NCBI GenBank assembly: GCA_003134375.1
Contig: PLAY01000020.1
Coordinates: forward strand, 1 to 56,316
Reading direction: 5' to 3'
Source of the DNA: Limisphaerales bacterium
Lineage (GTDB): Bacteria; Verrucomicrobiota; Verrucomicrobiia; Limisphaerales; UBA11358
DNA length: 56,316 nucleotides
The notes under the pieces: generated by a model
The model's database searches: none
What the model was told of the DNA's origin: nothing
The model's input: only the letters and a program-made list of their open reading frames with translations
Part shown: piece after piece, positions 1 to 56,316 of the stretch
Layout of the letters: each line of letters starts with the position of its first letter
Position numbering within the stretch: the stretch's first letter is position 1
Translations under genes and position numbers: made by a program

Positions 1-89
1 GTATTATTTAATATGCTCTAATTTTGTTTGTCCATCCCGCATTAGCCGCAATTGCATCAAATGCCTCGAAAAATCTTTCTCCGGGCGTG

Positions 90-770
90 TTATTTCAATG
101 GTTCCAAAAACACTTTCCGAATTTCAATTTCGCCGCCTTCGCTTTGGATGCCGACAAAGCCCGAGGAAATGGTGCATTCGGTCGTTTCGTTCATGAATTT
201 GCCGTTGATGCAGGCTTTCACGCTGTTGCCGGCGCAAACGGTCACGTTGGTGTCCCATTCGCCGACGGGTTTTTCATTTGATTTGTCGTGCATGGGAACG
301 GGCGTGTTTTTGTCCATGCCCTTGTGTTCCTTGCTTTCCGCGCCCTCCATCAAAAATAAATCGCCTTGCCGGCCGGATTTGCCCTGGTTCTGGATGCACA
401 TCGGCCAGACCTGGTCCGGCAATTGCATGTGGACGAAGATGCCGGTGTTGTCGGCCTTCGGCGCGACAGTCACGAAACGCCACTCCACCGTGAGCTGGTA
501 ATCGCGATAAGCCTGTTGGGTGCGCAAGTAGCCGTTCGGTTTGCCGGTGCAATGAATCACACCATTGGTAACGGTCCAGGTCAGCGCGGGGTTGGCGTTT
601 GACCTCAGGCAAAATGTCCAGCCGGTGAAGTCTTTGCCGTTAAACAACTCGACATGACCGGCCGGAACAATGGGCCTGCCCGTTTCTTCCGTCGCACCAA
701 TTCCAGAGGACAAAAATGCGAGTACGATTGCAGCAACGGCCACGATTTCAAATCCCAGGTTCTTTTTCAT
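90..770 (-). CDS. DUF1080 (3-keto-disaccharide hydrolase-like) secreted protein
   Basis: ORF 90..947(-); internal Met MKKNLGFEIVAVAAIVLAFLSSGIGA gives a signal peptide; followed by HVELFNGKDFTGWTF typical of DUF1080. Confidence 0.85.
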   Translation of the reverse strand: MKKNLGFEIVAVAAIVLAFLSSGIGATEETGRPIVPAGHVELFNGKDFTGWTFCLRSNANPALTWTVTNGVIHCTGKPNGYLRTQQAYRDYQLTVEWRFVTVAPKADNTGIFVHMQLPDQVWPMCIQNQGKSGRQGDLFLMEGAESKEHKGMDKNTPVPMHDKSNEKPVGEWDTNVTVCAGNSVKACINGKFMNETTECTISSGFVGIQSEGGEIEIRKVFLEPLK

Positions 771-877
771 GGGCAAAGAATTGGGACGCTGCGGTTTTCG
801 AGTCAAGTGCGATAGCAGGCTGCGGAGGTCAATACCATGGCCGCGCCGTGCCGGTCGCCGGGGGAATCCAAAACCTT

Positions 878-1216
878 TTACGGCTTCAGGTTGGCATAAG
901 TCCTGGCTTCGGCTTCGGTGATCCGGCCATCTTTGTTGGCGTCGCAAATGGCCACCGCCTCGTTGAATTCCGCATTTGGCCCGGGGACCACTTTGCGTTC
1001 GGACTTATAAATGATGGGAATATGGACGGTGGTCGTGCTTTCGGTTGTTTTTTGATTGGCGGAGTTTTTGCTCAACGTCTCATAAAACAGCCGGGCCGCC
1101 GCATCGTTTTCGAACTCAATCCTGGTTCGCTCCACGTTCTGGTACACAATGGATTTAGTGGTGCAGCCGCAAAGGAGGATGCCCGAAACGGCAAGGATGA
1201 TGATTTTTTCGTTCAT
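878..1216 (-). CDS. small putative lipoprotein with one EF-hand-like motif
   Basis: 112 aa; lipobox-like GILLCGC; DANKDGRITEAEA resembles an EF-hand loop. Confidence 0.6.
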   Translation of the reverse strand: MNEKIIILAVSGILLCGCTTKSIVYQNVERTRIEFENDAAARLFYETLSKNSANQKTTESTTTVHIPIIYKSERKVVPGPNAEFNEAVAICDANKDGRITEAEARTYANLKP

Positions 1217-1417
1217 GGGTGGTTTGGTTGGGTGAAGGTTGTTGATGGTTTTGATGCGGAGTTGGATTTATTTTGCCAGTTCACGCAAAGCGGCATCGCG
1301 TTGGCGGATTTCATCCGTAAAAAATCGCGTCCTGACGGGCGGGAGTCAAGCGCGATGGTAAGAATGTGTAAATGCGGAGGCATCGCCGAACAGTTGCGGA
1401 CCGGGACCGCGTTCGGT

Positions 1418-4400
1418 TCACTGGACGTCCTTGCCGCGCCGGAAGCGGATGCCGCCGTTGACGGTGCTGGCTTTGACATGGGCGCCGCCGTTGCCCAGCT
1501 TGCCTTTCAGGTTGCTGCCCACCGGGAATTCCTTTTTCACCACCAACGAAGCGAATTCGCTGCTTATGCCGCCATTGAGGGTGCTGGCCGAGACTTGCGC
1601 ATCGGCGTTCGACGGCAAGATCGCTTCAATCCGGCCGTTTACGGCATCCAGCGACACGGATTGACCGCGGCCAAGCGAAGCCAGTTGGGCTTCAATCCGG
1701 CCGTTGACCGTGGAAAGTTTCAGGTTGCCGACCGCGCCGCTGATCTGTGTCTCGCCGTTGACCGTGGACGCCTCGATGTCGCCGGAGACATCCTCAATCA
1801 CGATGTGCCCATTGACGCTGGAGATGTTCTTCAGGCGCGCGTTTTGCGGGACCTGGATTGCGTAATCCACAATGCCATCGTTTCGTTTGCTGTTTTTGAA
1901 CCAGAGCCAGCTCCACGGGAAGCCGGTCACGCTCGACGGCTGCTCCGTGTGGATGAGGATCTCGTCCGGTCTCGAATTAATAATGATCTTGGCGGCTTCA
2001 ACGCTTTCCCTGGTCTTGCCGTGTTTGAGGGCTTTGATGGCCACTTCGTGGCGGTCCCAGCCGGCGATTTCGATCCGGCCGTTGACATTGTCGAGGCTGA
2101 GCCGGCCATTGGCGGCGAGCGGGAGCGTCCGGTTGAAGTCCTGCTGAAACTCATCCTTCGTCAAAAGGTTGCCGATGATTTTTGTTTTTTGGACATGAGG
2201 TTCACTCAGCGTTCCGGCAGTCATCGGTTGCGACGACATTGTCGCGCTGGCCGGTGTTGGCGGCACTGGCGGCGCTGGTGCCACCGGCGACGTTGGCGGT
2301 GTTGGTGCCACGACATAATGCACTTTCGAGGCCGTGAGATTCAATGAGCCATTAGGATTGGTTTGGAGTTGCACCTTGTCAGTTGTGAGTCTGCCGTTGG
2401 TGGTTTCGATCACAACCTGACCGTTCTGCGACGAAATGTTCAAAGTTTTGCTGGAATCTCCGTGGGTGGCCGGGACGATGAGGGCGTTGCTGTCGGTTTG
2501 AATTGGTACGGCCGGGGGCGCCGGCAGGATTTCAATGCCGTTGATTTCGGGATTTTCCTGCTGGTGGATGAAGTAAATGTTCAGTTTGCCATCGGTCACT
2601 TCCACAGTGACGGTTTCGACGCAGGCGCGCTGGGCGCCGCCAGCCCTGGCCCAGACATCGAAATCCTTGAATTCATGGCCTTCCACAATGAACGTGAATA
2701 CCCGCCCGCCCGGCCCCTTGATGGCGTCGTAGGTTTCGGCGAAATGCAGTTTGACAACATATTTGCCATTCGGAACGGGGTATGCAAACGAGGTCATGCC
2801 GTATCTTTCACTTTGGTACAGCGTCGGGTCCTCGGTGTTGGCGATCGCCAGGTGGTCGGAACGTTCCGTGGTTTCACCGTCAGGAAAACCCTGGTCCGCC
2901 AACCACAAGTTGCCTTCCGAATCCGTCAACGGCCGGGACGAGCCGGCTTTGATGCGAACCGGCGGAGGCGCGGACGCGGCATTCTCCGGCGCTACCGGTG
3001 ACACAGGTATCGCCATTTCACCAGTCGTTGAATCGCTGGCGTCGTCCATGCGTGCAGTTATGCCGGGTTTCCCGCCGATTGGCGATATTCCTCCAACCAC
3101 CTCACGCACAAGCACGACGGTACAAAAGAGGCCGATGACAATCACGCCCGCCACGGCGGCCAGGAGCCACGGCCACAGGCCGGTCCGGGACGGGGGCGAA
3201 ACGGTTGCCCGCGCAAACGTTTCCCGGACGTCCTGGCGCGCCAAAATGATGAGTGCCCAGATGCCGATGGGCAGACTGACGAGGCTGCAGGCCACGATGG
3301 AAATGATCCCGGCGGCCACGGCCCAGGCGTAGCTCCGGAGCCGCAACATCTGATAGCCGCCGAACAGGATCAGCAAACCCGGAACCAGTTTAAAAAGTAC
3401 GATCCCGAAAATTACCAGCGAACCCCTGCCACTGAAGAAATGCTCGCCCATGATTTTGTCCAGCCATTGACTGCCACCCGGCAGCAGAAAAAGTGCATTA
3501 TTAAAGGCTGATAACAATTTCCACAAACCGGCGATCATGAGACCCACAGCGGGCGCAACAATCTTGCCGGTGCCGTTGACGGGCGTTTTTTCATGGGCCA
3601 TCGGCGCCGGTTGGGGGCCGGCGGCTGAAGGAGCGGCTCCACCCGGCGGCGGGGGTGACGGCGGATTGGCCAGCGGGCTGACAGCGGTATTCAATTCGCC
3701 GGCCTGCGGGTGAAGCCAGTTGGTGATTCTCCTTCCCTGGCCGTCGGTGAACGCCTTGCAGAGGATCAAAATCCAGTCAATCGTGGCCCAAATGAAGCAG
3801 CCAAGCATCAGGAACCCGAGCAAAATTCCCGTAGTCGGTTGCGGGGCGTTAGTGGCGCAGGCAATGATCAGGAGGATGCATCCGCCAAAGGCACCCAACT
3901 GGAGGAATGCGGATCCGATTTTTCCCACATAGAACCGGTGCGCACCGAACAAGCCGAAGGGAAAGGCCAGCAGCAGCGCCGGGAGCAGGGCCTTGTCACT
4001 GGTCGTTTTGCCAGCCGCTTGAGAAAAAGCCCCAGTCCGGGCTGCAAATCCTGCTGCCCCCGGGGGCACTGTTCCCGAAATTGTTTCCACGTCCGTCTTG
4101 AGCTGGTTCGCCTGCTGGTAACGCCGCGCCGGTTCCTTCTCCAGCGTGTGTAGCACCACTTCGTCGAGCCGCACGTCAATTTGAACCTTCTTGGACGGAG
4201 GCGCGAATTTGCCCAGCGGCAGCTCGCCGGTGAGCATTTCGTAAAACACCACGCCGAGCGAATAGATGTCCGCGCGATGATCCACCGTCAGCGGCTTTTC
4301 CAACTGTTCGGGCGCCATGTAATGCGGCGTGCCCACCACGTCCTTCGCGCCCGTGAGCGCCTGCCGTCCGTCCCCGACGCCCATCATCTTGGCGATGCCG

Positions 4401-5020
4401 AAGTCCGCGATTTTCACCCGGCCCGATTTTTCCAGCAGAATGTTCTCCGGCTTGATGTCGCGGTGGACGACGCCCTGTTCGTGGGCGTATTGGAGCGCCT
4501 CGCAAATCATCGGCACAATAGTCAGCGCCTGGTCCGGCGGCATCTTCCCGGCCAGCAGCAACTGGCGCAGATTCAGGCCGTCCACAAATTCCATCACCAG
4601 ATAACAATGCCCGCCCGCCTCGCCGAAGTCGTGGACGGTAACGATGTTCGGATGATTCAACCGCGCCAGGGCCTGGGCTTCGCGCGTGAACCGTTCGACG
4701 AATTGCCCGTCCTGGTCCTTTTCCTGGGCCAGGATTTTGAGCGCGACGATGCGGTTCAAACGCGGCTGCCGGGCCTTGTACACCACGCCCATGCCGCCGC
4801 GGCCGAGACATTCGAGGATTTCCAGTTGGGGAAACAACGCCGCGATTTCGGCGGGCGTGAGCGGCGGTTGGATGATTTTGGTTCCCTGCGGACCGGCCCC
4901 GCCCGGTCCCTCTGTTTGTGAGGCGAGGCCGGCCTTGAGCATGCATTCGGGGCAAATGTCTCCCAACGCCGTGGGCGGCACCGGTTTCCCGCAATGCGGA
5001 CATTTTTTTTCGTCAGTCAT
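1418..5020 (-). CDS. Ser/Thr protein kinase (K1): zinc ribbon + kinase + TM2-like + malectin-like + DUF4097-like repeats
   Basis: CPHCGKPVPP..CPEC; GRGGMGVVYKARQ, HRDIKPEN, ADFGIA, GTPHYMAPE; TM2-like GLFGAHRFYVGKIGSAFLQ; malectin-like RIKAGSSRPLTDSEGN..; repeated STVNGxI units. Start placed at MTDEKKCPHCG. Confidence 0.9.
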   Translation of the reverse strand: MTDEKKCPHCGKPVPPTALGDICPECMLKAGLASQTEGPGGAGPQGTKIIQPPLTPAEIAALFPQLEILECLGRGGMGVVYKARQPRLNRIVALKILAQEKDQDGQFVERFTREAQALARLNHPNIVTVHDFGEAGGHCYLVMEFVDGLNLRQLLLAGKMPPDQALTIVPMICEALQYAHEQGVVHRDIKPENILLEKSGRVKIADFGIAKMMGVGDGRQALTGAKDVVGTPHYMAPEQLEKPLTVDHRADIYSLGVVFYEMLTGELPLGKFAPPSKKVQIDVRLDEVVLHTLEKEPARRYQQANQLKTDVETISGTVPPGAAGFAARTGAFSQAAGKTTSDKALLPALLLAFPFGLFGAHRFYVGKIGSAFLQLGAFGGCILLIIACATNAPQPTTGILLGFLMLGCFIWATIDWILILCKAFTDGQGRRITNWLHPQAGELNTAVSPLANPPSPPPPGGAAPSAAGPQPAPMAHEKTPVNGTGKIVAPAVGLMIAGLWKLLSAFNNALFLLPGGSQWLDKIMGEHFFSGRGSLVIFGIVLFKLVPGLLILFGGYQMLRLRSYAWAVAAGIISIVACSLVSLPIGIWALIILARQDVRETFARATVSPPSRTGLWPWLLAAVAGVIVIGLFCTVVLVREVVGGISPIGGKPGITARMDDASDSTTGEMAIPVSPVAPENAASAPPPVRIKAGSSRPLTDSEGNLWLADQGFPDGETTERSDHLAIANTEDPTLYQSERYGMTSFAYPVPNGKYVVKLHFAETYDAIKGPGGRVFTFIVEGHEFKDFDVWARAGGAQRACVETVTVEVTDGKLNIYFIHQQENPEINGIEILPAPPAVPIQTDSNALIVPATHGDSSKTLNISSQNGQVVIETTNGRLTTDKVQLQTNPNGSLNLTASKVHYVVAPTPPTSPVAPAPPVPPTPASATMSSQPMTAGTLSEPHVQKTKIIGNLLTKDEFQQDFNRTLPLAANGRLSLDNVNGRIEIAGWDRHEVAIKALKHGKTRESVEAAKIIINSRPDEILIHTEQPSSVTGFPWSWLWFKNSKRNDGIVDYAIQVPQNARLKNISSVNGHIVIEDVSGDIEASTVNGETQISGAVGNLKLSTVNGRIEAQLASLGRGQSVSLDAVNGRIEAILPSNADAQVSASTLNGGISSEFASLVVKKEFPVGSNLKGKLGNGGAHVKASTVNGGIRFRRGKDVQ

Positions 5021-5083
5021 ATCATCGTTTCCTTCACCCCATACAAAGGAAGAATCGGCCAAAGGTTACATAAATCATGAAAC

Positions 5084-5120
5084 GTGAGGCGTGATTCGTG
5101 AACCCGGATTCACGCCTCAC
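5084..5120. repeat. inverted repeat / hairpin between K1 and its upstream sigma factor
   Basis: GTGAGGCGTGA (5084-5094) and TCACGCCTCAC (5110-5120), perfect 11-bp arms. Confidence 0.7.
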
Positions 5121-5137
5121 GCCTCACGTTTTACGTT

Positions 5138-5911
5138 TCACCCTCCCGCCAGCGTCCGGAAGAGATACCGCAGTTCGTCCTCCACTTCGTCCGGGCCCGA
5201 GACGGTGTCGGCAATGGTTTCGCGCAGCAATGTGCGGTAACGCTGGCGCAACCGATGCACGGCCACTTTCACTGCGCCTTCGGTCAGGGCCAGTTGCCGT
5301 GCCAGTTCGGCGTAGGGCGCGGCATCGCTCGCCCCGGCCAGTGCGGTGCGCAGGGCGTCGAACAGCGTGCCTTTGCCCTGCGCGCGATATTCCTCTCCCA
5401 ATTGCTGGTACACCTGTTCGAGCAGCGTGATGGCCCAGCGATGTTCAAACGCCTTTTCCGGCGTGAAATTTTCCGCCGGGATTTCGCCCAGCCGCGTCTC
5501 GGCGCTTTGAAAATCGAGCGAAATCACCTTTCCGCCGCCGCGTTTTTGCGCCCGTGCCTTGTCCCATTCGTCGGAGAGGAAATGATTCATGCTGGCGAGG
5601 AAAAAGGAACGAAACCGGCCCTTCTCCGGCGCGACGGCGGCCACGGCGTTGCGCTCCAGCAAACGGGCGAAAAACGCCTGCGTGAGGTCCTGGGCGTCTT
5701 CGGACGAATAGCCGCGCCGTCGCACGTAAGCGTAGAGCGGAGGCCAGTAGGTCTGGCATAGATTTTCCAGCGCCGCGCGGGCGCGGGTGGTATCGCTGCG
5801 CCCCGCCGTCAGCACCACCGACCAGTGCGTGGTGACAAAAACCTGGCGGGGTGACGGTTCATTGCCCGGTGACGTGGTTCCCGTTCCAGTGGCTGATGAG
5901 GACGTGCTCAC
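5138..5911 (-). CDS. sigma-70 family (ECF-like) RNA polymerase sigma factor (S1)
   Basis: 257 aa; VFVTTHWSVVL, DAQDLTQAFFARLLERN, C-terminal AVHRLRQRYRTLLRETIADTV; paralogous to three other ORFs in the window. Confidence 0.85.
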   Translation of the reverse strand: MSTSSSATGTGTTSPGNEPSPRQVFVTTHWSVVLTAGRSDTTRARAALENLCQTYWPPLYAYVRRRGYSSEDAQDLTQAFFARLLERNAVAAVAPEKGRFRSFFLASMNHFLSDEWDKARAQKRGGGKVISLDFQSAETRLGEIPAENFTPEKAFEHRWAITLLEQVYQQLGEEYRAQGKGTLFDALRTALAGASDAAPYAELARQLALTEGAVKVAVHRLRQRYRTLLRETIADTVSGPDEVEDELRYLFRTLAGG

Positions 5912-5985
5912 GCCGGCAGACTAGCCGCCGGCGCGAAAAGCGCAAGACGATGGACGCCTTGCGCCGTTTCCGGGTGCGGGCGGAG

Positions 5986-6399
5986 CTAGCTGGACTTGGT
6001 CTGGAACACCAGCAAATAGGGCACGGCAGAATGGCCTTGCGCGTCCTTGAAGCCGTGAAAATTCTGGCTGTTGATCCACCAGCCGTAGGTTTTGCCGGGT
6101 TCCAGTTTGACTTTCATCACACAGGTCTTGTGGTCGGCTTCGTAATGCGGTTTCCCGATGCTTTCCGGCGTGGAATCTTTCCAGGCTGATGACCAGCTCC
6201 AGGATTGGTCTGTCATCTCCTTGCTGAAGGTAACCTTGATTTCGACTATGCCGGGCGAAACGTCCTTGGTGCCGGCTTCCGGCACGGTTTTCACGACGAC
6301 GGGTGCCATGGAATCAACGTCCTGCGCCTGACCGATCGACGGCGCGAATTGACAGATCGCGCCGATGATGAGGGTGGTGAGCAATGCTTTTGTTTTCAT
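5986..6399 (-). CDS. secreted single-domain SbsA Ig-like (Big_5-like) protein
   Basis: signal peptide MKTKALLTTLIIGAICQFAPSIGQAQ; PVVVKTVPEAGTKDVSPGIVEIKVTFSKEM; same domain as K2 and K3 C-termini. Confidence 0.7.
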   Translation of the reverse strand: MKTKALLTTLIIGAICQFAPSIGQAQDVDSMAPVVVKTVPEAGTKDVSPGIVEIKVTFSKEMTDQSWSWSSAWKDSTPESIGKPHYEADHKTCVMKVKLEPGKTYGWWINSQNFHGFKDAQGHSAVPYLLVFQTKSS

Positions 6400-6409
6400 A
6401 GTTTGCTTT

Positions 6410-8659
6410 TCAATTTTGTTTGGTCTGGAAAATCAGCAGATACGGAACCGCCGGCCGGCCGGCAAGATCGGTGAAATTCTTGAATTTGTCGCTGTTCAGC
6501 CACCAGGCATAAGTTCGTCCCGGCTCCAGCCGGACTTTCATGACACAGGTGCGTTGGTCGGCCAGATAGTGCGGCGGGCCGATGCTTTCCGGCGTTGAAT
6601 TCTGCCACGCCGTGGACCAGCTCCACGAACCATCGGCCATTTCCTTGCTGAACCGCACGCGAATCTCTGTTTCGCCCGGTTGAACGTCACGCGTGCCGGC
6701 AATGGGCTGCGTTTCGACGACGACGGGCGGTTGATCGGCCAGAATGGACTCGTCTCCAGACGCAGCGCTGGCAGTCTGCGCCAATTTACTTTTGAGATCG
6801 TCCAGAGCGGCCTGCTGTGATTCCAGTTGAGCTTTCAGGCCGGCTAAAAGTCCTGCCATAAGGTCATCAATCTTTTTGTTCGTCGCGGCGATGTAGTCAT
6901 TAAGTTGTTGCACCTTCGGGTTGGAATTGTTGGTCGTGTCCAGAAGTTTTAGCTGTAGTTGAGCCATGTCCAAATCCCGCAGCAGTCTATCAAGCAATGA
7001 ATCTTTAGTTACTTCTGGCAGCACATCGCGAAGTTGAGCATTGTCCAGTTTGGATAGCACCTCCAACTGTGCTCGGCGTCGAATAATTTGCGCCTTGGCA
7101 GCAAATATCTGTTCATTCAATTTGGGTTGGTTGACCAATTGTTCCGGAGAGACGTGTGTGCCTTGATTGGGCTTAACAACATCAAGTTTGCCTTCTTCAA
7201 GGACCTCGGCTTTGGGAAACGAGGCTTGGCCGATGAAATCGGATTTGACCGAAAGAAGATGCGGCGACCAGAAACCAAATAGAATCCCAATTGTCATGAC
7301 AATCATCCATGGCACCGCGGATTTCACCGCTCGTCGGGCTTCGGGCGTCTTCGTCTTTATGGCCCGATAAACGACAAAAAGAAATCCCATGGAGCCGAAC
7401 ACCGCGAGGATTTCAAAGCTCAAACGGAAATAACTCCACGTCCTGGCGCCGATTGCTTCCGAGCTCATGCCGAGGAGAAGCACCAGGCAAACGACCACCA
7501 TTGCCGCGCCAATCGCCACGAACTGAACCAAGACATTGCTAAATGGAGCTGGAAACGACGCGTGAAGTCCCTGGCTATTTTCCGCCTTTTCAGTTTGAGC
7601 CTCCTCACGTCGGCTCCTACTGGATTCCGGTGTCGCTGCAATCGTTTCCACCTGCGTCTTGACTTCACTGACTTGCTGATAGCGGCGTTGCGGCTCCTTT
7701 TCCAACGAGCGCATCACGACTTCGTCCAAGCGCACATCCACCTGAACCCTTTGCGAAGGCGGCTGGAATTTCCCCAGCGGCAGCTCGCCGGTGAGCATTT
7801 CGTAAAACACCACGCCCAGCGAATAAATGTCAGCCCGGTGATCCACGGTCTGCGGCTTCTCAATCTGTTCCGGCGCCATGTAATACGGTGTGCCCACCAC
7901 GTCCTTCGCGCCGGTGAGCGAAACAGCCTTTGGCACCTGGCCGATGATTTTCGCGATGCCAAAGTCGGCGATTTTCACCTGTCCCTTTTTGTTGAGCAGG
8001 ATGTTCTCCGGTTTGATGTCGCGGTGGACGATGCCCTGGTCGTGGGCGTATTGCAGCGCCTCGCAAATCTTCGGCACAATCGTCAGCGCCTGTCCCGGCG
8101 CCATCTTGCCGTTCAGCAGCAACTGGCGCAGATTCAGGCCGTCCACAAATTCCATCAGCAGGTAATGTAGGACAGGCGTCGCGCCGGTCTCTAACTTCTC
8201 ATCCTGCTTTTCAGATGAAGACAGGCTGGAAGCCTGTCCTACGGTGCCAAAATCATAAACCGTCACGATGTTCGGATGATGCAACCGCGCCAGCGCGCGC
8301 GCTTCACGCTCGAAACGCTCGGCGAATTTCGGGTCGTCCTGCTTCTCGGGTGACAGGATCTTCAGCGCCACGAGCCGGTCCAGCCGGGGCTGGCGGGCCT
8401 TATAGACCGCGCCCATGCCGCCGCGTCCGAGACATTCGAGAACTTCCAGTTGCGGAAACAGTTTGGCAATTTCGGCGGGCGGCAATGGCGGTGCGGGCGG
8501 CGGCTTGTTGACGGGCGTGCCGGGCGGATCGGTTTCGCCGGGGACTTCCGTTTGCGTGGCCAAATTCAGCGCCACAAGGCAACGCGGGCAAAGGCCCTCC
8601 GGCGCGTCCGGTGGCAGCGGCACGCCGCAACGATTGCATTTTGGCGAAGTTTCGCTCAT
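6410..8659 (-). CDS. Ser/Thr protein kinase (K2) with TM segments, coiled region and Big_5-like domain
   Basis: CNRCGVPLPP..CPRC; GRGGMGAVYKARQ, HRDIKPENILL, GTPYYMAPE; C-terminal PVVVETQPIAGTRDVQPGETEIRVRFSKEM. Confidence 0.9.
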   Translation of the reverse strand: MSETSPKCNRCGVPLPPDAPEGLCPRCLVALNLATQTEVPGETDPPGTPVNKPPPAPPLPPAEIAKLFPQLEVLECLGRGGMGAVYKARQPRLDRLVALKILSPEKQDDPKFAERFEREARALARLHHPNIVTVYDFGTVGQASSLSSSEKQDEKLETGATPVLHYLLMEFVDGLNLRQLLLNGKMAPGQALTIVPKICEALQYAHDQGIVHRDIKPENILLNKKGQVKIADFGIAKIIGQVPKAVSLTGAKDVVGTPYYMAPEQIEKPQTVDHRADIYSLGVVFYEMLTGELPLGKFQPPSQRVQVDVRLDEVVMRSLEKEPQRRYQQVSEVKTQVETIAATPESSRSRREEAQTEKAENSQGLHASFPAPFSNVLVQFVAIGAAMVVVCLVLLLGMSSEAIGARTWSYFRLSFEILAVFGSMGFLFVVYRAIKTKTPEARRAVKSAVPWMIVMTIGILFGFWSPHLLSVKSDFIGQASFPKAEVLEEGKLDVVKPNQGTHVSPEQLVNQPKLNEQIFAAKAQIIRRRAQLEVLSKLDNAQLRDVLPEVTKDSLLDRLLRDLDMAQLQLKLLDTTNNSNPKVQQLNDYIAATNKKIDDLMAGLLAGLKAQLESQQAALDDLKSKLAQTASAASGDESILADQPPVVVETQPIAGTRDVQPGETEIRVRFSKEMADGSWSWSTAWQNSTPESIGPPHYLADQRTCVMKVRLEPGRTYAWWLNSDKFKNFTDLAGRPAVPYLLIFQTKQN
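8167..8242. repeat. 76-bp repeat element with 11-bp perfect terminal inverted repeats, inside K2
   Basis: gtaggacaggc (8167-8177) ... gcctgtcctac (8232-8242); encodes GQASSLSSSEKQDEKLETGATPVL; near-copy at 11917-11992. Confidence 0.85.
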
Positions 8660-8704
8660 TACCTGTTACTTAAGAAAATCCGGCGGGTTGTTACACGGAT
8701 TTGG

Positions 8705-9481
8705 CTACTTGCTCAACACCGTGAGCAAATGCCGCAATTCCTCGTCAATGTCCTCGCCTTCGGCCAGCGTGTGGGCGATTTCCTCGCGGAACAATTCCCG
8801 GTAACGCTTCCGCAGCCGATGCACGGCCACGCGCAACGTGCTTTCGCTCATCCCCAATTCGACGGCGACGGCCGGGCAGGGGATCTCGCGTTTGTCAGCG
8901 GTGAGAAAAGTTTTCAGCCGGTCAAACTCGCCGGTTTTGCCCGCCGGCTCGAACTCCGCCCGCAACCGCGCCATCGTCTGTTCCAGCAGGGTCAATGCCC
9001 AGCGGCGATCATACAACCGGTCGGGTGAAATTTCCCCGGCGGTGGTTTCGGCCTTGAATTTTCGCTCGGCCAGTTCCGTATCCAGCGGAACATGCGTCTG
9101 GCCGCCGCCGCGTTTCTGGGCGCGCACCCGGTCCCATTCGTTCGCCAGAAATCGTTTGAGCGCGATCAGCAAAAAACTGCGGAAGCGTCCGCGTTCCGGT
9201 TCCGCCGCCTCGAGAAAATTCTTTTCCAGCAGCCGCGCGAAAAACGCCTGCGTCAGATCCTCGGCATTTTCCTTGGATTGTCCGGTGCGCCGGACATAGG
9301 CGTAAAGCGGGTACCAATAAGCGCGGCAAAGTTTTTCCAGCGCGTCGGCGGATTGCGGCGAATTTTTGTCGCGCGCCGAGAGCACGAGCGACCAGTGCGT
9401 GGTGACAAAGACCGGCTGGCGCGGCGCATCACTCCCGGTTGAAGTTGTGCCTGGTGTCGCAGTATGCGAGGGGGCGCTCAC
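8705..9481 (-). CDS. sigma-70 family (ECF-like) RNA polymerase sigma factor (S2)
   Basis: 258 aa; PVFVTTHWSLVLSARD, AEDLTQAFFARLLEKN; paralog of S1, S3, S4. Confidence 0.85.
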   Translation of the reverse strand: MSAPSHTATPGTTSTGSDAPRQPVFVTTHWSLVLSARDKNSPQSADALEKLCRAYWYPLYAYVRRTGQSKENAEDLTQAFFARLLEKNFLEAAEPERGRFRSFLLIALKRFLANEWDRVRAQKRGGGQTHVPLDTELAERKFKAETTAGEISPDRLYDRRWALTLLEQTMARLRAEFEPAGKTGEFDRLKTFLTADKREIPCPAVAVELGMSESTLRVAVHRLRKRYRELFREEIAHTLAEGEDIDEELRHLLTVLSK

Positions 9482-9543
9482 GCCCCAAACTTAACGAACT
9501 GAAGCTGAATCGCAAGCGTCCGCAATCCAGGAGAGGTCCTGGT

Positions 9544-10551
9544 TCATGGATGCGTTGGCGAAGCGGCGGTCGCAACGTCTTTCACCGAAACGAACTGGTC
9601 CTGTGGATCAAACGTGAAGACCTGGTTGTTCGTCACGGTGTCCTTGTCCCAGATCTTCGCGCGGTATTTGTAGCGGATGGACGAGTTCCCCTTGTCGTCC
9701 GTGCTCACCTGGCCCCACTCAATCGTGTCACGCGCGGTGATGTCCCGGTAGTTGTGCGCAAAGAAGTTTTCGACCAGGGCTTTCAGACGTTGTTCGCCCG
9801 CGCCGGTTGAAGTCCCCGTGCGGAACGTGAGAAGATAAGGCACGGCCGGTTTGCCGTTGGTATCTGTGAAGCGCTTGAACTTGCCGTTGTTCAGCCAGAT
9901 GGCGTAGAACTTGTCAGGCTTCAAGTTCACGGGAAGCACACAGGTGCAGCCATCCGACAGATAGCGCGGCTCGCCGATGGTCTCGGGATAATTTTCCTCG
10001 TTCCAGATGCTCCAGGACCAACTGCCGTCCTGCATCGGTTTGCTGTAGGTGGCCCGGATTTCCGTCAGGGCAGGATCAACCCCCGCCCCGCCCGCCATGG
10101 GAACCGTGCGCACCACCACGGGCGGGGCTGATTCGAGCGAAATTTTCTCTGTGCCCTCGTCCAGATGCCGGATCCAAGTCAGCGGTTTTTCCAGCCCGAA
10201 CGTCGCGCATTCCTGGACCCGGTCTGCGTCCTTGATTTTCAGGGCTTTCTGATACCACGGGATGGCCTCGTTCCGGTTCCCCGCCCGGTCTTCGATGTAA
10301 CCCAGATAGACATAGACGTAACAGAGCGACTGGGAGTCGAGGGTGTCCTTGTCCTTCTCGACAATCTCCAGCAGCAGTTTTTTAGCCTGAACGGTGTCCT
10401 TCTGTTCCCCGGTCAACGCTACCCGCGCTTTTTGAAGTTTCATTTCTCCGGCGCTTTCGGCGGCCAGGAGCGGACCGACCAGCAGGTACGCCAGGCAAAT
10501 CGCGATGGCCGGCCTCATTATGTATTGCAGCAAGGCAAAGATTCGTTTCAT
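9544..10551 (-). CDS. secreted protein with TPR-like helices and a Big_5-like domain
   Basis: 335 aa; N-terminal signal; YLGYIEDRAGNRNEAIPWYQKALKI (TPR-like); PPVVVRTVPMAGGAGVDPALTEIRATYSKPM. Confidence 0.6.
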   Translation of the reverse strand: MKRIFALLQYIMRPAIAICLAYLLVGPLLAAESAGEMKLQKARVALTGEQKDTVQAKKLLLEIVEKDKDTLDSQSLCYVYVYLGYIEDRAGNRNEAIPWYQKALKIKDADRVQECATFGLEKPLTWIRHLDEGTEKISLESAPPVVVRTVPMAGGAGVDPALTEIRATYSKPMQDGSWSWSIWNEENYPETIGEPRYLSDGCTCVLPVNLKPDKFYAIWLNNGKFKRFTDTNGKPAVPYLLTFRTGTSTGAGEQRLKALVENFFAHNYRDITARDTIEWGQVSTDDKGNSSIRYKYRAKIWDKDTVTNNQVFTFDPQDQFVSVKDVATAASPTHP

Positions 10552-10606
10552 AGGTGAAGTTTTGGTTGTGGATTGTATTGGTTGTGGATTGTTGACGGAT
10601 ATCGGG

Positions 10607-12568
10607 TCATTTCCGGGTTTCGAAAATCAGCAGATACGGCACCGCCGGCTGGCCGTTGGTGTCCTTGAAGTCGTGGAACTTGCCGCTGTTGAGCCAGATA
10701 GCGTAAACTCTGCCTGGCTTGAGCTTCACCGGCAGCGCGCAGGTCCGGCCATCCTCCAGGTAGTGCGCCGAACCGGTCGTCTCGGGATAATACTCTTCAT
10801 ACTCTTCACCCCAGGCGGACCATGACCAACTGCCGTCTTGCATCAGCTTGCTGAAGGTGACCTGGAGTTCGGTCAACGCGGGATCAACCCCCGCTGTGCC
10901 GGATTCGGGAACCGTTTTAATAATTACGGGCGGTGCTGTTGGAACCGGCGCTTTGGCCGCGTCATGGGGTTCGTTGGCAACCGCTCCGGCGGCAGGTTTG
11001 GTTTCGCCCGGTCCCGGGTTCAGGTATGCTTTTACGGAAAAAAAGCCGACGAGAACCACCGTTAGAATCAGCACCACACCACCAACGATGATGGGGGCGA
11101 TTTTTCTGCCGGCTGGTTCACCAAATAGGATGTGATGTTTGAGGCGATGAACGCTTTCAATCAGAACGGCGAAGCCAATGAACCCGAAGAATCCGGAGAA
11201 ACCGAACATCCATTTCAACCCGGGAATGAAGCCCAACGCGGCCAAACAACCCAGGACCCATCCGGTGCGAGCAACATTGAGCGCAAACCGGGAGGTAAAA
11301 GTTAACCCGCCCGAAGGCGGAAACAGCGGAGTGCCAGTAACGGTTTTGTTGAGAGTTGTTGACACGGCTTGCGGGGCTGAAGTTTGCGCAATCGTCTCCA
11401 CCCGCGTTTTGACTTCACTGACGTGCTGATAACGGCGTTGGGGCTCCTTTTCCAACGAGCGCATCACGATTTCATCCAAGCGCACATCCACCTGCACCCT
11501 TTGCGACGGCGGCTGGAATTTTCCGAGCGGCAGTTCGCCGGTGAGCATTTCGTAGAACACAACGCCCAGCGAATAAATATCCGCGCGATGATCCACGGTC
11601 TGCGGTTTCTCGATCTGCTCCGGCGCCATGTAATGCGGCGTGCCCACCACGTCGCGCGCGCCGGTCAGCCGGAAATCCTTCGGTTCCTGCCCCAGGATTT
11701 TCGCCAGGCCGAAGTCGGCGATTTTCACCCGGCCTTTTTTATCGAGCAAAATGTTTTCCGGTTTTATGTCGCGGTGGACGATGCCTTCGTCATGCGCAAA
11801 CTGGAGAGCGGCGCAGATTTGTGGGATGATTTCCAGCGCCTCGCGTGGCGGAAGTTTGCCGGCCTGCTCGATCTGCCGCAGGTTCGGACCGTCCACGTAT
11901 TCCATGACGAAAAAGTGTAGGACAGACGTCGCGCCTGTCTCTGATTTCCCGCCGGATATTTCAGATGGAGACAGGCTGGAAGCCTGTCCTACGGTGCCGA
12001 AATCATGCACCGCAACAATGTTCGGATGACTGAGCTTGGCGAGCGCGCGCGCTTCGCGGGTGAACCGTTCGGCAAAGTCCAGGTCGCCGCCGGAACGCGG
12101 CGCGAGGATTTTTAGCGCGACGAACCGGTCCAGCGCTGGCTGGCGCGCCTTGTAAACCGCGCCCATGCCGCCCTTGCCGATGAGTTCAAAGATTTCGAGT
12201 TGCGGAAAAAGTTTTGCCAGATCGGGGATCGTGGGCGGTGTGAACGGCGGGGTGCCGGGTGGCGCGCCGCCTTCAGTCGCGATGCCGCGTTGCAGCAGGC
12301 AGGCCGGGCAAAGCCCTTCCGACACATCCGGTTTCAGTTCCGCGCCGCATTGCGGGCATTTGCGGGGGATGATTTGGGTTGGCGGAGTGGGTGCCGGAGC
12401 GGGATTTTTTCTCATACCAATCTTTTCAAGAATGAGGCCAAAAATACCGAGCTCGATCCTAGCCCTGCGTTTGATTTGTATTGCGATAAAGCAGGCGATT
12501 ACGGCAATGACCAGCCATGTCAAAACGAACACTCCGCCACCTGCGTCTGCGAAAATTATGTTTTTCAT
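10607..12568 (-). CDS. Ser/Thr protein kinase (K3) with N-terminal TM helix, zinc ribbon and C-terminal Big_5-like domain
   Basis: MKNIIFADAGGGVFVLTWLVIAVIACFIAIQIKRR; CPQCGAELKP..CPAC; GKGGMGAVYKARQ, HRDIKPENILLDKKG, GTPHYMAPE. Confidence 0.9.
   Translation of the reverse strand: MKNIIFADAGGGVFVLTWLVIAVIACFIAIQIKRRARIELGIFGLILEKIGMRKNPAPAPTPPTQIIPRKCPQCGAELKPDVSEGLCPACLLQRGIATEGGAPPGTPPFTPPTIPDLAKLFPQLEIFELIGKGGMGAVYKARQPALDRFVALKILAPRSGGDLDFAERFTREARALAKLSHPNIVAVHDFGTVGQASSLSPSEISGGKSETGATSVLHFFVMEYVDGPNLRQIEQAGKLPPREALEIIPQICAALQFAHDEGIVHRDIKPENILLDKKGRVKIADFGLAKILGQEPKDFRLTGARDVVGTPHYMAPEQIEKPQTVDHRADIYSLGVVFYEMLTGELPLGKFQPPSQRVQVDVRLDEIVMRSLEKEPQRRYQHVSEVKTRVETIAQTSAPQAVSTTLNKTVTGTPLFPPSGGLTFTSRFALNVARTGWVLGCLAALGFIPGLKWMFGFSGFFGFIGFAVLIESVHRLKHHILFGEPAGRKIAPIIVGGVVLILTVVLVGFFSVKAYLNPGPGETKPAAGAVANEPHDAAKAPVPTAPPVIIKTVPESGTAGVDPALTELQVTFSKLMQDGSWSWSAWGEEYEEYYPETTGSAHYLEDGRTCALPVKLKPGRVYAIWLNSGKFHDFKDTNGQPAVPYLLIFETRK
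11917..11992. repeat. 76-bp terminal-inverted-repeat element inside K3
   Basis: gtaggacagac ... gcctgtcctac; same length and layout as 8167-8242 with a diverged spacer. Confidence 0.85.
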
Positions 12569-12667
12569 AGCTGCTATTTCGATTCTGTTCCCGTTGAGCG
12601 TTTTGCACCTGCGCAACGCCTTCATTCCTTACTGAAGAAAAACCAGCCAAAGGTTACGGAAATTCTT

Positions 12668-12759
12668 AACCGCAAAGAACGCAAGGAACTCAAAGATCAA
12701 AACTAATTCCCAATCTCTGAAGAAAGTAATGCTTTGCGATCTCGGCGTTCTTTGTGGTT
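12668..12759. repeat. inverted repeat between K3 and S3
   Basis: aaccgcaaagaacgc (12668-12682) versus gcgttctttgtggtt (12745-12759), 14/15 complementary. Confidence 0.6.
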
Positions 12760-12763
12760 GAGT

Positions 12764-13537
12764 TCATCCGCCTGCCAGCGCCGCAAACAGGCTCCGGATT
12801 TCGTCCTCCACCTCGCCGGGGCTGGCGACGGTGTCCGCAATTTCCGCGCGGAGCACTTCGCGGTAACGCTGCCGCAGGCGATGCACCGCCACTTTCACCG
12901 CCCCTTCGCTGGTGCCCAGTTGCGCGGCGATGTCCGCGTAACGAACCGTCCGGCTCGCCTCGGTCAGCGTGGGTTTCAATTGCTCGAATAGATTTTCCTT
13001 GCCGTCACGGGCATATTCGTCGCGGAGCCGGCGCAGCACCTGGTCGAGCAGCGTCAGCGCCCAGCGCCGCTCGTAAATTTTCTCGGCGGTGAGGTGGTCC
13101 GCCGGGTCAATGCCGCATTTCGATTCGGCGGTGGAAGCATCAATGGGAATGGGCACCTGTCCGCCGCCGCGTTTTTGCGCCCGGGCCTTGTGCCATTCGT
13201 TGGCGAGGAAATGTTTCAACGCCGCCAGCAGGAACGAACGGAACCGGCCGCGGTTGCGGTCCACGCCGGCGAACTGATTTTTTTCCAGCAGCCGCGCGAA
13301 AAATTCCTGGGTCAAATCCTGCGCGTCGTGCGGATTGTGCCCCTGCCGCCGCACAAAAGCGTAAATCGGAAACCAGTAGGCGCGGCAGAGTTGTTCCAAC
13401 GCATTGCGAGCGTGCGTGGTTTCATTGCCCCCGGCGGAAACCACGAGCGACCAATGCGTGGTGACAAACGCCGGCCGCGGTGGCGGTTCGGCGCCGGCGG
13501 AAGTTGAGCCGGGATCGGTCTGATTGGAAGTGGTCAC
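12764..13537 (-). CDS. sigma-70 family (ECF-like) RNA polymerase sigma factor (S3)
   Basis: PAFVTTHWSLVVSAGG, DLTQEFFARLLEKN; probable GTG start at 13537 (VTTSNQTDPGSTSAG) by analogy with paralogs; ORF extends to 13597. Confidence 0.8.
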   Translation of the reverse strand: MTTSNQTDPGSTSAGAEPPPRPAFVTTHWSLVVSAGGNETTHARNALEQLCRAYWFPIYAFVRRQGHNPHDAQDLTQEFFARLLEKNQFAGVDRNRGRFRSFLLAALKHFLANEWHKARAQKRGGGQVPIPIDASTAESKCGIDPADHLTAEKIYERRWALTLLDQVLRRLRDEYARDGKENLFEQLKPTLTEASRTVRYADIAAQLGTSEGAVKVAVHRLRQRYREVLRAEIADTVASPGEVEDEIRSLFAALAGG

Positions 13538-13663
13538 CGGCGCGAACGTAACGCCGTTCGCGCTGAAAACGCAAGCCCACGCAGTCCGTGCGAGCATTGA
13601 TGCGAATGGAGGAACAACGGAGAAAAGCGCCAGAATAGCCTAACCCCATCCGGCCAGCGCGCC

Positions 13664-13791
13664 AGCGTTTGGACTGCGAGTGCTTTAGCACCGCTTTTGT
13701 ATCAATGCGAATTGGCCGACGTTCAGGATTCCGCAGCACCATGATTTCCCGCGAGGCAAAGCGGCGGTAAACCGCGCGCAGTCCAGACGCT
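13664..13791. repeat. ~128-bp MITE-like element with 34-bp imperfect terminal inverted repeats
   Basis: agcgtttggactgcgagtgctttagcaccgcttt (13664-13697) versus aaagcggcggtaaaccgcgcgcagtccagacgct (13758-13791); 28/34 complementary. Confidence 0.7.
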
Positions 13792-13861
13792 TCGCGAGGT
13801 TCATGCGCGTCTATCGGGAGCAGTGGCCGACCGCCATTCCTTTACTTAAATCGTTTGCAGT

Positions 13862-13985
13862 TTACATTTTACCTGCTCGAAAACCTTCGCAGGTGCAATG
13901 CGATTTCAGGCAGGGCGAGCAGGGGAGGTCCAAGCGCAGCACATTTTCCAAATGACCATGCGGACCGGTGCGGCGCGGTTCCAGG
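13862..13985 (-). pseudogene. orphan 3' fragment of a GT9 glycosyltransferase gene
   Basis: EPRRTGPHGHLENVLRLDLPCSPCLKSHCTCEGF matches EPRRTGPYGHLDSVLRLDLPCSPCLKSHCTYEKP of the GT9 at 18781..19800; nucleotide similarity 13892-13982 to 18865-18955. Confidence 0.8.
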
Positions 13986-14028
13986 ATGCCTTTCATCCCA
14001 TAGCCGCCGGGATCGATAGTAATCCGTT

Positions 14029-17000
14029 TTACTTCCTCGATACCGAGGCGCCCTTCCGGCGGCCAGCAACGGCGAGCACGCCGATGAGAACCAAGCCGAC
14101 GCCCAAGGCCGACAGGGTGATATACGAAGGCAGGCCGATCGGGACCTTGAAGACGAATTCGACCAATTGCGTGTCGGGTTCGACTTCGACGCGCGCGAAT
14201 GGCAGGCCGATGGGGATCTGGAAGGTGAACTCGACGATATGGGTGCCGGGCGCGAGTTGGACACCGCGCATGATATAGTTGCAGCGCAGCAAAGATGCTG
14301 GCTGGCCATCGACAATGACCCTCCAAGCCGGATCGAATCGGTCGTTAAGCAACAGCACCGAGGCGAAATCGGCTTTGGTCTTGAGCACGATGTGTTTCGA
14401 GGCGTAACTGGCGAACTCGACCGTCCCTTCCTGAGCGGCATTCCGGTCGGCGCTTTCCGTCGCCTGGCTGCCGGGCAGGGCGGTATTGACCAGCACAGTT
14501 TGTTCCGGGTCGAAACTGGCACTGCCCAGTTGTTCCAGGGTCGCCTGATCGTTCGTAATGACCTGCCAATGGGAATAAATTTTGGCGCGCGGCAGCGCGC
14601 CGAAGAACTCGAAGATGGCATATTGGCCATTGGTGTTAAAGACCGCCGTGAGATCTTCGAGTTTGGCCGGGCTTTGCCCGCGTGGCACTATCTCGAAACT
14701 TCGGGCGATGCGGAAGCGGTGCAGCGCGGGGTCGAGTTCGGCATTGAGCGGGTCGAGGGACGAAGCGGAGCCGAGCAGGTAGCGGGTGTTGGTCAATTGC
14801 CAGCGGCGGGTCATGCGGAACAGCGTGTTCGAGCCTTGAGGGCGGAGCGCGGTTTCGAAGGCGGCCAGGTTCTCGGGCATGCGCGGTTGCTGGACGATGT
14901 CGAGCGATTGGATGTTGTAATAGAGAAAATGATGTTGAGCCCACTCAATGTGGTAGAGCGTGTCCAGCAAAGACGGCTGCTGCGGACCGGGGAATCGAAG
15001 CGCTGCGACCCTGTGCTCATAGGGTTTCTCCCGGAAAAACTCGATGACGTCGTTGGTGGCGTATTTCTGCCGGTAATCCCAGTGAACGATCCAGGGCAGG
15101 TTGGCGCGGCCGAGGTCAAAGACCACCAGCAAACCCAGCAGCCAAGCGCCCCATTTGGCACGCGGCCCGGCAAAGACGCCGCCGAGGATCAGCGTCAGCA
15201 GGCCGGCAGCCAAAGCGAAGCGCAGCACAAACCAACCAGCCTGGCCGATGCTGAAAGCGGCGATGAGATGTGCCTGTTGCTCGTCGAATCCGCCCGTCTG
15301 GATGTGGCGTTCGAGCGGTTCCCGGAAGCTGGCATAGATGATCCAGGCCACCAGACTCAGCCCCAGCACCAGCGCGCAGCCGATGGCCCAACGCCGATCG
15401 AATCGGCTGGCCCGGGACCACCAGTTCCTGGGCCGGTCGCCCGGAGGAAGGGAGCTTGCGGATGCCAGGTATTGCCGCCACAAGGCGTTGAGGCCATAGG
15501 CGAAGATCATCGACACGGAAAAAATCATCGGGTTGAGGAATTTGATCGGGTTGCGGATGGTTGAGAAGTACGGCAGCGCATAAAGCAGGCGGTAAAACGG
15601 CGCGAAACGGCCAAAGGCGAACAGGAGACAGACGATGCCCAGCCCACTCCAGAACCACAGCAGCTTCCGCTCGAACAGTGTGAAGACGGAATCCTTTTTG
15701 CGAAACGCCTGGATCCCCGCCCAAAGCGCCACCAGCGCAACCGGCACGCCCAGGTAATAGCCGCCGCCGGAGAAACGCATGAGCCCCTGCGGTTGCTCCC
15801 CCTGCCGGTCGTTGTTACGCCAGCGGTCAATCGCCGGATCGGATCCAATCCTGCCCCAGTAATTCCCGCCATCAGGCGTATCCATCCGATAGCCGAACAG
15901 ACCCGGAATGACCAAGCTGAACGTTTCAGTTTTTGGCAGGCTCCATTGCGTGGCCCAATCCCAATGTTGGGCTTTCGCTTGCATATCTTGTCCGGTGCCA
16001 GCCCCGCCGTTCATCTGGGAATTGAACAGGCCGATGACCGTCTGCCCTGCGATGAAGAAGGCAAAGCCGGCAACGACCAGCATGCGGAAGATGCCTCGAG
16101 CGACCTTCGCCAGGAAAGGACCGTCTTCAACCAGCGAATGGAACACGACAAAGGCAATGACAATGAGGCTGAAGACAGCTCCGACATCGGCCGCTTCAAT
16201 GACGCCCATCCCGGCGGCCAGACCAGCCAGGGCGTAGGATGCCCAGCGTTCGAGCCTGTCGGCGGCCCGACTCGCCGATGCCACCAATCCGATGGCCAGG
16301 TAGCTCATGCCAATGCCCAGGACCATGGGAGCAACTCCCCAGCAGACCGTCGAGAAGAAGCACGAAGTGAGGGCCACTCCCAAAGCGCCCAGGAGCGCGG
16401 CGAATGGTGCCAGGCGCAGCCGCTGAAACGCGAACCAGGCGCACATCCCGAGGAGGCACAATATGACCGGCGCCAGGAATTTGCTGCTACCTAGCGGACC
16501 GAGCATCCAAAGAATTAGCGTGGAGAGAGACTCTCCAAAAGAGCCGCCATTGAATCCGAGGCTGTTGAGATCGGCCCATCGGCCCAGCAATCCTGACGGA
16601 AGCCGCATCCACTCAGCCATTCGGATTCCCAGGGGAGCATCGTTGGAGAAAAGCACGTACCGGGGAACAAAACTGCGCCAGAATAGCAGCGCCAGCAAAC
16701 CTGCGAGCAGCGCATTGAACCTGCCTGCGTTGGTGGATTCGCCGATGCCCGGGCTCGCCGCCGCCGGGGTGCCGATGCTGCTCGAAGTGGCAACGGTTTC
16801 CACCAGAGTTTTGACTTCGCTGACTTGCTGGTAGCGGAGTTCGGGGTTTTTTTCCAGCGCGCGTAGAACAATTTCATCAATCCGCACGTCCACCTGCACC
16901 TTGTGCGAAGGCGGCTCGAATTTCCCGGCCGGCAGTTCGCCCGTCAGCATCTGGTAGAACACCACGCCCAGCGAATAAATGTCCGCGCGATGGTCCACCT

Positions 17001-17808
17001 CCAGCGGATGCTCCTTCTGTTCCGGCGCCATGTATTGCGGCGTGCCCAGGACCTTGTCCGCGGCAGTGAGGGCTGGGTGTCCCGGCTTTAGCCGGTCCGG
17101 ACCGCCTGAAGGCGGGACACCGAACGCCGACATCGCGTCCGGCCCCACCATTCTGGCGATGCCGAAATCCGCCACCTTCACCTGGCCCTCGCACCCGAGC
17201 AGGATATTCTCCGGCTTGATGTCGCGATGTACGATACCGCGGTCGTGGGCGTATTGGAGCGCATCACAAATCTGCGGCACGATGGCCAGCGCCTCCTTGG
17301 GCGCGAGCTTGCCGGCCCGAAGCAACTGGCCCAGGTTCATGCCGTCCACGAATTCCATCAGGAAGTAGTAAAGAGGTTGAGGATTCAGGGTTGAGGGTTG
17401 AGCGACCTGGCCGAATTCATACAGCGTGACGATGCCCGGATGGTTCAGCTTGGCCAGCGCTTTTGCTTCGCGGGCGAAGCGCTCGGAGAATGAGGGCGAC
17501 CGGCCGACGTCCGGCGGCAGAATTTTCAGCGCCACCATCCGGTCGAGCTGCTTCTGCCGTGCGCGATAAACGGCACCCATACCGCCTTGGCCGATCAGCC
17601 CGAGGATTTCAAGCTGAGGAAACAGCGCGGCCAGTTCCTCCGGCTTTGGCGGCACGAAGCGGGGGCGCGACGCTCCCGTTTCGGTGTCCGACCCGATGTC
17701 CTCGCCCGTAGGCAGGCCGGCCTTGAGCAGGCATTCGGGGCACAACCCTTCGGGCGCGCTGGCTGCAAGGGGCTTTCCGCAGATTGAACAGATGCGTTTC
17801 GTTTCCAT
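14029..17808 (-). CDS. Ser/Thr protein kinase (K4) fused to a YfhO-like multi-pass membrane protein
   Basis: METKRICSICGKPL..CPEC; GQGGMGAVYRARQ, HRDIKPENILL, GTPQYMAPE; then many TM segments and YfhO-like YALPYFSTIRNPIKFLNPMIFSVSMIFAYGLNALW and VLLLNDRFDPAWRVIVDGQPASLLRCNYIMRGVQLAPGTHIVEFTF. Confidence 0.85.
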   Translation of the reverse strand: METKRICSICGKPLAASAPEGLCPECLLKAGLPTGEDIGSDTETGASRPRFVPPKPEELAALFPQLEILGLIGQGGMGAVYRARQKQLDRMVALKILPPDVGRSPSFSERFAREAKALAKLNHPGIVTLYEFGQVAQPSTLNPQPLYYFLMEFVDGMNLGQLLRAGKLAPKEALAIVPQICDALQYAHDRGIVHRDIKPENILLGCEGQVKVADFGIARMVGPDAMSAFGVPPSGGPDRLKPGHPALTAADKVLGTPQYMAPEQKEHPLEVDHRADIYSLGVVFYQMLTGELPAGKFEPPSHKVQVDVRIDEIVLRALEKNPELRYQQVSEVKTLVETVATSSSIGTPAAASPGIGESTNAGRFNALLAGLLALLFWRSFVPRYVLFSNDAPLGIRMAEWMRLPSGLLGRWADLNSLGFNGGSFGESLSTLILWMLGPLGSSKFLAPVILCLLGMCAWFAFQRLRLAPFAALLGALGVALTSCFFSTVCWGVAPMVLGIGMSYLAIGLVASASRAADRLERWASYALAGLAAGMGVIEAADVGAVFSLIVIAFVVFHSLVEDGPFLAKVARGIFRMLVVAGFAFFIAGQTVIGLFNSQMNGGAGTGQDMQAKAQHWDWATQWSLPKTETFSLVIPGLFGYRMDTPDGGNYWGRIGSDPAIDRWRNNDRQGEQPQGLMRFSGGGYYLGVPVALVALWAGIQAFRKKDSVFTLFERKLLWFWSGLGIVCLLFAFGRFAPFYRLLYALPYFSTIRNPIKFLNPMIFSVSMIFAYGLNALWRQYLASASSLPPGDRPRNWWSRASRFDRRWAIGCALVLGLSLVAWIIYASFREPLERHIQTGGFDEQQAHLIAAFSIGQAGWFVLRFALAAGLLTLILGGVFAGPRAKWGAWLLGLLVVFDLGRANLPWIVHWDYRQKYATNDVIEFFREKPYEHRVAALRFPGPQQPSLLDTLYHIEWAQHHFLYYNIQSLDIVQQPRMPENLAAFETALRPQGSNTLFRMTRRWQLTNTRYLLGSASSLDPLNAELDPALHRFRIARSFEIVPRGQSPAKLEDLTAVFNTNGQYAIFEFFGALPRAKIYSHWQVITNDQATLEQLGSASFDPEQTVLVNTALPGSQATESADRNAAQEGTVEFASYASKHIVLKTKADFASVLLLNDRFDPAWRVIVDGQPASLLRCNYIMRGVQLAPGTHIVEFTFQIPIGLPFARVEVEPDTQLVEFVFKVPIGLPSYITLSALGVGLVLIGVLAVAGRRKGASVSRK
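17076..17121. repeat. 46-bp imperfect palindrome inside the K4 activation-segment coding region
   Basis: ggtgtcccggctttagccggtccggaccgcctgaaggcgggacacc; the two 23-bp halves are 20/23 complementary; encodes FGVPPSGGPDRLKPGHP. Confidence 0.8.
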
Positions 17809-17963
17809 GACAATTCTTTCACCCATTACACTAAGGATTTCCGGGCGAAGGTTACAGGGCCTTCAAAGCAATGCTTCAGCCAAAGGTTGCAGGCCAAAGT
17901 AAAATTGGTTTTTTCAGCGTAAAAACTGAAATTACTCTGGCCATTGAACTTCAGCCAGTGGCA

Positions 17964-18737
17964 TTACCCTGTCCGCCCCAGCACGCGAAACAGATGGCGC
18001 AATTCGGCGGCTACGTCTGCCGGCGTAGCCACGGTTTTGGCAATCTCGGCCTTGAGCCGTTCCCGGTACCGCTCGCGCAGGCGATGCACCGCCACCTTCA
18101 CCGCGCCCTCGGACATCTTCAGCGCGGCGGCGAGTTCGGCATAGGGTTGTAATTCGCGGCTGCCCAGGAGGCACGGCTTGAGCGCCTCGAACAAACGCCC
18201 CCTGCCGTCCTGCTCATAATCCGTGCGCAGCTGGCTCAACACCGTTTCCAGCAGCGTGAGGGCCCATTGTTTTTCGAAGGCCTGTTCCGGCGTGGCGGTG
18301 TTTACGGATTCGCGGGCGTAGCGCGTTTCGGCCGTGTCCAGCGGCAGCGGCAGGCAGCGGCGGCTGCCCTCCCGCTTCTGTGCGTGCGCCTTGTGCCATT
18401 CGTTGGCCATAAAACGCTTCAGCGCCATCAGCAGAAAACTGCGGAAGCGCCCGCGCTCCGGTTCCGCTGCTTCGAGATAATTCTTTTCCAGCAGCCGGGC
18501 AAAAAAAGCCTGCGTCAGGTCCTCGGCATTTTCCCTGGATTGTCCGGTGCGCCGCACATAGGCGTAAAGCGGATACCAATAAGCGCGGCAGAGTTTCTCC
18601 AGCGCCTCGGCGGACCGCGGTGATTGGGGGTCGCGCGCCGACAGCACGAGCGACCAGTGCGTGGTGACGAAGACCGGCTGGCGGGGCGTTTCATTTCCAG
18701 TGGTTCCCGCCGACGCCGTCTGGGTGGAAGTGCTCAC
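17964..18737 (-). CDS. sigma-70 family (ECF-like) RNA polymerase sigma factor (S4)
   Basis: PVFVTTHWSLVLSARD, AEDLTQAFFARLLEKN; GTG start at 18737 (VSTSTQTASAG, compare MSTSSSATG of S1) avoids overlap with GT9; longest ORF runs to 18809. Confidence 0.8.
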   Translation of the reverse strand: MSTSTQTASAGTTGNETPRQPVFVTTHWSLVLSARDPQSPRSAEALEKLCRAYWYPLYAYVRRTGQSRENAEDLTQAFFARLLEKNYLEAAEPERGRFRSFLLMALKRFMANEWHKAHAQKREGSRRCLPLPLDTAETRYARESVNTATPEQAFEKQWALTLLETVLSQLRTDYEQDGRGRLFEALKPCLLGSRELQPYAELAAALKMSEGAVKVAVHRLRERYRERLKAEIAKTVATPADVAAELRHLFRVLGRTG

Positions 18738-18780
18738 GCGGTCGAGGCTAACGCCACGCGGCAAAAGCGCAAGACCGCGG

Positions 18781-19800
18781 TCAGGCCGAGTTGAGTTGCC
18801 GGCAGACATGTTCGAAAACCGCGGCGGGTGAAATTGCCTTCAGGCATTCGTCCGGTTTCTCGTAGGTGCAGTGTGATTTCAAACAGGGAGAGCAGGGGAG
18901 ATCGAGGCGCAGCACACTGTCCAGATGGCCATAGGGTCCGGTGCGGCGCGGCTCGGTAGGGCCGAACAGCGCCACGAGCGGCTTGCCGAGCGCGGCGGCC
19001 ACGTGCATCGGGCCGGTGTCGTTGGTGACCATCAACCGGCAGAGCCGCAACCATTCGATCATTTCCGGCAGCGAAGTCTGTCCGCACAGGTTCAGGCAGC
19101 GTTCGGGGGCGCCGCGCGAAATCATTTCGCCGAGCGGTTTATCTTCCACGCCACCGAGAATGGCGAAGCGCTGGCCGGTGAAATCTTTCGCGAGAAGGCG
19201 GACGAGTTCGGCAAAATTTTCAGCTGGCCAGTGTTTGTTCGGCCAGCGCGCACCGGGCTGAAGGGCAATCCACCGCGCGCCGGCCGTTGGCCATTTCGAT
19301 TGGACGGAGGTGGCGACATTGGGTCGTTCGGGCAGCCATTGAAAATGGTTGTGAACCGGCACGCCCAGGCGCGGCAGCACGGCCAGATACCAATCCACGG
19401 CGTGCGTGTGGAACGAGGCGCGCCGGACGGCAACATCGTAAAATCCCCGCGCGCCTTCGCGGACTTCGTCCAAACCAATGAGAAATTTTCCGTTGGCGAG
19501 CCAGGCAAAAGCGCCGCTGCGGGCGAGGCACTGGAGGTCAATAACCCAGTCGAAGTTTTGTTCACGCATCCAGCGGAGGCTGTGGAGCATTTCCGGCCAG
19601 TGACGCGGCGCGGCCCAGCGTCGCCGCTCGAAACGCACGATGCCGGTCAAATCAGGGTCGCCTTCGAGGAGCGGCGCGAGGTTGGAGTCAATCCACCAGA
19701 AAATTTCGGCTGCGGGCAGATGACATTTGAGCAGCCGGAGGACGGGCAGGGCCTGGATGACATCGCCGAGCGAGCTGGGTTTGAGAATTAAAATTTTCAA
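18781..19800 (-). CDS. glycosyltransferase family 9 (heptosyltransferase-like)
   Basis: MKILILKPSSLGDVIQALPVLRLLK; VTNDTGPMHVAAALGKPLVALFGPTEPRRTGPYG. Confidence 0.9.
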   Translation of the reverse strand: MKILILKPSSLGDVIQALPVLRLLKCHLPAAEIFWWIDSNLAPLLEGDPDLTGIVRFERRRWAAPRHWPEMLHSLRWMREQNFDWVIDLQCLARSGAFAWLANGKFLIGLDEVREGARGFYDVAVRRASFHTHAVDWYLAVLPRLGVPVHNHFQWLPERPNVATSVQSKWPTAGARWIALQPGARWPNKHWPAENFAELVRLLAKDFTGQRFAILGGVEDKPLGEMISRGAPERCLNLCGQTSLPEMIEWLRLCRLMVTNDTGPMHVAAALGKPLVALFGPTEPRRTGPYGHLDSVLRLDLPCSPCLKSHCTYEKPDECLKAISPAAVFEHVCRQLNSA

Positions 19801-19811
19801 TCAAGTGACAC

Positions 19812-19885
19812 GTGACGAGTGACCGGTGACATGGCAAACCACGCACGAGTCCGCATCCTGCCACTCATCACCTGTCACCCGTCAC
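19812..19885. repeat. imperfect inverted repeat between GT9 and the metallophosphoesterase
   Basis: gtgacgagtgaccggtgac (19812-19830) versus atcacctgtcacccgtcac (19867-19885). Confidence 0.5.
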
Positions 19886-19892
19886 CTTGAAA

Positions 19893-20615
19893 TCACCTGC
19901 CGAATTCCAGCCGTTCGGCGAGACGTTCGGGCAGGCCGGCGGCGCGGATTTTTTTCTGCGCGGTGGCAATGTCGTAATCGAGCCGGCGCAGTTCAATGGT
20001 TCCGGCGTCCATGTCGTAAATGACGTAGGCGCATTTGGGGTTGTTGTCGCGTGGCTGACCGACGGCGCCGACGTTGATGAAATATTTTTTGGAGGGATCA
20101 ATTTTAAACTTTGAATAAGTGCCGCCGCGGACGGCGGTGTCGCGCATGAAGGCGACGGGCACATGGGTGTGGCCGAAGAAACAGAGTTGTGTGTTTTGAT
20201 ACGGAAAACTGGCGGCGGCGGCGAGTTTGTCAAAGACGTAACCCCAGCGTTCCGGCGCGTCGAGCGTGGCGTGAACCATCGTGAAGTTGGCGGCCATGCG
20301 GGTGTACTTGAGATCGCGCAGCCATTGGCATTCTTCCTTGGAAAGTTGTTCGCGCGTCCAGTGAACGGCGTCGGCGGCGTGGGGATTGAAACCTTCCAGC
20401 GGGTCGTTGGTGGAACAGTATTCGTCATGATTTCCCTTTACGCAGGGAATGTTCATTTCGCGGACGATGGCGAGGCATTCTGTGGGATTAGCATTGTAAC
20501 CGACGACATCGCCGAGACAGACGATATGCGTCGCGTTTTGGGCTTTGATGTCAGCCAAAACGGTTTGGAACGCTTCCAAGTTGCCGTGGATGTCAGCGAT
20601 GATGGCGTATCTCAT
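19893..20615 (-). CDS. metallophosphoesterase family protein
   Basis: MRYAIIADIHGNLEAF, GDVVGYNANP, KGNHDEY, GHTHVPVAF. Confidence 0.9.
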   Translation of the reverse strand: MRYAIIADIHGNLEAFQTVLADIKAQNATHIVCLGDVVGYNANPTECLAIVREMNIPCVKGNHDEYCSTNDPLEGFNPHAADAVHWTREQLSKEECQWLRDLKYTRMAANFTMVHATLDAPERWGYVFDKLAAAASFPYQNTQLCFFGHTHVPVAFMRDTAVRGGTYSKFKIDPSKKYFINVGAVGQPRDNNPKCAYVIYDMDAGTIELRRLDYDIATAQKKIRAAGLPERLAERLEFGR

Positions 20616-20620
20616 TGCGT

Positions 20621-20899
20621 TTAGCGGACAATTTCAAAACCGTGAAATTCATTTTTTGCTTCCCTCCAATTTACACTTTCGTCGCGGATAAAGCCAGCAA
20701 GTCCTGCGCCACGAATGGCGTCATGAAACGCCGCCAGTTCCTCGCGGGCGCCCTCGGCAATCAATTCAACGCGTCCGTCCGGCAAATTGCGGACGATGCC
20801 GGTGACTTCAAAGCCCATGGCGACGGTTTTCGCAGTGTAGCGAAATCCAACACCCTGCACACAGCCTGAATAAAAAATTTGCATACGACAGCGATTCAT
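20621..20899 (-). CDS. acylphosphatase
   Basis: MQIFYSGCVQGVGFRYTAKTVAMGFEVTGIVRNLPDGRVELIAEG. Confidence 0.85.
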   Translation of the reverse strand: MNRCRMQIFYSGCVQGVGFRYTAKTVAMGFEVTGIVRNLPDGRVELIAEGAREELAAFHDAIRGAGLAGFIRDESVNWREAKNEFHGFEIVR

Positions 20900-21046
20900 G
20901 ACGGACGTGACGGCTTGTGGCTGTCCCGGCACGGCAGAATAAAGCCAAAGCCGGGCGCTGGACGCAATGATATATTAGCAGGTGGAGAAGCCTTCTCTTT
21001 TTTTTAGATTTCTATTTGACCGTTTGAGGAATTTCCCGTAATCAGC

Positions 21047-21121
21047 ATGGGCTGGCTCAAACCCAAAACCGAACAGACTGGCGGCGTTGACGGCGGCGAG
21101 CGGCGCGAACAGAAATGCTGA
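21047..21121 (+). CDS. possible 24-aa upstream ORF overlapping the pilM start
   Basis: MGWLKPKTEQTGGVDGGERREQKC*; its TGA overlaps the PilM start in ATGCTGA. Confidence 0.3.
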   Translation: MGWLKPKTEQTGGVDGGERREQKC

Positions 21122-22932
21122 ACACAAAATCATTCCTGGCAGTGGATTTCGGGGCGGGCAGCCTCAAGGTGGCGGAGTTTGAAATCAACGAAGCCGGCGG
21201 TTTGCGTCTCAAGAGTTTTTCCATCAAGCCGCTTGGCCTCGAGGGCGCCCAGGAATCTTCCCGCGAAGCGACCGCGCTCAAGGCCTTGCGCGAGGTGCTG
21301 GCGGAAACCGGCACCAAGGCGCGGGACATCAACGTCTGCGCGCCGGGTTTTCAAGTATTTTCCAAATTCGTCAAGCTTCCGCCGGTGGACGCGGGCAAGG
21401 TGACGCAGATCATCCAATACGAAGCGCAACAGAACGTGCCGTTCCCGCTCGCGGAGGTGGTGTGGGATTATCAAATTTTGGGTTCCAGCACCGGTGGCGA
21501 ACTGGAAGTCCTGCTGGTGGCGATCAAATCCGAGGTGGTTGAAGGTCTGTTTCGCATGGCGGAGGAAGCGAAGCTGCGGTTGCAACTGTGCGACGTGTCA
21601 CCCGCGGCATTGTGCAACGCCTTTCGCTACAACTATGGCGATTTGCCGGATTGCACGATGCTCCTGGACATCGGCGCCAAGACGAGCAACCTGCTCTTCT
21701 TCGAGAATGGCAAGGTTTTCTCCCGCAGCATCAGTTTGGGCGCGAATTCCATCACGCAGGATTTTGCGCACGAGGCAAAATTAAAATTTGAAATCGCCGA
21801 ACAGAAGAAAGTTGCCGAAGGCTTCGTCAGCCTCGGCGGTGCTTACGAGGAGCCGGAAAGCGAGCACCAGGCGGCCATCGCCAAAATCGCGCGGCAGTTC
21901 ATGACCAAGCTGCACATCCAGGTCAACCAGACGAAGCAGTTTTATCGCGGGCAACAGGGCGGTTCGGAGCCGGTGCGTCTGTTTTTGTCCGGCGGCGCGT
22001 CCATCATGCCTTATACGGCGCAATTTTTCGCGGAAAAGTTGAATGTGCCGGTCGAATACTTCAATCCGTTCCGCAACGTGCAAATTGATCCGGCGGTGAA
22101 TCTGGAGGAACTGGCGCGCGTGGCACACTCGCTGGGCGAAGTGGTCGGCCTGGGATTGCGGAATCTGGCGAATTGTCCGGTGGAAATGAATTTGATGCCG
22201 AGCAGCACGTTGCGCTGGCGGACGTTCAATGAAAAGAAACCGTATTTCATCTTTACCCTGTTGAGCCTGGTGGCGGTGGCGGGCGCGGTTGGGTTCCTCT
22301 TTCAAAAACTGGCGGAATCGAAAGAAAATGAAATCAAGGATTTGGAGCCGCAGGTCCAAAAACTCAAAACCAAGGCTGACCAGTTTGATCGGACCTATAA
22401 AAAATTGCAGGCGACGCAGAAAGAAGCGGCTCAAATCACGAGTTGGATGGAGAAGCGATATTACTGGGGTGACGTGCTGACGGAATTGCGACGCGTGCTC
22501 ATTCGCTCCGAGGACGACATCAAGAAAAAATTGTCGGCGCAAAGAGCCGGGGTCGAAGCGGGCATCTGGATTGAACAGTTGACGATAGGCGCCGTGCAAA
22601 CTCCTGCCACCGGCCGTGGTGTCACTCCCGCGCCGGTTATGCCGGTTCCGAGTCCGGGTGACAGCGATGTCCCGGGGACCGAGGCCAATCCCGCTGCCAC
22701 GGCCAAACCCGCCGCCAGCACCATCACCCTGATCTGCCGCGCGGTGAATTTATCCAGTGTTGATTCTGCGGCGAACACCGATATTGCCTATGCGGTTCTC
22801 AAAGCGTTTCAGGAAGATCCGCTTTTTGATCCCAAAACGACGCAGCTCAGGGGAGATATCACCCCCGATGATGTTACCGGCACATTTACGTTTGGCATAA
22901 CCGTGGGGCTGCAAAATCCACTCAATTTGTAA
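21115..22932 (+). CDS. pilM: PilM-like pilus assembly ATPase-fold protein with PilN-like C-terminal region (Amuc_1101-like)
   Basis: MLNTKSFLAVDFGAGSLKVAEFE; QIIQYEAQQNVPFPLAEVVWDYQI; LDIGAKTSNLLFFENGKVFSRSISLGANSIT; TM and coiled coil at ~aa 380-440. Confidence 0.85.
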   Translation: MLNTKSFLAVDFGAGSLKVAEFEINEAGGLRLKSFSIKPLGLEGAQESSREATALKALREVLAETGTKARDINVCAPGFQVFSKFVKLPPVDAGKVTQIIQYEAQQNVPFPLAEVVWDYQILGSSTGGELEVLLVAIKSEVVEGLFRMAEEAKLRLQLCDVSPAALCNAFRYNYGDLPDCTMLLDIGAKTSNLLFFENGKVFSRSISLGANSITQDFAHEAKLKFEIAEQKKVAEGFVSLGGAYEEPESEHQAAIAKIARQFMTKLHIQVNQTKQFYRGQQGGSEPVRLFLSGGASIMPYTAQFFAEKLNVPVEYFNPFRNVQIDPAVNLEELARVAHSLGEVVGLGLRNLANCPVEMNLMPSSTLRWRTFNEKKPYFIFTLLSLVAVAGAVGFLFQKLAESKENEIKDLEPQVQKLKTKADQFDRTYKKLQATQKEAAQITSWMEKRYYWGDVLTELRRVLIRSEDDIKKKLSAQRAGVEAGIWIEQLTIGAVQTPATGRGVTPAPVMPVPSPGDSDVPGTEANPAATAKPAASTITLICRAVNLSSVDSAANTDIAYAVLKAFQEDPLFDPKTTQLRGDITPDDVTGTFTFGITVGLQNPLNL

Positions 22933-22933
22933 T

Positions 22934-23860
22934 ATGGCCTGGATCAAGCGAAACTTGTTTTTTGTGATTGGCGGCATACTGGCCCTGGGACTGCTGGGGG
23001 CGGCCGGGTTTTATAATTACAAAGGGTGGAGTCAAAACACGGCGGCGTTTGACAAGTTGACCGGGATTTACAACACGTTGCGGGATTTGACCGGCAAAAA
23101 ACCCTCGCCGGGCAACGACCGGGTGGACAACATCGCCGCCGCGCGCGAACAGGAACACCAGGTTCGAGACTGGATTCGACAGGCGGCGGATTATTTTCAA
23201 CCGATTGCACCGATTCCCAACACGGGGACCAATGCCGTTTCGAGTGAAGCGTTCGCCGCTGCGCTCCGCCGGACCATTGACCAACTGCAACATGAAGCCG
23301 AGGCCGCCAGTGTGACCCTGCCACCCAAGTATAACTTCTCCTTTGAAGCGCAACGCTCGCTGGTCAAATTTTCCGGCAATTTGGGAGCGCTGGCCGCGCA
23401 GTTTGGTGAAGTGAAAACCATTTCGGAAATTCTTTTTGCGGCGCGGGTCAATTCGCTGGACGGGATTCAGCGCGTCCGCGTTTCGGATGACGACGCAAAC
23501 GGCCCGCAGGCCGATTATTTCGACAATCATTCCGTGTCCAACAATCTGGCCGTTCTGACGCCCTACCAGGTTACGTTCCGTTCGTTCAGTCCGGAAATCG
23601 CCCAAGTGCTTGCCGGCTTTGCCTCGTCACCGCACGGATTCATCGTCAAGAGCATCAATGTTCAACTGACTGGCACCGCTGCGGCGATGTCGCCGGAGAC
23701 AGCGGGGCCGATGCCCTATCCGCCACCCTCGCTGGCAGCTCCGCCGGCAGCCTCGCCGCCGGGGACGCCGGGCAGGGGCGGATTGCAGACGGTGTTGAAC
23801 GAGCAACTGTTGCGCGTCACGCTGGTGGTCGAGGTTGTGAAATTGTTGCCGAAAAAGTAA
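22934..23860 (+). CDS. Amuc_1100-like pilus-system protein
   Basis: single N-terminal TM MAWIKRNLFFVIGGILALGLLGAAGFYNYKGW; position directly after pilM and before the Amuc_1099-like and secretin genes. Confidence 0.75.
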   Translation: MAWIKRNLFFVIGGILALGLLGAAGFYNYKGWSQNTAAFDKLTGIYNTLRDLTGKKPSPGNDRVDNIAAAREQEHQVRDWIRQAADYFQPIAPIPNTGTNAVSSEAFAAALRRTIDQLQHEAEAASVTLPPKYNFSFEAQRSLVKFSGNLGALAAQFGEVKTISEILFAARVNSLDGIQRVRVSDDDANGPQADYFDNHSVSNNLAVLTPYQVTFRSFSPEIAQVLAGFASSPHGFIVKSINVQLTGTAAAMSPETAGPMPYPPPSLAAPPAASPPGTPGRGGLQTVLNEQLLRVTLVVEVVKLLPKK

Positions 23861-23864
23861 GCTC

Positions 23865-24677
23865 ATGGATTTCGTCAAAAAACATTACGAGAAAATCCTG
23901 CTCAGCGTTGTGTTGCTGGGTTTGATGGGGGTGCTGGTGTTCATGCTGTACTTGATTCCCAGCGACCGGCAGAAGCTGGCCAACAACCGTCAGAGTATCA
24001 TCAGCCACGCGGTCAAACCTCTGGAACCGTTGGATTTGACGCGGGAAACAAATGTATCGGCACGGCTGCAATCGCCTTATAAGCTGGATTTTTCGACAAC
24101 GAACAAACTGTTCAATCCGGTTCAATGGCAAAAGAGAGTTGATGGAACTCTGGTGCCGGTCAAGCTCGGGCTCATTGGCCAGGACGCCGCGGTCGTTACC
24201 AAAATCACGCCGCTTTGTTTGATTCTCACGCTGGATTCGATAGAGACCAATGAATTTGGCACGCGCTATGTGATCAGCATGGAGCGCGAGGCGGCGGTTT
24301 TGCCTGCGCAGCGCGGCAAACGGCAGCATTATGCTTCGGTCGGGGAAAAGGTCGGGGAAAAGAATGAAGCCTTCGCCATTGTCGATGTGAGCGGTTCGCC
24401 GGGGAATCCGGCGCAATTGAAATTGATTTTGCAACTGACGGACACCGGCGAAAAGGTCACGCTGTCCAAAGACAAGCCCTTTCGCCGCACAGACAGTTAC
24501 TGTGCGGACTTGAAATATGATCCCGAAGGGAAAAAATGGCAGGGGCAGCGCGTCAACGCGGATTTAAGATTTGCCGGCGATGACAACATTATCGTTGCCA
24601 TCAACCAGGACTCGGTGATATTAAAGGCCAGATCAAACGATAAAAAAACGACATTGACATACAGCCCCAATCCTTGA
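23865..24677 (+). CDS. Amuc_1099-like pilus-system protein
   Basis: N-terminal TM MDFVKKHYEKILLSVVLLGLMGVLVFMLYLIP; locus position. Confidence 0.7.
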   Translation: MDFVKKHYEKILLSVVLLGLMGVLVFMLYLIPSDRQKLANNRQSIISHAVKPLEPLDLTRETNVSARLQSPYKLDFSTTNKLFNPVQWQKRVDGTLVPVKLGLIGQDAAVVTKITPLCLILTLDSIETNEFGTRYVISMEREAAVLPAQRGKRQHYASVGEKVGEKNEAFAIVDVSGSPGNPAQLKLILQLTDTGEKVTLSKDKPFRRTDSYCADLKYDPEGKKWQGQRVNADLRFAGDDNIIVAINQDSVILKARSNDKKTTLTYSPNP

Positions 24678-24766
24678 AATTCTGAAGCATAATTGGTCAC
24701 GATAACACCGGCGTCTGATGGCGCTAATTTGATTTACATCGATTTACGACGAACCTGGAACGAACC

Positions 24767-26941
24767 ATGACAAAAGCAGCACCTCTCTCACTCGGCTTTA
24801 TTTTGTTGCTGGCCGCCGCCGCAATGTTGCCGGCGCAAACCAGTCCCACGGACGCGGCGGTCAATGAAGCCGTGCTTCGTCAGGCCAATACCATCATCCT
24901 GCGCCAAAAACTTCTGGATGCCAAGAATACCGCCATGCGCGGAGATTTGACCGGGGCCGCCAAACTTTACGAAGATGCCAATACGCTGGTCGAGCAAATC
25001 GGTTCCGGCATCCCCGAAGAAAAGGCGCAAACCATTTCCGGCCTGGCTTCGACCCGGCTTACCCTCGCCCGTCAGGCACAAAGTAAAGGCGATTTGCACG
25101 AAGCCGCCACCCAGGTCAGCCGCGTGTTAAAAGTGGACCCACAAAATGCCGCCGCTCTTGCCTTCAAGAAGAACAACGACAGAGCGCTTGCTTCCATGAA
25201 CGGCAAAATGCCAGACGATGCGACCGTGCAACAAACCAAGTATATCGCCAATGACAAGACAGAAGCGGGCACATTGGTGCGGGACGGCAAATTACTTTAC
25301 GAAATGGGCAAGTTCGATGAGGCCGAAGTCAAATTAAAAGAGGCCGTCAAGCTCGATCCGGACAACGCGGGTGCCTTCTACTACATGAATTTGGTCAAGC
25401 AGGCCCGTTATGACCGTGAAGCGCGCACGCACACGATCGACACGCAAGAACGCATGGTGCAGGTGGAAAAAGCCTACCAGAATCCGGTAAACCGCGGGTT
25501 GCTGCCCATGTCCAATCCGTATGCCTTGACCAATATCGTCCACACCGGTGCCGGTCGCGAGGTCATTTACAGCAAGCTTGACCACATCCGGCTTGATTCG
25601 GTTCCCTGGCCCGAAGGACTGCCGTTGGTCGAAGTGCTTCGCAATCTGAGCGAACAAACCAAGCTGCGCGACCCGGACAAAAAGGGAATTAACTTTCTTT
25701 TTAATCCAAACGCACCGGCAGCCGCCGGGGCCATCACGCCCGCCGGCGGCGCAACGACCATTGACCCGGCCACGGGATTGCCCGTGGCGGCTCCGGCCGG
25801 CGGTGGTGAAGCCGTGGATGCCAGTTCCATCAATGTCAAGTTGACATTAAGCGATGTGCGGTTGGCGGATGTGCTGGATGCCATTGTGTTGGTGGCTGAT
25901 CATCCCATCAAATATTCCGTTGAGGATTACGCCATCGTTTTCTCAACCAGGGGGCCGGACACGATGCAATTGGAAACGCGCACATTTAAAGTGGATCCCA
26001 ACACCTTCCAGCAAGGCTTGGAAAGCGTGAGTGCGCAAAGTTTTGGTTCGTCCTCCTCTAGTGGCGGTAGCGGTGGCAGCGGCGGCGGCGGTGGTGGCGG
26101 CGGTCAGAATGGACAGAACACCGGCGCGGTTGTGCCGGTGATTAACGCAGCTCCCGGAAGCAGCGGCATGCGTCAAACAAGCAGTGGCGGCGGCGGTGGC
26201 GGTGGCGGCGGTGGTGGTGGCGCCGGTAACGGCGGGTTGTCTTATGTGACAACAACTAATCTAACAGCGAACATCAGTCTTTTAGCCAAAAGTTTCTTCA
26301 CGACGCTGGGTGTGAATTTGGACCCGCCGAAGAGCGTTTTCTTTAACGACCGGTTGGGTGTGTTGTTCGTCCGCGCGACCGCGCAGGATTTGGACATCAT
26401 CGAGAAAGCGATTCAGGTGTTGAACATGACGCCGCCGCAGTTGCACATCAAGGCCCGATTCATTGAAGTGGAGCAGGATGACAATGCGGCGCTGGGCTTT
26501 GACTGGTATTTGGGGAATGTCAATATGGGCAATGGAGTGGTAGGGACCGGCGGCAACGCCGGATCGGTCGGTGTGCCGACTTCGCAAATGACTGGTCCCG
26601 GGAGTGTTTATTCATCGGGTATTTTTCCTGGGTACCAAAATGGTGGCACCCTGGTTAATACCATTAACCCCACGGTTCAAAGTCTAACGAGCGGTCTTAA
26701 TAACACCGCTCCGGCCATTGCCTCGATAACCGGAATTCTGACCGATCCCAATTTTCAAGTAGTTATTCATGCCTTGGAACAGCGCACCGGCACCGAAACG
26801 CTGGCGGAACCTGAAGTGACCACCATCAGCGGTCGCCAAACCGAGATGCGCGCGACCCAAATTCTGACCATCATCACGAGCTTTACCTTCCAGCAAGGTA
26901 CAACCAGTGGAACGACCACGGGTACGACAACCACCCCATAA
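24767..26941 (+). CDS. type IV pilus secretin, N-terminal part (Amuc_1098-like): TPR, N-domains and first part of the secretin domain
   Basis: signal peptide; TPR region; VKLTLSDVRLADVLDAIVLVADHPIKYSVEDYAIVFSTR; ALEQRTGTETLAEPEVTTISGRQTEMRATQILTIIT, then a T-rich tail and stop. Confidence 0.85.
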   Translation: MTKAAPLSLGFILLLAAAAMLPAQTSPTDAAVNEAVLRQANTIILRQKLLDAKNTAMRGDLTGAAKLYEDANTLVEQIGSGIPEEKAQTISGLASTRLTLARQAQSKGDLHEAATQVSRVLKVDPQNAAALAFKKNNDRALASMNGKMPDDATVQQTKYIANDKTEAGTLVRDGKLLYEMGKFDEAEVKLKEAVKLDPDNAGAFYYMNLVKQARYDREARTHTIDTQERMVQVEKAYQNPVNRGLLPMSNPYALTNIVHTGAGREVIYSKLDHIRLDSVPWPEGLPLVEVLRNLSEQTKLRDPDKKGINFLFNPNAPAAAGAITPAGGATTIDPATGLPVAAPAGGGEAVDASSINVKLTLSDVRLADVLDAIVLVADHPIKYSVEDYAIVFSTRGPDTMQLETRTFKVDPNTFQQGLESVSAQSFGSSSSSGGSGGSGGGGGGGGQNGQNTGAVVPVINAAPGSSGMRQTSSGGGGGGGGGGGGAGNGGLSYVTTTNLTANISLLAKSFFTTLGVNLDPPKSVFFNDRLGVLFVRATAQDLDIIEKAIQVLNMTPPQLHIKARFIEVEQDDNAALGFDWYLGNVNMGNGVVGTGGNAGSVGVPTSQMTGPGSVYSSGIFPGYQNGGTLVNTINPTVQSLTSGLNNTAPAIASITGILTDPNFQVVIHALEQRTGTETLAEPEVTTISGRQTEMRATQILTIITSFTFQQGTTSGTTTGTTTTP
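26060..26104. repeat. GGC/GGT glycine-codon tract in the secretin gene
   Basis: encodes SGGSGGSGGGGGGGG. Confidence 0.8.
26184..26233. repeat. second GGC/GGT glycine-codon tract in the secretin gene
   Basis: encodes SGGGGGGGGGGGGAGNGG. Confidence 0.8.
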
Positions 26942-26973
26942 CAACTTTATAACTTTAGATACCAACCAGCACC

Positions 26974-27630
26974 ATGAAGACCAGTCGAAAATCAAAAATA
27001 GTTGTAAAAGGTTTTGTTTTGTGCGTGGCCATTGCGCTGTTGGGCGTTATCCCTTCAGGACAGGCCCAAGTGGTTAACCAAGCCGTGCAAACCTCCGCCA
27101 TCACGCCCAGCGAGCAACAGATGGAAGTCGGCCCCGTGCTGGACGTGATCCCTTATGTTTTGTCCGACGGCTACACGGTCAACCTCACATTGATCCCGTC
27201 GCTGACCGAGTTCAGCGGCTACGCCACGCCGCCGTCAATTCCCGGGATCAGCAGTGGTCTCAACGTCGTGATGATTCCCACCATTCTGCCGGACTTTACC
27301 GTGCGCCAGGTCATCACCACCGTCAACATCTGGGATAACCAGACCGTGGTCCTCGGTGGATTGATTTCTTCGTCAGTCCAGGAAGAGAAGGACAAGGTGC
27401 CGGTGCTCGGCGACCTGCCGCTGGTGGGGCGGCTCTTTCAAAGCCAGTCAAAAACTTCCGTGAAAAAAAACCTGATGATTTTTGTGACCGCCACCATTGT
27501 TGATCCGGCTGGCAACCGGGTGCATTCGGACGATGAACTGCCGTTTTTACAAAGCACCATTCCACCGCAACAACCGGGAGTGGAAGTGCGGCCGGGAAAC
27601 GCCGAAACGGCGCCCGTGCCGGTGCGGTGA
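26974..27630 (+). CDS. secretin C-terminal half as a separate ORF with its own signal peptide
   Basis: MKTSRKSKIVVKGFVLCVAIALLGVIPSGQAQ signal; then QMEVGPVLDVIPYVLSDGYTVNLTLIPSLTEF..QVITTVNIWDNQTVVLGGLISSSVQEEKDKVPVLGDLPLVGRLFQSQSKTSVKKNLMIFVTATIVDPAG. Confidence 0.9.
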   Translation: MKTSRKSKIVVKGFVLCVAIALLGVIPSGQAQVVNQAVQTSAITPSEQQMEVGPVLDVIPYVLSDGYTVNLTLIPSLTEFSGYATPPSIPGISSGLNVVMIPTILPDFTVRQVITTVNIWDNQTVVLGGLISSSVQEEKDKVPVLGDLPLVGRLFQSQSKTSVKKNLMIFVTATIVDPAGNRVHSDDELPFLQSTIPPQQPGVEVRPGNAETAPVPVR

Positions 27631-27746
27631 AAAAGTGGCCAAACGCGGAACAACGTTGTTCGTGGAGTTTCCGGGTGAAACAAAATTGTGAAAATCACGA
27701 ACCCGTTTGAAATACTGGAACCAAGGCGCTCGCACCCGGTAAATTT

Positions 27747-28631
27747 GTGGATCGGTTGCTGATTATTGATGGACACGCTTACGCTTATCGCGCGTTTCAC
27801 GCGATTCGCGATTTGCGTTCGCCGGGTGGCCAGCCGACGAATGCCATTTATGGCTTCGTCAAAATGCTGGCAAAAATGCGGGCGGCCATCGGGCCGTCGC
27901 ATTTGATTGTGGTGTGGGACGGCGGTCTGAGCGCCGAACGCACTGCCCTGTTGCCGGAATACAAGGCGCAGCGTCCGGGAATGCCGGACGATTTGAAGCC
28001 GCAGCTTGACGGGATCGTCAGTCATCTGCAAGCGGCGGGGGTAGCCTCGTTTTGCCGCGAGGGCGTGGAAGCGGACGATTACATCGCGTGCCTGGCGCGG
28101 CGCGCGTCGGAGGCGGGCATGGCCGTGGTCATTGCCAGTTCCGACAAAGATTTTATGCAGTTGGTGTCGGCGCGGGTCGGATTGTTGAACCCGAACGACA
28201 AGAGCGGGACGGTTTGGACGGATGGGCAGGTGCGCGCCAAAACCGGCGTGGCACCGTCGCAAATTGTGGATTGGTTGAGTTTGATGGGCGACACCGTGGA
28301 CAATATTCCGGGTGTGGCCGGCGTCGGGCCGAAAACCGCCGCTGAATTGCTGAAACAATTCGGCTCGGTCACCGCGCTGTATGAGCGGCTGGGTGAAGTG
28401 AAATCGGAAAAGTTGCGCGCGGCGGTGCGCGGTGCGGCGGATGTGGTGCGGCGCAATGGCGAATTGGTGCGGTTGCATGACGATTTGCCGTGTGAATTCT
28501 CGCCGGGCGCGCTGGTGGAGAAACCGGCGGATGCCGGCCGGTTGCGCGAGTTGTATCAGCGCTGGGGTTTCAAGGGCATGCTCGCGGCGCTGGAGGAATC
28601 GGTGCGCGAACGGCAGGCGGTTTTGATTTAG
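27747..28631 (+). CDS. 5'-3' exonuclease (DNA polymerase I N-terminal exonuclease-like)
   Basis: GTG start; DRLLIIDGHAYAYRAFHAI, EGVEADDYIACLA, SSDKDFMQLV, GDTVDNIPGVAGVGPKTAAELL. Confidence 0.9.
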   Translation: MDRLLIIDGHAYAYRAFHAIRDLRSPGGQPTNAIYGFVKMLAKMRAAIGPSHLIVVWDGGLSAERTALLPEYKAQRPGMPDDLKPQLDGIVSHLQAAGVASFCREGVEADDYIACLARRASEAGMAVVIASSDKDFMQLVSARVGLLNPNDKSGTVWTDGQVRAKTGVAPSQIVDWLSLMGDTVDNIPGVAGVGPKTAAELLKQFGSVTALYERLGEVKSEKLRAAVRGAADVVRRNGELVRLHDDLPCEFSPGALVEKPADAGRLRELYQRWGFKGMLAALEESVRERQAVLI

Positions 28632-28769
28632 AAAATGAATTTGGAACACAAAAGTTTGTTGGCGGTCAAACACGGAGCGCGGCTGTTTTTTCAGCGGCGG
28701 TGCGCGTGTTTGGGCGAAAGTATTCTTGGACAAAACGCCCGGCTGCGTCTAAAGTCTATTGACCCTTTT

Positions 28770-30923
28770 ATGTTGTTGTCATTATTCGTCCGCAGGGCCG
28801 CCATTTGCTTTTGCTGGGGATTGTTCCTTGGAATTCCCGCCGCCGTTTTTGCCCAGACCAATTATTACACGACGAATGGTACGGAGTACGCGATCATTGG
28901 CTCGATGCTGGGCGATCAGGTTTTACCGGACGTGGCAGTGACGCCAGGCGGCGGCTTTGTGGTTTGGCAGGACAACATAACCGATGGCAGCGGCTGGGGC
29001 GTGAGCGCCATGCAGTTGGGCGGCGGCACGGGCAGTTCCTTCCGGGTCAATGTTCAGGGAACAAATGATCAGGCCAATGCCCGCGTGGCCTTGCTGCAAG
29101 GCGGCGGCGCGGTCTTTGTGTGGCAGGGCGGCAAGCCGAGTCAGGAGCAGATTTACGCGCGTTTTCTTTCTGCCGGCAACATCTGGCTGACAGGCGACGA
29201 CGTGCCTGTCAGTGCGCAGTACATCACAAACGTATTCGCATCGTATAGTTATACCACCAACCTAACCTCGACTGTTATAACCAATCGGATTCATGGGCGT
29301 ATAACCGGTTATATCACCAACACAACCGCGACGGTTATCCCGACGGTTGCCAACAACACGACTGTAAGCACCGTAAATTTTCAAATCAACCCGGCCGTGA
29401 CCACGCTGGCCAGCGGCAACGTCGTGATCGTCTGGGGCAGTTTTAACCAGGCCGGTCCCGGCAGTATGCAGGACGTTTATGGGCAAATCCTGTCGCCGGC
29501 CGGCGTGAAAATTGGCGCTGAATTTTTAATCAATCAAATTACCCTTTACAACCAGCGCACGCCGACAGTGGCGGCGCTGGCCAGCGGCGGATTCGTCGTT
29601 GCCTGGGTGTCCGAGCAGGAACGAATGGTTGGCAGCGCGCCGGACCAACTCCTAAGCCCCAGCCAGTTGGCCGCGCTCGCTCCGAGCATTGACATTTATG
29701 CGCGGCTTTACGACGCGAACGGCAACCCGCAGAGCGATGAATTTTTGGTCAATACCGATTCAAATCCGTGCGCTCACCCCAGCGCGGCCGCCGGCACGGA
29801 CGGCGGTTTTATGATTGCCTGGGACGCGCGCGACATGAGCAGTCCCATGACCAACAGTCTGGATATTTACGCGCGCTCGTTCACCAGCGCGGCCCCGGGC
29901 AGCGGCAGCACGGTTGTCCGCGTGAACACCCATCTTTACGGCGATCAATACGCGCCGCGCATCAGTTCGCTGGGAACGGATTATTTGATCACGTGGACCA
30001 GTCTGGGACAGGACGGCTCCCGCGAGGGGGTTTATGCACAATTTGTGCGCGGGAACGGCTCGGTATATGGCGGTGAATTCCGGGTCAACACCACCACCGT
30101 CAGTTCGCAAATGCAGCCGGCGGTGGCTTCGGATGGCGTGAGCCAGTTTCTCGTGGTTTGGACCAGTTATACCGGCGCGCCGTATGCCTTTGATTTGTAT
30201 GCGCAGCGTTATCTGAATGTCAACGCCATGTTGCAGCCGATGGCCGCGCCATTTGTCTGGGCCCCGTTTGTGTTGAGCAACAACATTTATCAGCCGCAGT
30301 TGCAGGTCTCCTGGTCGGCGCTGGCGCAGCAAGGAATTTCCGTTTCCAACTACGAAGTCTATGTGAATGGCGCAAATGCGCCGATGGTGACTGTGACCAG
30401 CAATCAATGGACGATGACGGCGGCGAATGGGCTGACGACCAACAGCACGGAATCATTCCAATTGGATTATGTGACGTCGGATGGGCGGCGCTCACCGATT
30501 TCCCCGTCGGCCAGCGGCTCGACCTGGAGCGGATTGAACTGGGGCGGCATTCCGTATGAATGGATGGCAAAGTATTTCGGAGGATATTCCAACGGCAAAT
30601 ACACCACGAATTACTGGCCGTCCGCAACCGTGCCGCTGGCATCCGGCGGGCCAACACCTTATCAGGTGTTCCTGAGCGGCGGGAATCCGCTGGATCCCAG
30701 CACCTGGCTGCAAACGACGCTGACCAGGACATCGCAGGGTCAATTCTATCTTAGTTGGAACACACAACCGGGCCTGACGTATCAGGTGCAGGTGACGACG
30801 AATTTCACCTCGTGGAGCGTTGTGTCCAATGGTTCGGCACGGCTCGCGTTGGGCACCAATGATGGGATGTATGTCGGAAGCGGTCCGGCGGGTTATTATC
30901 GCATTGTGCTATTGCGTCAATGA
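28770..30923 (+). CDS. secreted repeat protein, unknown function
   Basis: signal peptide MLLSLFVRRAAICFCWGLFLGIPAAVFAQ; repeats of GGFVVAW..YARxx; C-terminal YQVQVTTNFTSWSVV..YYRIV. Confidence 0.65.
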   Translation: MLLSLFVRRAAICFCWGLFLGIPAAVFAQTNYYTTNGTEYAIIGSMLGDQVLPDVAVTPGGGFVVWQDNITDGSGWGVSAMQLGGGTGSSFRVNVQGTNDQANARVALLQGGGAVFVWQGGKPSQEQIYARFLSAGNIWLTGDDVPVSAQYITNVFASYSYTTNLTSTVITNRIHGRITGYITNTTATVIPTVANNTTVSTVNFQINPAVTTLASGNVVIVWGSFNQAGPGSMQDVYGQILSPAGVKIGAEFLINQITLYNQRTPTVAALASGGFVVAWVSEQERMVGSAPDQLLSPSQLAALAPSIDIYARLYDANGNPQSDEFLVNTDSNPCAHPSAAAGTDGGFMIAWDARDMSSPMTNSLDIYARSFTSAAPGSGSTVVRVNTHLYGDQYAPRISSLGTDYLITWTSLGQDGSREGVYAQFVRGNGSVYGGEFRVNTTTVSSQMQPAVASDGVSQFLVVWTSYTGAPYAFDLYAQRYLNVNAMLQPMAAPFVWAPFVLSNNIYQPQLQVSWSALAQQGISVSNYEVYVNGANAPMVTVTSNQWTMTAANGLTTNSTESFQLDYVTSDGRRSPISPSASGSTWSGLNWGGIPYEWMAKYFGGYSNGKYTTNYWPSATVPLASGGPTPYQVFLSGGNPLDPSTWLQTTLTRTSQGQFYLSWNTQPGLTYQVQVTTNFTSWSVVSNGSARLALGTNDGMYVGSGPAGYYRIVLLRQ
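29225..29375. repeat. T/N-rich in-ORF repeat, copy A
   Basis: contains 45-bp perfect match 29283-29327 (aatcggattcatgggcgtataaccggttatatcaccaacacaacc) to copy B. Confidence 0.85.
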
Positions 30924-33292
30924 AATTACGTATGTTGCAATTGTTGAAAAAGATTTTGTGGGTGGGTTTGCTGGCGTTTGGCTGGCAAACGGCCTTTGGT
31001 TATTCCTTGTTGGGGCCGAGCGGGACATATACTACGACTACGCTTCCCACTACATTCAGCGACAAATGGCAAACTGTGGATATTGGCTTCGATCCGATTC
31101 CGGCTTATAATGGCGCCCCGCCATACATAGGCGTCAACAATCTGGCAACAGGGCCAAAGAACATCGGTGAAGGATATCGCCGCAATACGCCGGTGATTTA
31201 TTACAGCTTTGACCAAAATTTTGCCGGTTTCTTCGGGGTCTATGGCGAACAGGCCGTGGACAGCGCCATGGCCGTCTTGAACAACGCATTTACCAACAAT
31301 CCACTGACGGGCCAATACCTGACCAACGGCGTGGACAGCTACAGCCCCGACCTTTCGGAATATCCTTTGCAATCGCTATCGCAAAATTACAATTTGTCCG
31401 CTGTAAATCTGCTGGATGTGAAATCACAGACGTTGGCTTTGATGATGGAGCAGTTGGGATTGGCCGATGCCATCCGTTATGTATGGATCTTGCACAATCG
31501 TACACATATAGGAACAATCCCGCCATGTCCCGGCAATATGGATTATTTGGTGGCCATGAGGAATTTCGACATCATGGCCAGTCCGTTGACCCAGTCTCAA
31601 TATTCGGCTTACGTCAACGGCGTACTTTATACCTATACCATTCCTGTTGACAATTGCGGCGCACTCCCGGGGCCGCCTGATACAGACGCGGTTGAATTAC
31701 CCTCCGATCCCTTGACCCAACAAAATTACCCGGTCGCGTCCGGCGGGCAGGCCGCCGTGGGTTCGTTGCCAACCGGATTTTTTTACACCGGCCTGACCCG
31801 GGACGACATGGCGGGCTTGCGTTTGCTATACAGTTCAACCCCAAGCTACACGGAAAGTGCGGCGCCCAACAGCACGCCGTTAAGTGGCGGCGGCCTGACC
31901 ATTACCAATCTCAATGACGAGTTTGTATTGACCACGTCCAATCTCACGCTGCTGACATTGGCGTCGCTCACCAACAATCCCGCCGCGCTTCAGACGCTTT
32001 ATCCGGGACTGGTGATCAGCAGCGTCATTACCAATTTCAACGGCAGTTTTACCTACACATTTGCCAACGTGGTGATCTACACTCTGGCCACCAATTCCCT
32101 GGTTCGCTATCAGATTCAAACCACCACGATTAAGCCGGCCATAGGCGCACCCGCCGGCACGATGACCACCACTACCACCACCAAATCCACCTCCTTCAGG
32201 ACCAATATCGTGTCGGGAGATTTTTTCCTCATTCCCACCAATTTGTGCGGATTGGAAATTCTGTCTGTATTGACCAACAACGTGGTTGCCATTACAAATT
32301 TGTTGGGGACTTCCGCCACCACCAACGGAACCACAACCACCATCACTTCGACGAACGTGGTCGTCGTTTCAACGAATCATGTTTTGTGGGTGGCGCCTTG
32401 CGAATTTATCGGTGGTTCCAGCGGCACAAACTCCACCACCGGGGAATATGAAGGCATTGAAAAAATTCAATTCGTGCGCGTGCCCGACCAGAACATTGAT
32501 CCGCTCACCGGCAATTTTATTCAACCCATTACGAACACCTACACGTTGACGGTGAAGCCGCCCGACAGCAGCCAGACAACGGTTCAGACCTTCCAAAGAG
32601 TGCTGACCCGGCCCGACATCCTATTTTCCGCGGCAGATTTGCTGCCTGGTCCGGAAGAAGAGAACGATTGGGTTCCTCCCTATTCCCGGACCATTAATTT
32701 CAATCTGACCCACATACCGCTCAACTCTGCCGGGCCGGGAACCATTGACCCTCCTTCCACAGTAACTTTTGACAAAGTCGGCCCGGTTTTCGAGAATGTC
32801 TCTGCCCCCTACTTTCTTCTGAATGGGCCGGACGCGGCCTATTTGCAATATTTTGTCTGGGGTTCGTTCGACGGTTCGACCAACGATCCGGTTGTTTATC
32901 CCAACGGCACGAGCATTGCCATGCTGGAAAGCGAGGCGCTGATCCAAATATCTCCGGCGACGCTGCCGGATGCGACCAATGGAGTGCCTTACTATTACTA
33001 CACCAGCGTCGTTACCAACATCGTCACCAACGGCGTCACCAACGCCGTTACCAACACTGTTACCAGCGCCGTCACCATTTCGGTCACCGGCGGCGGGCCG
33101 GCTTACACTTGGATGCTGGCGACGAACTCGCCCGGCTTGCCGACCGGGTTGAGCCTGCAGGGCCTGACATCAACTTGTGTCATTTCCGGCACCCCCATAA
33201 ACAACCCGGCTGGCACGTATGATTTTATTGTTCAAATGAATGATTCCAGCGCCCGCTCCGTGCAGATGGATTATTCGATTACGATTCATTAA
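30920..33292 (+). CDS. large secreted protein with possible degenerate matrixin-like region and a putative-Ig (He_PIG-like) C-terminus
   Basis: hydrophobic N-terminus; PVIYYSFDQNFAGFFGVYGEQAVDSAMAVLN and LTRDDMAGLRLLYSS; C-terminal ATNGVPYYYY..TGGGPAYTWMLATNSPGLPTGLSLQG. Confidence 0.55.
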   Translation: MKLRMLQLLKKILWVGLLAFGWQTAFGYSLLGPSGTYTTTTLPTTFSDKWQTVDIGFDPIPAYNGAPPYIGVNNLATGPKNIGEGYRRNTPVIYYSFDQNFAGFFGVYGEQAVDSAMAVLNNAFTNNPLTGQYLTNGVDSYSPDLSEYPLQSLSQNYNLSAVNLLDVKSQTLALMMEQLGLADAIRYVWILHNRTHIGTIPPCPGNMDYLVAMRNFDIMASPLTQSQYSAYVNGVLYTYTIPVDNCGALPGPPDTDAVELPSDPLTQQNYPVASGGQAAVGSLPTGFFYTGLTRDDMAGLRLLYSSTPSYTESAAPNSTPLSGGGLTITNLNDEFVLTTSNLTLLTLASLTNNPAALQTLYPGLVISSVITNFNGSFTYTFANVVIYTLATNSLVRYQIQTTTIKPAIGAPAGTMTTTTTTKSTSFRTNIVSGDFFLIPTNLCGLEILSVLTNNVVAITNLLGTSATTNGTTTTITSTNVVVVSTNHVLWVAPCEFIGGSSGTNSTTGEYEGIEKIQFVRVPDQNIDPLTGNFIQPITNTYTLTVKPPDSSQTTVQTFQRVLTRPDILFSAADLLPGPEEENDWVPPYSRTINFNLTHIPLNSAGPGTIDPPSTVTFDKVGPVFENVSAPYFLLNGPDAAYLQYFVWGSFDGSTNDPVVYPNGTSIAMLESEALIQISPATLPDATNGVPYYYYTSVVTNIVTNGVTNAVTNTVTSAVTISVTGGGPAYTWMLATNSPGLPTGLSLQGLTSTCVISGTPINNPAGTYDFIVQMNDSSARSVQMDYSITIH
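33011..33088. repeat. 12-bp tandem coding repeat
   Basis: GTYACCAACnnn units encoding VTNI-VTNG-VTNA-VTNT-VTSA-VTIS. Confidence 0.8.
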
Positions 33293-33306
33293 GGAGTGAT
33301 TGTCAA

Positions 33307-36300
33307 ATGAAACCTACTTTTTCCAAATCCGGCAGACGGCTCCAGGCAATGGCGTTGCCGCTATTGGCTGGTTTGATTTTGTGTCCGCTGGCGGGAACGG
33401 CCGCGATTCCCACTTACATTAACAAAGGCACGATCGCATATTATTCGGACATCTATAATAACACAGTTTCTTCTTTGCCGCAGATTGACGCGACTAATTT
33501 CTACAACTCTGGCATATGGGATGTTTATACCCTCGAGCCCTTGCTTACCTTAGATTACGTTCTCATCAATCAACAAATCGCCTATATCAATTCCACCATT
33601 CCCTATAAAACCACCCATACGCTGAACTACACCAATAAAGGCACGATGACCGGCTCGGTGGGCTGGGAATTCGATTATGGAACGGGCAGTGGTGGACGCG
33701 GCATGTCCGCCAGCTTCTTTAATGACAGTTCCGGAACGATTCGGGCGGTGGATGGCACCTTCGATCCGCTTCCAGAAAATATCCTCAATCCCACCTATTA
33801 TACCATTGGTTATTTGCTGGTATCGGCCACGAATATCGTCAATAAAGGCTCGCTCATCGCCGGCGCCAATGGCGAGATCATATTGACCGGGTCAAGTGTG
33901 AATCTTAGCCGCAGTCTGGTGGAGATCAGCCCCATAGCGTCGGTTGGCAGCCTCAACGGGGTGTTGACCAATCATTACAGTCCGGATGTGGGTATTTATG
34001 ACTTGTATTGGGGAACGACCAACGATTTATACGTGGGCGGATCATGGTGGGATGGCATCGAAGTAGACCGCTTTTCGGGCTCCGATATGGCTGTGCCATG
34101 CGGGTTATTAGAAGATATTACCATCGGGCCATTCGTTCCCACCGTGATTGATTCAGTCAGTAACAACACGGGACTGCTGACGGTGACGGCCACCAATGCT
34201 GACCAAACGACGTACACCGTGCTTCTGGCCACCAACCAGTTCCGTCAGGGCGTTTTTGTGCTCATTGGCAACGATGCAATAAACGGGCAGATAAGGTTTG
34301 TGCCCAGCGGGAACCCCACGAATCTTTTCGAAACCGTTGCCGTGCAACTATCAACAGTAAACACGAATGCGGCAAGTGGACAACCGCAGACCAGTGATAT
34401 TTACCTGGTGGATACTTTGGCCCGCGACCCCTTTCTGGCACTGCTCCCCGATTATCAAATCAACCCCGCCGCTTTTTGCAGTGGCCCGACCTACCGCCCG
34501 ACCAACTACCTTGTGTCGCGGTCAGACCCGGGCGCGTTTGGCGCGGGGAGTCCCGGTCTCGGGACGCCTCCCGCCGATTTTTATTACGACCCGTTGACGT
34601 TCACCAATTTTCTTGTCACGGGCGGCTGGTGGGCCGCTCACTCCGCCCTCGTTGATAATCAGGCCGCCGAAGGGCCGCCCTATGGTTCCGTCACCAATTT
34701 GCCGGGCCGGGTCCGGGTTTATGCCGACAATTTGAATCTCAACCAGGCACGGGTGAGCGCCGAAGGGGAGATCGTGATTCAGACACCCAACTTGACTGAC
34801 AGTGCCAACGCGGTCATGGATTGCCAGAATCTTAGTTTCAACCTGGGGACCACCAACGGCAGTTTGAACTTCACGAATCTTGCTTTTCCCTTTGTTAACC
34901 GGTTGAATGGGACGAATAGCATGTGGTCGGGTGTATGGACCAATTATGCGATGATAATCACTACCAATTACATGACGGTCACCAATCCGCCCGTCGCTCC
35001 CTCAACGAACACGACCACTTCTACAATCCGTGCGGATTTGACCAATATGCTGCAAATTAATTTATACATTTTTGTGGTGGATGCCAGCGGGCTGAAAATT
35101 ACAGCGCCGGTCACGGTTTATGATTTGCTCCTGCACAGCACCAACAACGTCGGAAACACCAACAGCATCGTCATCGGCGATTCTGTGAGTGTGGTGGAAT
35201 CATTTCTCCTCGATTGCCAGAGCTTCACCCTTGATGGAAATCTCACTTTCCCCGGTATTTCCCCGATGAATCCCGTCTCCGGGACGCCGTATGTCGCCGC
35301 GCCCATTCAGAATTGGGTCTATGCCATGGCGCCCACCCTCAGTTATTTCACCAACAATGGTTCTCTGTCCATTCCCAACGACGCGAATTTTGGAGATGAT
35401 GGGCCGGCCAATTATATGGCCTTCGTCAACAACGGGTTTATTTCGGCCGGGGACCAGACGATTAACAGTTATTACTTTGAAAATGACGGGACTCTGAATA
35501 CCACCGTTGGAGATTGTTACGTGACGACCGCGACCGGCAAATTCCAAAACGGCAAGGTTGCCTCGGGGGCCGACATTCAATTCTTTGCCAATAATTTAAA
35601 GTTTAATCAAAGCACGCTCCAGGCCTCCGGCGGTGAACTGGACTTTACCGCGACCAATTCGCTGGCCGATACCGGCGGTGGTTCGGGCAATTCTTTTACG
35701 TGCAAATACGGTTTCAATTTGTGGATCAAACCGCGACTCGGAGATTTGCTGGGGACTACCATGAACACGGTGGCGCCGACCAATCTTTCGATCGAGGTTG
35801 ACCATTACTGGGCGGGCACAAACTGCGGCCCGGTCAACAGTGGTTATTCCAACAATGTGGCCCTGGGCCAGTTGGTGCTGGCCCCGCAAGGATCGCTGGT
35901 GACGGATCCACCGTTGTTTTTCTTTGCCGGCGCCACGGGCGGGGGCGTCACCAATGGCCTTTACGTGGATCTGCTCGACCTCAGCGCCTTGGGTACCAAC
36001 TGGGACAACATCCAGCAGCACCTGTTGCAGATTGACCCGAGCCTGGTGATTTATTATGCCGCCGCGAAGCTCGGCTTTACCCCGCCGCCCGCGGTACCCG
36101 GTTTGCCGCCACAGGAACCGGAGGAATTCTTGAATGGCCAGTTCGGCGGGCACCTGCGCTGGGTCCAGACGTTCGCCGGGCCGAACAGTTCCGTGGCGGT
36201 GTTAATCAATGGCCAGTCTTACGAATTCAATAAAGCATTGCGTTTTGCCACCACCATTGATTCGAATTCCAATGGGATTCCTAATTATGCCGACCCGAAT

Positions 36301-36735
36301 CCTTTCAGTGCGCCGTCCGCTTATCTGACGTTGACTAACGTGCCGCCGGGGGCACAGTCGTCACCAATCGTATTCGCATTGTATAGTTATAGTTATACCA
36401 CCAACACAATCTCAACTGTTATAACGAATCGGATTCATGGGCGTATAACCGGTTATATCACCAACACAACCACGACTGTTATCACGAATACGACTGTAAA
36501 CACCGTAATTGGGACGCGGACGAACCAGTCGTCATCATCCGTCCCGGCCCTTTCATGGGTGGCGTTTCCAAACACCGTTTATAATGTCCAGTTCACCACG
36601 AATTTGGCGCCGGCGAATTGGCAGCCATTGTTGACCTACACCAATAACGTGCCCATCGATCAAATGGTCACCGTTTTTGACACCAATGCGCCGGCAGCTG
36701 CCGCCAAACGGTTTTATCGCGTTTACAGTCCGTGA
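33307..36735 (+). CDS. large secreted T/N-rich protein, unknown function
   Basis: signal peptide ..ALPLLAGLILCPLAGTAA; FTNNGSLSIPND, YFENDGTLN repeats; C-terminal YNVQFTTNLAPANWQPLLTY..KRFYRVYSP. Confidence 0.65.
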   Translation: MKPTFSKSGRRLQAMALPLLAGLILCPLAGTAAIPTYINKGTIAYYSDIYNNTVSSLPQIDATNFYNSGIWDVYTLEPLLTLDYVLINQQIAYINSTIPYKTTHTLNYTNKGTMTGSVGWEFDYGTGSGGRGMSASFFNDSSGTIRAVDGTFDPLPENILNPTYYTIGYLLVSATNIVNKGSLIAGANGEIILTGSSVNLSRSLVEISPIASVGSLNGVLTNHYSPDVGIYDLYWGTTNDLYVGGSWWDGIEVDRFSGSDMAVPCGLLEDITIGPFVPTVIDSVSNNTGLLTVTATNADQTTYTVLLATNQFRQGVFVLIGNDAINGQIRFVPSGNPTNLFETVAVQLSTVNTNAASGQPQTSDIYLVDTLARDPFLALLPDYQINPAAFCSGPTYRPTNYLVSRSDPGAFGAGSPGLGTPPADFYYDPLTFTNFLVTGGWWAAHSALVDNQAAEGPPYGSVTNLPGRVRVYADNLNLNQARVSAEGEIVIQTPNLTDSANAVMDCQNLSFNLGTTNGSLNFTNLAFPFVNRLNGTNSMWSGVWTNYAMIITTNYMTVTNPPVAPSTNTTTSTIRADLTNMLQINLYIFVVDASGLKITAPVTVYDLLLHSTNNVGNTNSIVIGDSVSVVESFLLDCQSFTLDGNLTFPGISPMNPVSGTPYVAAPIQNWVYAMAPTLSYFTNNGSLSIPNDANFGDDGPANYMAFVNNGFISAGDQTINSYYFENDGTLNTTVGDCYVTTATGKFQNGKVASGADIQFFANNLKFNQSTLQASGGELDFTATNSLADTGGGSGNSFTCKYGFNLWIKPRLGDLLGTTMNTVAPTNLSIEVDHYWAGTNCGPVNSGYSNNVALGQLVLAPQGSLVTDPPLFFFAGATGGGVTNGLYVDLLDLSALGTNWDNIQQHLLQIDPSLVIYYAAAKLGFTPPPAVPGLPPQEPEEFLNGQFGGHLRWVQTFAGPNSSVAVLINGQSYEFNKALRFATTIDSNSNGIPNYADPNPFSAPSAYLTLTNVPPGAQSSPIVFALYSYSYTTNTISTVITNRIHGRITGYITNTTTTVITNTTVNTVIGTRTNQSSSSVPALSWVAFPNTVYNVQFTTNLAPANWQPLLTYTNNVPIDQMVTVFDTNAPAAAAKRFYRVYSP
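36361..36506. repeat. T/N-rich in-ORF repeat, copy B
   Basis: 45-bp perfect match at 36427-36471 to copy A; 6-bp agttat duplication near the 5' side. Confidence 0.85.
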
Positions 36736-36847
36736 CGCGTTTTGGATTGCGGGATCGCGGTTGAGAAAAGCAGCGCAACACAGAGATTACGTGAGCATGT
36801 CGCCGAAGGTTGCCATCAGGCTTTGATGGCTTACGCAAAAAGAATTC

Positions 36848-39800
36848 ATGAAGATTCGATTTTTAACTGCCCAATGGCCATGGGTTGGAAAATTTGTTGC
36901 CGCAGCCAGCGTGGCCGGGTTGCTCCCCTTCACGACACCCGCCCAGTCGGCGGCGATGCAAATACTGCCCGGACACGTTCCGGCGGTGGTGGCGCGCTTG
37001 CAGCCCGTTGAAAGCCTTGCCGGATCACAGCGGCTGAATCTTGCCATCGGCCTGCCATTACGAAATGGGGAAGCACTCACCAATCTCCTCCAGCAGATTT
37101 ACGATCCGGCCAGCACCAATTACCATCGGTATTTGACGCCGGGGCAGTTCACGAAGCGGTTTGGCCCGACCGAGCAGGATTATCAGGCGGTCGTTGCCTT
37201 CGCCAAGGCCAATGGGTTTACCGTAACCGGGACTCACCCCAATCGCATGTTGGTGGATGTCAGCGGCACAGTGACGAACATTGAAAAAGCTTTCCATGTT
37301 AAGATGCACCGTTATCAGCACCCAACGGAAGCCCGCACGTTTTATGCACCGGATGCCGAGCCGTCGCTCAACTTGACGGTTCCGGTGTTGCACATCGGCG
37401 GCCTTGACACTTTTAACGTGCCGCGTCCTTTGTTTAAGGCAACGCCGATTAATGCCGTGTCGGGCAAGGCGCTGGCCGGGGCGGCAAGCGCAGCCAATAC
37501 GGTGCCTGCCGCTGGTTCCGGGCCAATCGGCCTTTACATGGGGAACGATTTCCGGGCTGCCTATGCCCCGCACGTCTCACTCACCGGCTCGGGACAGACG
37601 GTCGCGCTTTTTGAATTGGATGGCTATTACCCAAATGACATCACGACCTACGAAAACTATGCCGGATTGCCGGGCGTTCCATTGTCCAATGTGTTGGTGG
37701 ATGGATTTAGCGGTCCTCCTGGTGCCAACAATGTTGAGGTGGCACTGGACATTGAAATGGTGGTCTCCATGTCACCGAGACTTTCCAAAATTGTCGTTTA
37801 TGAAGGGTTAAATGACGGGAACGATGCCACTATTACCGACATGTTGAACCTCATAGCCACAGATGATTCGGCCAGCCAAATCAGTTCTTCCTGGCTGCTT
37901 CCCGACAACCCCATTTGGGACTTGATATACAAGCAATATGCTGCCCAAGGGCAGTCGTTTTTCCAGGCTTCCGGTGACAATGACGCATTTGTCTGGTCAA
38001 TCCTATACCAGCAACAAACAGATAACCCATATATTACGCTTGTCGGGGGAACAACTTTGACGACCCTTCCAGGCGGGGGTTATGCGACGGAAAAGGTTTG
38101 GAACTGGGGCGGCGGCGAGGGCAGCGGCGGCGGAATCAGCCCCAATTACCTGATCCCGAGCTGGCAAGCCAACATCAACATGACGGCTAATGGCGGATCG
38201 ACAAGCAATCGGAACATTCCGGATGTTGCCATGACGGCGGATAATATTTTAGTCTTTGCGAATGATGGCAACGGCTATTCTGTCGGCGGCACCAGCGCTG
38301 CGGCGCCGTTGTGGGCTGGTTTTACCGCATTGGTCAATCAGCAGGCTGTGGCCAAAGGCGAGTCCACAGTCGGTTTTATTAACCCGGCCATTTACGCGAT
38401 TGGCAAAGGATCTGGCTATGCCTCTGCTTTTCACGATATCACGACCGGCGACAACACCTGGCTGGCCAGCCCTACCAACTTCTATGCCGTGACCGGTTAC
38501 GACCTCTGCACCGGCTGGGGCTCCCCCAACGGACAAAACCTGATTGATATTCTCATACCACCCTGCACGCCTGATGGCATACTGGAAGTGACGGTCACGC
38601 CCGCCAACGGTTCAATCCTGCTTGAAGGCACGACGCAAACAATCTATGTGCAGGTGACTGATGGTATGCCCGTGACGAATGCCACGGTGGTCGCGACCAT
38701 CATTGGCAGCACGAATATCGTTTTTAAGAACAATGGCGTTGCCCCCGACGTGACCGCCAACGATGACATTTACACCGCGTACTTGAGCGTGCCCGCTAAC
38801 ACGAATAATCTGACTTTGAGCTTCCTCATCACCGCCCCCGGCAAGACGAACAGCACCAACGTGGTCACCTACAGCGTGGTGCCGATCCCCGGAAACAACA
38901 ACTTTACCAACTCGATAAAAGTTCCCGCCGCTGGTGCGGTGTATCTGTCGAATAACAGATATGCCACCCTGCAGTCGGGTGAACCACAACATGATGGCGA
39001 CCCCACTGTGGGGGCTTCGCTTTGGTGGAATTGGACGCCGTCCGTTAACACGAATGTTTTGCTTGACGCTTATGGCAGTGCGATTGACGTCGTTCTGGCC
39101 GTCTATACCGGCAGCACTTTGACCACTTTGCAGCCAGTGGCGGCCACCAATAGCGCCGGCACGGGAATGTCAGCCCATCTCAACTTTAATGCCGTGGCGA
39201 ACACGACGTATCAGATCGCCGTGGCCAGCGCAAATTCGAATTCGGTGGGATCGCTTCGATTCAATGTGGTGCCCGGGGGGGAACCTGACACCAATGCGCC
39301 CACGGTTACCATCACCAGTCCGCTGAATGGTTATGGAACGACCAATGCCTTGCTCACTGTTTCCGGCACGGCCATTGACCAGCAGCCAAACGCTTCCGGC
39401 GTCAGCCAGGTGTTCATCAGCCTTAATGGTCAATGCCTGATCGTGGCTGCGGGCACCACCAATTGGTCGGACACGTTTGGCCTGACGCCGGGGCTGAACA
39501 ACATCGGCGTTTTGGCTGAAGATTTTGCGGGCAACATTTCCGCGCCGGTTGGCATCCAGGTCGTTTACATCCCCCAGGTTCCGTCCAATGATTTCTTTGT
39601 TAATGCGACTCCATTGACCAACCTGAGTCCGGTCACGGCTAACAATGCCGGCGCCACAAAAGAACTGGGAGAGCCCAACCACGCCGGCAACACCGGGGGC
39701 AAGTCCGTTTGGTGGTCGTTTCAACCTCCGTCTGATGGCGTCCTGACCCTTAGCACGACCAACTCCACCTTTGACACGCTCCTGGCCTTGTACACCGGCC

Positions 39801-40867
39801 CGGACGTCGCTCATCTCACCACCATCGCCGAAAATGATGATGCCTATAATGGCGCGCCAGGTGGTTTCAGCCTGATTAATCAGGCGGTGAGGGCCAATCT
39901 GGTTTACTACATTGCCGTGGACGGCTATGACGGCGCCTTCGGTAACATCGTGCTGTCTTACTCATTTGTCCCTGCAAGTCTCTGTCAGTTGACAGTCACC
40001 AACAATGCGGGAGGCACCGTGCAGGTGGCCACGGTTAATTCCCTGGGCGGCACCGAGGTGATGCCGGGAACTTCCGGCGATTTCGCCAGCGGCTCCACCG
40101 TCGTTCTGACAGCGTTTCCCAACCCGGATTACCAGTTTAATGCTTGGTCGTCTGGCAGTGTGAATTCGTCGGCCAATCCGTTCTCCTTTGTCATTACCGG
40201 CAACATGGGCATCACCGGCTCCTTCGGTCCGATGGCGTTCAGCGACGGCTTCGAAACCGGGGATCTGACGCACCTCCCGTGGAGGACGGTTTTTGACGGG
40301 AACGTACCTTGGGTTGTGCAAACCAATGTCGTCGCAGATGGCCAGTACGCGGCCAGGTCAGGCGTCATTGGCGACAGTCAAAGCAGTTCTTTGTTCCTCA
40401 CGGGCACCTTTGGGGCGGGCATCGGCTCTTTTGATTATCGCGTCAGTTCCGAGCAGTATTGGGATATCTTCAGCTTCTATGTGGACGGTGTTTTGCAGCA
40501 ACAGTGGTCGGGAGAGGTGGGTTGGGCCAACTTTGCATTTCCGTTGACCGCCGGGACGCATACTTTGGAATGGAGCTACGTCAAAGATCCCAGCTTAAGT
40601 TCCGGACTCGATGCCGCGTTCATCGACGACGTTAACCTGCCAATCGGGGGCGGCGTCCCGCCGCAATTTGGAAGTCTTGTGTTCTCCAACGGCACGTTCC
40701 AGTTCACCATTACCAGCGGGGCGAACCAGACCAACGTCATCCAGGCTTCGACCAACCTCATAAACTGGATCCCGATTTACACCAACCTTGGCTCATTCAC
40801 CTTTACAAACGCGATTGATCCGAACTATCCATTCCGCTTCTATCGCGACCTCATCCTTGGGCCGTAA
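36848..40867 (+). CDS. S53 family (sedolisin-like) peptidase with long C-terminal extension
   Basis: propeptide NYHRYLTPGQFTKRFGPTEQDYQAVVAFAKANGFTV; catalytic-like EVALDIEM (ExxxD) and GGTSAAAPLWAGF; DLCTGWGSPNG. Confidence 0.85.
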   Translation: MKIRFLTAQWPWVGKFVAAASVAGLLPFTTPAQSAAMQILPGHVPAVVARLQPVESLAGSQRLNLAIGLPLRNGEALTNLLQQIYDPASTNYHRYLTPGQFTKRFGPTEQDYQAVVAFAKANGFTVTGTHPNRMLVDVSGTVTNIEKAFHVKMHRYQHPTEARTFYAPDAEPSLNLTVPVLHIGGLDTFNVPRPLFKATPINAVSGKALAGAASAANTVPAAGSGPIGLYMGNDFRAAYAPHVSLTGSGQTVALFELDGYYPNDITTYENYAGLPGVPLSNVLVDGFSGPPGANNVEVALDIEMVVSMSPRLSKIVVYEGLNDGNDATITDMLNLIATDDSASQISSSWLLPDNPIWDLIYKQYAAQGQSFFQASGDNDAFVWSILYQQQTDNPYITLVGGTTLTTLPGGGYATEKVWNWGGGEGSGGGISPNYLIPSWQANINMTANGGSTSNRNIPDVAMTADNILVFANDGNGYSVGGTSAAAPLWAGFTALVNQQAVAKGESTVGFINPAIYAIGKGSGYASAFHDITTGDNTWLASPTNFYAVTGYDLCTGWGSPNGQNLIDILIPPCTPDGILEVTVTPANGSILLEGTTQTIYVQVTDGMPVTNATVVATIIGSTNIVFKNNGVAPDVTANDDIYTAYLSVPANTNNLTLSFLITAPGKTNSTNVVTYSVVPIPGNNNFTNSIKVPAAGAVYLSNNRYATLQSGEPQHDGDPTVGASLWWNWTPSVNTNVLLDAYGSAIDVVLAVYTGSTLTTLQPVAATNSAGTGMSAHLNFNAVANTTYQIAVASANSNSVGSLRFNVVPGGEPDTNAPTVTITSPLNGYGTTNALLTVSGTAIDQQPNASGVSQVFISLNGQCLIVAAGTTNWSDTFGLTPGLNNIGVLAEDFAGNISAPVGIQVVYIPQVPSNDFFVNATPLTNLSPVTANNAGATKELGEPNHAGNTGGKSVWWSFQPPSDGVLTLSTTNSTFDTLLALYTGPDVAHLTTIAENDDAYNGAPGGFSLINQAVRANLVYYIAVDGYDGAFGNIVLSYSFVPASLCQLTVTNNAGGTVQVATVNSLGGTEVMPGTSGDFASGSTVVLTAFPNPDYQFNAWSSGSVNSSANPFSFVITGNMGITGSFGPMAFSDGFETGDLTHLPWRTVFDGNVPWVVQTNVVADGQYAARSGVIGDSQSSSLFLTGTFGAGIGSFDYRVSSEQYWDIFSFYVDGVLQQQWSGEVGWANFAFPLTAGTHTLEWSYVKDPSLSSGLDAAFIDDVNLPIGGGVPPQFGSLVFSNGTFQFTITSGANQTNVIQASTNLINWIPIYTNLGSFTFTNAIDPNYPFRFYRDLILGP

Positions 40868-40882
40868 CCCGCCCGCGAGCCG

Positions 40883-41467
40883 ATGAAAGTCTGTGGCCTG
40901 ACCGGCGGCATTGGCATGGGAAAATCCACCGTTGCCGAATTCCTCCGCAGCCGCGGCGCGCAGGTGGTGGACGCCGACGAACTGGCGCGCCAGCTCGTTC
41001 AACCCGGCCAGCCCGCATTGAACGAAATCCGGGACGCCTTCGGGAAAAAGATCGTGGCCCCCGGCGGCCGGCTCCGCCGTGATGAACTGGCGCGCATCGT
41101 TTTTTCTGACGCCACGGCGCGCGAAAAACTCGAAGCCATCCTTCACCCGCGCATCCGTGAACGCTGGCTCGCCCAGGTTGAAATCTGGCGCCAGGAAAAC
41201 CGTGCGCTCGCTGTTGTGGTGATTCCACTGCTTTTCGAAACCCGGGCCGAATCCCATTTTGACAAAATCATTTGCGTCGCCTGTTCCGCCCCGGCCCAGC
41301 GCGAACGCTTGCTCGCGCGCGGGTGGACGCCGGAGCAAATCCAGCAGCGCCTGGCCGCGCAATGGCCGGTGGAACAAAAAATATCCCGCGCCGATTTCGT
41401 GGTGTGGACCGATGGCGCGCTGGACACGCACGTGCGGCAGCTCGAACGAATATTTGTAAAGCTTTGA
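40883..41467 (+). CDS. coaE: dephospho-CoA kinase
   Basis: MKVCGLTGGIGMGKSTVAEFLRSRGAQVVDADELARQLVQPGQPAL; HPRIRERW; VVVIPLLFETRAESHFD. Confidence 0.93.
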   Translation: MKVCGLTGGIGMGKSTVAEFLRSRGAQVVDADELARQLVQPGQPALNEIRDAFGKKIVAPGGRLRRDELARIVFSDATAREKLEAILHPRIRERWLAQVEIWRQENRALAVVVIPLLFETRAESHFDKIICVACSAPAQRERLLARGWTPEQIQQRLAAQWPVEQKISRADFVVWTDGALDTHVRQLERIFVKL

Positions 41468-41508
41468 TGGTGGGACCGGCGTCCCGCCTGTCTCTGAAAT
41501 TCAGGAAG

Positions 41509-41529
41509 CCTTTGTTTCAGAAACAAAGG
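41509..41529. terminator. possible hairpin after coaE
   Basis: CCTTTGTTT-CAG-AAACAAAGG, perfect 9-bp stem; no clear T-tract. Confidence 0.35.
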
Positions 41530-41566
41530 TTGCGCCATGGCCCATTGCCAATTTACCGTCCAACCT

Positions 41567-41950
41567 TCAGCTTCCCGGCAACACCCTGGCCACGGCTGCG
41601 CGCAGGTCTGCCAGCAAAAATGGTTTGCTGATTATGAAGTCCACGCCCCTCAGCGGATTGCCGGAAGACTTCAACATTTCGGCATGGGCTGAAATCATTA
41701 TGATTGGCTGATGAGGCAGGCGCTGCTTGATGACGGCGGCCAGTTCATCACCTTGCATTCCCTGCAAGGCATAATCCACGGTGATCAGGTCAAACTTGCC
41801 CTGCTCAAGCAGGGACAAAGCTTCTTTGCTGCCATTGGCAGTCTGAACTTTGTGCCCGTCAAACTTGAGCATCATCTTGATGGCGTCGCAGACGGCGGGT
41901 TCGTCGTCCACCACCAAAATTTGTCGCGCTTGATTTCCCGGTGCTGGCAT
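41567..41950 (-). CDS. response regulator receiver-domain protein
   Basis: QILVVDDEPAVCDAIKMMLKFDGHKVQTA, FDLITVDYALQGMQGDEL, PIIMISA, ISKPFLLADL. Confidence 0.88.
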   Translation of the reverse strand: MPAPGNQARQILVVDDEPAVCDAIKMMLKFDGHKVQTANGSKEALSLLEQGKFDLITVDYALQGMQGDELAAVIKQRLPHQPIIMISAHAEMLKSSGNPLRGVDFIISKPFLLADLRAAVARVLPGS

Positions 41951-42237
41951 CGTGGTTAAGATATAAGAAGGAATGGTATGCCCATTTTCCTCGAACACAA
42001 ATTTACTTATTAACAAGAAATGAGTTGTTAACAAAACCGGCCGGCTTGCAATTCAGAACCGCTTCCTCATCATGTCCCTCGCCTCCCGCAACGAAGAGGG
42101 TGGGCATGCAAGCGGGACCGGGTGAGGGGTTCCGCAAAATCAACCAAAGTTCCAGTTGTTATGGAAAATTGATGTTATTCCACTGACCGCATTGCCGCTT
42201 GACTCTCAACCCTCAACTCTCAACCATAAACTTTCAA

Positions 42238-43885
42238 ATGGGCACGCTTTATTACGGCGACAACCTCGACATCCTCCGGCGTTACCTCAAGGACGAGACC
42301 GTGGACCTCGTTTATCTCGATCCGCCCTTCAACTCCGCCCAAAACTACAACGCCTTCTTCCACGAAAAAGACGGCACCGACGCCGCCAGCCAGATTCACG
42401 CCTTCGAGGACACCTGGCATTGGGACATTGAGACCAAGAAAGCCTACGACGCCGTCACCGAGCAGCCCGGTAAGGTCTCCGACGTGATGCAGGCCTTTTA
42501 CACCTTTCTAGGCGGCAACGACATGATGGCCTACCTCACCATGATGTCCTCGCGCCTCGTCGAACTGCGCCGCGTCCTCAAACCCACCGGCTCCCTCTAC
42601 CTCCACTGCGACCCCACCGCCTCCCATTACCTCAAACTTCTGCTGGATGCGATTTTCGGCGGGGGAAATTTTCGGAATGAAATCATCTGGGAACGAACGA
42701 CCGGGCGAAAATCCGTAAGTCAATTTGGCCGGGTTCACGACATAAATCCTGTTCTACTCAAAAAACCCTGAATCAAAGTGGAATGAAATCACGCTGCCTC
42801 AATCGGAAGAAAACGCGAAAGGACACGACTTGATGCGCGACGAGAAAGGACTGTATCGCGTTTCCGATCTTAGCGGTGCTGGTCAAGGGCCTGGACGGAG
42901 TTTTGGTGGCAAAGTAATTCAGCCTCCAGCGGGACGGCATTGGCAGTTTGATCAAGCTGGAATGGATGAGCTTTGGTCTGACGGCAGAATTATTTTTTCA
43001 AAGAACGGCAATCCAAGGCTGAAGACCTATCTCATAGATTTGCCGGGCGTTTCAGTTCGCGACATTTGGACTGACATTGAGCCTGTGAATTCCGGAGCGG
43101 CCGAACGTCTCGGCTACCCGACGCAAAAGCCCGTGGCGTTGCTGGAGCGTATCATCCAGGCCAGCAGCAATCCCGGCGACGTGGTGCTGGACCCGTTCTG
43201 CGGCTGCGGCACGACCATCGACGCCGCCGAAAAACTCGGCCGCGACTGGATCGGCATTGACGTGACGCAACTCGCCATTTCCCTCATCAAGAACCGCCTG
43301 CAAGACACCTATGGCCACCGCCTGAAATTCGTGAGCGGCCCGCCTGTCCTACACGAATCTATCGTCCGCATCATCGGCGAACCCACCACGCCCAACGAGG
43401 CTGCCACGCTCGCCGAAGACGACAAATATCAATTCCAATGGTGGGCGCTCGGCCTTGTCGGCGCGCGCCCCGTCGAGCAAAAGAAAGGCGCGGACCACGG
43501 CATAGACGGCAAAATCCTTTTCCGCGACGACCCCAAAGCCGCCAAACCGGAACAAATCATCATCCAAGTCAAGGGCGGCAAGACCGGCGTGAAAGACGTG
43601 CGCGATTTGCGCGGCGTGCTGGATCTCGAGAAAGCCGCCATCGGCATTTTAATTTCCCTGCAACCGCCCACCGGCCCGATGGAAACCGAAGCCGCCAGCG
43701 CCGGCTTTTACGAGCACAAGACCAACCGGCAGAAATACCCGCGCCTGCAACTCCGCACCGTCAAAGAATTGATGGAAGGCAAGGGGATCGAGCGTCCATC
43801 CACCGTCGCCGCCACGGACGAAACCTTCAAGAAAGCGCCCGAATCAAAGAAAAAGCAACACGAGCAAAAAGCGCTGGAGTTGTGA
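42238..43885 (+). pseudogene. frameshifted amino-DNA-methyltransferase with PD-(D/E)xK-like C-terminal domain
   Basis: MGTLYYGDNLDILRRY, LDPPFNSAQNYN (motif IV) in frame 1; DPFCGCGTTIDAAEKLGRDWIGIDVT (motif I) in frame 2; one extra A in 42744-42746 breaks VHDI-ILFYSKNPESKWNEI. Confidence 0.85.
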
Positions 43886-43996
43886 AAAATGCGACGGCAC
43901 AAACCCGGATTGTCGTGGGAATGCGGTCCTGCGGAGATTGACGGTTGAAGCAACCCGCGCGATATTGTACTGTTTAATTGATTAACAGGTGAATTT

Positions 43997-44590
43997 ATGA
44001 AAACAAGAAATTGGCAAAACATGGTGGCAGTCATGGCCATCGCCGGGCTGGCATTATCGGCGTCAACGGCGCTGTCACAGGATTCGTCCGCTAAAAACAC
44101 GGTGCAACCGGCGGCGGTCAATGCGTCCGCGCCGCAATTGTCTTACGGCGTGTCACAAGTTGTGAAACTCGCGCAGGCTAAAATCGGCGATGACACGATC
44201 ATCGCTTACATCAAAAACTCCCGGAACAGCTATGGTTTGACCGTGGACCAGATCATTTATCTGCGGCAACAAGGCATTTCTGACACAGTCATCACGGCGA
44301 TGTTGAACCAACCCGGACCGGGGGTGGCCGTAGCCACACCGACAACGCCTGCACCGCAGCCGGTGGCTTCTTCGACCGTCACCACAGTGTCAGGTTCGAC
44401 GGCCACAGTTGCGCCGACGGTGACGTATGTTCAAACCGTGCCGGATACTACTTACTATTATCAACCGTATTATTACCAACCTTATTACTACCCGGATTAT
44501 GCCTGGTATCCGCCGGTGTCATTTTCCTTCGGCTGGGGCTGGGGAGGTGGCTGGTATGGTGGAGGCGGGCACGGTGGCTGGCACCGCTGA
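43997..44590 (+). CDS. secreted low-complexity Y/G/W-rich protein
   Basis: signal peptide MKTRNWQNMVAVMAIAGLALSASTALSQ; YYYQPYYYQPYYYPDYAWYPP and GWGWGGGWYGGGGHGGW tail. Confidence 0.7.
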   Translation: MKTRNWQNMVAVMAIAGLALSASTALSQDSSAKNTVQPAAVNASAPQLSYGVSQVVKLAQAKIGDDTIIAYIKNSRNSYGLTVDQIIYLRQQGISDTVITAMLNQPGPGVAVATPTTPAPQPVASSTVTTVSGSTATVAPTVTYVQTVPDTTYYYQPYYYQPYYYPDYAWYPPVSFSFGWGWGGGWYGGGGHGGWHR

Positions 44591-44735
44591 AAAAGGGGTC
44601 ATCCAATAATTGACAATTTTCCCACCCGCCCATCGAATTGGTAGTAGCGGGTCAGTTTGAGCCAAATTGGTGGGGCGGCGCTGCCGCGCCGCCATCCTCC
44701 AGCCATGCTGTTGCCGTCCGTTTGCAGCCCCGCTG

Positions 44736-44885
44736 CGCCCGCGCATACAACTCCGCACGGTGAAGGAATTGATGGAAGGGAAGGGGATTGAGCGCCCGTC
44801 CACCGTCGCCGCCACGGACGAGACCTTCAAGAAAGCACCGGAATCAAAGAAAAAGCAGCACGAGCAAAAAGCTTTGGAGTGGTGA
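44736..44885 (+). pseudogene. orphan 3'-tail copy of the methyltransferase gene
   Basis: QLRTVKELMEGKGIERPSTVAATDETFKKAPESKKKQHEQKALEW* nearly identical to the end of the 42238-43885 gene. Confidence 0.9.
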
Positions 44886-44911
44886 GGCGTCCAAGTTCAT
44901 CGTTCTTTCAT

Positions 44912-44996
44912 CGTAGCGGCGTGTCGGCAGACCGCCGCATTTCTTCGGAAATTTGAATTGTCCGTCCCGCATTGCGGGATGCCGAAAGCCGCTACG
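44912..44996. repeat. ~85-bp inverted-repeat (MITE-like) element
   Basis: cgtagcggc..gccgctacg ends; inner TCCCGC-att-GCGGGA (44965-44979). Confidence 0.65.
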
Positions 44997-45067
44997 CTGG
45001 TTTTGCAACGGTCTCGGTTTACGAATATCGTGCCTTGGCGAAAAAACTCTGCTAACCTTTTGCCGTC

Positions 45068-47263
45068 ATGTTGCTGACCAAAGATGAACTGCACAGCCTG
45101 GTTGAACTGATGCATCAGTCGCCGCACACGCTGCTGGGCATGCACCCGCTGGGCGACGGTTCGGGTCTCGTGGTTCGCGCGTTTCTGCCGGATGCCACCC
45201 AGGTCGAAGTCCAGCCGGTTCACGAAAAAGACAAACCCCGGTTCGCGCTCAAGCGCATCCACGAGGCCGGGCTTTTTGAAGGCACCACGAAAGCGACCGG
45301 TCGCGTCTATGCCTACGACCTGGTCATCACCAATCATCAAGGCCGGACCCGCCGCACCCGCGACGCGTTTTCATTTCTGCCGACGCTGGGCGAATCGGAT
45401 TTGTATTTGTTCGGCAAGGGCGATGAACGCCGTATTTACGAAAAACTCGGCGCGCAATTGCGCGTGATTGACGGGGTGCCCGGCACGAGCTTCGCCGTCT
45501 GGGCGCCGAACGCGCAGCGTGTCAGCGTCGTTGGCGATTTCAACCAGTGGGACGGACGGTTTCATCCCCTGCGATTGCTCGGCGCGTCCGGCGTCTGGGA
45601 AATTTTCATTCCGGGTGTCGGCGTCGGCGCGCATTACAAATTTGAAATTCGCGACGCGCACGGCCGCATCTCACTCAAGACCGATCCCTGCGGATTTTTC
45701 TTCGAGGTGCCGCCGAAAAATGCCGCCATCGTCTGGGACACGCGCCAATTCGAGTGGAATGACGAGGCCTGGTTGAAGCGGCGTCGCGAACGCAATGCGC
45801 TGCGCTCGCCGATGAGCGTTTATGAGGTCCACCTCGGTTCCTGGCGGAAAAAAACGGCGAACGAATCGTGGAGCTACCGCGAGCTGGCCGCGCCGCTCGT
45901 GCTTTACGTCAAACGCATGGGCTTCACGCACGTCGAATTCCTGCCGCTGGCCGAGCACGCATTTTATCCGTCGTGGGGTTATCAAGTCACCGGCTTTTAC
46001 GCGCCCACCAGCCGCTACGGCACGCCGGATGATTTTCAATTTCTCGTCAACGCACTGCACGAGGCGGGCATCGGTGTGATTGTGGACTGGGTGCCCGCGC
46101 ATTTCCCGCGCGATGAATGGGCGCTGGCGCGTTTCGACGGCACCGCCCTTTACGAGCACGAAGATCCGCGCAAGGGCGCCCATCAGGATTGGGGTACGCT
46201 GATTTTCAATTTTGGCCGGTATGAGGTCGTGAATTTTCTCGTCGCCAACGCCCTGTTCTGGTGCGAGCGGTTTCACATTGACGGCCTGCGCGTGGATGCC
46301 GTGGCCTCGATGATTTACCTCGATTACTCGCGCAAGGCGGGCGAATGGATTCCCAACCAGTATGGCGGGCGGGAAAATCTGGAGGCCATCGAATTTCTCA
46401 GAAAATTCAATCACCTCGCGCACACGGAATTTCCCGGCATCGTCACCATCGCCGAGGAATCCACCGCCTGGCCGCAGGTGACGCGGCCGCCGTATCTCGG
46501 CGGGCTGGGCTTTTCATTCAAGTGGAACATGGGTTGGATGCACGACACGCTCGACTACTTCCAGCGCGATTCCATTTACCGGAAATACCACCAGAACGAC
46601 CTCACGTTCGCGACGCTCTATCAACACAGCGAAAATTTCATCCTGCCGCTGTCGCACGACGAGGTCGTTCACGGCAAGGCGTCTTTGCTGGGCCGGATGC
46701 CCGGTGACGACTGGCAAAAATTTGCCAATCTTCGGACGCTGCTCGCGTATCAATGGCTGTTCCCCGGCAAAAAACTGTTGTTTATGGGCGGCGAAATCGG
46801 CCAGCGCGCCGAGTGGAACGAAAACGGCCAGCTCGACTGGTGGCTGCTCAACGCCGGACCGTTCCATTGCGGTCTGCAAAAATTCGTCGAGGATTTGAAC
46901 AAGCTTTACGCCGCCACGCCCGCGCTCTGGCAAAGCGATTACGACCCGGGCGGTTTTAACTGGATTGACTGCGCCGACCGCGAGAACAGCGTGCTGTCCT
47001 TTGTCCGCCAGACCGCTGATGGCGCGAACCAGTTGGCCGTCATCCTGAATCTCACGCCGGTGCCGCGTCAAAAATATCGCATTGGCCTCCCGCGCGCGGG
47101 CCAGTGGCGCGAAGTTTTGAACAGCGACGCCGGCATCTACGCCGGCAGCAACCAGGGCAATCTCGGCGGCGTTACCGCCGAAAACGTTCCCTGCCACAAC
47201 CAGCCACACTCCGCTGAATTTTGTCTGCCGCCCATGAGCGCCATCGTGTTCCAGCCGGAATAA
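45068..47263 (+). CDS. glgB: 1,4-alpha-glucan branching enzyme
   Basis: FAVWAPNAQRVSVVGDFNQWDGR; EVHLGSW; WGYQVTGFYAPTSRYGTPDDF; DGLRVDAVASMIYLDYSR; LPLSHDEVVHGK. Confidence 0.95.
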   Translation: MLLTKDELHSLVELMHQSPHTLLGMHPLGDGSGLVVRAFLPDATQVEVQPVHEKDKPRFALKRIHEAGLFEGTTKATGRVYAYDLVITNHQGRTRRTRDAFSFLPTLGESDLYLFGKGDERRIYEKLGAQLRVIDGVPGTSFAVWAPNAQRVSVVGDFNQWDGRFHPLRLLGASGVWEIFIPGVGVGAHYKFEIRDAHGRISLKTDPCGFFFEVPPKNAAIVWDTRQFEWNDEAWLKRRRERNALRSPMSVYEVHLGSWRKKTANESWSYRELAAPLVLYVKRMGFTHVEFLPLAEHAFYPSWGYQVTGFYAPTSRYGTPDDFQFLVNALHEAGIGVIVDWVPAHFPRDEWALARFDGTALYEHEDPRKGAHQDWGTLIFNFGRYEVVNFLVANALFWCERFHIDGLRVDAVASMIYLDYSRKAGEWIPNQYGGRENLEAIEFLRKFNHLAHTEFPGIVTIAEESTAWPQVTRPPYLGGLGFSFKWNMGWMHDTLDYFQRDSIYRKYHQNDLTFATLYQHSENFILPLSHDEVVHGKASLLGRMPGDDWQKFANLRTLLAYQWLFPGKKLLFMGGEIGQRAEWNENGQLDWWLLNAGPFHCGLQKFVEDLNKLYAATPALWQSDYDPGGFNWIDCADRENSVLSFVRQTADGANQLAVILNLTPVPRQKYRIGLPRAGQWREVLNSDAGIYAGSNQGNLGGVTAENVPCHNQPHSAEFCLPPMSAIVFQPE

Positions 47264-47370
47264 TTCGTCCTGGGAGCGCTGGCGTCCCGCCGGCTCGTTG
47301 CCTGGCAGGACGCGTCCAGGGACGCAATATCTGTGTTTATCCGTGTTCATCCGTGGTTTATTCTGCCGCC

Positions 47371-48123
47371 GTGAAACTGATTTCCTGGAACGTCAACGGC
47401 CTGCGCGCCGTGCTGAAGAAAAATTTTCTTGATTTTATCGACGCCGAGAAACCCGACGTGCTTTGCCTTCAGGAAACCAAATGCAGCCCCGACGACGTCG
47501 AACAGCTCTGGCCGGCGGCCTACACGACGTTTTGGAACTCCGCGCAGAAAAAGGGTTATTCCGGCACCGCCATTTTTACCCGGATGCGCCCGTTGAAGAT
47601 CACGCCGCACATTGGCATCGCCGGGCACGACCAGGAAGGCCGCGTGCTCACCGCCGAGTTCGCCGGCTTTTTTCTTGTCAATGTTTACGTGCCCAACTCC
47701 AAGCGCGAACTCACGCGGCTCGCGTATCGCCAGCAATGGGACCGCGATTTTGTTCGTTACCTCAAAAAGTTGGAGCGGAAAAAGCCCGTGATATTCTGTG
47801 GCGACCTCAACGTGGCGCACACTGAAATTGACCTCGCCAATCCCGCCGCCAACGTTCACAACCACGGTTTCACGCCGGAGGAGCGCGCCGGTTTCACGGC
47901 ATTCTTGGACGCGGGTTTTGTGGACACGTTCCGCGAATTCGAGAAGGGCGGGGGACACTACACCTGGTGGAGTCCGATGTCCGGCGCGCGTTCCCGGAAC
48001 GTCGGCTGGCGCATTGACTACTTTCTCATTTCAAAATCCCTGCGCCCGCGCCTCAAACGCGCCTTCATTCAGCCGGATGTGTTGGGCAGCGATCACTGTC
48101 CCGTCGGCATCGAGCTTGAATAG
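47371..48123 (+). CDS. exodeoxyribonuclease III
   Basis: GTG start; KLISWNVNGLRAVLKKNFLDFI, DVLCLQETK, FCGDLNVAHTEIDLANP, WRIDYFLIS, LGSDHCPVGIEL. Confidence 0.92.
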   Translation: MKLISWNVNGLRAVLKKNFLDFIDAEKPDVLCLQETKCSPDDVEQLWPAAYTTFWNSAQKKGYSGTAIFTRMRPLKITPHIGIAGHDQEGRVLTAEFAGFFLVNVYVPNSKRELTRLAYRQQWDRDFVRYLKKLERKKPVIFCGDLNVAHTEIDLANPAANVHNHGFTPEERAGFTAFLDAGFVDTFREFEKGGGHYTWWSPMSGARSRNVGWRIDYFLISKSLRPRLKRAFIQPDVLGSDHCPVGIELE

Positions 48124-48225
48124 CCGGGGTGCTCCCGTTGCATCGGAATTTCCAGCAATTCACGTTGCATAAACTCCGTATCGGGCTTAAATTAAAACTT
48201 ACGGCTTCATCGTTTCACCGTTGAT

Positions 48226-49746
48226 ATGAAAATAATTCTCATCAGCCCGCGAACGCCCGACACGTTCTGGAGTTTCAAGCACGCTGTGCGCTTCGTTTCC
48301 CGAAAGGCGTCCATGCCGCCGCTGGGATTGCTGACAGTGGCCGCGATGCTGCCGCCGGAGTGGCAGCTCAAGCTGGTGGACCTGAACGTGGAACGGCTCA
48401 AGGATGAAGACCTGCATTGGGCGGATTATGTGTTGCTGGGCGCCATGATCGTGCAAAAGGATTCGGTGCGCGAAATCGTGGCGCGGTGCGCGGCCTTGGA
48501 GAAGACCGTCATCGCGGGCGGACCGCTGTTTACCACCGGCCACGAAGCATTCCCGGAGATTCAGCACTTCGTTCTGGGCGAGGCCGAGGAAGTGATGCCG
48601 CAAGTCGTGGAAGACATGCGGAGTGGCCGATTACAACCCGTTTATCGCTGCACGAACCGGCCGGAAATCACCCAAACACCGGTGCCGCGCTGGGACCTCA
48701 TCAAATTTCGGTATTATGTGACGATGGCCGTGCAATTCTCGCGCGGCTGCCCGTATGATTGCGAGTTTTGCGACATCATCGTGATGAACGGGCGCGTGCC
48801 CCGCACAAAAACGCCGGCGCAATTGATTGCCGAGCTGGACGCGTTGGCCCAGCGTGGGTGGAAGGACATGGTTTTTATCGTGGACGACAATTTCATTGGC
48901 AACAAACCACGGACCAAGACGCTGCTGCACGCGTTGATCGAGTGGCGGCGGCGCACGCGAAGCCGCATTGGGTTTCTCACCGAGGCGTCCATGAATCTCG
49001 CCGATGACCTGGAGCTGTGCGTCCTGATGGTCGAGGCCGGGTTCAAGAAAGTCTTTGTTGGCATCGAAACGCCCTCGGTCGAGGCGCTGGAGGAATGTCA
49101 CAAGCAGCAGAATCGGAACCGCGACCTCGTGGCTTCGGTGCAAACGCTGCAGCGCGCCGGGCTGGAGGTCATGGGTGGATTCATCGTGGGTTTCGACAGC
49201 GACAAGAGCGACATCTTCAAGCGGCAGTTTGAATTCATCCAGCGCTCCGGCGTGGCAACGGCGATGGTGGGATTGCTCACCGCGCTGCCGCAGACGCGAT
49301 TGTGGCAGCGGTTGAAGCGCGAGGGGCGGCTGGAAGTCGAAAGCTCCGGCAACAACTCCGCCGCCACGCTGAACTTCAAACCCAAATTGAACCGCGAGTT
49401 TCTGCAAGCTGGTTACCGCGATCTGGTGAAGAAACTTTACGAGCCGCGGCACTATTACCAACGCATCCGGACGCTCCTCAAGAGCCATCGCCCGACCGGC
49501 CCGCGCCTGCGCCTGTCGCGGGCGGATTGCATAGCCTTCCTGAAATCCTTCTGGGTGCTGGGTGTGTGGCATCGGGGGCGTGTGGGATATTGGCGGCTGT
49601 TTTGGGGCACGCTTATCCGGCATCCGCGTCAGTTCCCGCACGCCATTGAACTCGCCATCCTCGGCTACCACTTCCGTCGCGTGGCCAACTCGCTGGGGAC
49701 GACTGAAAGGCACCATCCTCCGGTGGCGATTAGAAGGAAGTATTAA
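48226..49746 (+). CDS. B12-binding domain radical SAM protein (DUF4070-like)
   Basis: SPRTPDTFWSFKHAVRFVSRKASMPPLGLLTVAAMLP; CPYDCEFCDI (CxxxCxxC); FVGIETPS. Confidence 0.9.
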   Translation: MKIILISPRTPDTFWSFKHAVRFVSRKASMPPLGLLTVAAMLPPEWQLKLVDLNVERLKDEDLHWADYVLLGAMIVQKDSVREIVARCAALEKTVIAGGPLFTTGHEAFPEIQHFVLGEAEEVMPQVVEDMRSGRLQPVYRCTNRPEITQTPVPRWDLIKFRYYVTMAVQFSRGCPYDCEFCDIIVMNGRVPRTKTPAQLIAELDALAQRGWKDMVFIVDDNFIGNKPRTKTLLHALIEWRRRTRSRIGFLTEASMNLADDLELCVLMVEAGFKKVFVGIETPSVEALEECHKQQNRNRDLVASVQTLQRAGLEVMGGFIVGFDSDKSDIFKRQFEFIQRSGVATAMVGLLTALPQTRLWQRLKREGRLEVESSGNNSAATLNFKPKLNREFLQAGYRDLVKKLYEPRHYYQRIRTLLKSHRPTGPRLRLSRADCIAFLKSFWVLGVWHRGRVGYWRLFWGTLIRHPRQFPHAIELAILGYHFRRVANSLGTTERHHPPVAIRRKY

Positions 49747-49906
49747 AAGACGGTTGCGGATCAGGTCGAAAGATTCCGCGCTGGTCCAACATCAATCGCT
49801 TCAGGTCCTGTAGGTTTATTGTCCACTTTTTGACGAATCGTCCGTGTTCCATTTCCACCTTCGCTTGCTTCGGCCCGGCGGGCATGGCTTAATTCATTGG
49901 AATTTG

Positions 49907-51277
49907 ATGAGCAAACCAGCCAAATCACAATGGGACTTCGGAGAACTGTTCCCGACAGAAACTGGACGGCGCGTGTTGTCAGTCAGCGAATTGACGGCGC
50001 AGGTCAAGCGGTTGCTGGAAAAATCGGTCGGCTCGGTCTGGGTGACGGGCGAGGTCACCAACCTGCGGGCGCAATCTTCCGGCCACATGTATTTCACGCT
50101 CAAGGATGCCGCGGCCCAATTGAGCTGCGTTTTGTTCAGCCGCGAAAAGGTTTCGCATCGCGAGTTGCTGGCGGACGGGCAGAAGGTTTTACTGCAAGGC
50201 GATGTGACGGTCTATGAGGCGCGCGGGCAATATCAACTCATCGTGCGGGCGGTTGAGTTGCAAGGCGTTGGCGCGCTGCAAGTTGCGTTCGAGAAGCTCA
50301 AGCAAAAACTCGCGGCGGAAGGACTGTTCGCGCCAGAACGGAAACGGCCGCTGCCGAAATATCCGCAACGCATCGGCTTAGTCACGTCGCCCACCGGCGC
50401 GGCGATTCGCGATGTGCTGCACGTCGTGCAACGGCGCAATCCCGGCTTGGAAATCATCCTCGCGCCATGCCGCGTGCAGGGAGAAGACGCGGCGGACGAA
50501 ATCGCGGCGGCGATTCGATTATTGAATGAGTTTAATGTGGCTCAGGTATCCGGCCTGAGAGAGAAAGATTCACAGGCTGGAAGCCTGTGCCACATTGATT
50601 TGATTCTTGTCACCCGTGGCGGCGGGAGTTTGGAAGACCTGTGGGCATTCAATGAGGAAGTTGTGGCGCGGGCGATTTTTGAATCGGCCATTCCCGTTGT
50701 GTCGGCGGTCGGGCACGAGATTGATTTTACCATCAGCGATTTCGTTGCGGACGTGCGTGCGGCGACCCCGAGCGTGGCGGCGGAAATCATCACGGAAGGG
50801 GTTTTCGCCAGCCGGCAGCTCGTGACGGATTTGACGCAGCGCATGGTGCGGGCGCATCCGCGCCGGCGCCTGAACGAACTTTTGCAACAACTCGACGATT
50901 TGCAGGCCGGTTTGCTGCGCTGCATGAGGCAGAGGACGAGGGAACGGCAGGTGGCCTGGCAGAATCTGGGGGCGCGACTGTTGCGCGTTCGTCCGGCGCA
51001 ATTGTTGCGGCAGCGGCGCGAATCGTTGGTGTTGAATCAGCGGCGTTTGCGCGAGTCGGCGCACGTTCATTTGCGAAACGGGAGAAATCGTTTTGAGGCG
51101 ACGGAAGCGCGACTGCGTTTGCTGGGGCCGGAACAGGTGTTGTCGCGAGGCTATTCCATCACGATGGACGCGGCGACGGGACAAGTTTTACGGGCAGCAA
51201 GAGACGTAAAGCTGGGCCAGCATTTGAAGACGCGTTTGAAAGCGGGTGAGGTTTTGAGCAAGGTTGACAAACGATAG
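49907..51277 (+). CDS. xseA: exodeoxyribonuclease VII large subunit
   Basis: LSVSELTAQVKRLLE..GSVWVTGEVTNLRAQSSGHMYFTLKD; IGLVTSPTGAAIRDVLHVVQRR; VTRGGGSLEDLWAFNEE; start at MSKPAKSQWDF. Confidence 0.95.
   Translation: MSKPAKSQWDFGELFPTETGRRVLSVSELTAQVKRLLEKSVGSVWVTGEVTNLRAQSSGHMYFTLKDAAAQLSCVLFSREKVSHRELLADGQKVLLQGDVTVYEARGQYQLIVRAVELQGVGALQVAFEKLKQKLAAEGLFAPERKRPLPKYPQRIGLVTSPTGAAIRDVLHVVQRRNPGLEIILAPCRVQGEDAADEIAAAIRLLNEFNVAQVSGLREKDSQAGSLCHIDLILVTRGGGSLEDLWAFNEEVVARAIFESAIPVVSAVGHEIDFTISDFVADVRAATPSVAAEIITEGVFASRQLVTDLTQRMVRAHPRRRLNELLQQLDDLQAGLLRCMRQRTRERQVAWQNLGARLLRVRPAQLLRQRRESLVLNQRRLRESAHVHLRNGRNRFEATEARLRLLGPEQVLSRGYSITMDAATGQVLRAARDVKLGQHLKTRLKAGEVLSKVDKR
50537..50593. repeat. 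57-bp palindrome-type repeat inside xseA
   Basis: gtggctcaggt..cacaggctggaagcctgtgccac; shares core caggctggaagcctg with 8167-8242, 11917-11992 and 55912-55984; encodes VSGLREKDSQAGSLC. Confidence 0.85.
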
Positions 51278-51383
51278 CAGTTGCTGCCACGGAACCGGTT
51301 CAGCGAAACGTAAAAACGGCTTGCAGTTTTTCGGAGAGTTACTAAATTGAGGGCTGCAAACCCCAAGACAAAGCGAGAAATAT

Positions 51384-52064
51384 ATGCAAAATATAAAATG
51401 TTTGGTGCGATGGTCATGTGTCCCGTTTATTTCAGCGGTGGTTGCCTTGTTGCTGGTCGGCTGTCAGTCGGCCAAAGATAAATCTTGCTGCAAAGCAGCG
51501 TGTGCGATGTCCAAGCCCGCTGTGGCTGCCACCGCATCAACTGCGGCTGTGCCCACTCCTGCCGCAACCGCGCCTGCTGTGGCTGTGCCCGCCGCGCCCG
51601 TGGCAGCGGGATTACCGATTCGCATTAAAGCCGGGGCCACCGCCCCTTACACCGATTCCAGCGGCAACGTCTGGCTGCCCGACCAGGGTTTTGTGGATGG
51701 CGACGTCGTTGATCGGGACAACGATGCGCAAATCGCCAATACACAGGACCAGGCTATTTATCGCACCGAGCGATACGGCATGAGTTCTTTTTCGTACAAG
51801 CTTCCCAACGGCAAATACATTGTGAAACTGCATTTTGCCGAAACTTATGACGACATCACCGGGGCGGGGCAGCGCGTCTTTTCCTTTAATGTCGCGGGCC
51901 ATGAGTTCAAGGATTTTGATGTCTGGGCCAAGGCCGGTGGTGCCAAGCGCGCCTACGTCGAAACTGTCAACGTGGACATCACCGACGGCAAGCTTGACAT
52001 TACTTTCACGACCAACATTCAGAGCCCCGAGATCAACGGGATTGAGATCATTCCGGCTTCCTGA
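51384..52064 (+). CDS. lipoprotein with malectin-like domain
   Basis: lipobox LLVGCQS; RIKAGATAPYTDSSGNVWLPDQGFVDG..YKLPNGKYIVKLHFAETYDDI..INGIEIIPAS, similar to the malectin-like domain of K1. Confidence 0.8.
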   Translation: MQNIKCLVRWSCVPFISAVVALLLVGCQSAKDKSCCKAACAMSKPAVAATASTAAVPTPAATAPAVAVPAAPVAAGLPIRIKAGATAPYTDSSGNVWLPDQGFVDGDVVDRDNDAQIANTQDQAIYRTERYGMSSFSYKLPNGKYIVKLHFAETYDDITGAGQRVFSFNVAGHEFKDFDVWAKAGGAKRAYVETVNVDITDGKLDITFTTNIQSPEINGIEIIPAS

Positions 52065-52225
52065 CCGGCTGACTTTTCCATGCATTCATGGGTGCGGCCC
52101 GCCTCGCCCTGAACGTTTCCCGGATCGCGTGAGTGTTAAATTCAGTCACGCGCCTGACGTGCCGCTGCCTCGCTCCGAACGACTCCAAGCTGGACGAACG
52201 CGATGGTTTTCTTTAGCATTTTCAC

Positions 52226-52495
52226 ATGTCAAAATCAGCCAAGGCCAATGATGCGGCCAGGAACAGTCCACCGTTTGAAGAGGCTTTGAAAAAACTTGAA
52301 GGCATTGTTGGGGCCATGGAGTCCGACGACCTGCCGCTGGAAACGCTTTTGTCCAAATATGAGGAAGGGACGAAGCTGGTAAAAATCTGCCAGGAAAAAC
52401 TCGCCGAGGCGGAATTGAAGATTCAACAGTTGGAGAAAAATGCGGCGGGCGAAATGAAATTGAAGCCGTTGTCACCGGATTTGTCCGAAGGCTGA
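52226..52495 (+). CDS. xseB: exodeoxyribonuclease VII small subunit
   Basis: PPFEEALKKLEGIVGAMESDDLPLETLLSKYEEGTKLVKICQEKLAEAELKIQQL. Confidence 0.93.
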   Translation: MSKSAKANDAARNSPPFEEALKKLEGIVGAMESDDLPLETLLSKYEEGTKLVKICQEKLAEAELKIQQLEKNAAGEMKLKPLSPDLSEG

Positions 52496-52520
52496 TTTCC
52501 CGACCCCAGACCCAAAATAT

Positions 52521-54515
52521 ATGAGTCGTTATCTCGACATGGTGGACGGGCCGGCGCATGTGAAGAAACTCACGCTGTCGCAGCTTCAGGAACTGGCCGG
52601 GGAGATTCGGGAAGAATTAATCGCCGGCCTTGCCAAAAATGGCGGGCACCTCGGCCCGAATCTCGGCGTGGTCGAATTGACCATCGCGCTCCATCGCGTT
52701 TTCAACACCCCCCGGGACAAATTTGTCTGGGACGTGAGCCATCAGGCTTACGTTCACAAAATTCTCACGGATCGCAAGAGCCGCTTCCGCACCATCCGGC
52801 AGACGGACGGCCTGAACGGCTTCGCATTACGTGATGAAAGCCCGCACGATTGCTATGGCGCGGGCCACGCGGGCACGGCGCTTTCCGCCGCGCTCGGCAT
52901 GGCGGCGGCGCGTGATAAAAACGGCACCGACGAAAACGTCGTCTGCATTTTTGGCGACGCGGCGCTGACGAACGGCATTTCCTTCGAAGCGCTCAACAAC
53001 CTCAGCCACACGACGAAGCGGTTCATCGGCATCCTCAACGATAACGAATGGAGCATCGCCAAAAACGTCGGCGCGATTTCCAACTATCTCAACAAGCTCA
53101 TCACGCATCCGCGTTACAACAAGCTGGCGAAGGACTTTGTAAACTTTGTGCGCCGCCTGCCCAAGGGCGAACTGGCGTTGAAGCTCGCGCACAAGGCTGA
53201 GGAAGGTTTCAAGGGCGCCATCACCGACGTCGGATTGCAGCAGGCCGGCAACCCGGCTGATGCGGATGGGCGCGGTGGCTACGGCAGCCCGATTTTCTTC
53301 GAGGAAATGGGGCTGCGTTACCTTGGCCCGATTGATGGACACGATTTGCCATTGCTCATCAGCACGCTGGAATTTGCCAAGACATGTGATCATCCGATTG
53401 TCATCCACATTCTCACGCAAAAAGGCAAGGGGTTTGATGCCGCGCTGAAATATCCGGAAAAATTTCACGGCCTTGGGCCTTATGACATGATAACGGGCGA
53501 AACGCCCGCCCCCAAACCCGGCACGCCGCCAAATTATCAGGATGTGATGGGACAGACGCTCGTCAAACTCTGCCAAAAAGACAACACGCTCGTCGGCATC
53601 ACCGCCGCGATGCCCAGCGGCACCGGATTGAAGTATTTGGAAAAAGCGATGCCCGACCGTTACTATGACGTCGGCATTGCCGAGGAGCATGCTGTCATTT
53701 TTGCCGCCGGCATGGCGACGATGGGATTACATCCGGTGGTAGCGATTTATTCCAGCTTCCTGCAACGCGCCTTCGATTGCATTCATCACGACGTTTGTTT
53801 GCAGGATTTGCCGGTGATTTTCTGCATGGACCGCGCCGGCCTCTCCGCCAACGACGGCCCGACCCACCACGGCATTTTTGACATCTCCTATCTGCGCTGC
53901 CTGCCGAATGTCATCGCGATGGCACCAAAGGATGAGGACGAACTCGTGGACATGATGTTCACCGCTACGCACCAGCAGCATCCCACCTTCATCCGTTACC
54001 CGCGCGGCGCGGCGGAAGGCGTGCCCATCAAGGACCAGCCCAAGCTGCTCGAAATTGGCAAGGTGGAAGTCATCCAGAACTTTTCCAGCAATGCCGCAAA
54101 ACGGCACAAGGTCGCGCTGTTCGGCCTTGGCCCGATGAACACGCTCGCCCGCCAGGCTGCCGTGCAACTCGCGGCGGAGGGTTTCGATGTGGCGGTCATT
54201 AACCCGCGCTTCACCAAACCGTTGGATGCCGGGTCGCACGAATTTTTTGGCAAGGCGGCTGACGTGATCGTGACGCTGGAAGACCACGTGCTGATGGGCG
54301 GTTACGGCTCGGCGGTGCTCGAACTGTTCAACGAGAAGGCCGTAACGACGCCCGTCGTGCGCATCGGCTGGCCGGACCAGTTCATCGAACACGCCACAAC
54401 CCAGGACGAACTCCGCCGCAAATACGGTCTGACCATCGAGAACACCGTGGCCAAGGTGAAAGCGCAATTTGCCGAAGCCGCGCCAGTAGCAATGAAACTG
54501 ATTGGGGTGGCTTGA
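52521..54515 (+). CDS. dxs: 1-deoxy-D-xylulose-5-phosphate synthase
   Basis: GGHLGPNLGVVELTIALHRVFNTPRDKFVWDVSHQAYVHKILT; CIFGDAALTNGISFEALNN; DRAGLSANDGPTHHGIFDI. Confidence 0.95.
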   Translation: MSRYLDMVDGPAHVKKLTLSQLQELAGEIREELIAGLAKNGGHLGPNLGVVELTIALHRVFNTPRDKFVWDVSHQAYVHKILTDRKSRFRTIRQTDGLNGFALRDESPHDCYGAGHAGTALSAALGMAAARDKNGTDENVVCIFGDAALTNGISFEALNNLSHTTKRFIGILNDNEWSIAKNVGAISNYLNKLITHPRYNKLAKDFVNFVRRLPKGELALKLAHKAEEGFKGAITDVGLQQAGNPADADGRGGYGSPIFFEEMGLRYLGPIDGHDLPLLISTLEFAKTCDHPIVIHILTQKGKGFDAALKYPEKFHGLGPYDMITGETPAPKPGTPPNYQDVMGQTLVKLCQKDNTLVGITAAMPSGTGLKYLEKAMPDRYYDVGIAEEHAVIFAAGMATMGLHPVVAIYSSFLQRAFDCIHHDVCLQDLPVIFCMDRAGLSANDGPTHHGIFDISYLRCLPNVIAMAPKDEDELVDMMFTATHQQHPTFIRYPRGAAEGVPIKDQPKLLEIGKVEVIQNFSSNAAKRHKVALFGLGPMNTLARQAAVQLAAEGFDVAVINPRFTKPLDAGSHEFFGKAADVIVTLEDHVLMGGYGSAVLELFNEKAVTTPVVRIGWPDQFIEHATTQDELRRKYGLTIENTVAKVKAQFAEAAPVAMKLIGVA

Positions 54516-54638
54516 TTGATATTCTCCCTCACGCCAGCAGAAAGTCAGGGTAAGGGCGGACGTTTATCACTCTTTCCTTGATTTCTTTCGTATTCAGCCT
54601 TTTCCTCTCGTCTGCAACTTGGAACTTTGAATTAAATT

Positions 54639-55907
54639 ATGGCCTATAAGGATGTAACGCCGCCCACGGGTGGAAAAATTTTAATCAAGAACGGCAAACT
54701 CACCGTTCCTGAAAATCCCATCCTCCCGTTCATCCGCGGCGACGGCACCGGCCCGGACATTTGGGCCGCGAGCGAGCGCGTGTTCGACGCGGCAGTGCAG
54801 AAAGCCTATGGCGGCAAACGCAAAATCTCATGGTTTGAAGTGTTCGCCGGCGAGGCAGCCAAGAACAAATTTGACAACTGGCTGCCGGACGACACCGTCG
54901 AGGCCTTCAAGGAATATCTTGTCGGCATCAAAGGCCCGCTCACCACGCCGGTCGGCGGTGGCATTCGCTCGCTCAACGTCGCGTTGCGCCAGATGCTCGA
55001 CCTCTACGTCTGCCTGCGTCCCGTGCAATGGTTCACCGGCGTGCCGTCCCCCGTGAAGCATCCGGAGAAGGTCAACATGGTCATCTTTCGCGAAAACACG
55101 GAGGACATTTACGCGGGCATTGATTTTGAAGCTGGCAAGGAACAGGCGCTCAAGACGATTGAATTCCTCAAGGCGAATTTCCCCAAGGACTTCAAAAAAA
55201 TCCGCTTCGGCGCGGAATCACCGGAACTGGTCGGCATCGGCATCAAACCCGTGTCGAAGACCGGTACCCAGCGCCTGGTGCGTTCGGCCATCCAATATGC
55301 CATCGCCGAGAAGAAGAAGTCGGTGACGATTGTCCACAAGGGCAACATTATGAAATACACCGAAGGCGCGTTCCGTGATTGGAGTTATGAGCTGGCGAAG
55401 ACGGAATTCGGTGCGGTGGAGATTGACAAGGGGCCTTGGTGCAAGATTCCCGATGGCAAGCCCGGCGCGGGCCTCGTCATCAAGGACGCCATCGCCGACA
55501 TCACGCTCCAGCAGGTGCTCACACGCCCGACCGATTTCGACGTCATCGCCACCCTGAATCTGAACGGCGATTACCTGAGCGATGCGCTCGCCGCGCAAGT
55601 CGGCGGCATCGGCATCGCTCCCGGTGGCAATATCAATTACGTCACCGGTCATGCGATTTTCGAGGCCACGCACGGCACCGCGCCGAAATATGCGAACAAG
55701 GACGTGGTCAACCCCGGTTCGGTCGTGTTGAGCGGCGAAATGATGTTCCGCTACCTGGGCTGGGTGGAAGCCGCCGACTTGATTTTGAAAGGTTTGAACG
55801 GCGCGATTGGCAGCAAGCGCGTGACTTACGACTTCGCGCGCCAAATGGAGGGCGCAACGGAGATCAAATGTTCGCAGTTTGGCAGCAACATCATCTCGCA
55901 CATGTAA
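54639..55907 (+). CDS. icd: NADP-dependent isocitrate dehydrogenase
   Basis: [88 protein letters not shown]. Confidence 0.95.
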
Positions 55908-55911
55908 GTAA

Positions 55912-55984
55912 AGCAAGACAGGCATCTTGCCTGTCTCATTCCGAAAAAATATCAAGGGGCAGGCTGGAAGCCTGCCCTATGCTT
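55912..55984. repeat. intergenic copy of the two-hairpin repeat
   Basis: agacaggcatcttgcctgtct hairpin, spacer, then gggcaggctggaagcctgccc hairpin. Confidence 0.8.
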
Positions 55985-55986
55985 CT

Positions 55987-56316
55987 ATGCACTGGATAGC
56001 GGCCAGCCTTGTATCGGCCTTGTTCCTCGGCGTGTATGAGCTTTGCACCAAGCACGCCGTGCAGAACAACGCCGTCGTACCGGTGTTGTTCTTCAGCACC
56101 TTGACCGGTGCGGCGGTGTGGGTTGGCTTGTTGATGGTGCAGATGCTTCATCCGGGTACGTTGCCGTCATCGTTGGTCACGGATCCGATCACGCCGATGC
56201 AACATCTGCAACTGGCACTGAAGTCGGCCATCGTCGCGGCGTCGTGGGTTTTCACTTATTTTGCGCTCAAACATCTGCCGCTTTCGCTGGGTTCGCCCAT
56301 CCGCGCCACCAGCCCG
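55987..56316 (+). CDS. EamA/DMT-type transporter, truncated at window edge
   Basis: open frame MHWIAASLVSALFLGVYELCTKHAVQNNAVVPVLFFSTLTGAAVWVGLL..WVFTYFALKHLPLSLGSPIRATSP; no stop before 56316. Confidence 0.75.
   Translation, partial: MHWIAASLVSALFLGVYELCTKHAVQNNAVVPVLFFSTLTGAAVWVGLLMVQMLHPGTLPSSLVTDPITPMQHLQLALKSAIVAASWVFTYFALKHLPLSLGSPIRATSP

Follow-up and report, generated by a model that had tools for sequence, protein, structure and literature searches.

The window analysed here is a 56,316-nucleotide stretch of DNA from a Limisphaerales bacterium, whose genome is a draft of 201 contigs (92.8 % complete). It contains two adjacent ORFs, A (24767-26941) and B (26974-27630), which lie 32 nt apart in different reading frames and close an operon with the gene order PilM/Amuc_1101, Amuc_1100, orf270, A, B. 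Half A comprises a signal peptide, a TPR region, N-domains and the first half of a secretin domain through the rising GATE1 strand, while half B comprises a signal peptide, the falling GATE1 strand and the remaining secretin core. The features of the locus are as follows.

21115-22932, forward strand: PilM-like protein of the Amuc_1101 family, 605 aa, first gene of the operon (NF045709, E 7e-145; TIGR01175 pilM above cut-off).
22934-23860, forward strand: Amuc_1100-family pilus-like protein, 308 aa (NF038287, E 8e-18, below cut-off; syntenic in relatives).
23865-24677, forward strand: conserved 270-aa protein (orf270) with one N-terminal hydrophobic segment; a syntenic orthologue is present in relatives given enough contig.
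24767-26941, forward strand: secretin half A, 724 aa (N-terminal part of NF042912, TPR matches).
24767-24835, forward strand: signal peptide of A, MTKAAPLSLGFILLLAAAAMLPA, followed by Q after the putative cleavage site (read from sequence).
26858-26893, forward strand: rising GATE1 strand QILTIITSFTFQ, close to the end of A (alignment to intact relatives and GspD; strand 743-754 of the intact-orthologue model).
26900-26938, forward strand: low-complexity Thr/Gly tail of A, the equivalent of the disordered hairpin tip of intact relatives.
26942-26973, forward strand: intergenic spacer of 32 nt from the A stop to the B start (the two nearest species have 24 nt).
26974-27630, forward strand: secretin half B, 218 aa (PF00263 positions 29-169, E 1e-27; NF042912 positions 640-804).
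26974-27066, forward strand: predicted signal peptide of B, MKTSRKSKIVVKGFVLCVAIALLGVIPSGQA, followed by Q after the putative cleavage site (unchanged in G001 and with one change in G005; all 54 split species have an equivalent hydrophobic N-terminus).
27094-27165, forward strand: falling GATE1 strand SAITPSEQQMEVGPVLDVIPYVLS, within mature B (strand 782-802 of the intact model; alignment to GspD).
27747-28631, forward strand: 5'-3' exonuclease-like gene directly downstream of B (by sequence resemblance; outside the system).

An exonuclease-like gene similar to the one downstream of B also follows the intact secretin gene of a relative (L107) and thus marks the same locus. No family match was found for orf270, which is inferred to occupy the position of a PilO/PilP-type component. 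Further downstream, between positions 28635 and 36735, the window encodes three large exported-looking Asn/Thr-rich proteins (ORFs starting at 28635, 30920 and 33307), two of which have a near-identical NRIHGRITGYITNTT stretch in common.

A and B are the two halves of one secretin of the Amuc_1098 family. On the family model NF042912, half A falls on the N-terminal part (E 4e-68) and half B on the C-terminal end (positions 640-804, E 4e-39). B also matches the Pfam Secretin profile (PF00263) from position 29 through its end, and the missing start of the profile aligns to the end of A in the alignment with intact relatives, so that a complete PF00263 domain is met by the pair and by neither chain singly. 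The curated single-protein cut-off of NF042912 (750 bits) is not reached by A (230 bits) or B (134 bits); however, it was reached by none of the 312 genomes of the order, intact genes included, and is therefore non-discriminating here. The operon criterion of the family, the presence of Amuc_1100- and Amuc_1101-family genes, is met, although the Amuc_1100 match in the window lies below its family cut-off. Annotation may overlook such secretins, because each half matches the family model only in part.

The split is not confined to this genome. When B was used as a query over 49 genomes of the same genus (a family-level genome search gave the identical 49), most of the best matches were short frames of 215-307 codons and the rest were long, mostly 900-1030 codons. 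Across the order, the gene is split in 54 of the 85 species in which its state could be read and continuous in the other 31, with one further species unclear owing to a contig end. The split species span eight family-level groups, namely the window's own (f1) and f11, f14, f19, f34, f35, f37 and f51, and among the loci fetched the same operon was found wherever the contig was long enough. Outside the window's own genus, the sample of 85 was enriched for species with short frames; this proportion is therefore not a frequency for the order, and a separate profile search of the order returned long frames in most other families. Nearly all of the genomes are metagenome-assembled, and the near relatives with named records are MAGs of Verrucomicrobia subdivision 3/Limisphaerales. 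The split species come from many separate projects, and some of the split loci lie on contigs of 0.5-1 Mb. On one 1-Mb contig (G096:C1, locus L151), the A gene is broken into several frames and B is whole, which probably reflects long-read indel errors.

Half B is predicted, from hydropathy and motif and without protein-level evidence, to carry its own Sec-type signal peptide. A signal-peptide-like start was observed in 54 of 54 B proteins, with an AxA|Q-type site in 53 and a net positive start in 53. The window and its nearest relative have the same B signal peptide. Hydropathy over 10 residues of the B N-terminus was at least 1.91 (median 2.59) in the 54 split species, whereas the corresponding region of the 31 intact proteins, mostly a Gly/Asn/Thr-rich linker, reached a maximum of 1.70 (median 0.92). 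No trained predictor was used in this assessment.

Nearly all of the pairs compared, which exclude those with saturated dS, show purifying selection on A as well as on B. In the other split clades, dN/dS for the core of A and of B ranges from 0.00 to 0.17. In the closest clade, which includes the window, the core values are 0.32-0.37, similar to that of PilM there. The sole high value, 0.82 for B between the window and G001, was obtained at a dS of just 0.036.

These observations bear on the possibility that the split is peculiar to a single genome, as an error of sequencing or assembly or as a recent frameshift pseudogene. The fragmented state of the 201-contig draft could be taken to favour such an explanation, but 54 species, sequenced in many independent projects, share the split, and in each of them B opens with a signal peptide. 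Both halves, moreover, are under purifying selection. An error or a recent pseudogene is thereby all but excluded, and the recurrence of the same cut in separate branches indicates that the split is a real evolved arrangement. An earlier note on this locus, made from sequence alone, had claimed a secretin gene split inside its secretin domain, with a credible Sec signal on the second ORF. Both claims held: the ORFs lie exactly where it had placed them, and the hydrophobic core and cleavage motif recur in the split species. The note had named one continuous ORF in related genomes as a refutation; such relatives exist (31 species), alongside 54 of 85 with the same split.

A second alternative is that programmed frameshifting or stop readthrough joins the two ORFs into one long protein, at least sometimes. 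In its favour, the genes are adjacent, with a median spacing of 24 nt between the A stop and the B ATG, and a secretin domain requires both halves. The spacing, however, ranges from -4 to 208 nt and is spread over all three remainders (22, 14 and 17 cases for 0, 1 and 2), so that the reading frame is not fixed, which argues against such a mechanism. Moreover, the fused product would have a signal peptide within the gate, and the window junction contains no homopolymer run of six or more bases. Programmed frameshifting was rejected on the free relative frame, the variable spacing and the absence of a homopolymer at the window junction, and this explanation as a whole is considered very unlikely. 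Two separately translated halves remain the preferred reading.

In secretins, the pore is closed by the GATE1 beta-hairpin, which kinks at a hinge corresponding to G453 of GspD, G458 of PulD and N386 of InvG, as well as at a second conserved glycine (PMC6155069; PMC7545093). The hinge G453 of Vibrio cholerae GspD was located by profile alignment to the wild type and the G453A mutant, and this residue and the hairpin that follows it correspond in the alignment to the C-terminal residues of A and the N-terminal residues of mature B. In the split protein, the GATE1 stretch extends from MRATQILTIITSFTFQQG, at the C-terminal end of A, to TSAITPSEQQMEVGPVLDV, where mature B starts. For the intact L107 orthologue, an AlphaFold2 model of moderate quality (mean pLDDT 65, pTM 0.39) contains the two strands at residues 743-754 and 782-802, joined by a linker partly below pLDDT 50, and matches the GspD, PilQ and InvG secretins in Foldseek. 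A model of B alone was of low confidence (mean pLDDT 42) and uninformative. By alignment, the tail of A reaches approximately residue 769 of the linker (L107 numbering) and mature B begins at approximately residue 773, from which it is inferred that little but the covalent link is missing. Mature B also retains a VVNQA-like motif, which intact relatives have just before the falling strand. Alignment, together with a model of moderate confidence, places the break at the tip of GATE1, with A providing the rising and mature B the falling strand. The loop between conserved blocks to which the earlier note had assigned the break is thereby refined to the tip of this hairpin, inside the secretin domain.

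In three loci (L147 in G138, L148 in G137 and L150 in G103), A ends in a Peptidase_S74 (chaperone of endosialidase) domain followed by a coiled-coil-like tail. The domain is joined exactly at the gate-hairpin break, and the loci belong to two family-level groups.

The distribution of the two states is not explained by a single event. The tree of the three upstream genes, which is independent of the secretin, requires 14 changes between split and intact states, 10 of them forced by well-supported branches, and the secretin tree requires 11, nine of them forced. The grouping of all split genes in one clade was rejected on both trees (p-AU 5e-59 and 4e-5). The intact state is probably ancestral, since the outgroup relatives with complete genes (Verrucomicrobiales and Opitutae) have intact, continuous genes. 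A two-rate model that includes re-fusion outperforms a model without it (2 delta lnL 15.2 and 20.1), and on average approximately 8 splits and 8-15 fusions were mapped, although these values depend on quick trees. The two trees disagree as to whether the intact members of the window's own genus form one clade: the tree of the upstream genes rejects this (p-AU 3e-91), the secretin tree does not (p-AU 0.285), and the number of re-fusions there is therefore uncertain. In pairs of sister species such as G032/G040 and G004/G042, one member has the fused and the other the split form, which suggests that the two forms are near-equivalent in function. Given at least nine state changes and the rejection of a single split clade, it is concluded that the gene was split repeatedly at one point; re-fusion is also probable, although its count is unsettled.

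The favoured interpretation, which appears very likely, is that A and B are exported by the Sec pathway and together form a single secretin whose gate hairpin is made of two chains. In this model, a PilM-linked type IV pilus-like machine would have an Amuc_1098-type secretin made from two adjacent genes. Each half would be exported by its own Sec-type signal peptide and trimmed, and the halves would then join in the periplasm or at the outer membrane. A would contribute the TPR region, the domains that build the ring and the initial strands of the secretin domain, and B the remaining barrel and C-terminal core; pairing at the GATE1 strands and over the remainder of the barrel would generate one subunit. 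One ring would contain twice as many chains as usual, and the gate fingers would each terminate in two free ends, the C-terminus of A and the N-terminus of B. As the missing bond sits in the flexible tip, the GATE1 strands may still be able to pair from two chains, and the variable, low-complexity nature of this loop may explain why the break is tolerated and has been gained and lost in evolution. The two conserved ORFs, the predicted export of both, the location and recurrence of the break and the selection on both halves are demonstrated, whereas co-assembly, gate behaviour and pilus function are inferred, in the absence of binding, expression or protein-level data.

The genome of the window (G000) also encodes pilus-type ATPases as well as PilC-type proteins, and genes for the two are clustered on contig C199. 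Three more secretin genes lie on contigs C18, C92 and C180, the latter two of which also carry GspE-type ATPase genes, and several T2SS/T4P-like systems therefore seem to coexist. A fourth (L055, on C192) belongs, with L053, L086, L091 and L094, to a group of paralogues from this genome and relatives that are single polypeptides of approximately 900-1250 aa, with a BlaR1-type M56 metallopeptidase membrane domain first and the secretin domain last; this fusion of a sensor-type protease to an outer-membrane secretin is topologically puzzling.

The presence of these four other secretins, two of them with GspE-type ATPase genes on the same contigs, could support the alternative that A and B no longer form a pore jointly, another secretin serving the outer membrane and A and B having separate or regulatory roles. 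However, A and B sit in the PilM operon at the position of the secretin of intact relatives, jointly retain the entire secretin sequence and differ in state between the sister species named above, as functional equivalence predicts. This alternative is thus unlikely, and joint assembly of A and B remains preferred. A complete secretin elsewhere in the genome, combined with a second ORF that is not exported, had been named beforehand as a possible refutation; complete paralogues are present, but the nearest (C192) is the M56-peptidase fusion and does not duplicate this gene. The claim of a two-polypeptide secretin from separately exported halves is supported in that the split, the two ORFs and the signal peptide of B are conserved in 54 species of eight family-level groups and dN/dS is low in nearly all pairs, although physical co-assembly is still inferred. 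Beyond that claim, the split was found to have been gained, and probably also lost, several times, and to lie at the gate hairpin tip.

A bolder reading, which can only be offered as a possibility, is that the cut is itself functional, with free-ended two-chain gate fingers allowing gating, assembly or the A:B ratio to be regulated in a manner unlike that of a one-chain secretin. It is likewise conceivable that the lineages of G103, G137 and G138 built on the cut and attached a Peptidase_S74 chaperone domain at the gate tip, on the newly created end of A.

The system resembles the Amuc_1098 family of Akkermansia and other Verrucomicrobiota (NF042912) in its operon partners, Amuc_1100 and Amuc_1101/PilM, and in its TPR, N- and secretin domains, with homology spanning both halves. 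It differs from the Amuc_1098 proteins of its Verrucomicrobiales and Opitutae relatives, which are one polypeptide, in having two polypeptides and two signal peptides. The secretin fold and gate hairpins are also common to the solved structures of GspD, PilQ and InvG (by alignment and Foldseek), but these have one chain per subunit and a closed GATE1 turn. Split secretins as such are known from the type III secretion systems of rhizobia (RhcC1/RhcC2) and Pseudomonas syringae (PMC3574062, PMC3973906), and A/B resembles RhcC1/RhcC2 and the HrcIIC1/HrcIIC2 pair of the P. syringae T3SS-2 in that an N-terminal and a C-terminal gene serve one secretin function. In rhizobia, the entire secretin domain is contained in RhcC2, which arose from a Tad secretin through partial gene replacement, and all that RhcC1 represents is a remnant of the N-terminal part (PMC3459982, PMC4500985). 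The rhizobial-type criterion, a break before an entire secretin domain with a Tad-derived C-terminal part, does not apply to A/B, in which, unlike in RhcC1/RhcC2, the secretin domain is itself interrupted, at a gate hairpin. A and B match the same Amuc_1098 family and align to the same intact orthologues, and the two halves derive from one gene. The literature searched yielded no split secretins other than the type III ones of rhizobia and P. syringae, and no report of a secretin-domain cut in the gate hairpin recurring within a bacterial order; within those limits, such a recurrent split is likely to be new.

If A and B do co-assemble, the hairpin that closes the pore need not be a single chain, and the mechanics of the gate could be tested in a natural two-piece system. 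A giant outer-membrane barrel would then be buildable from twice as many separately exported pieces, and these secretins would represent a rare case of a membrane-pore gene that has been repeatedly split, and probably re-fused, at one point.
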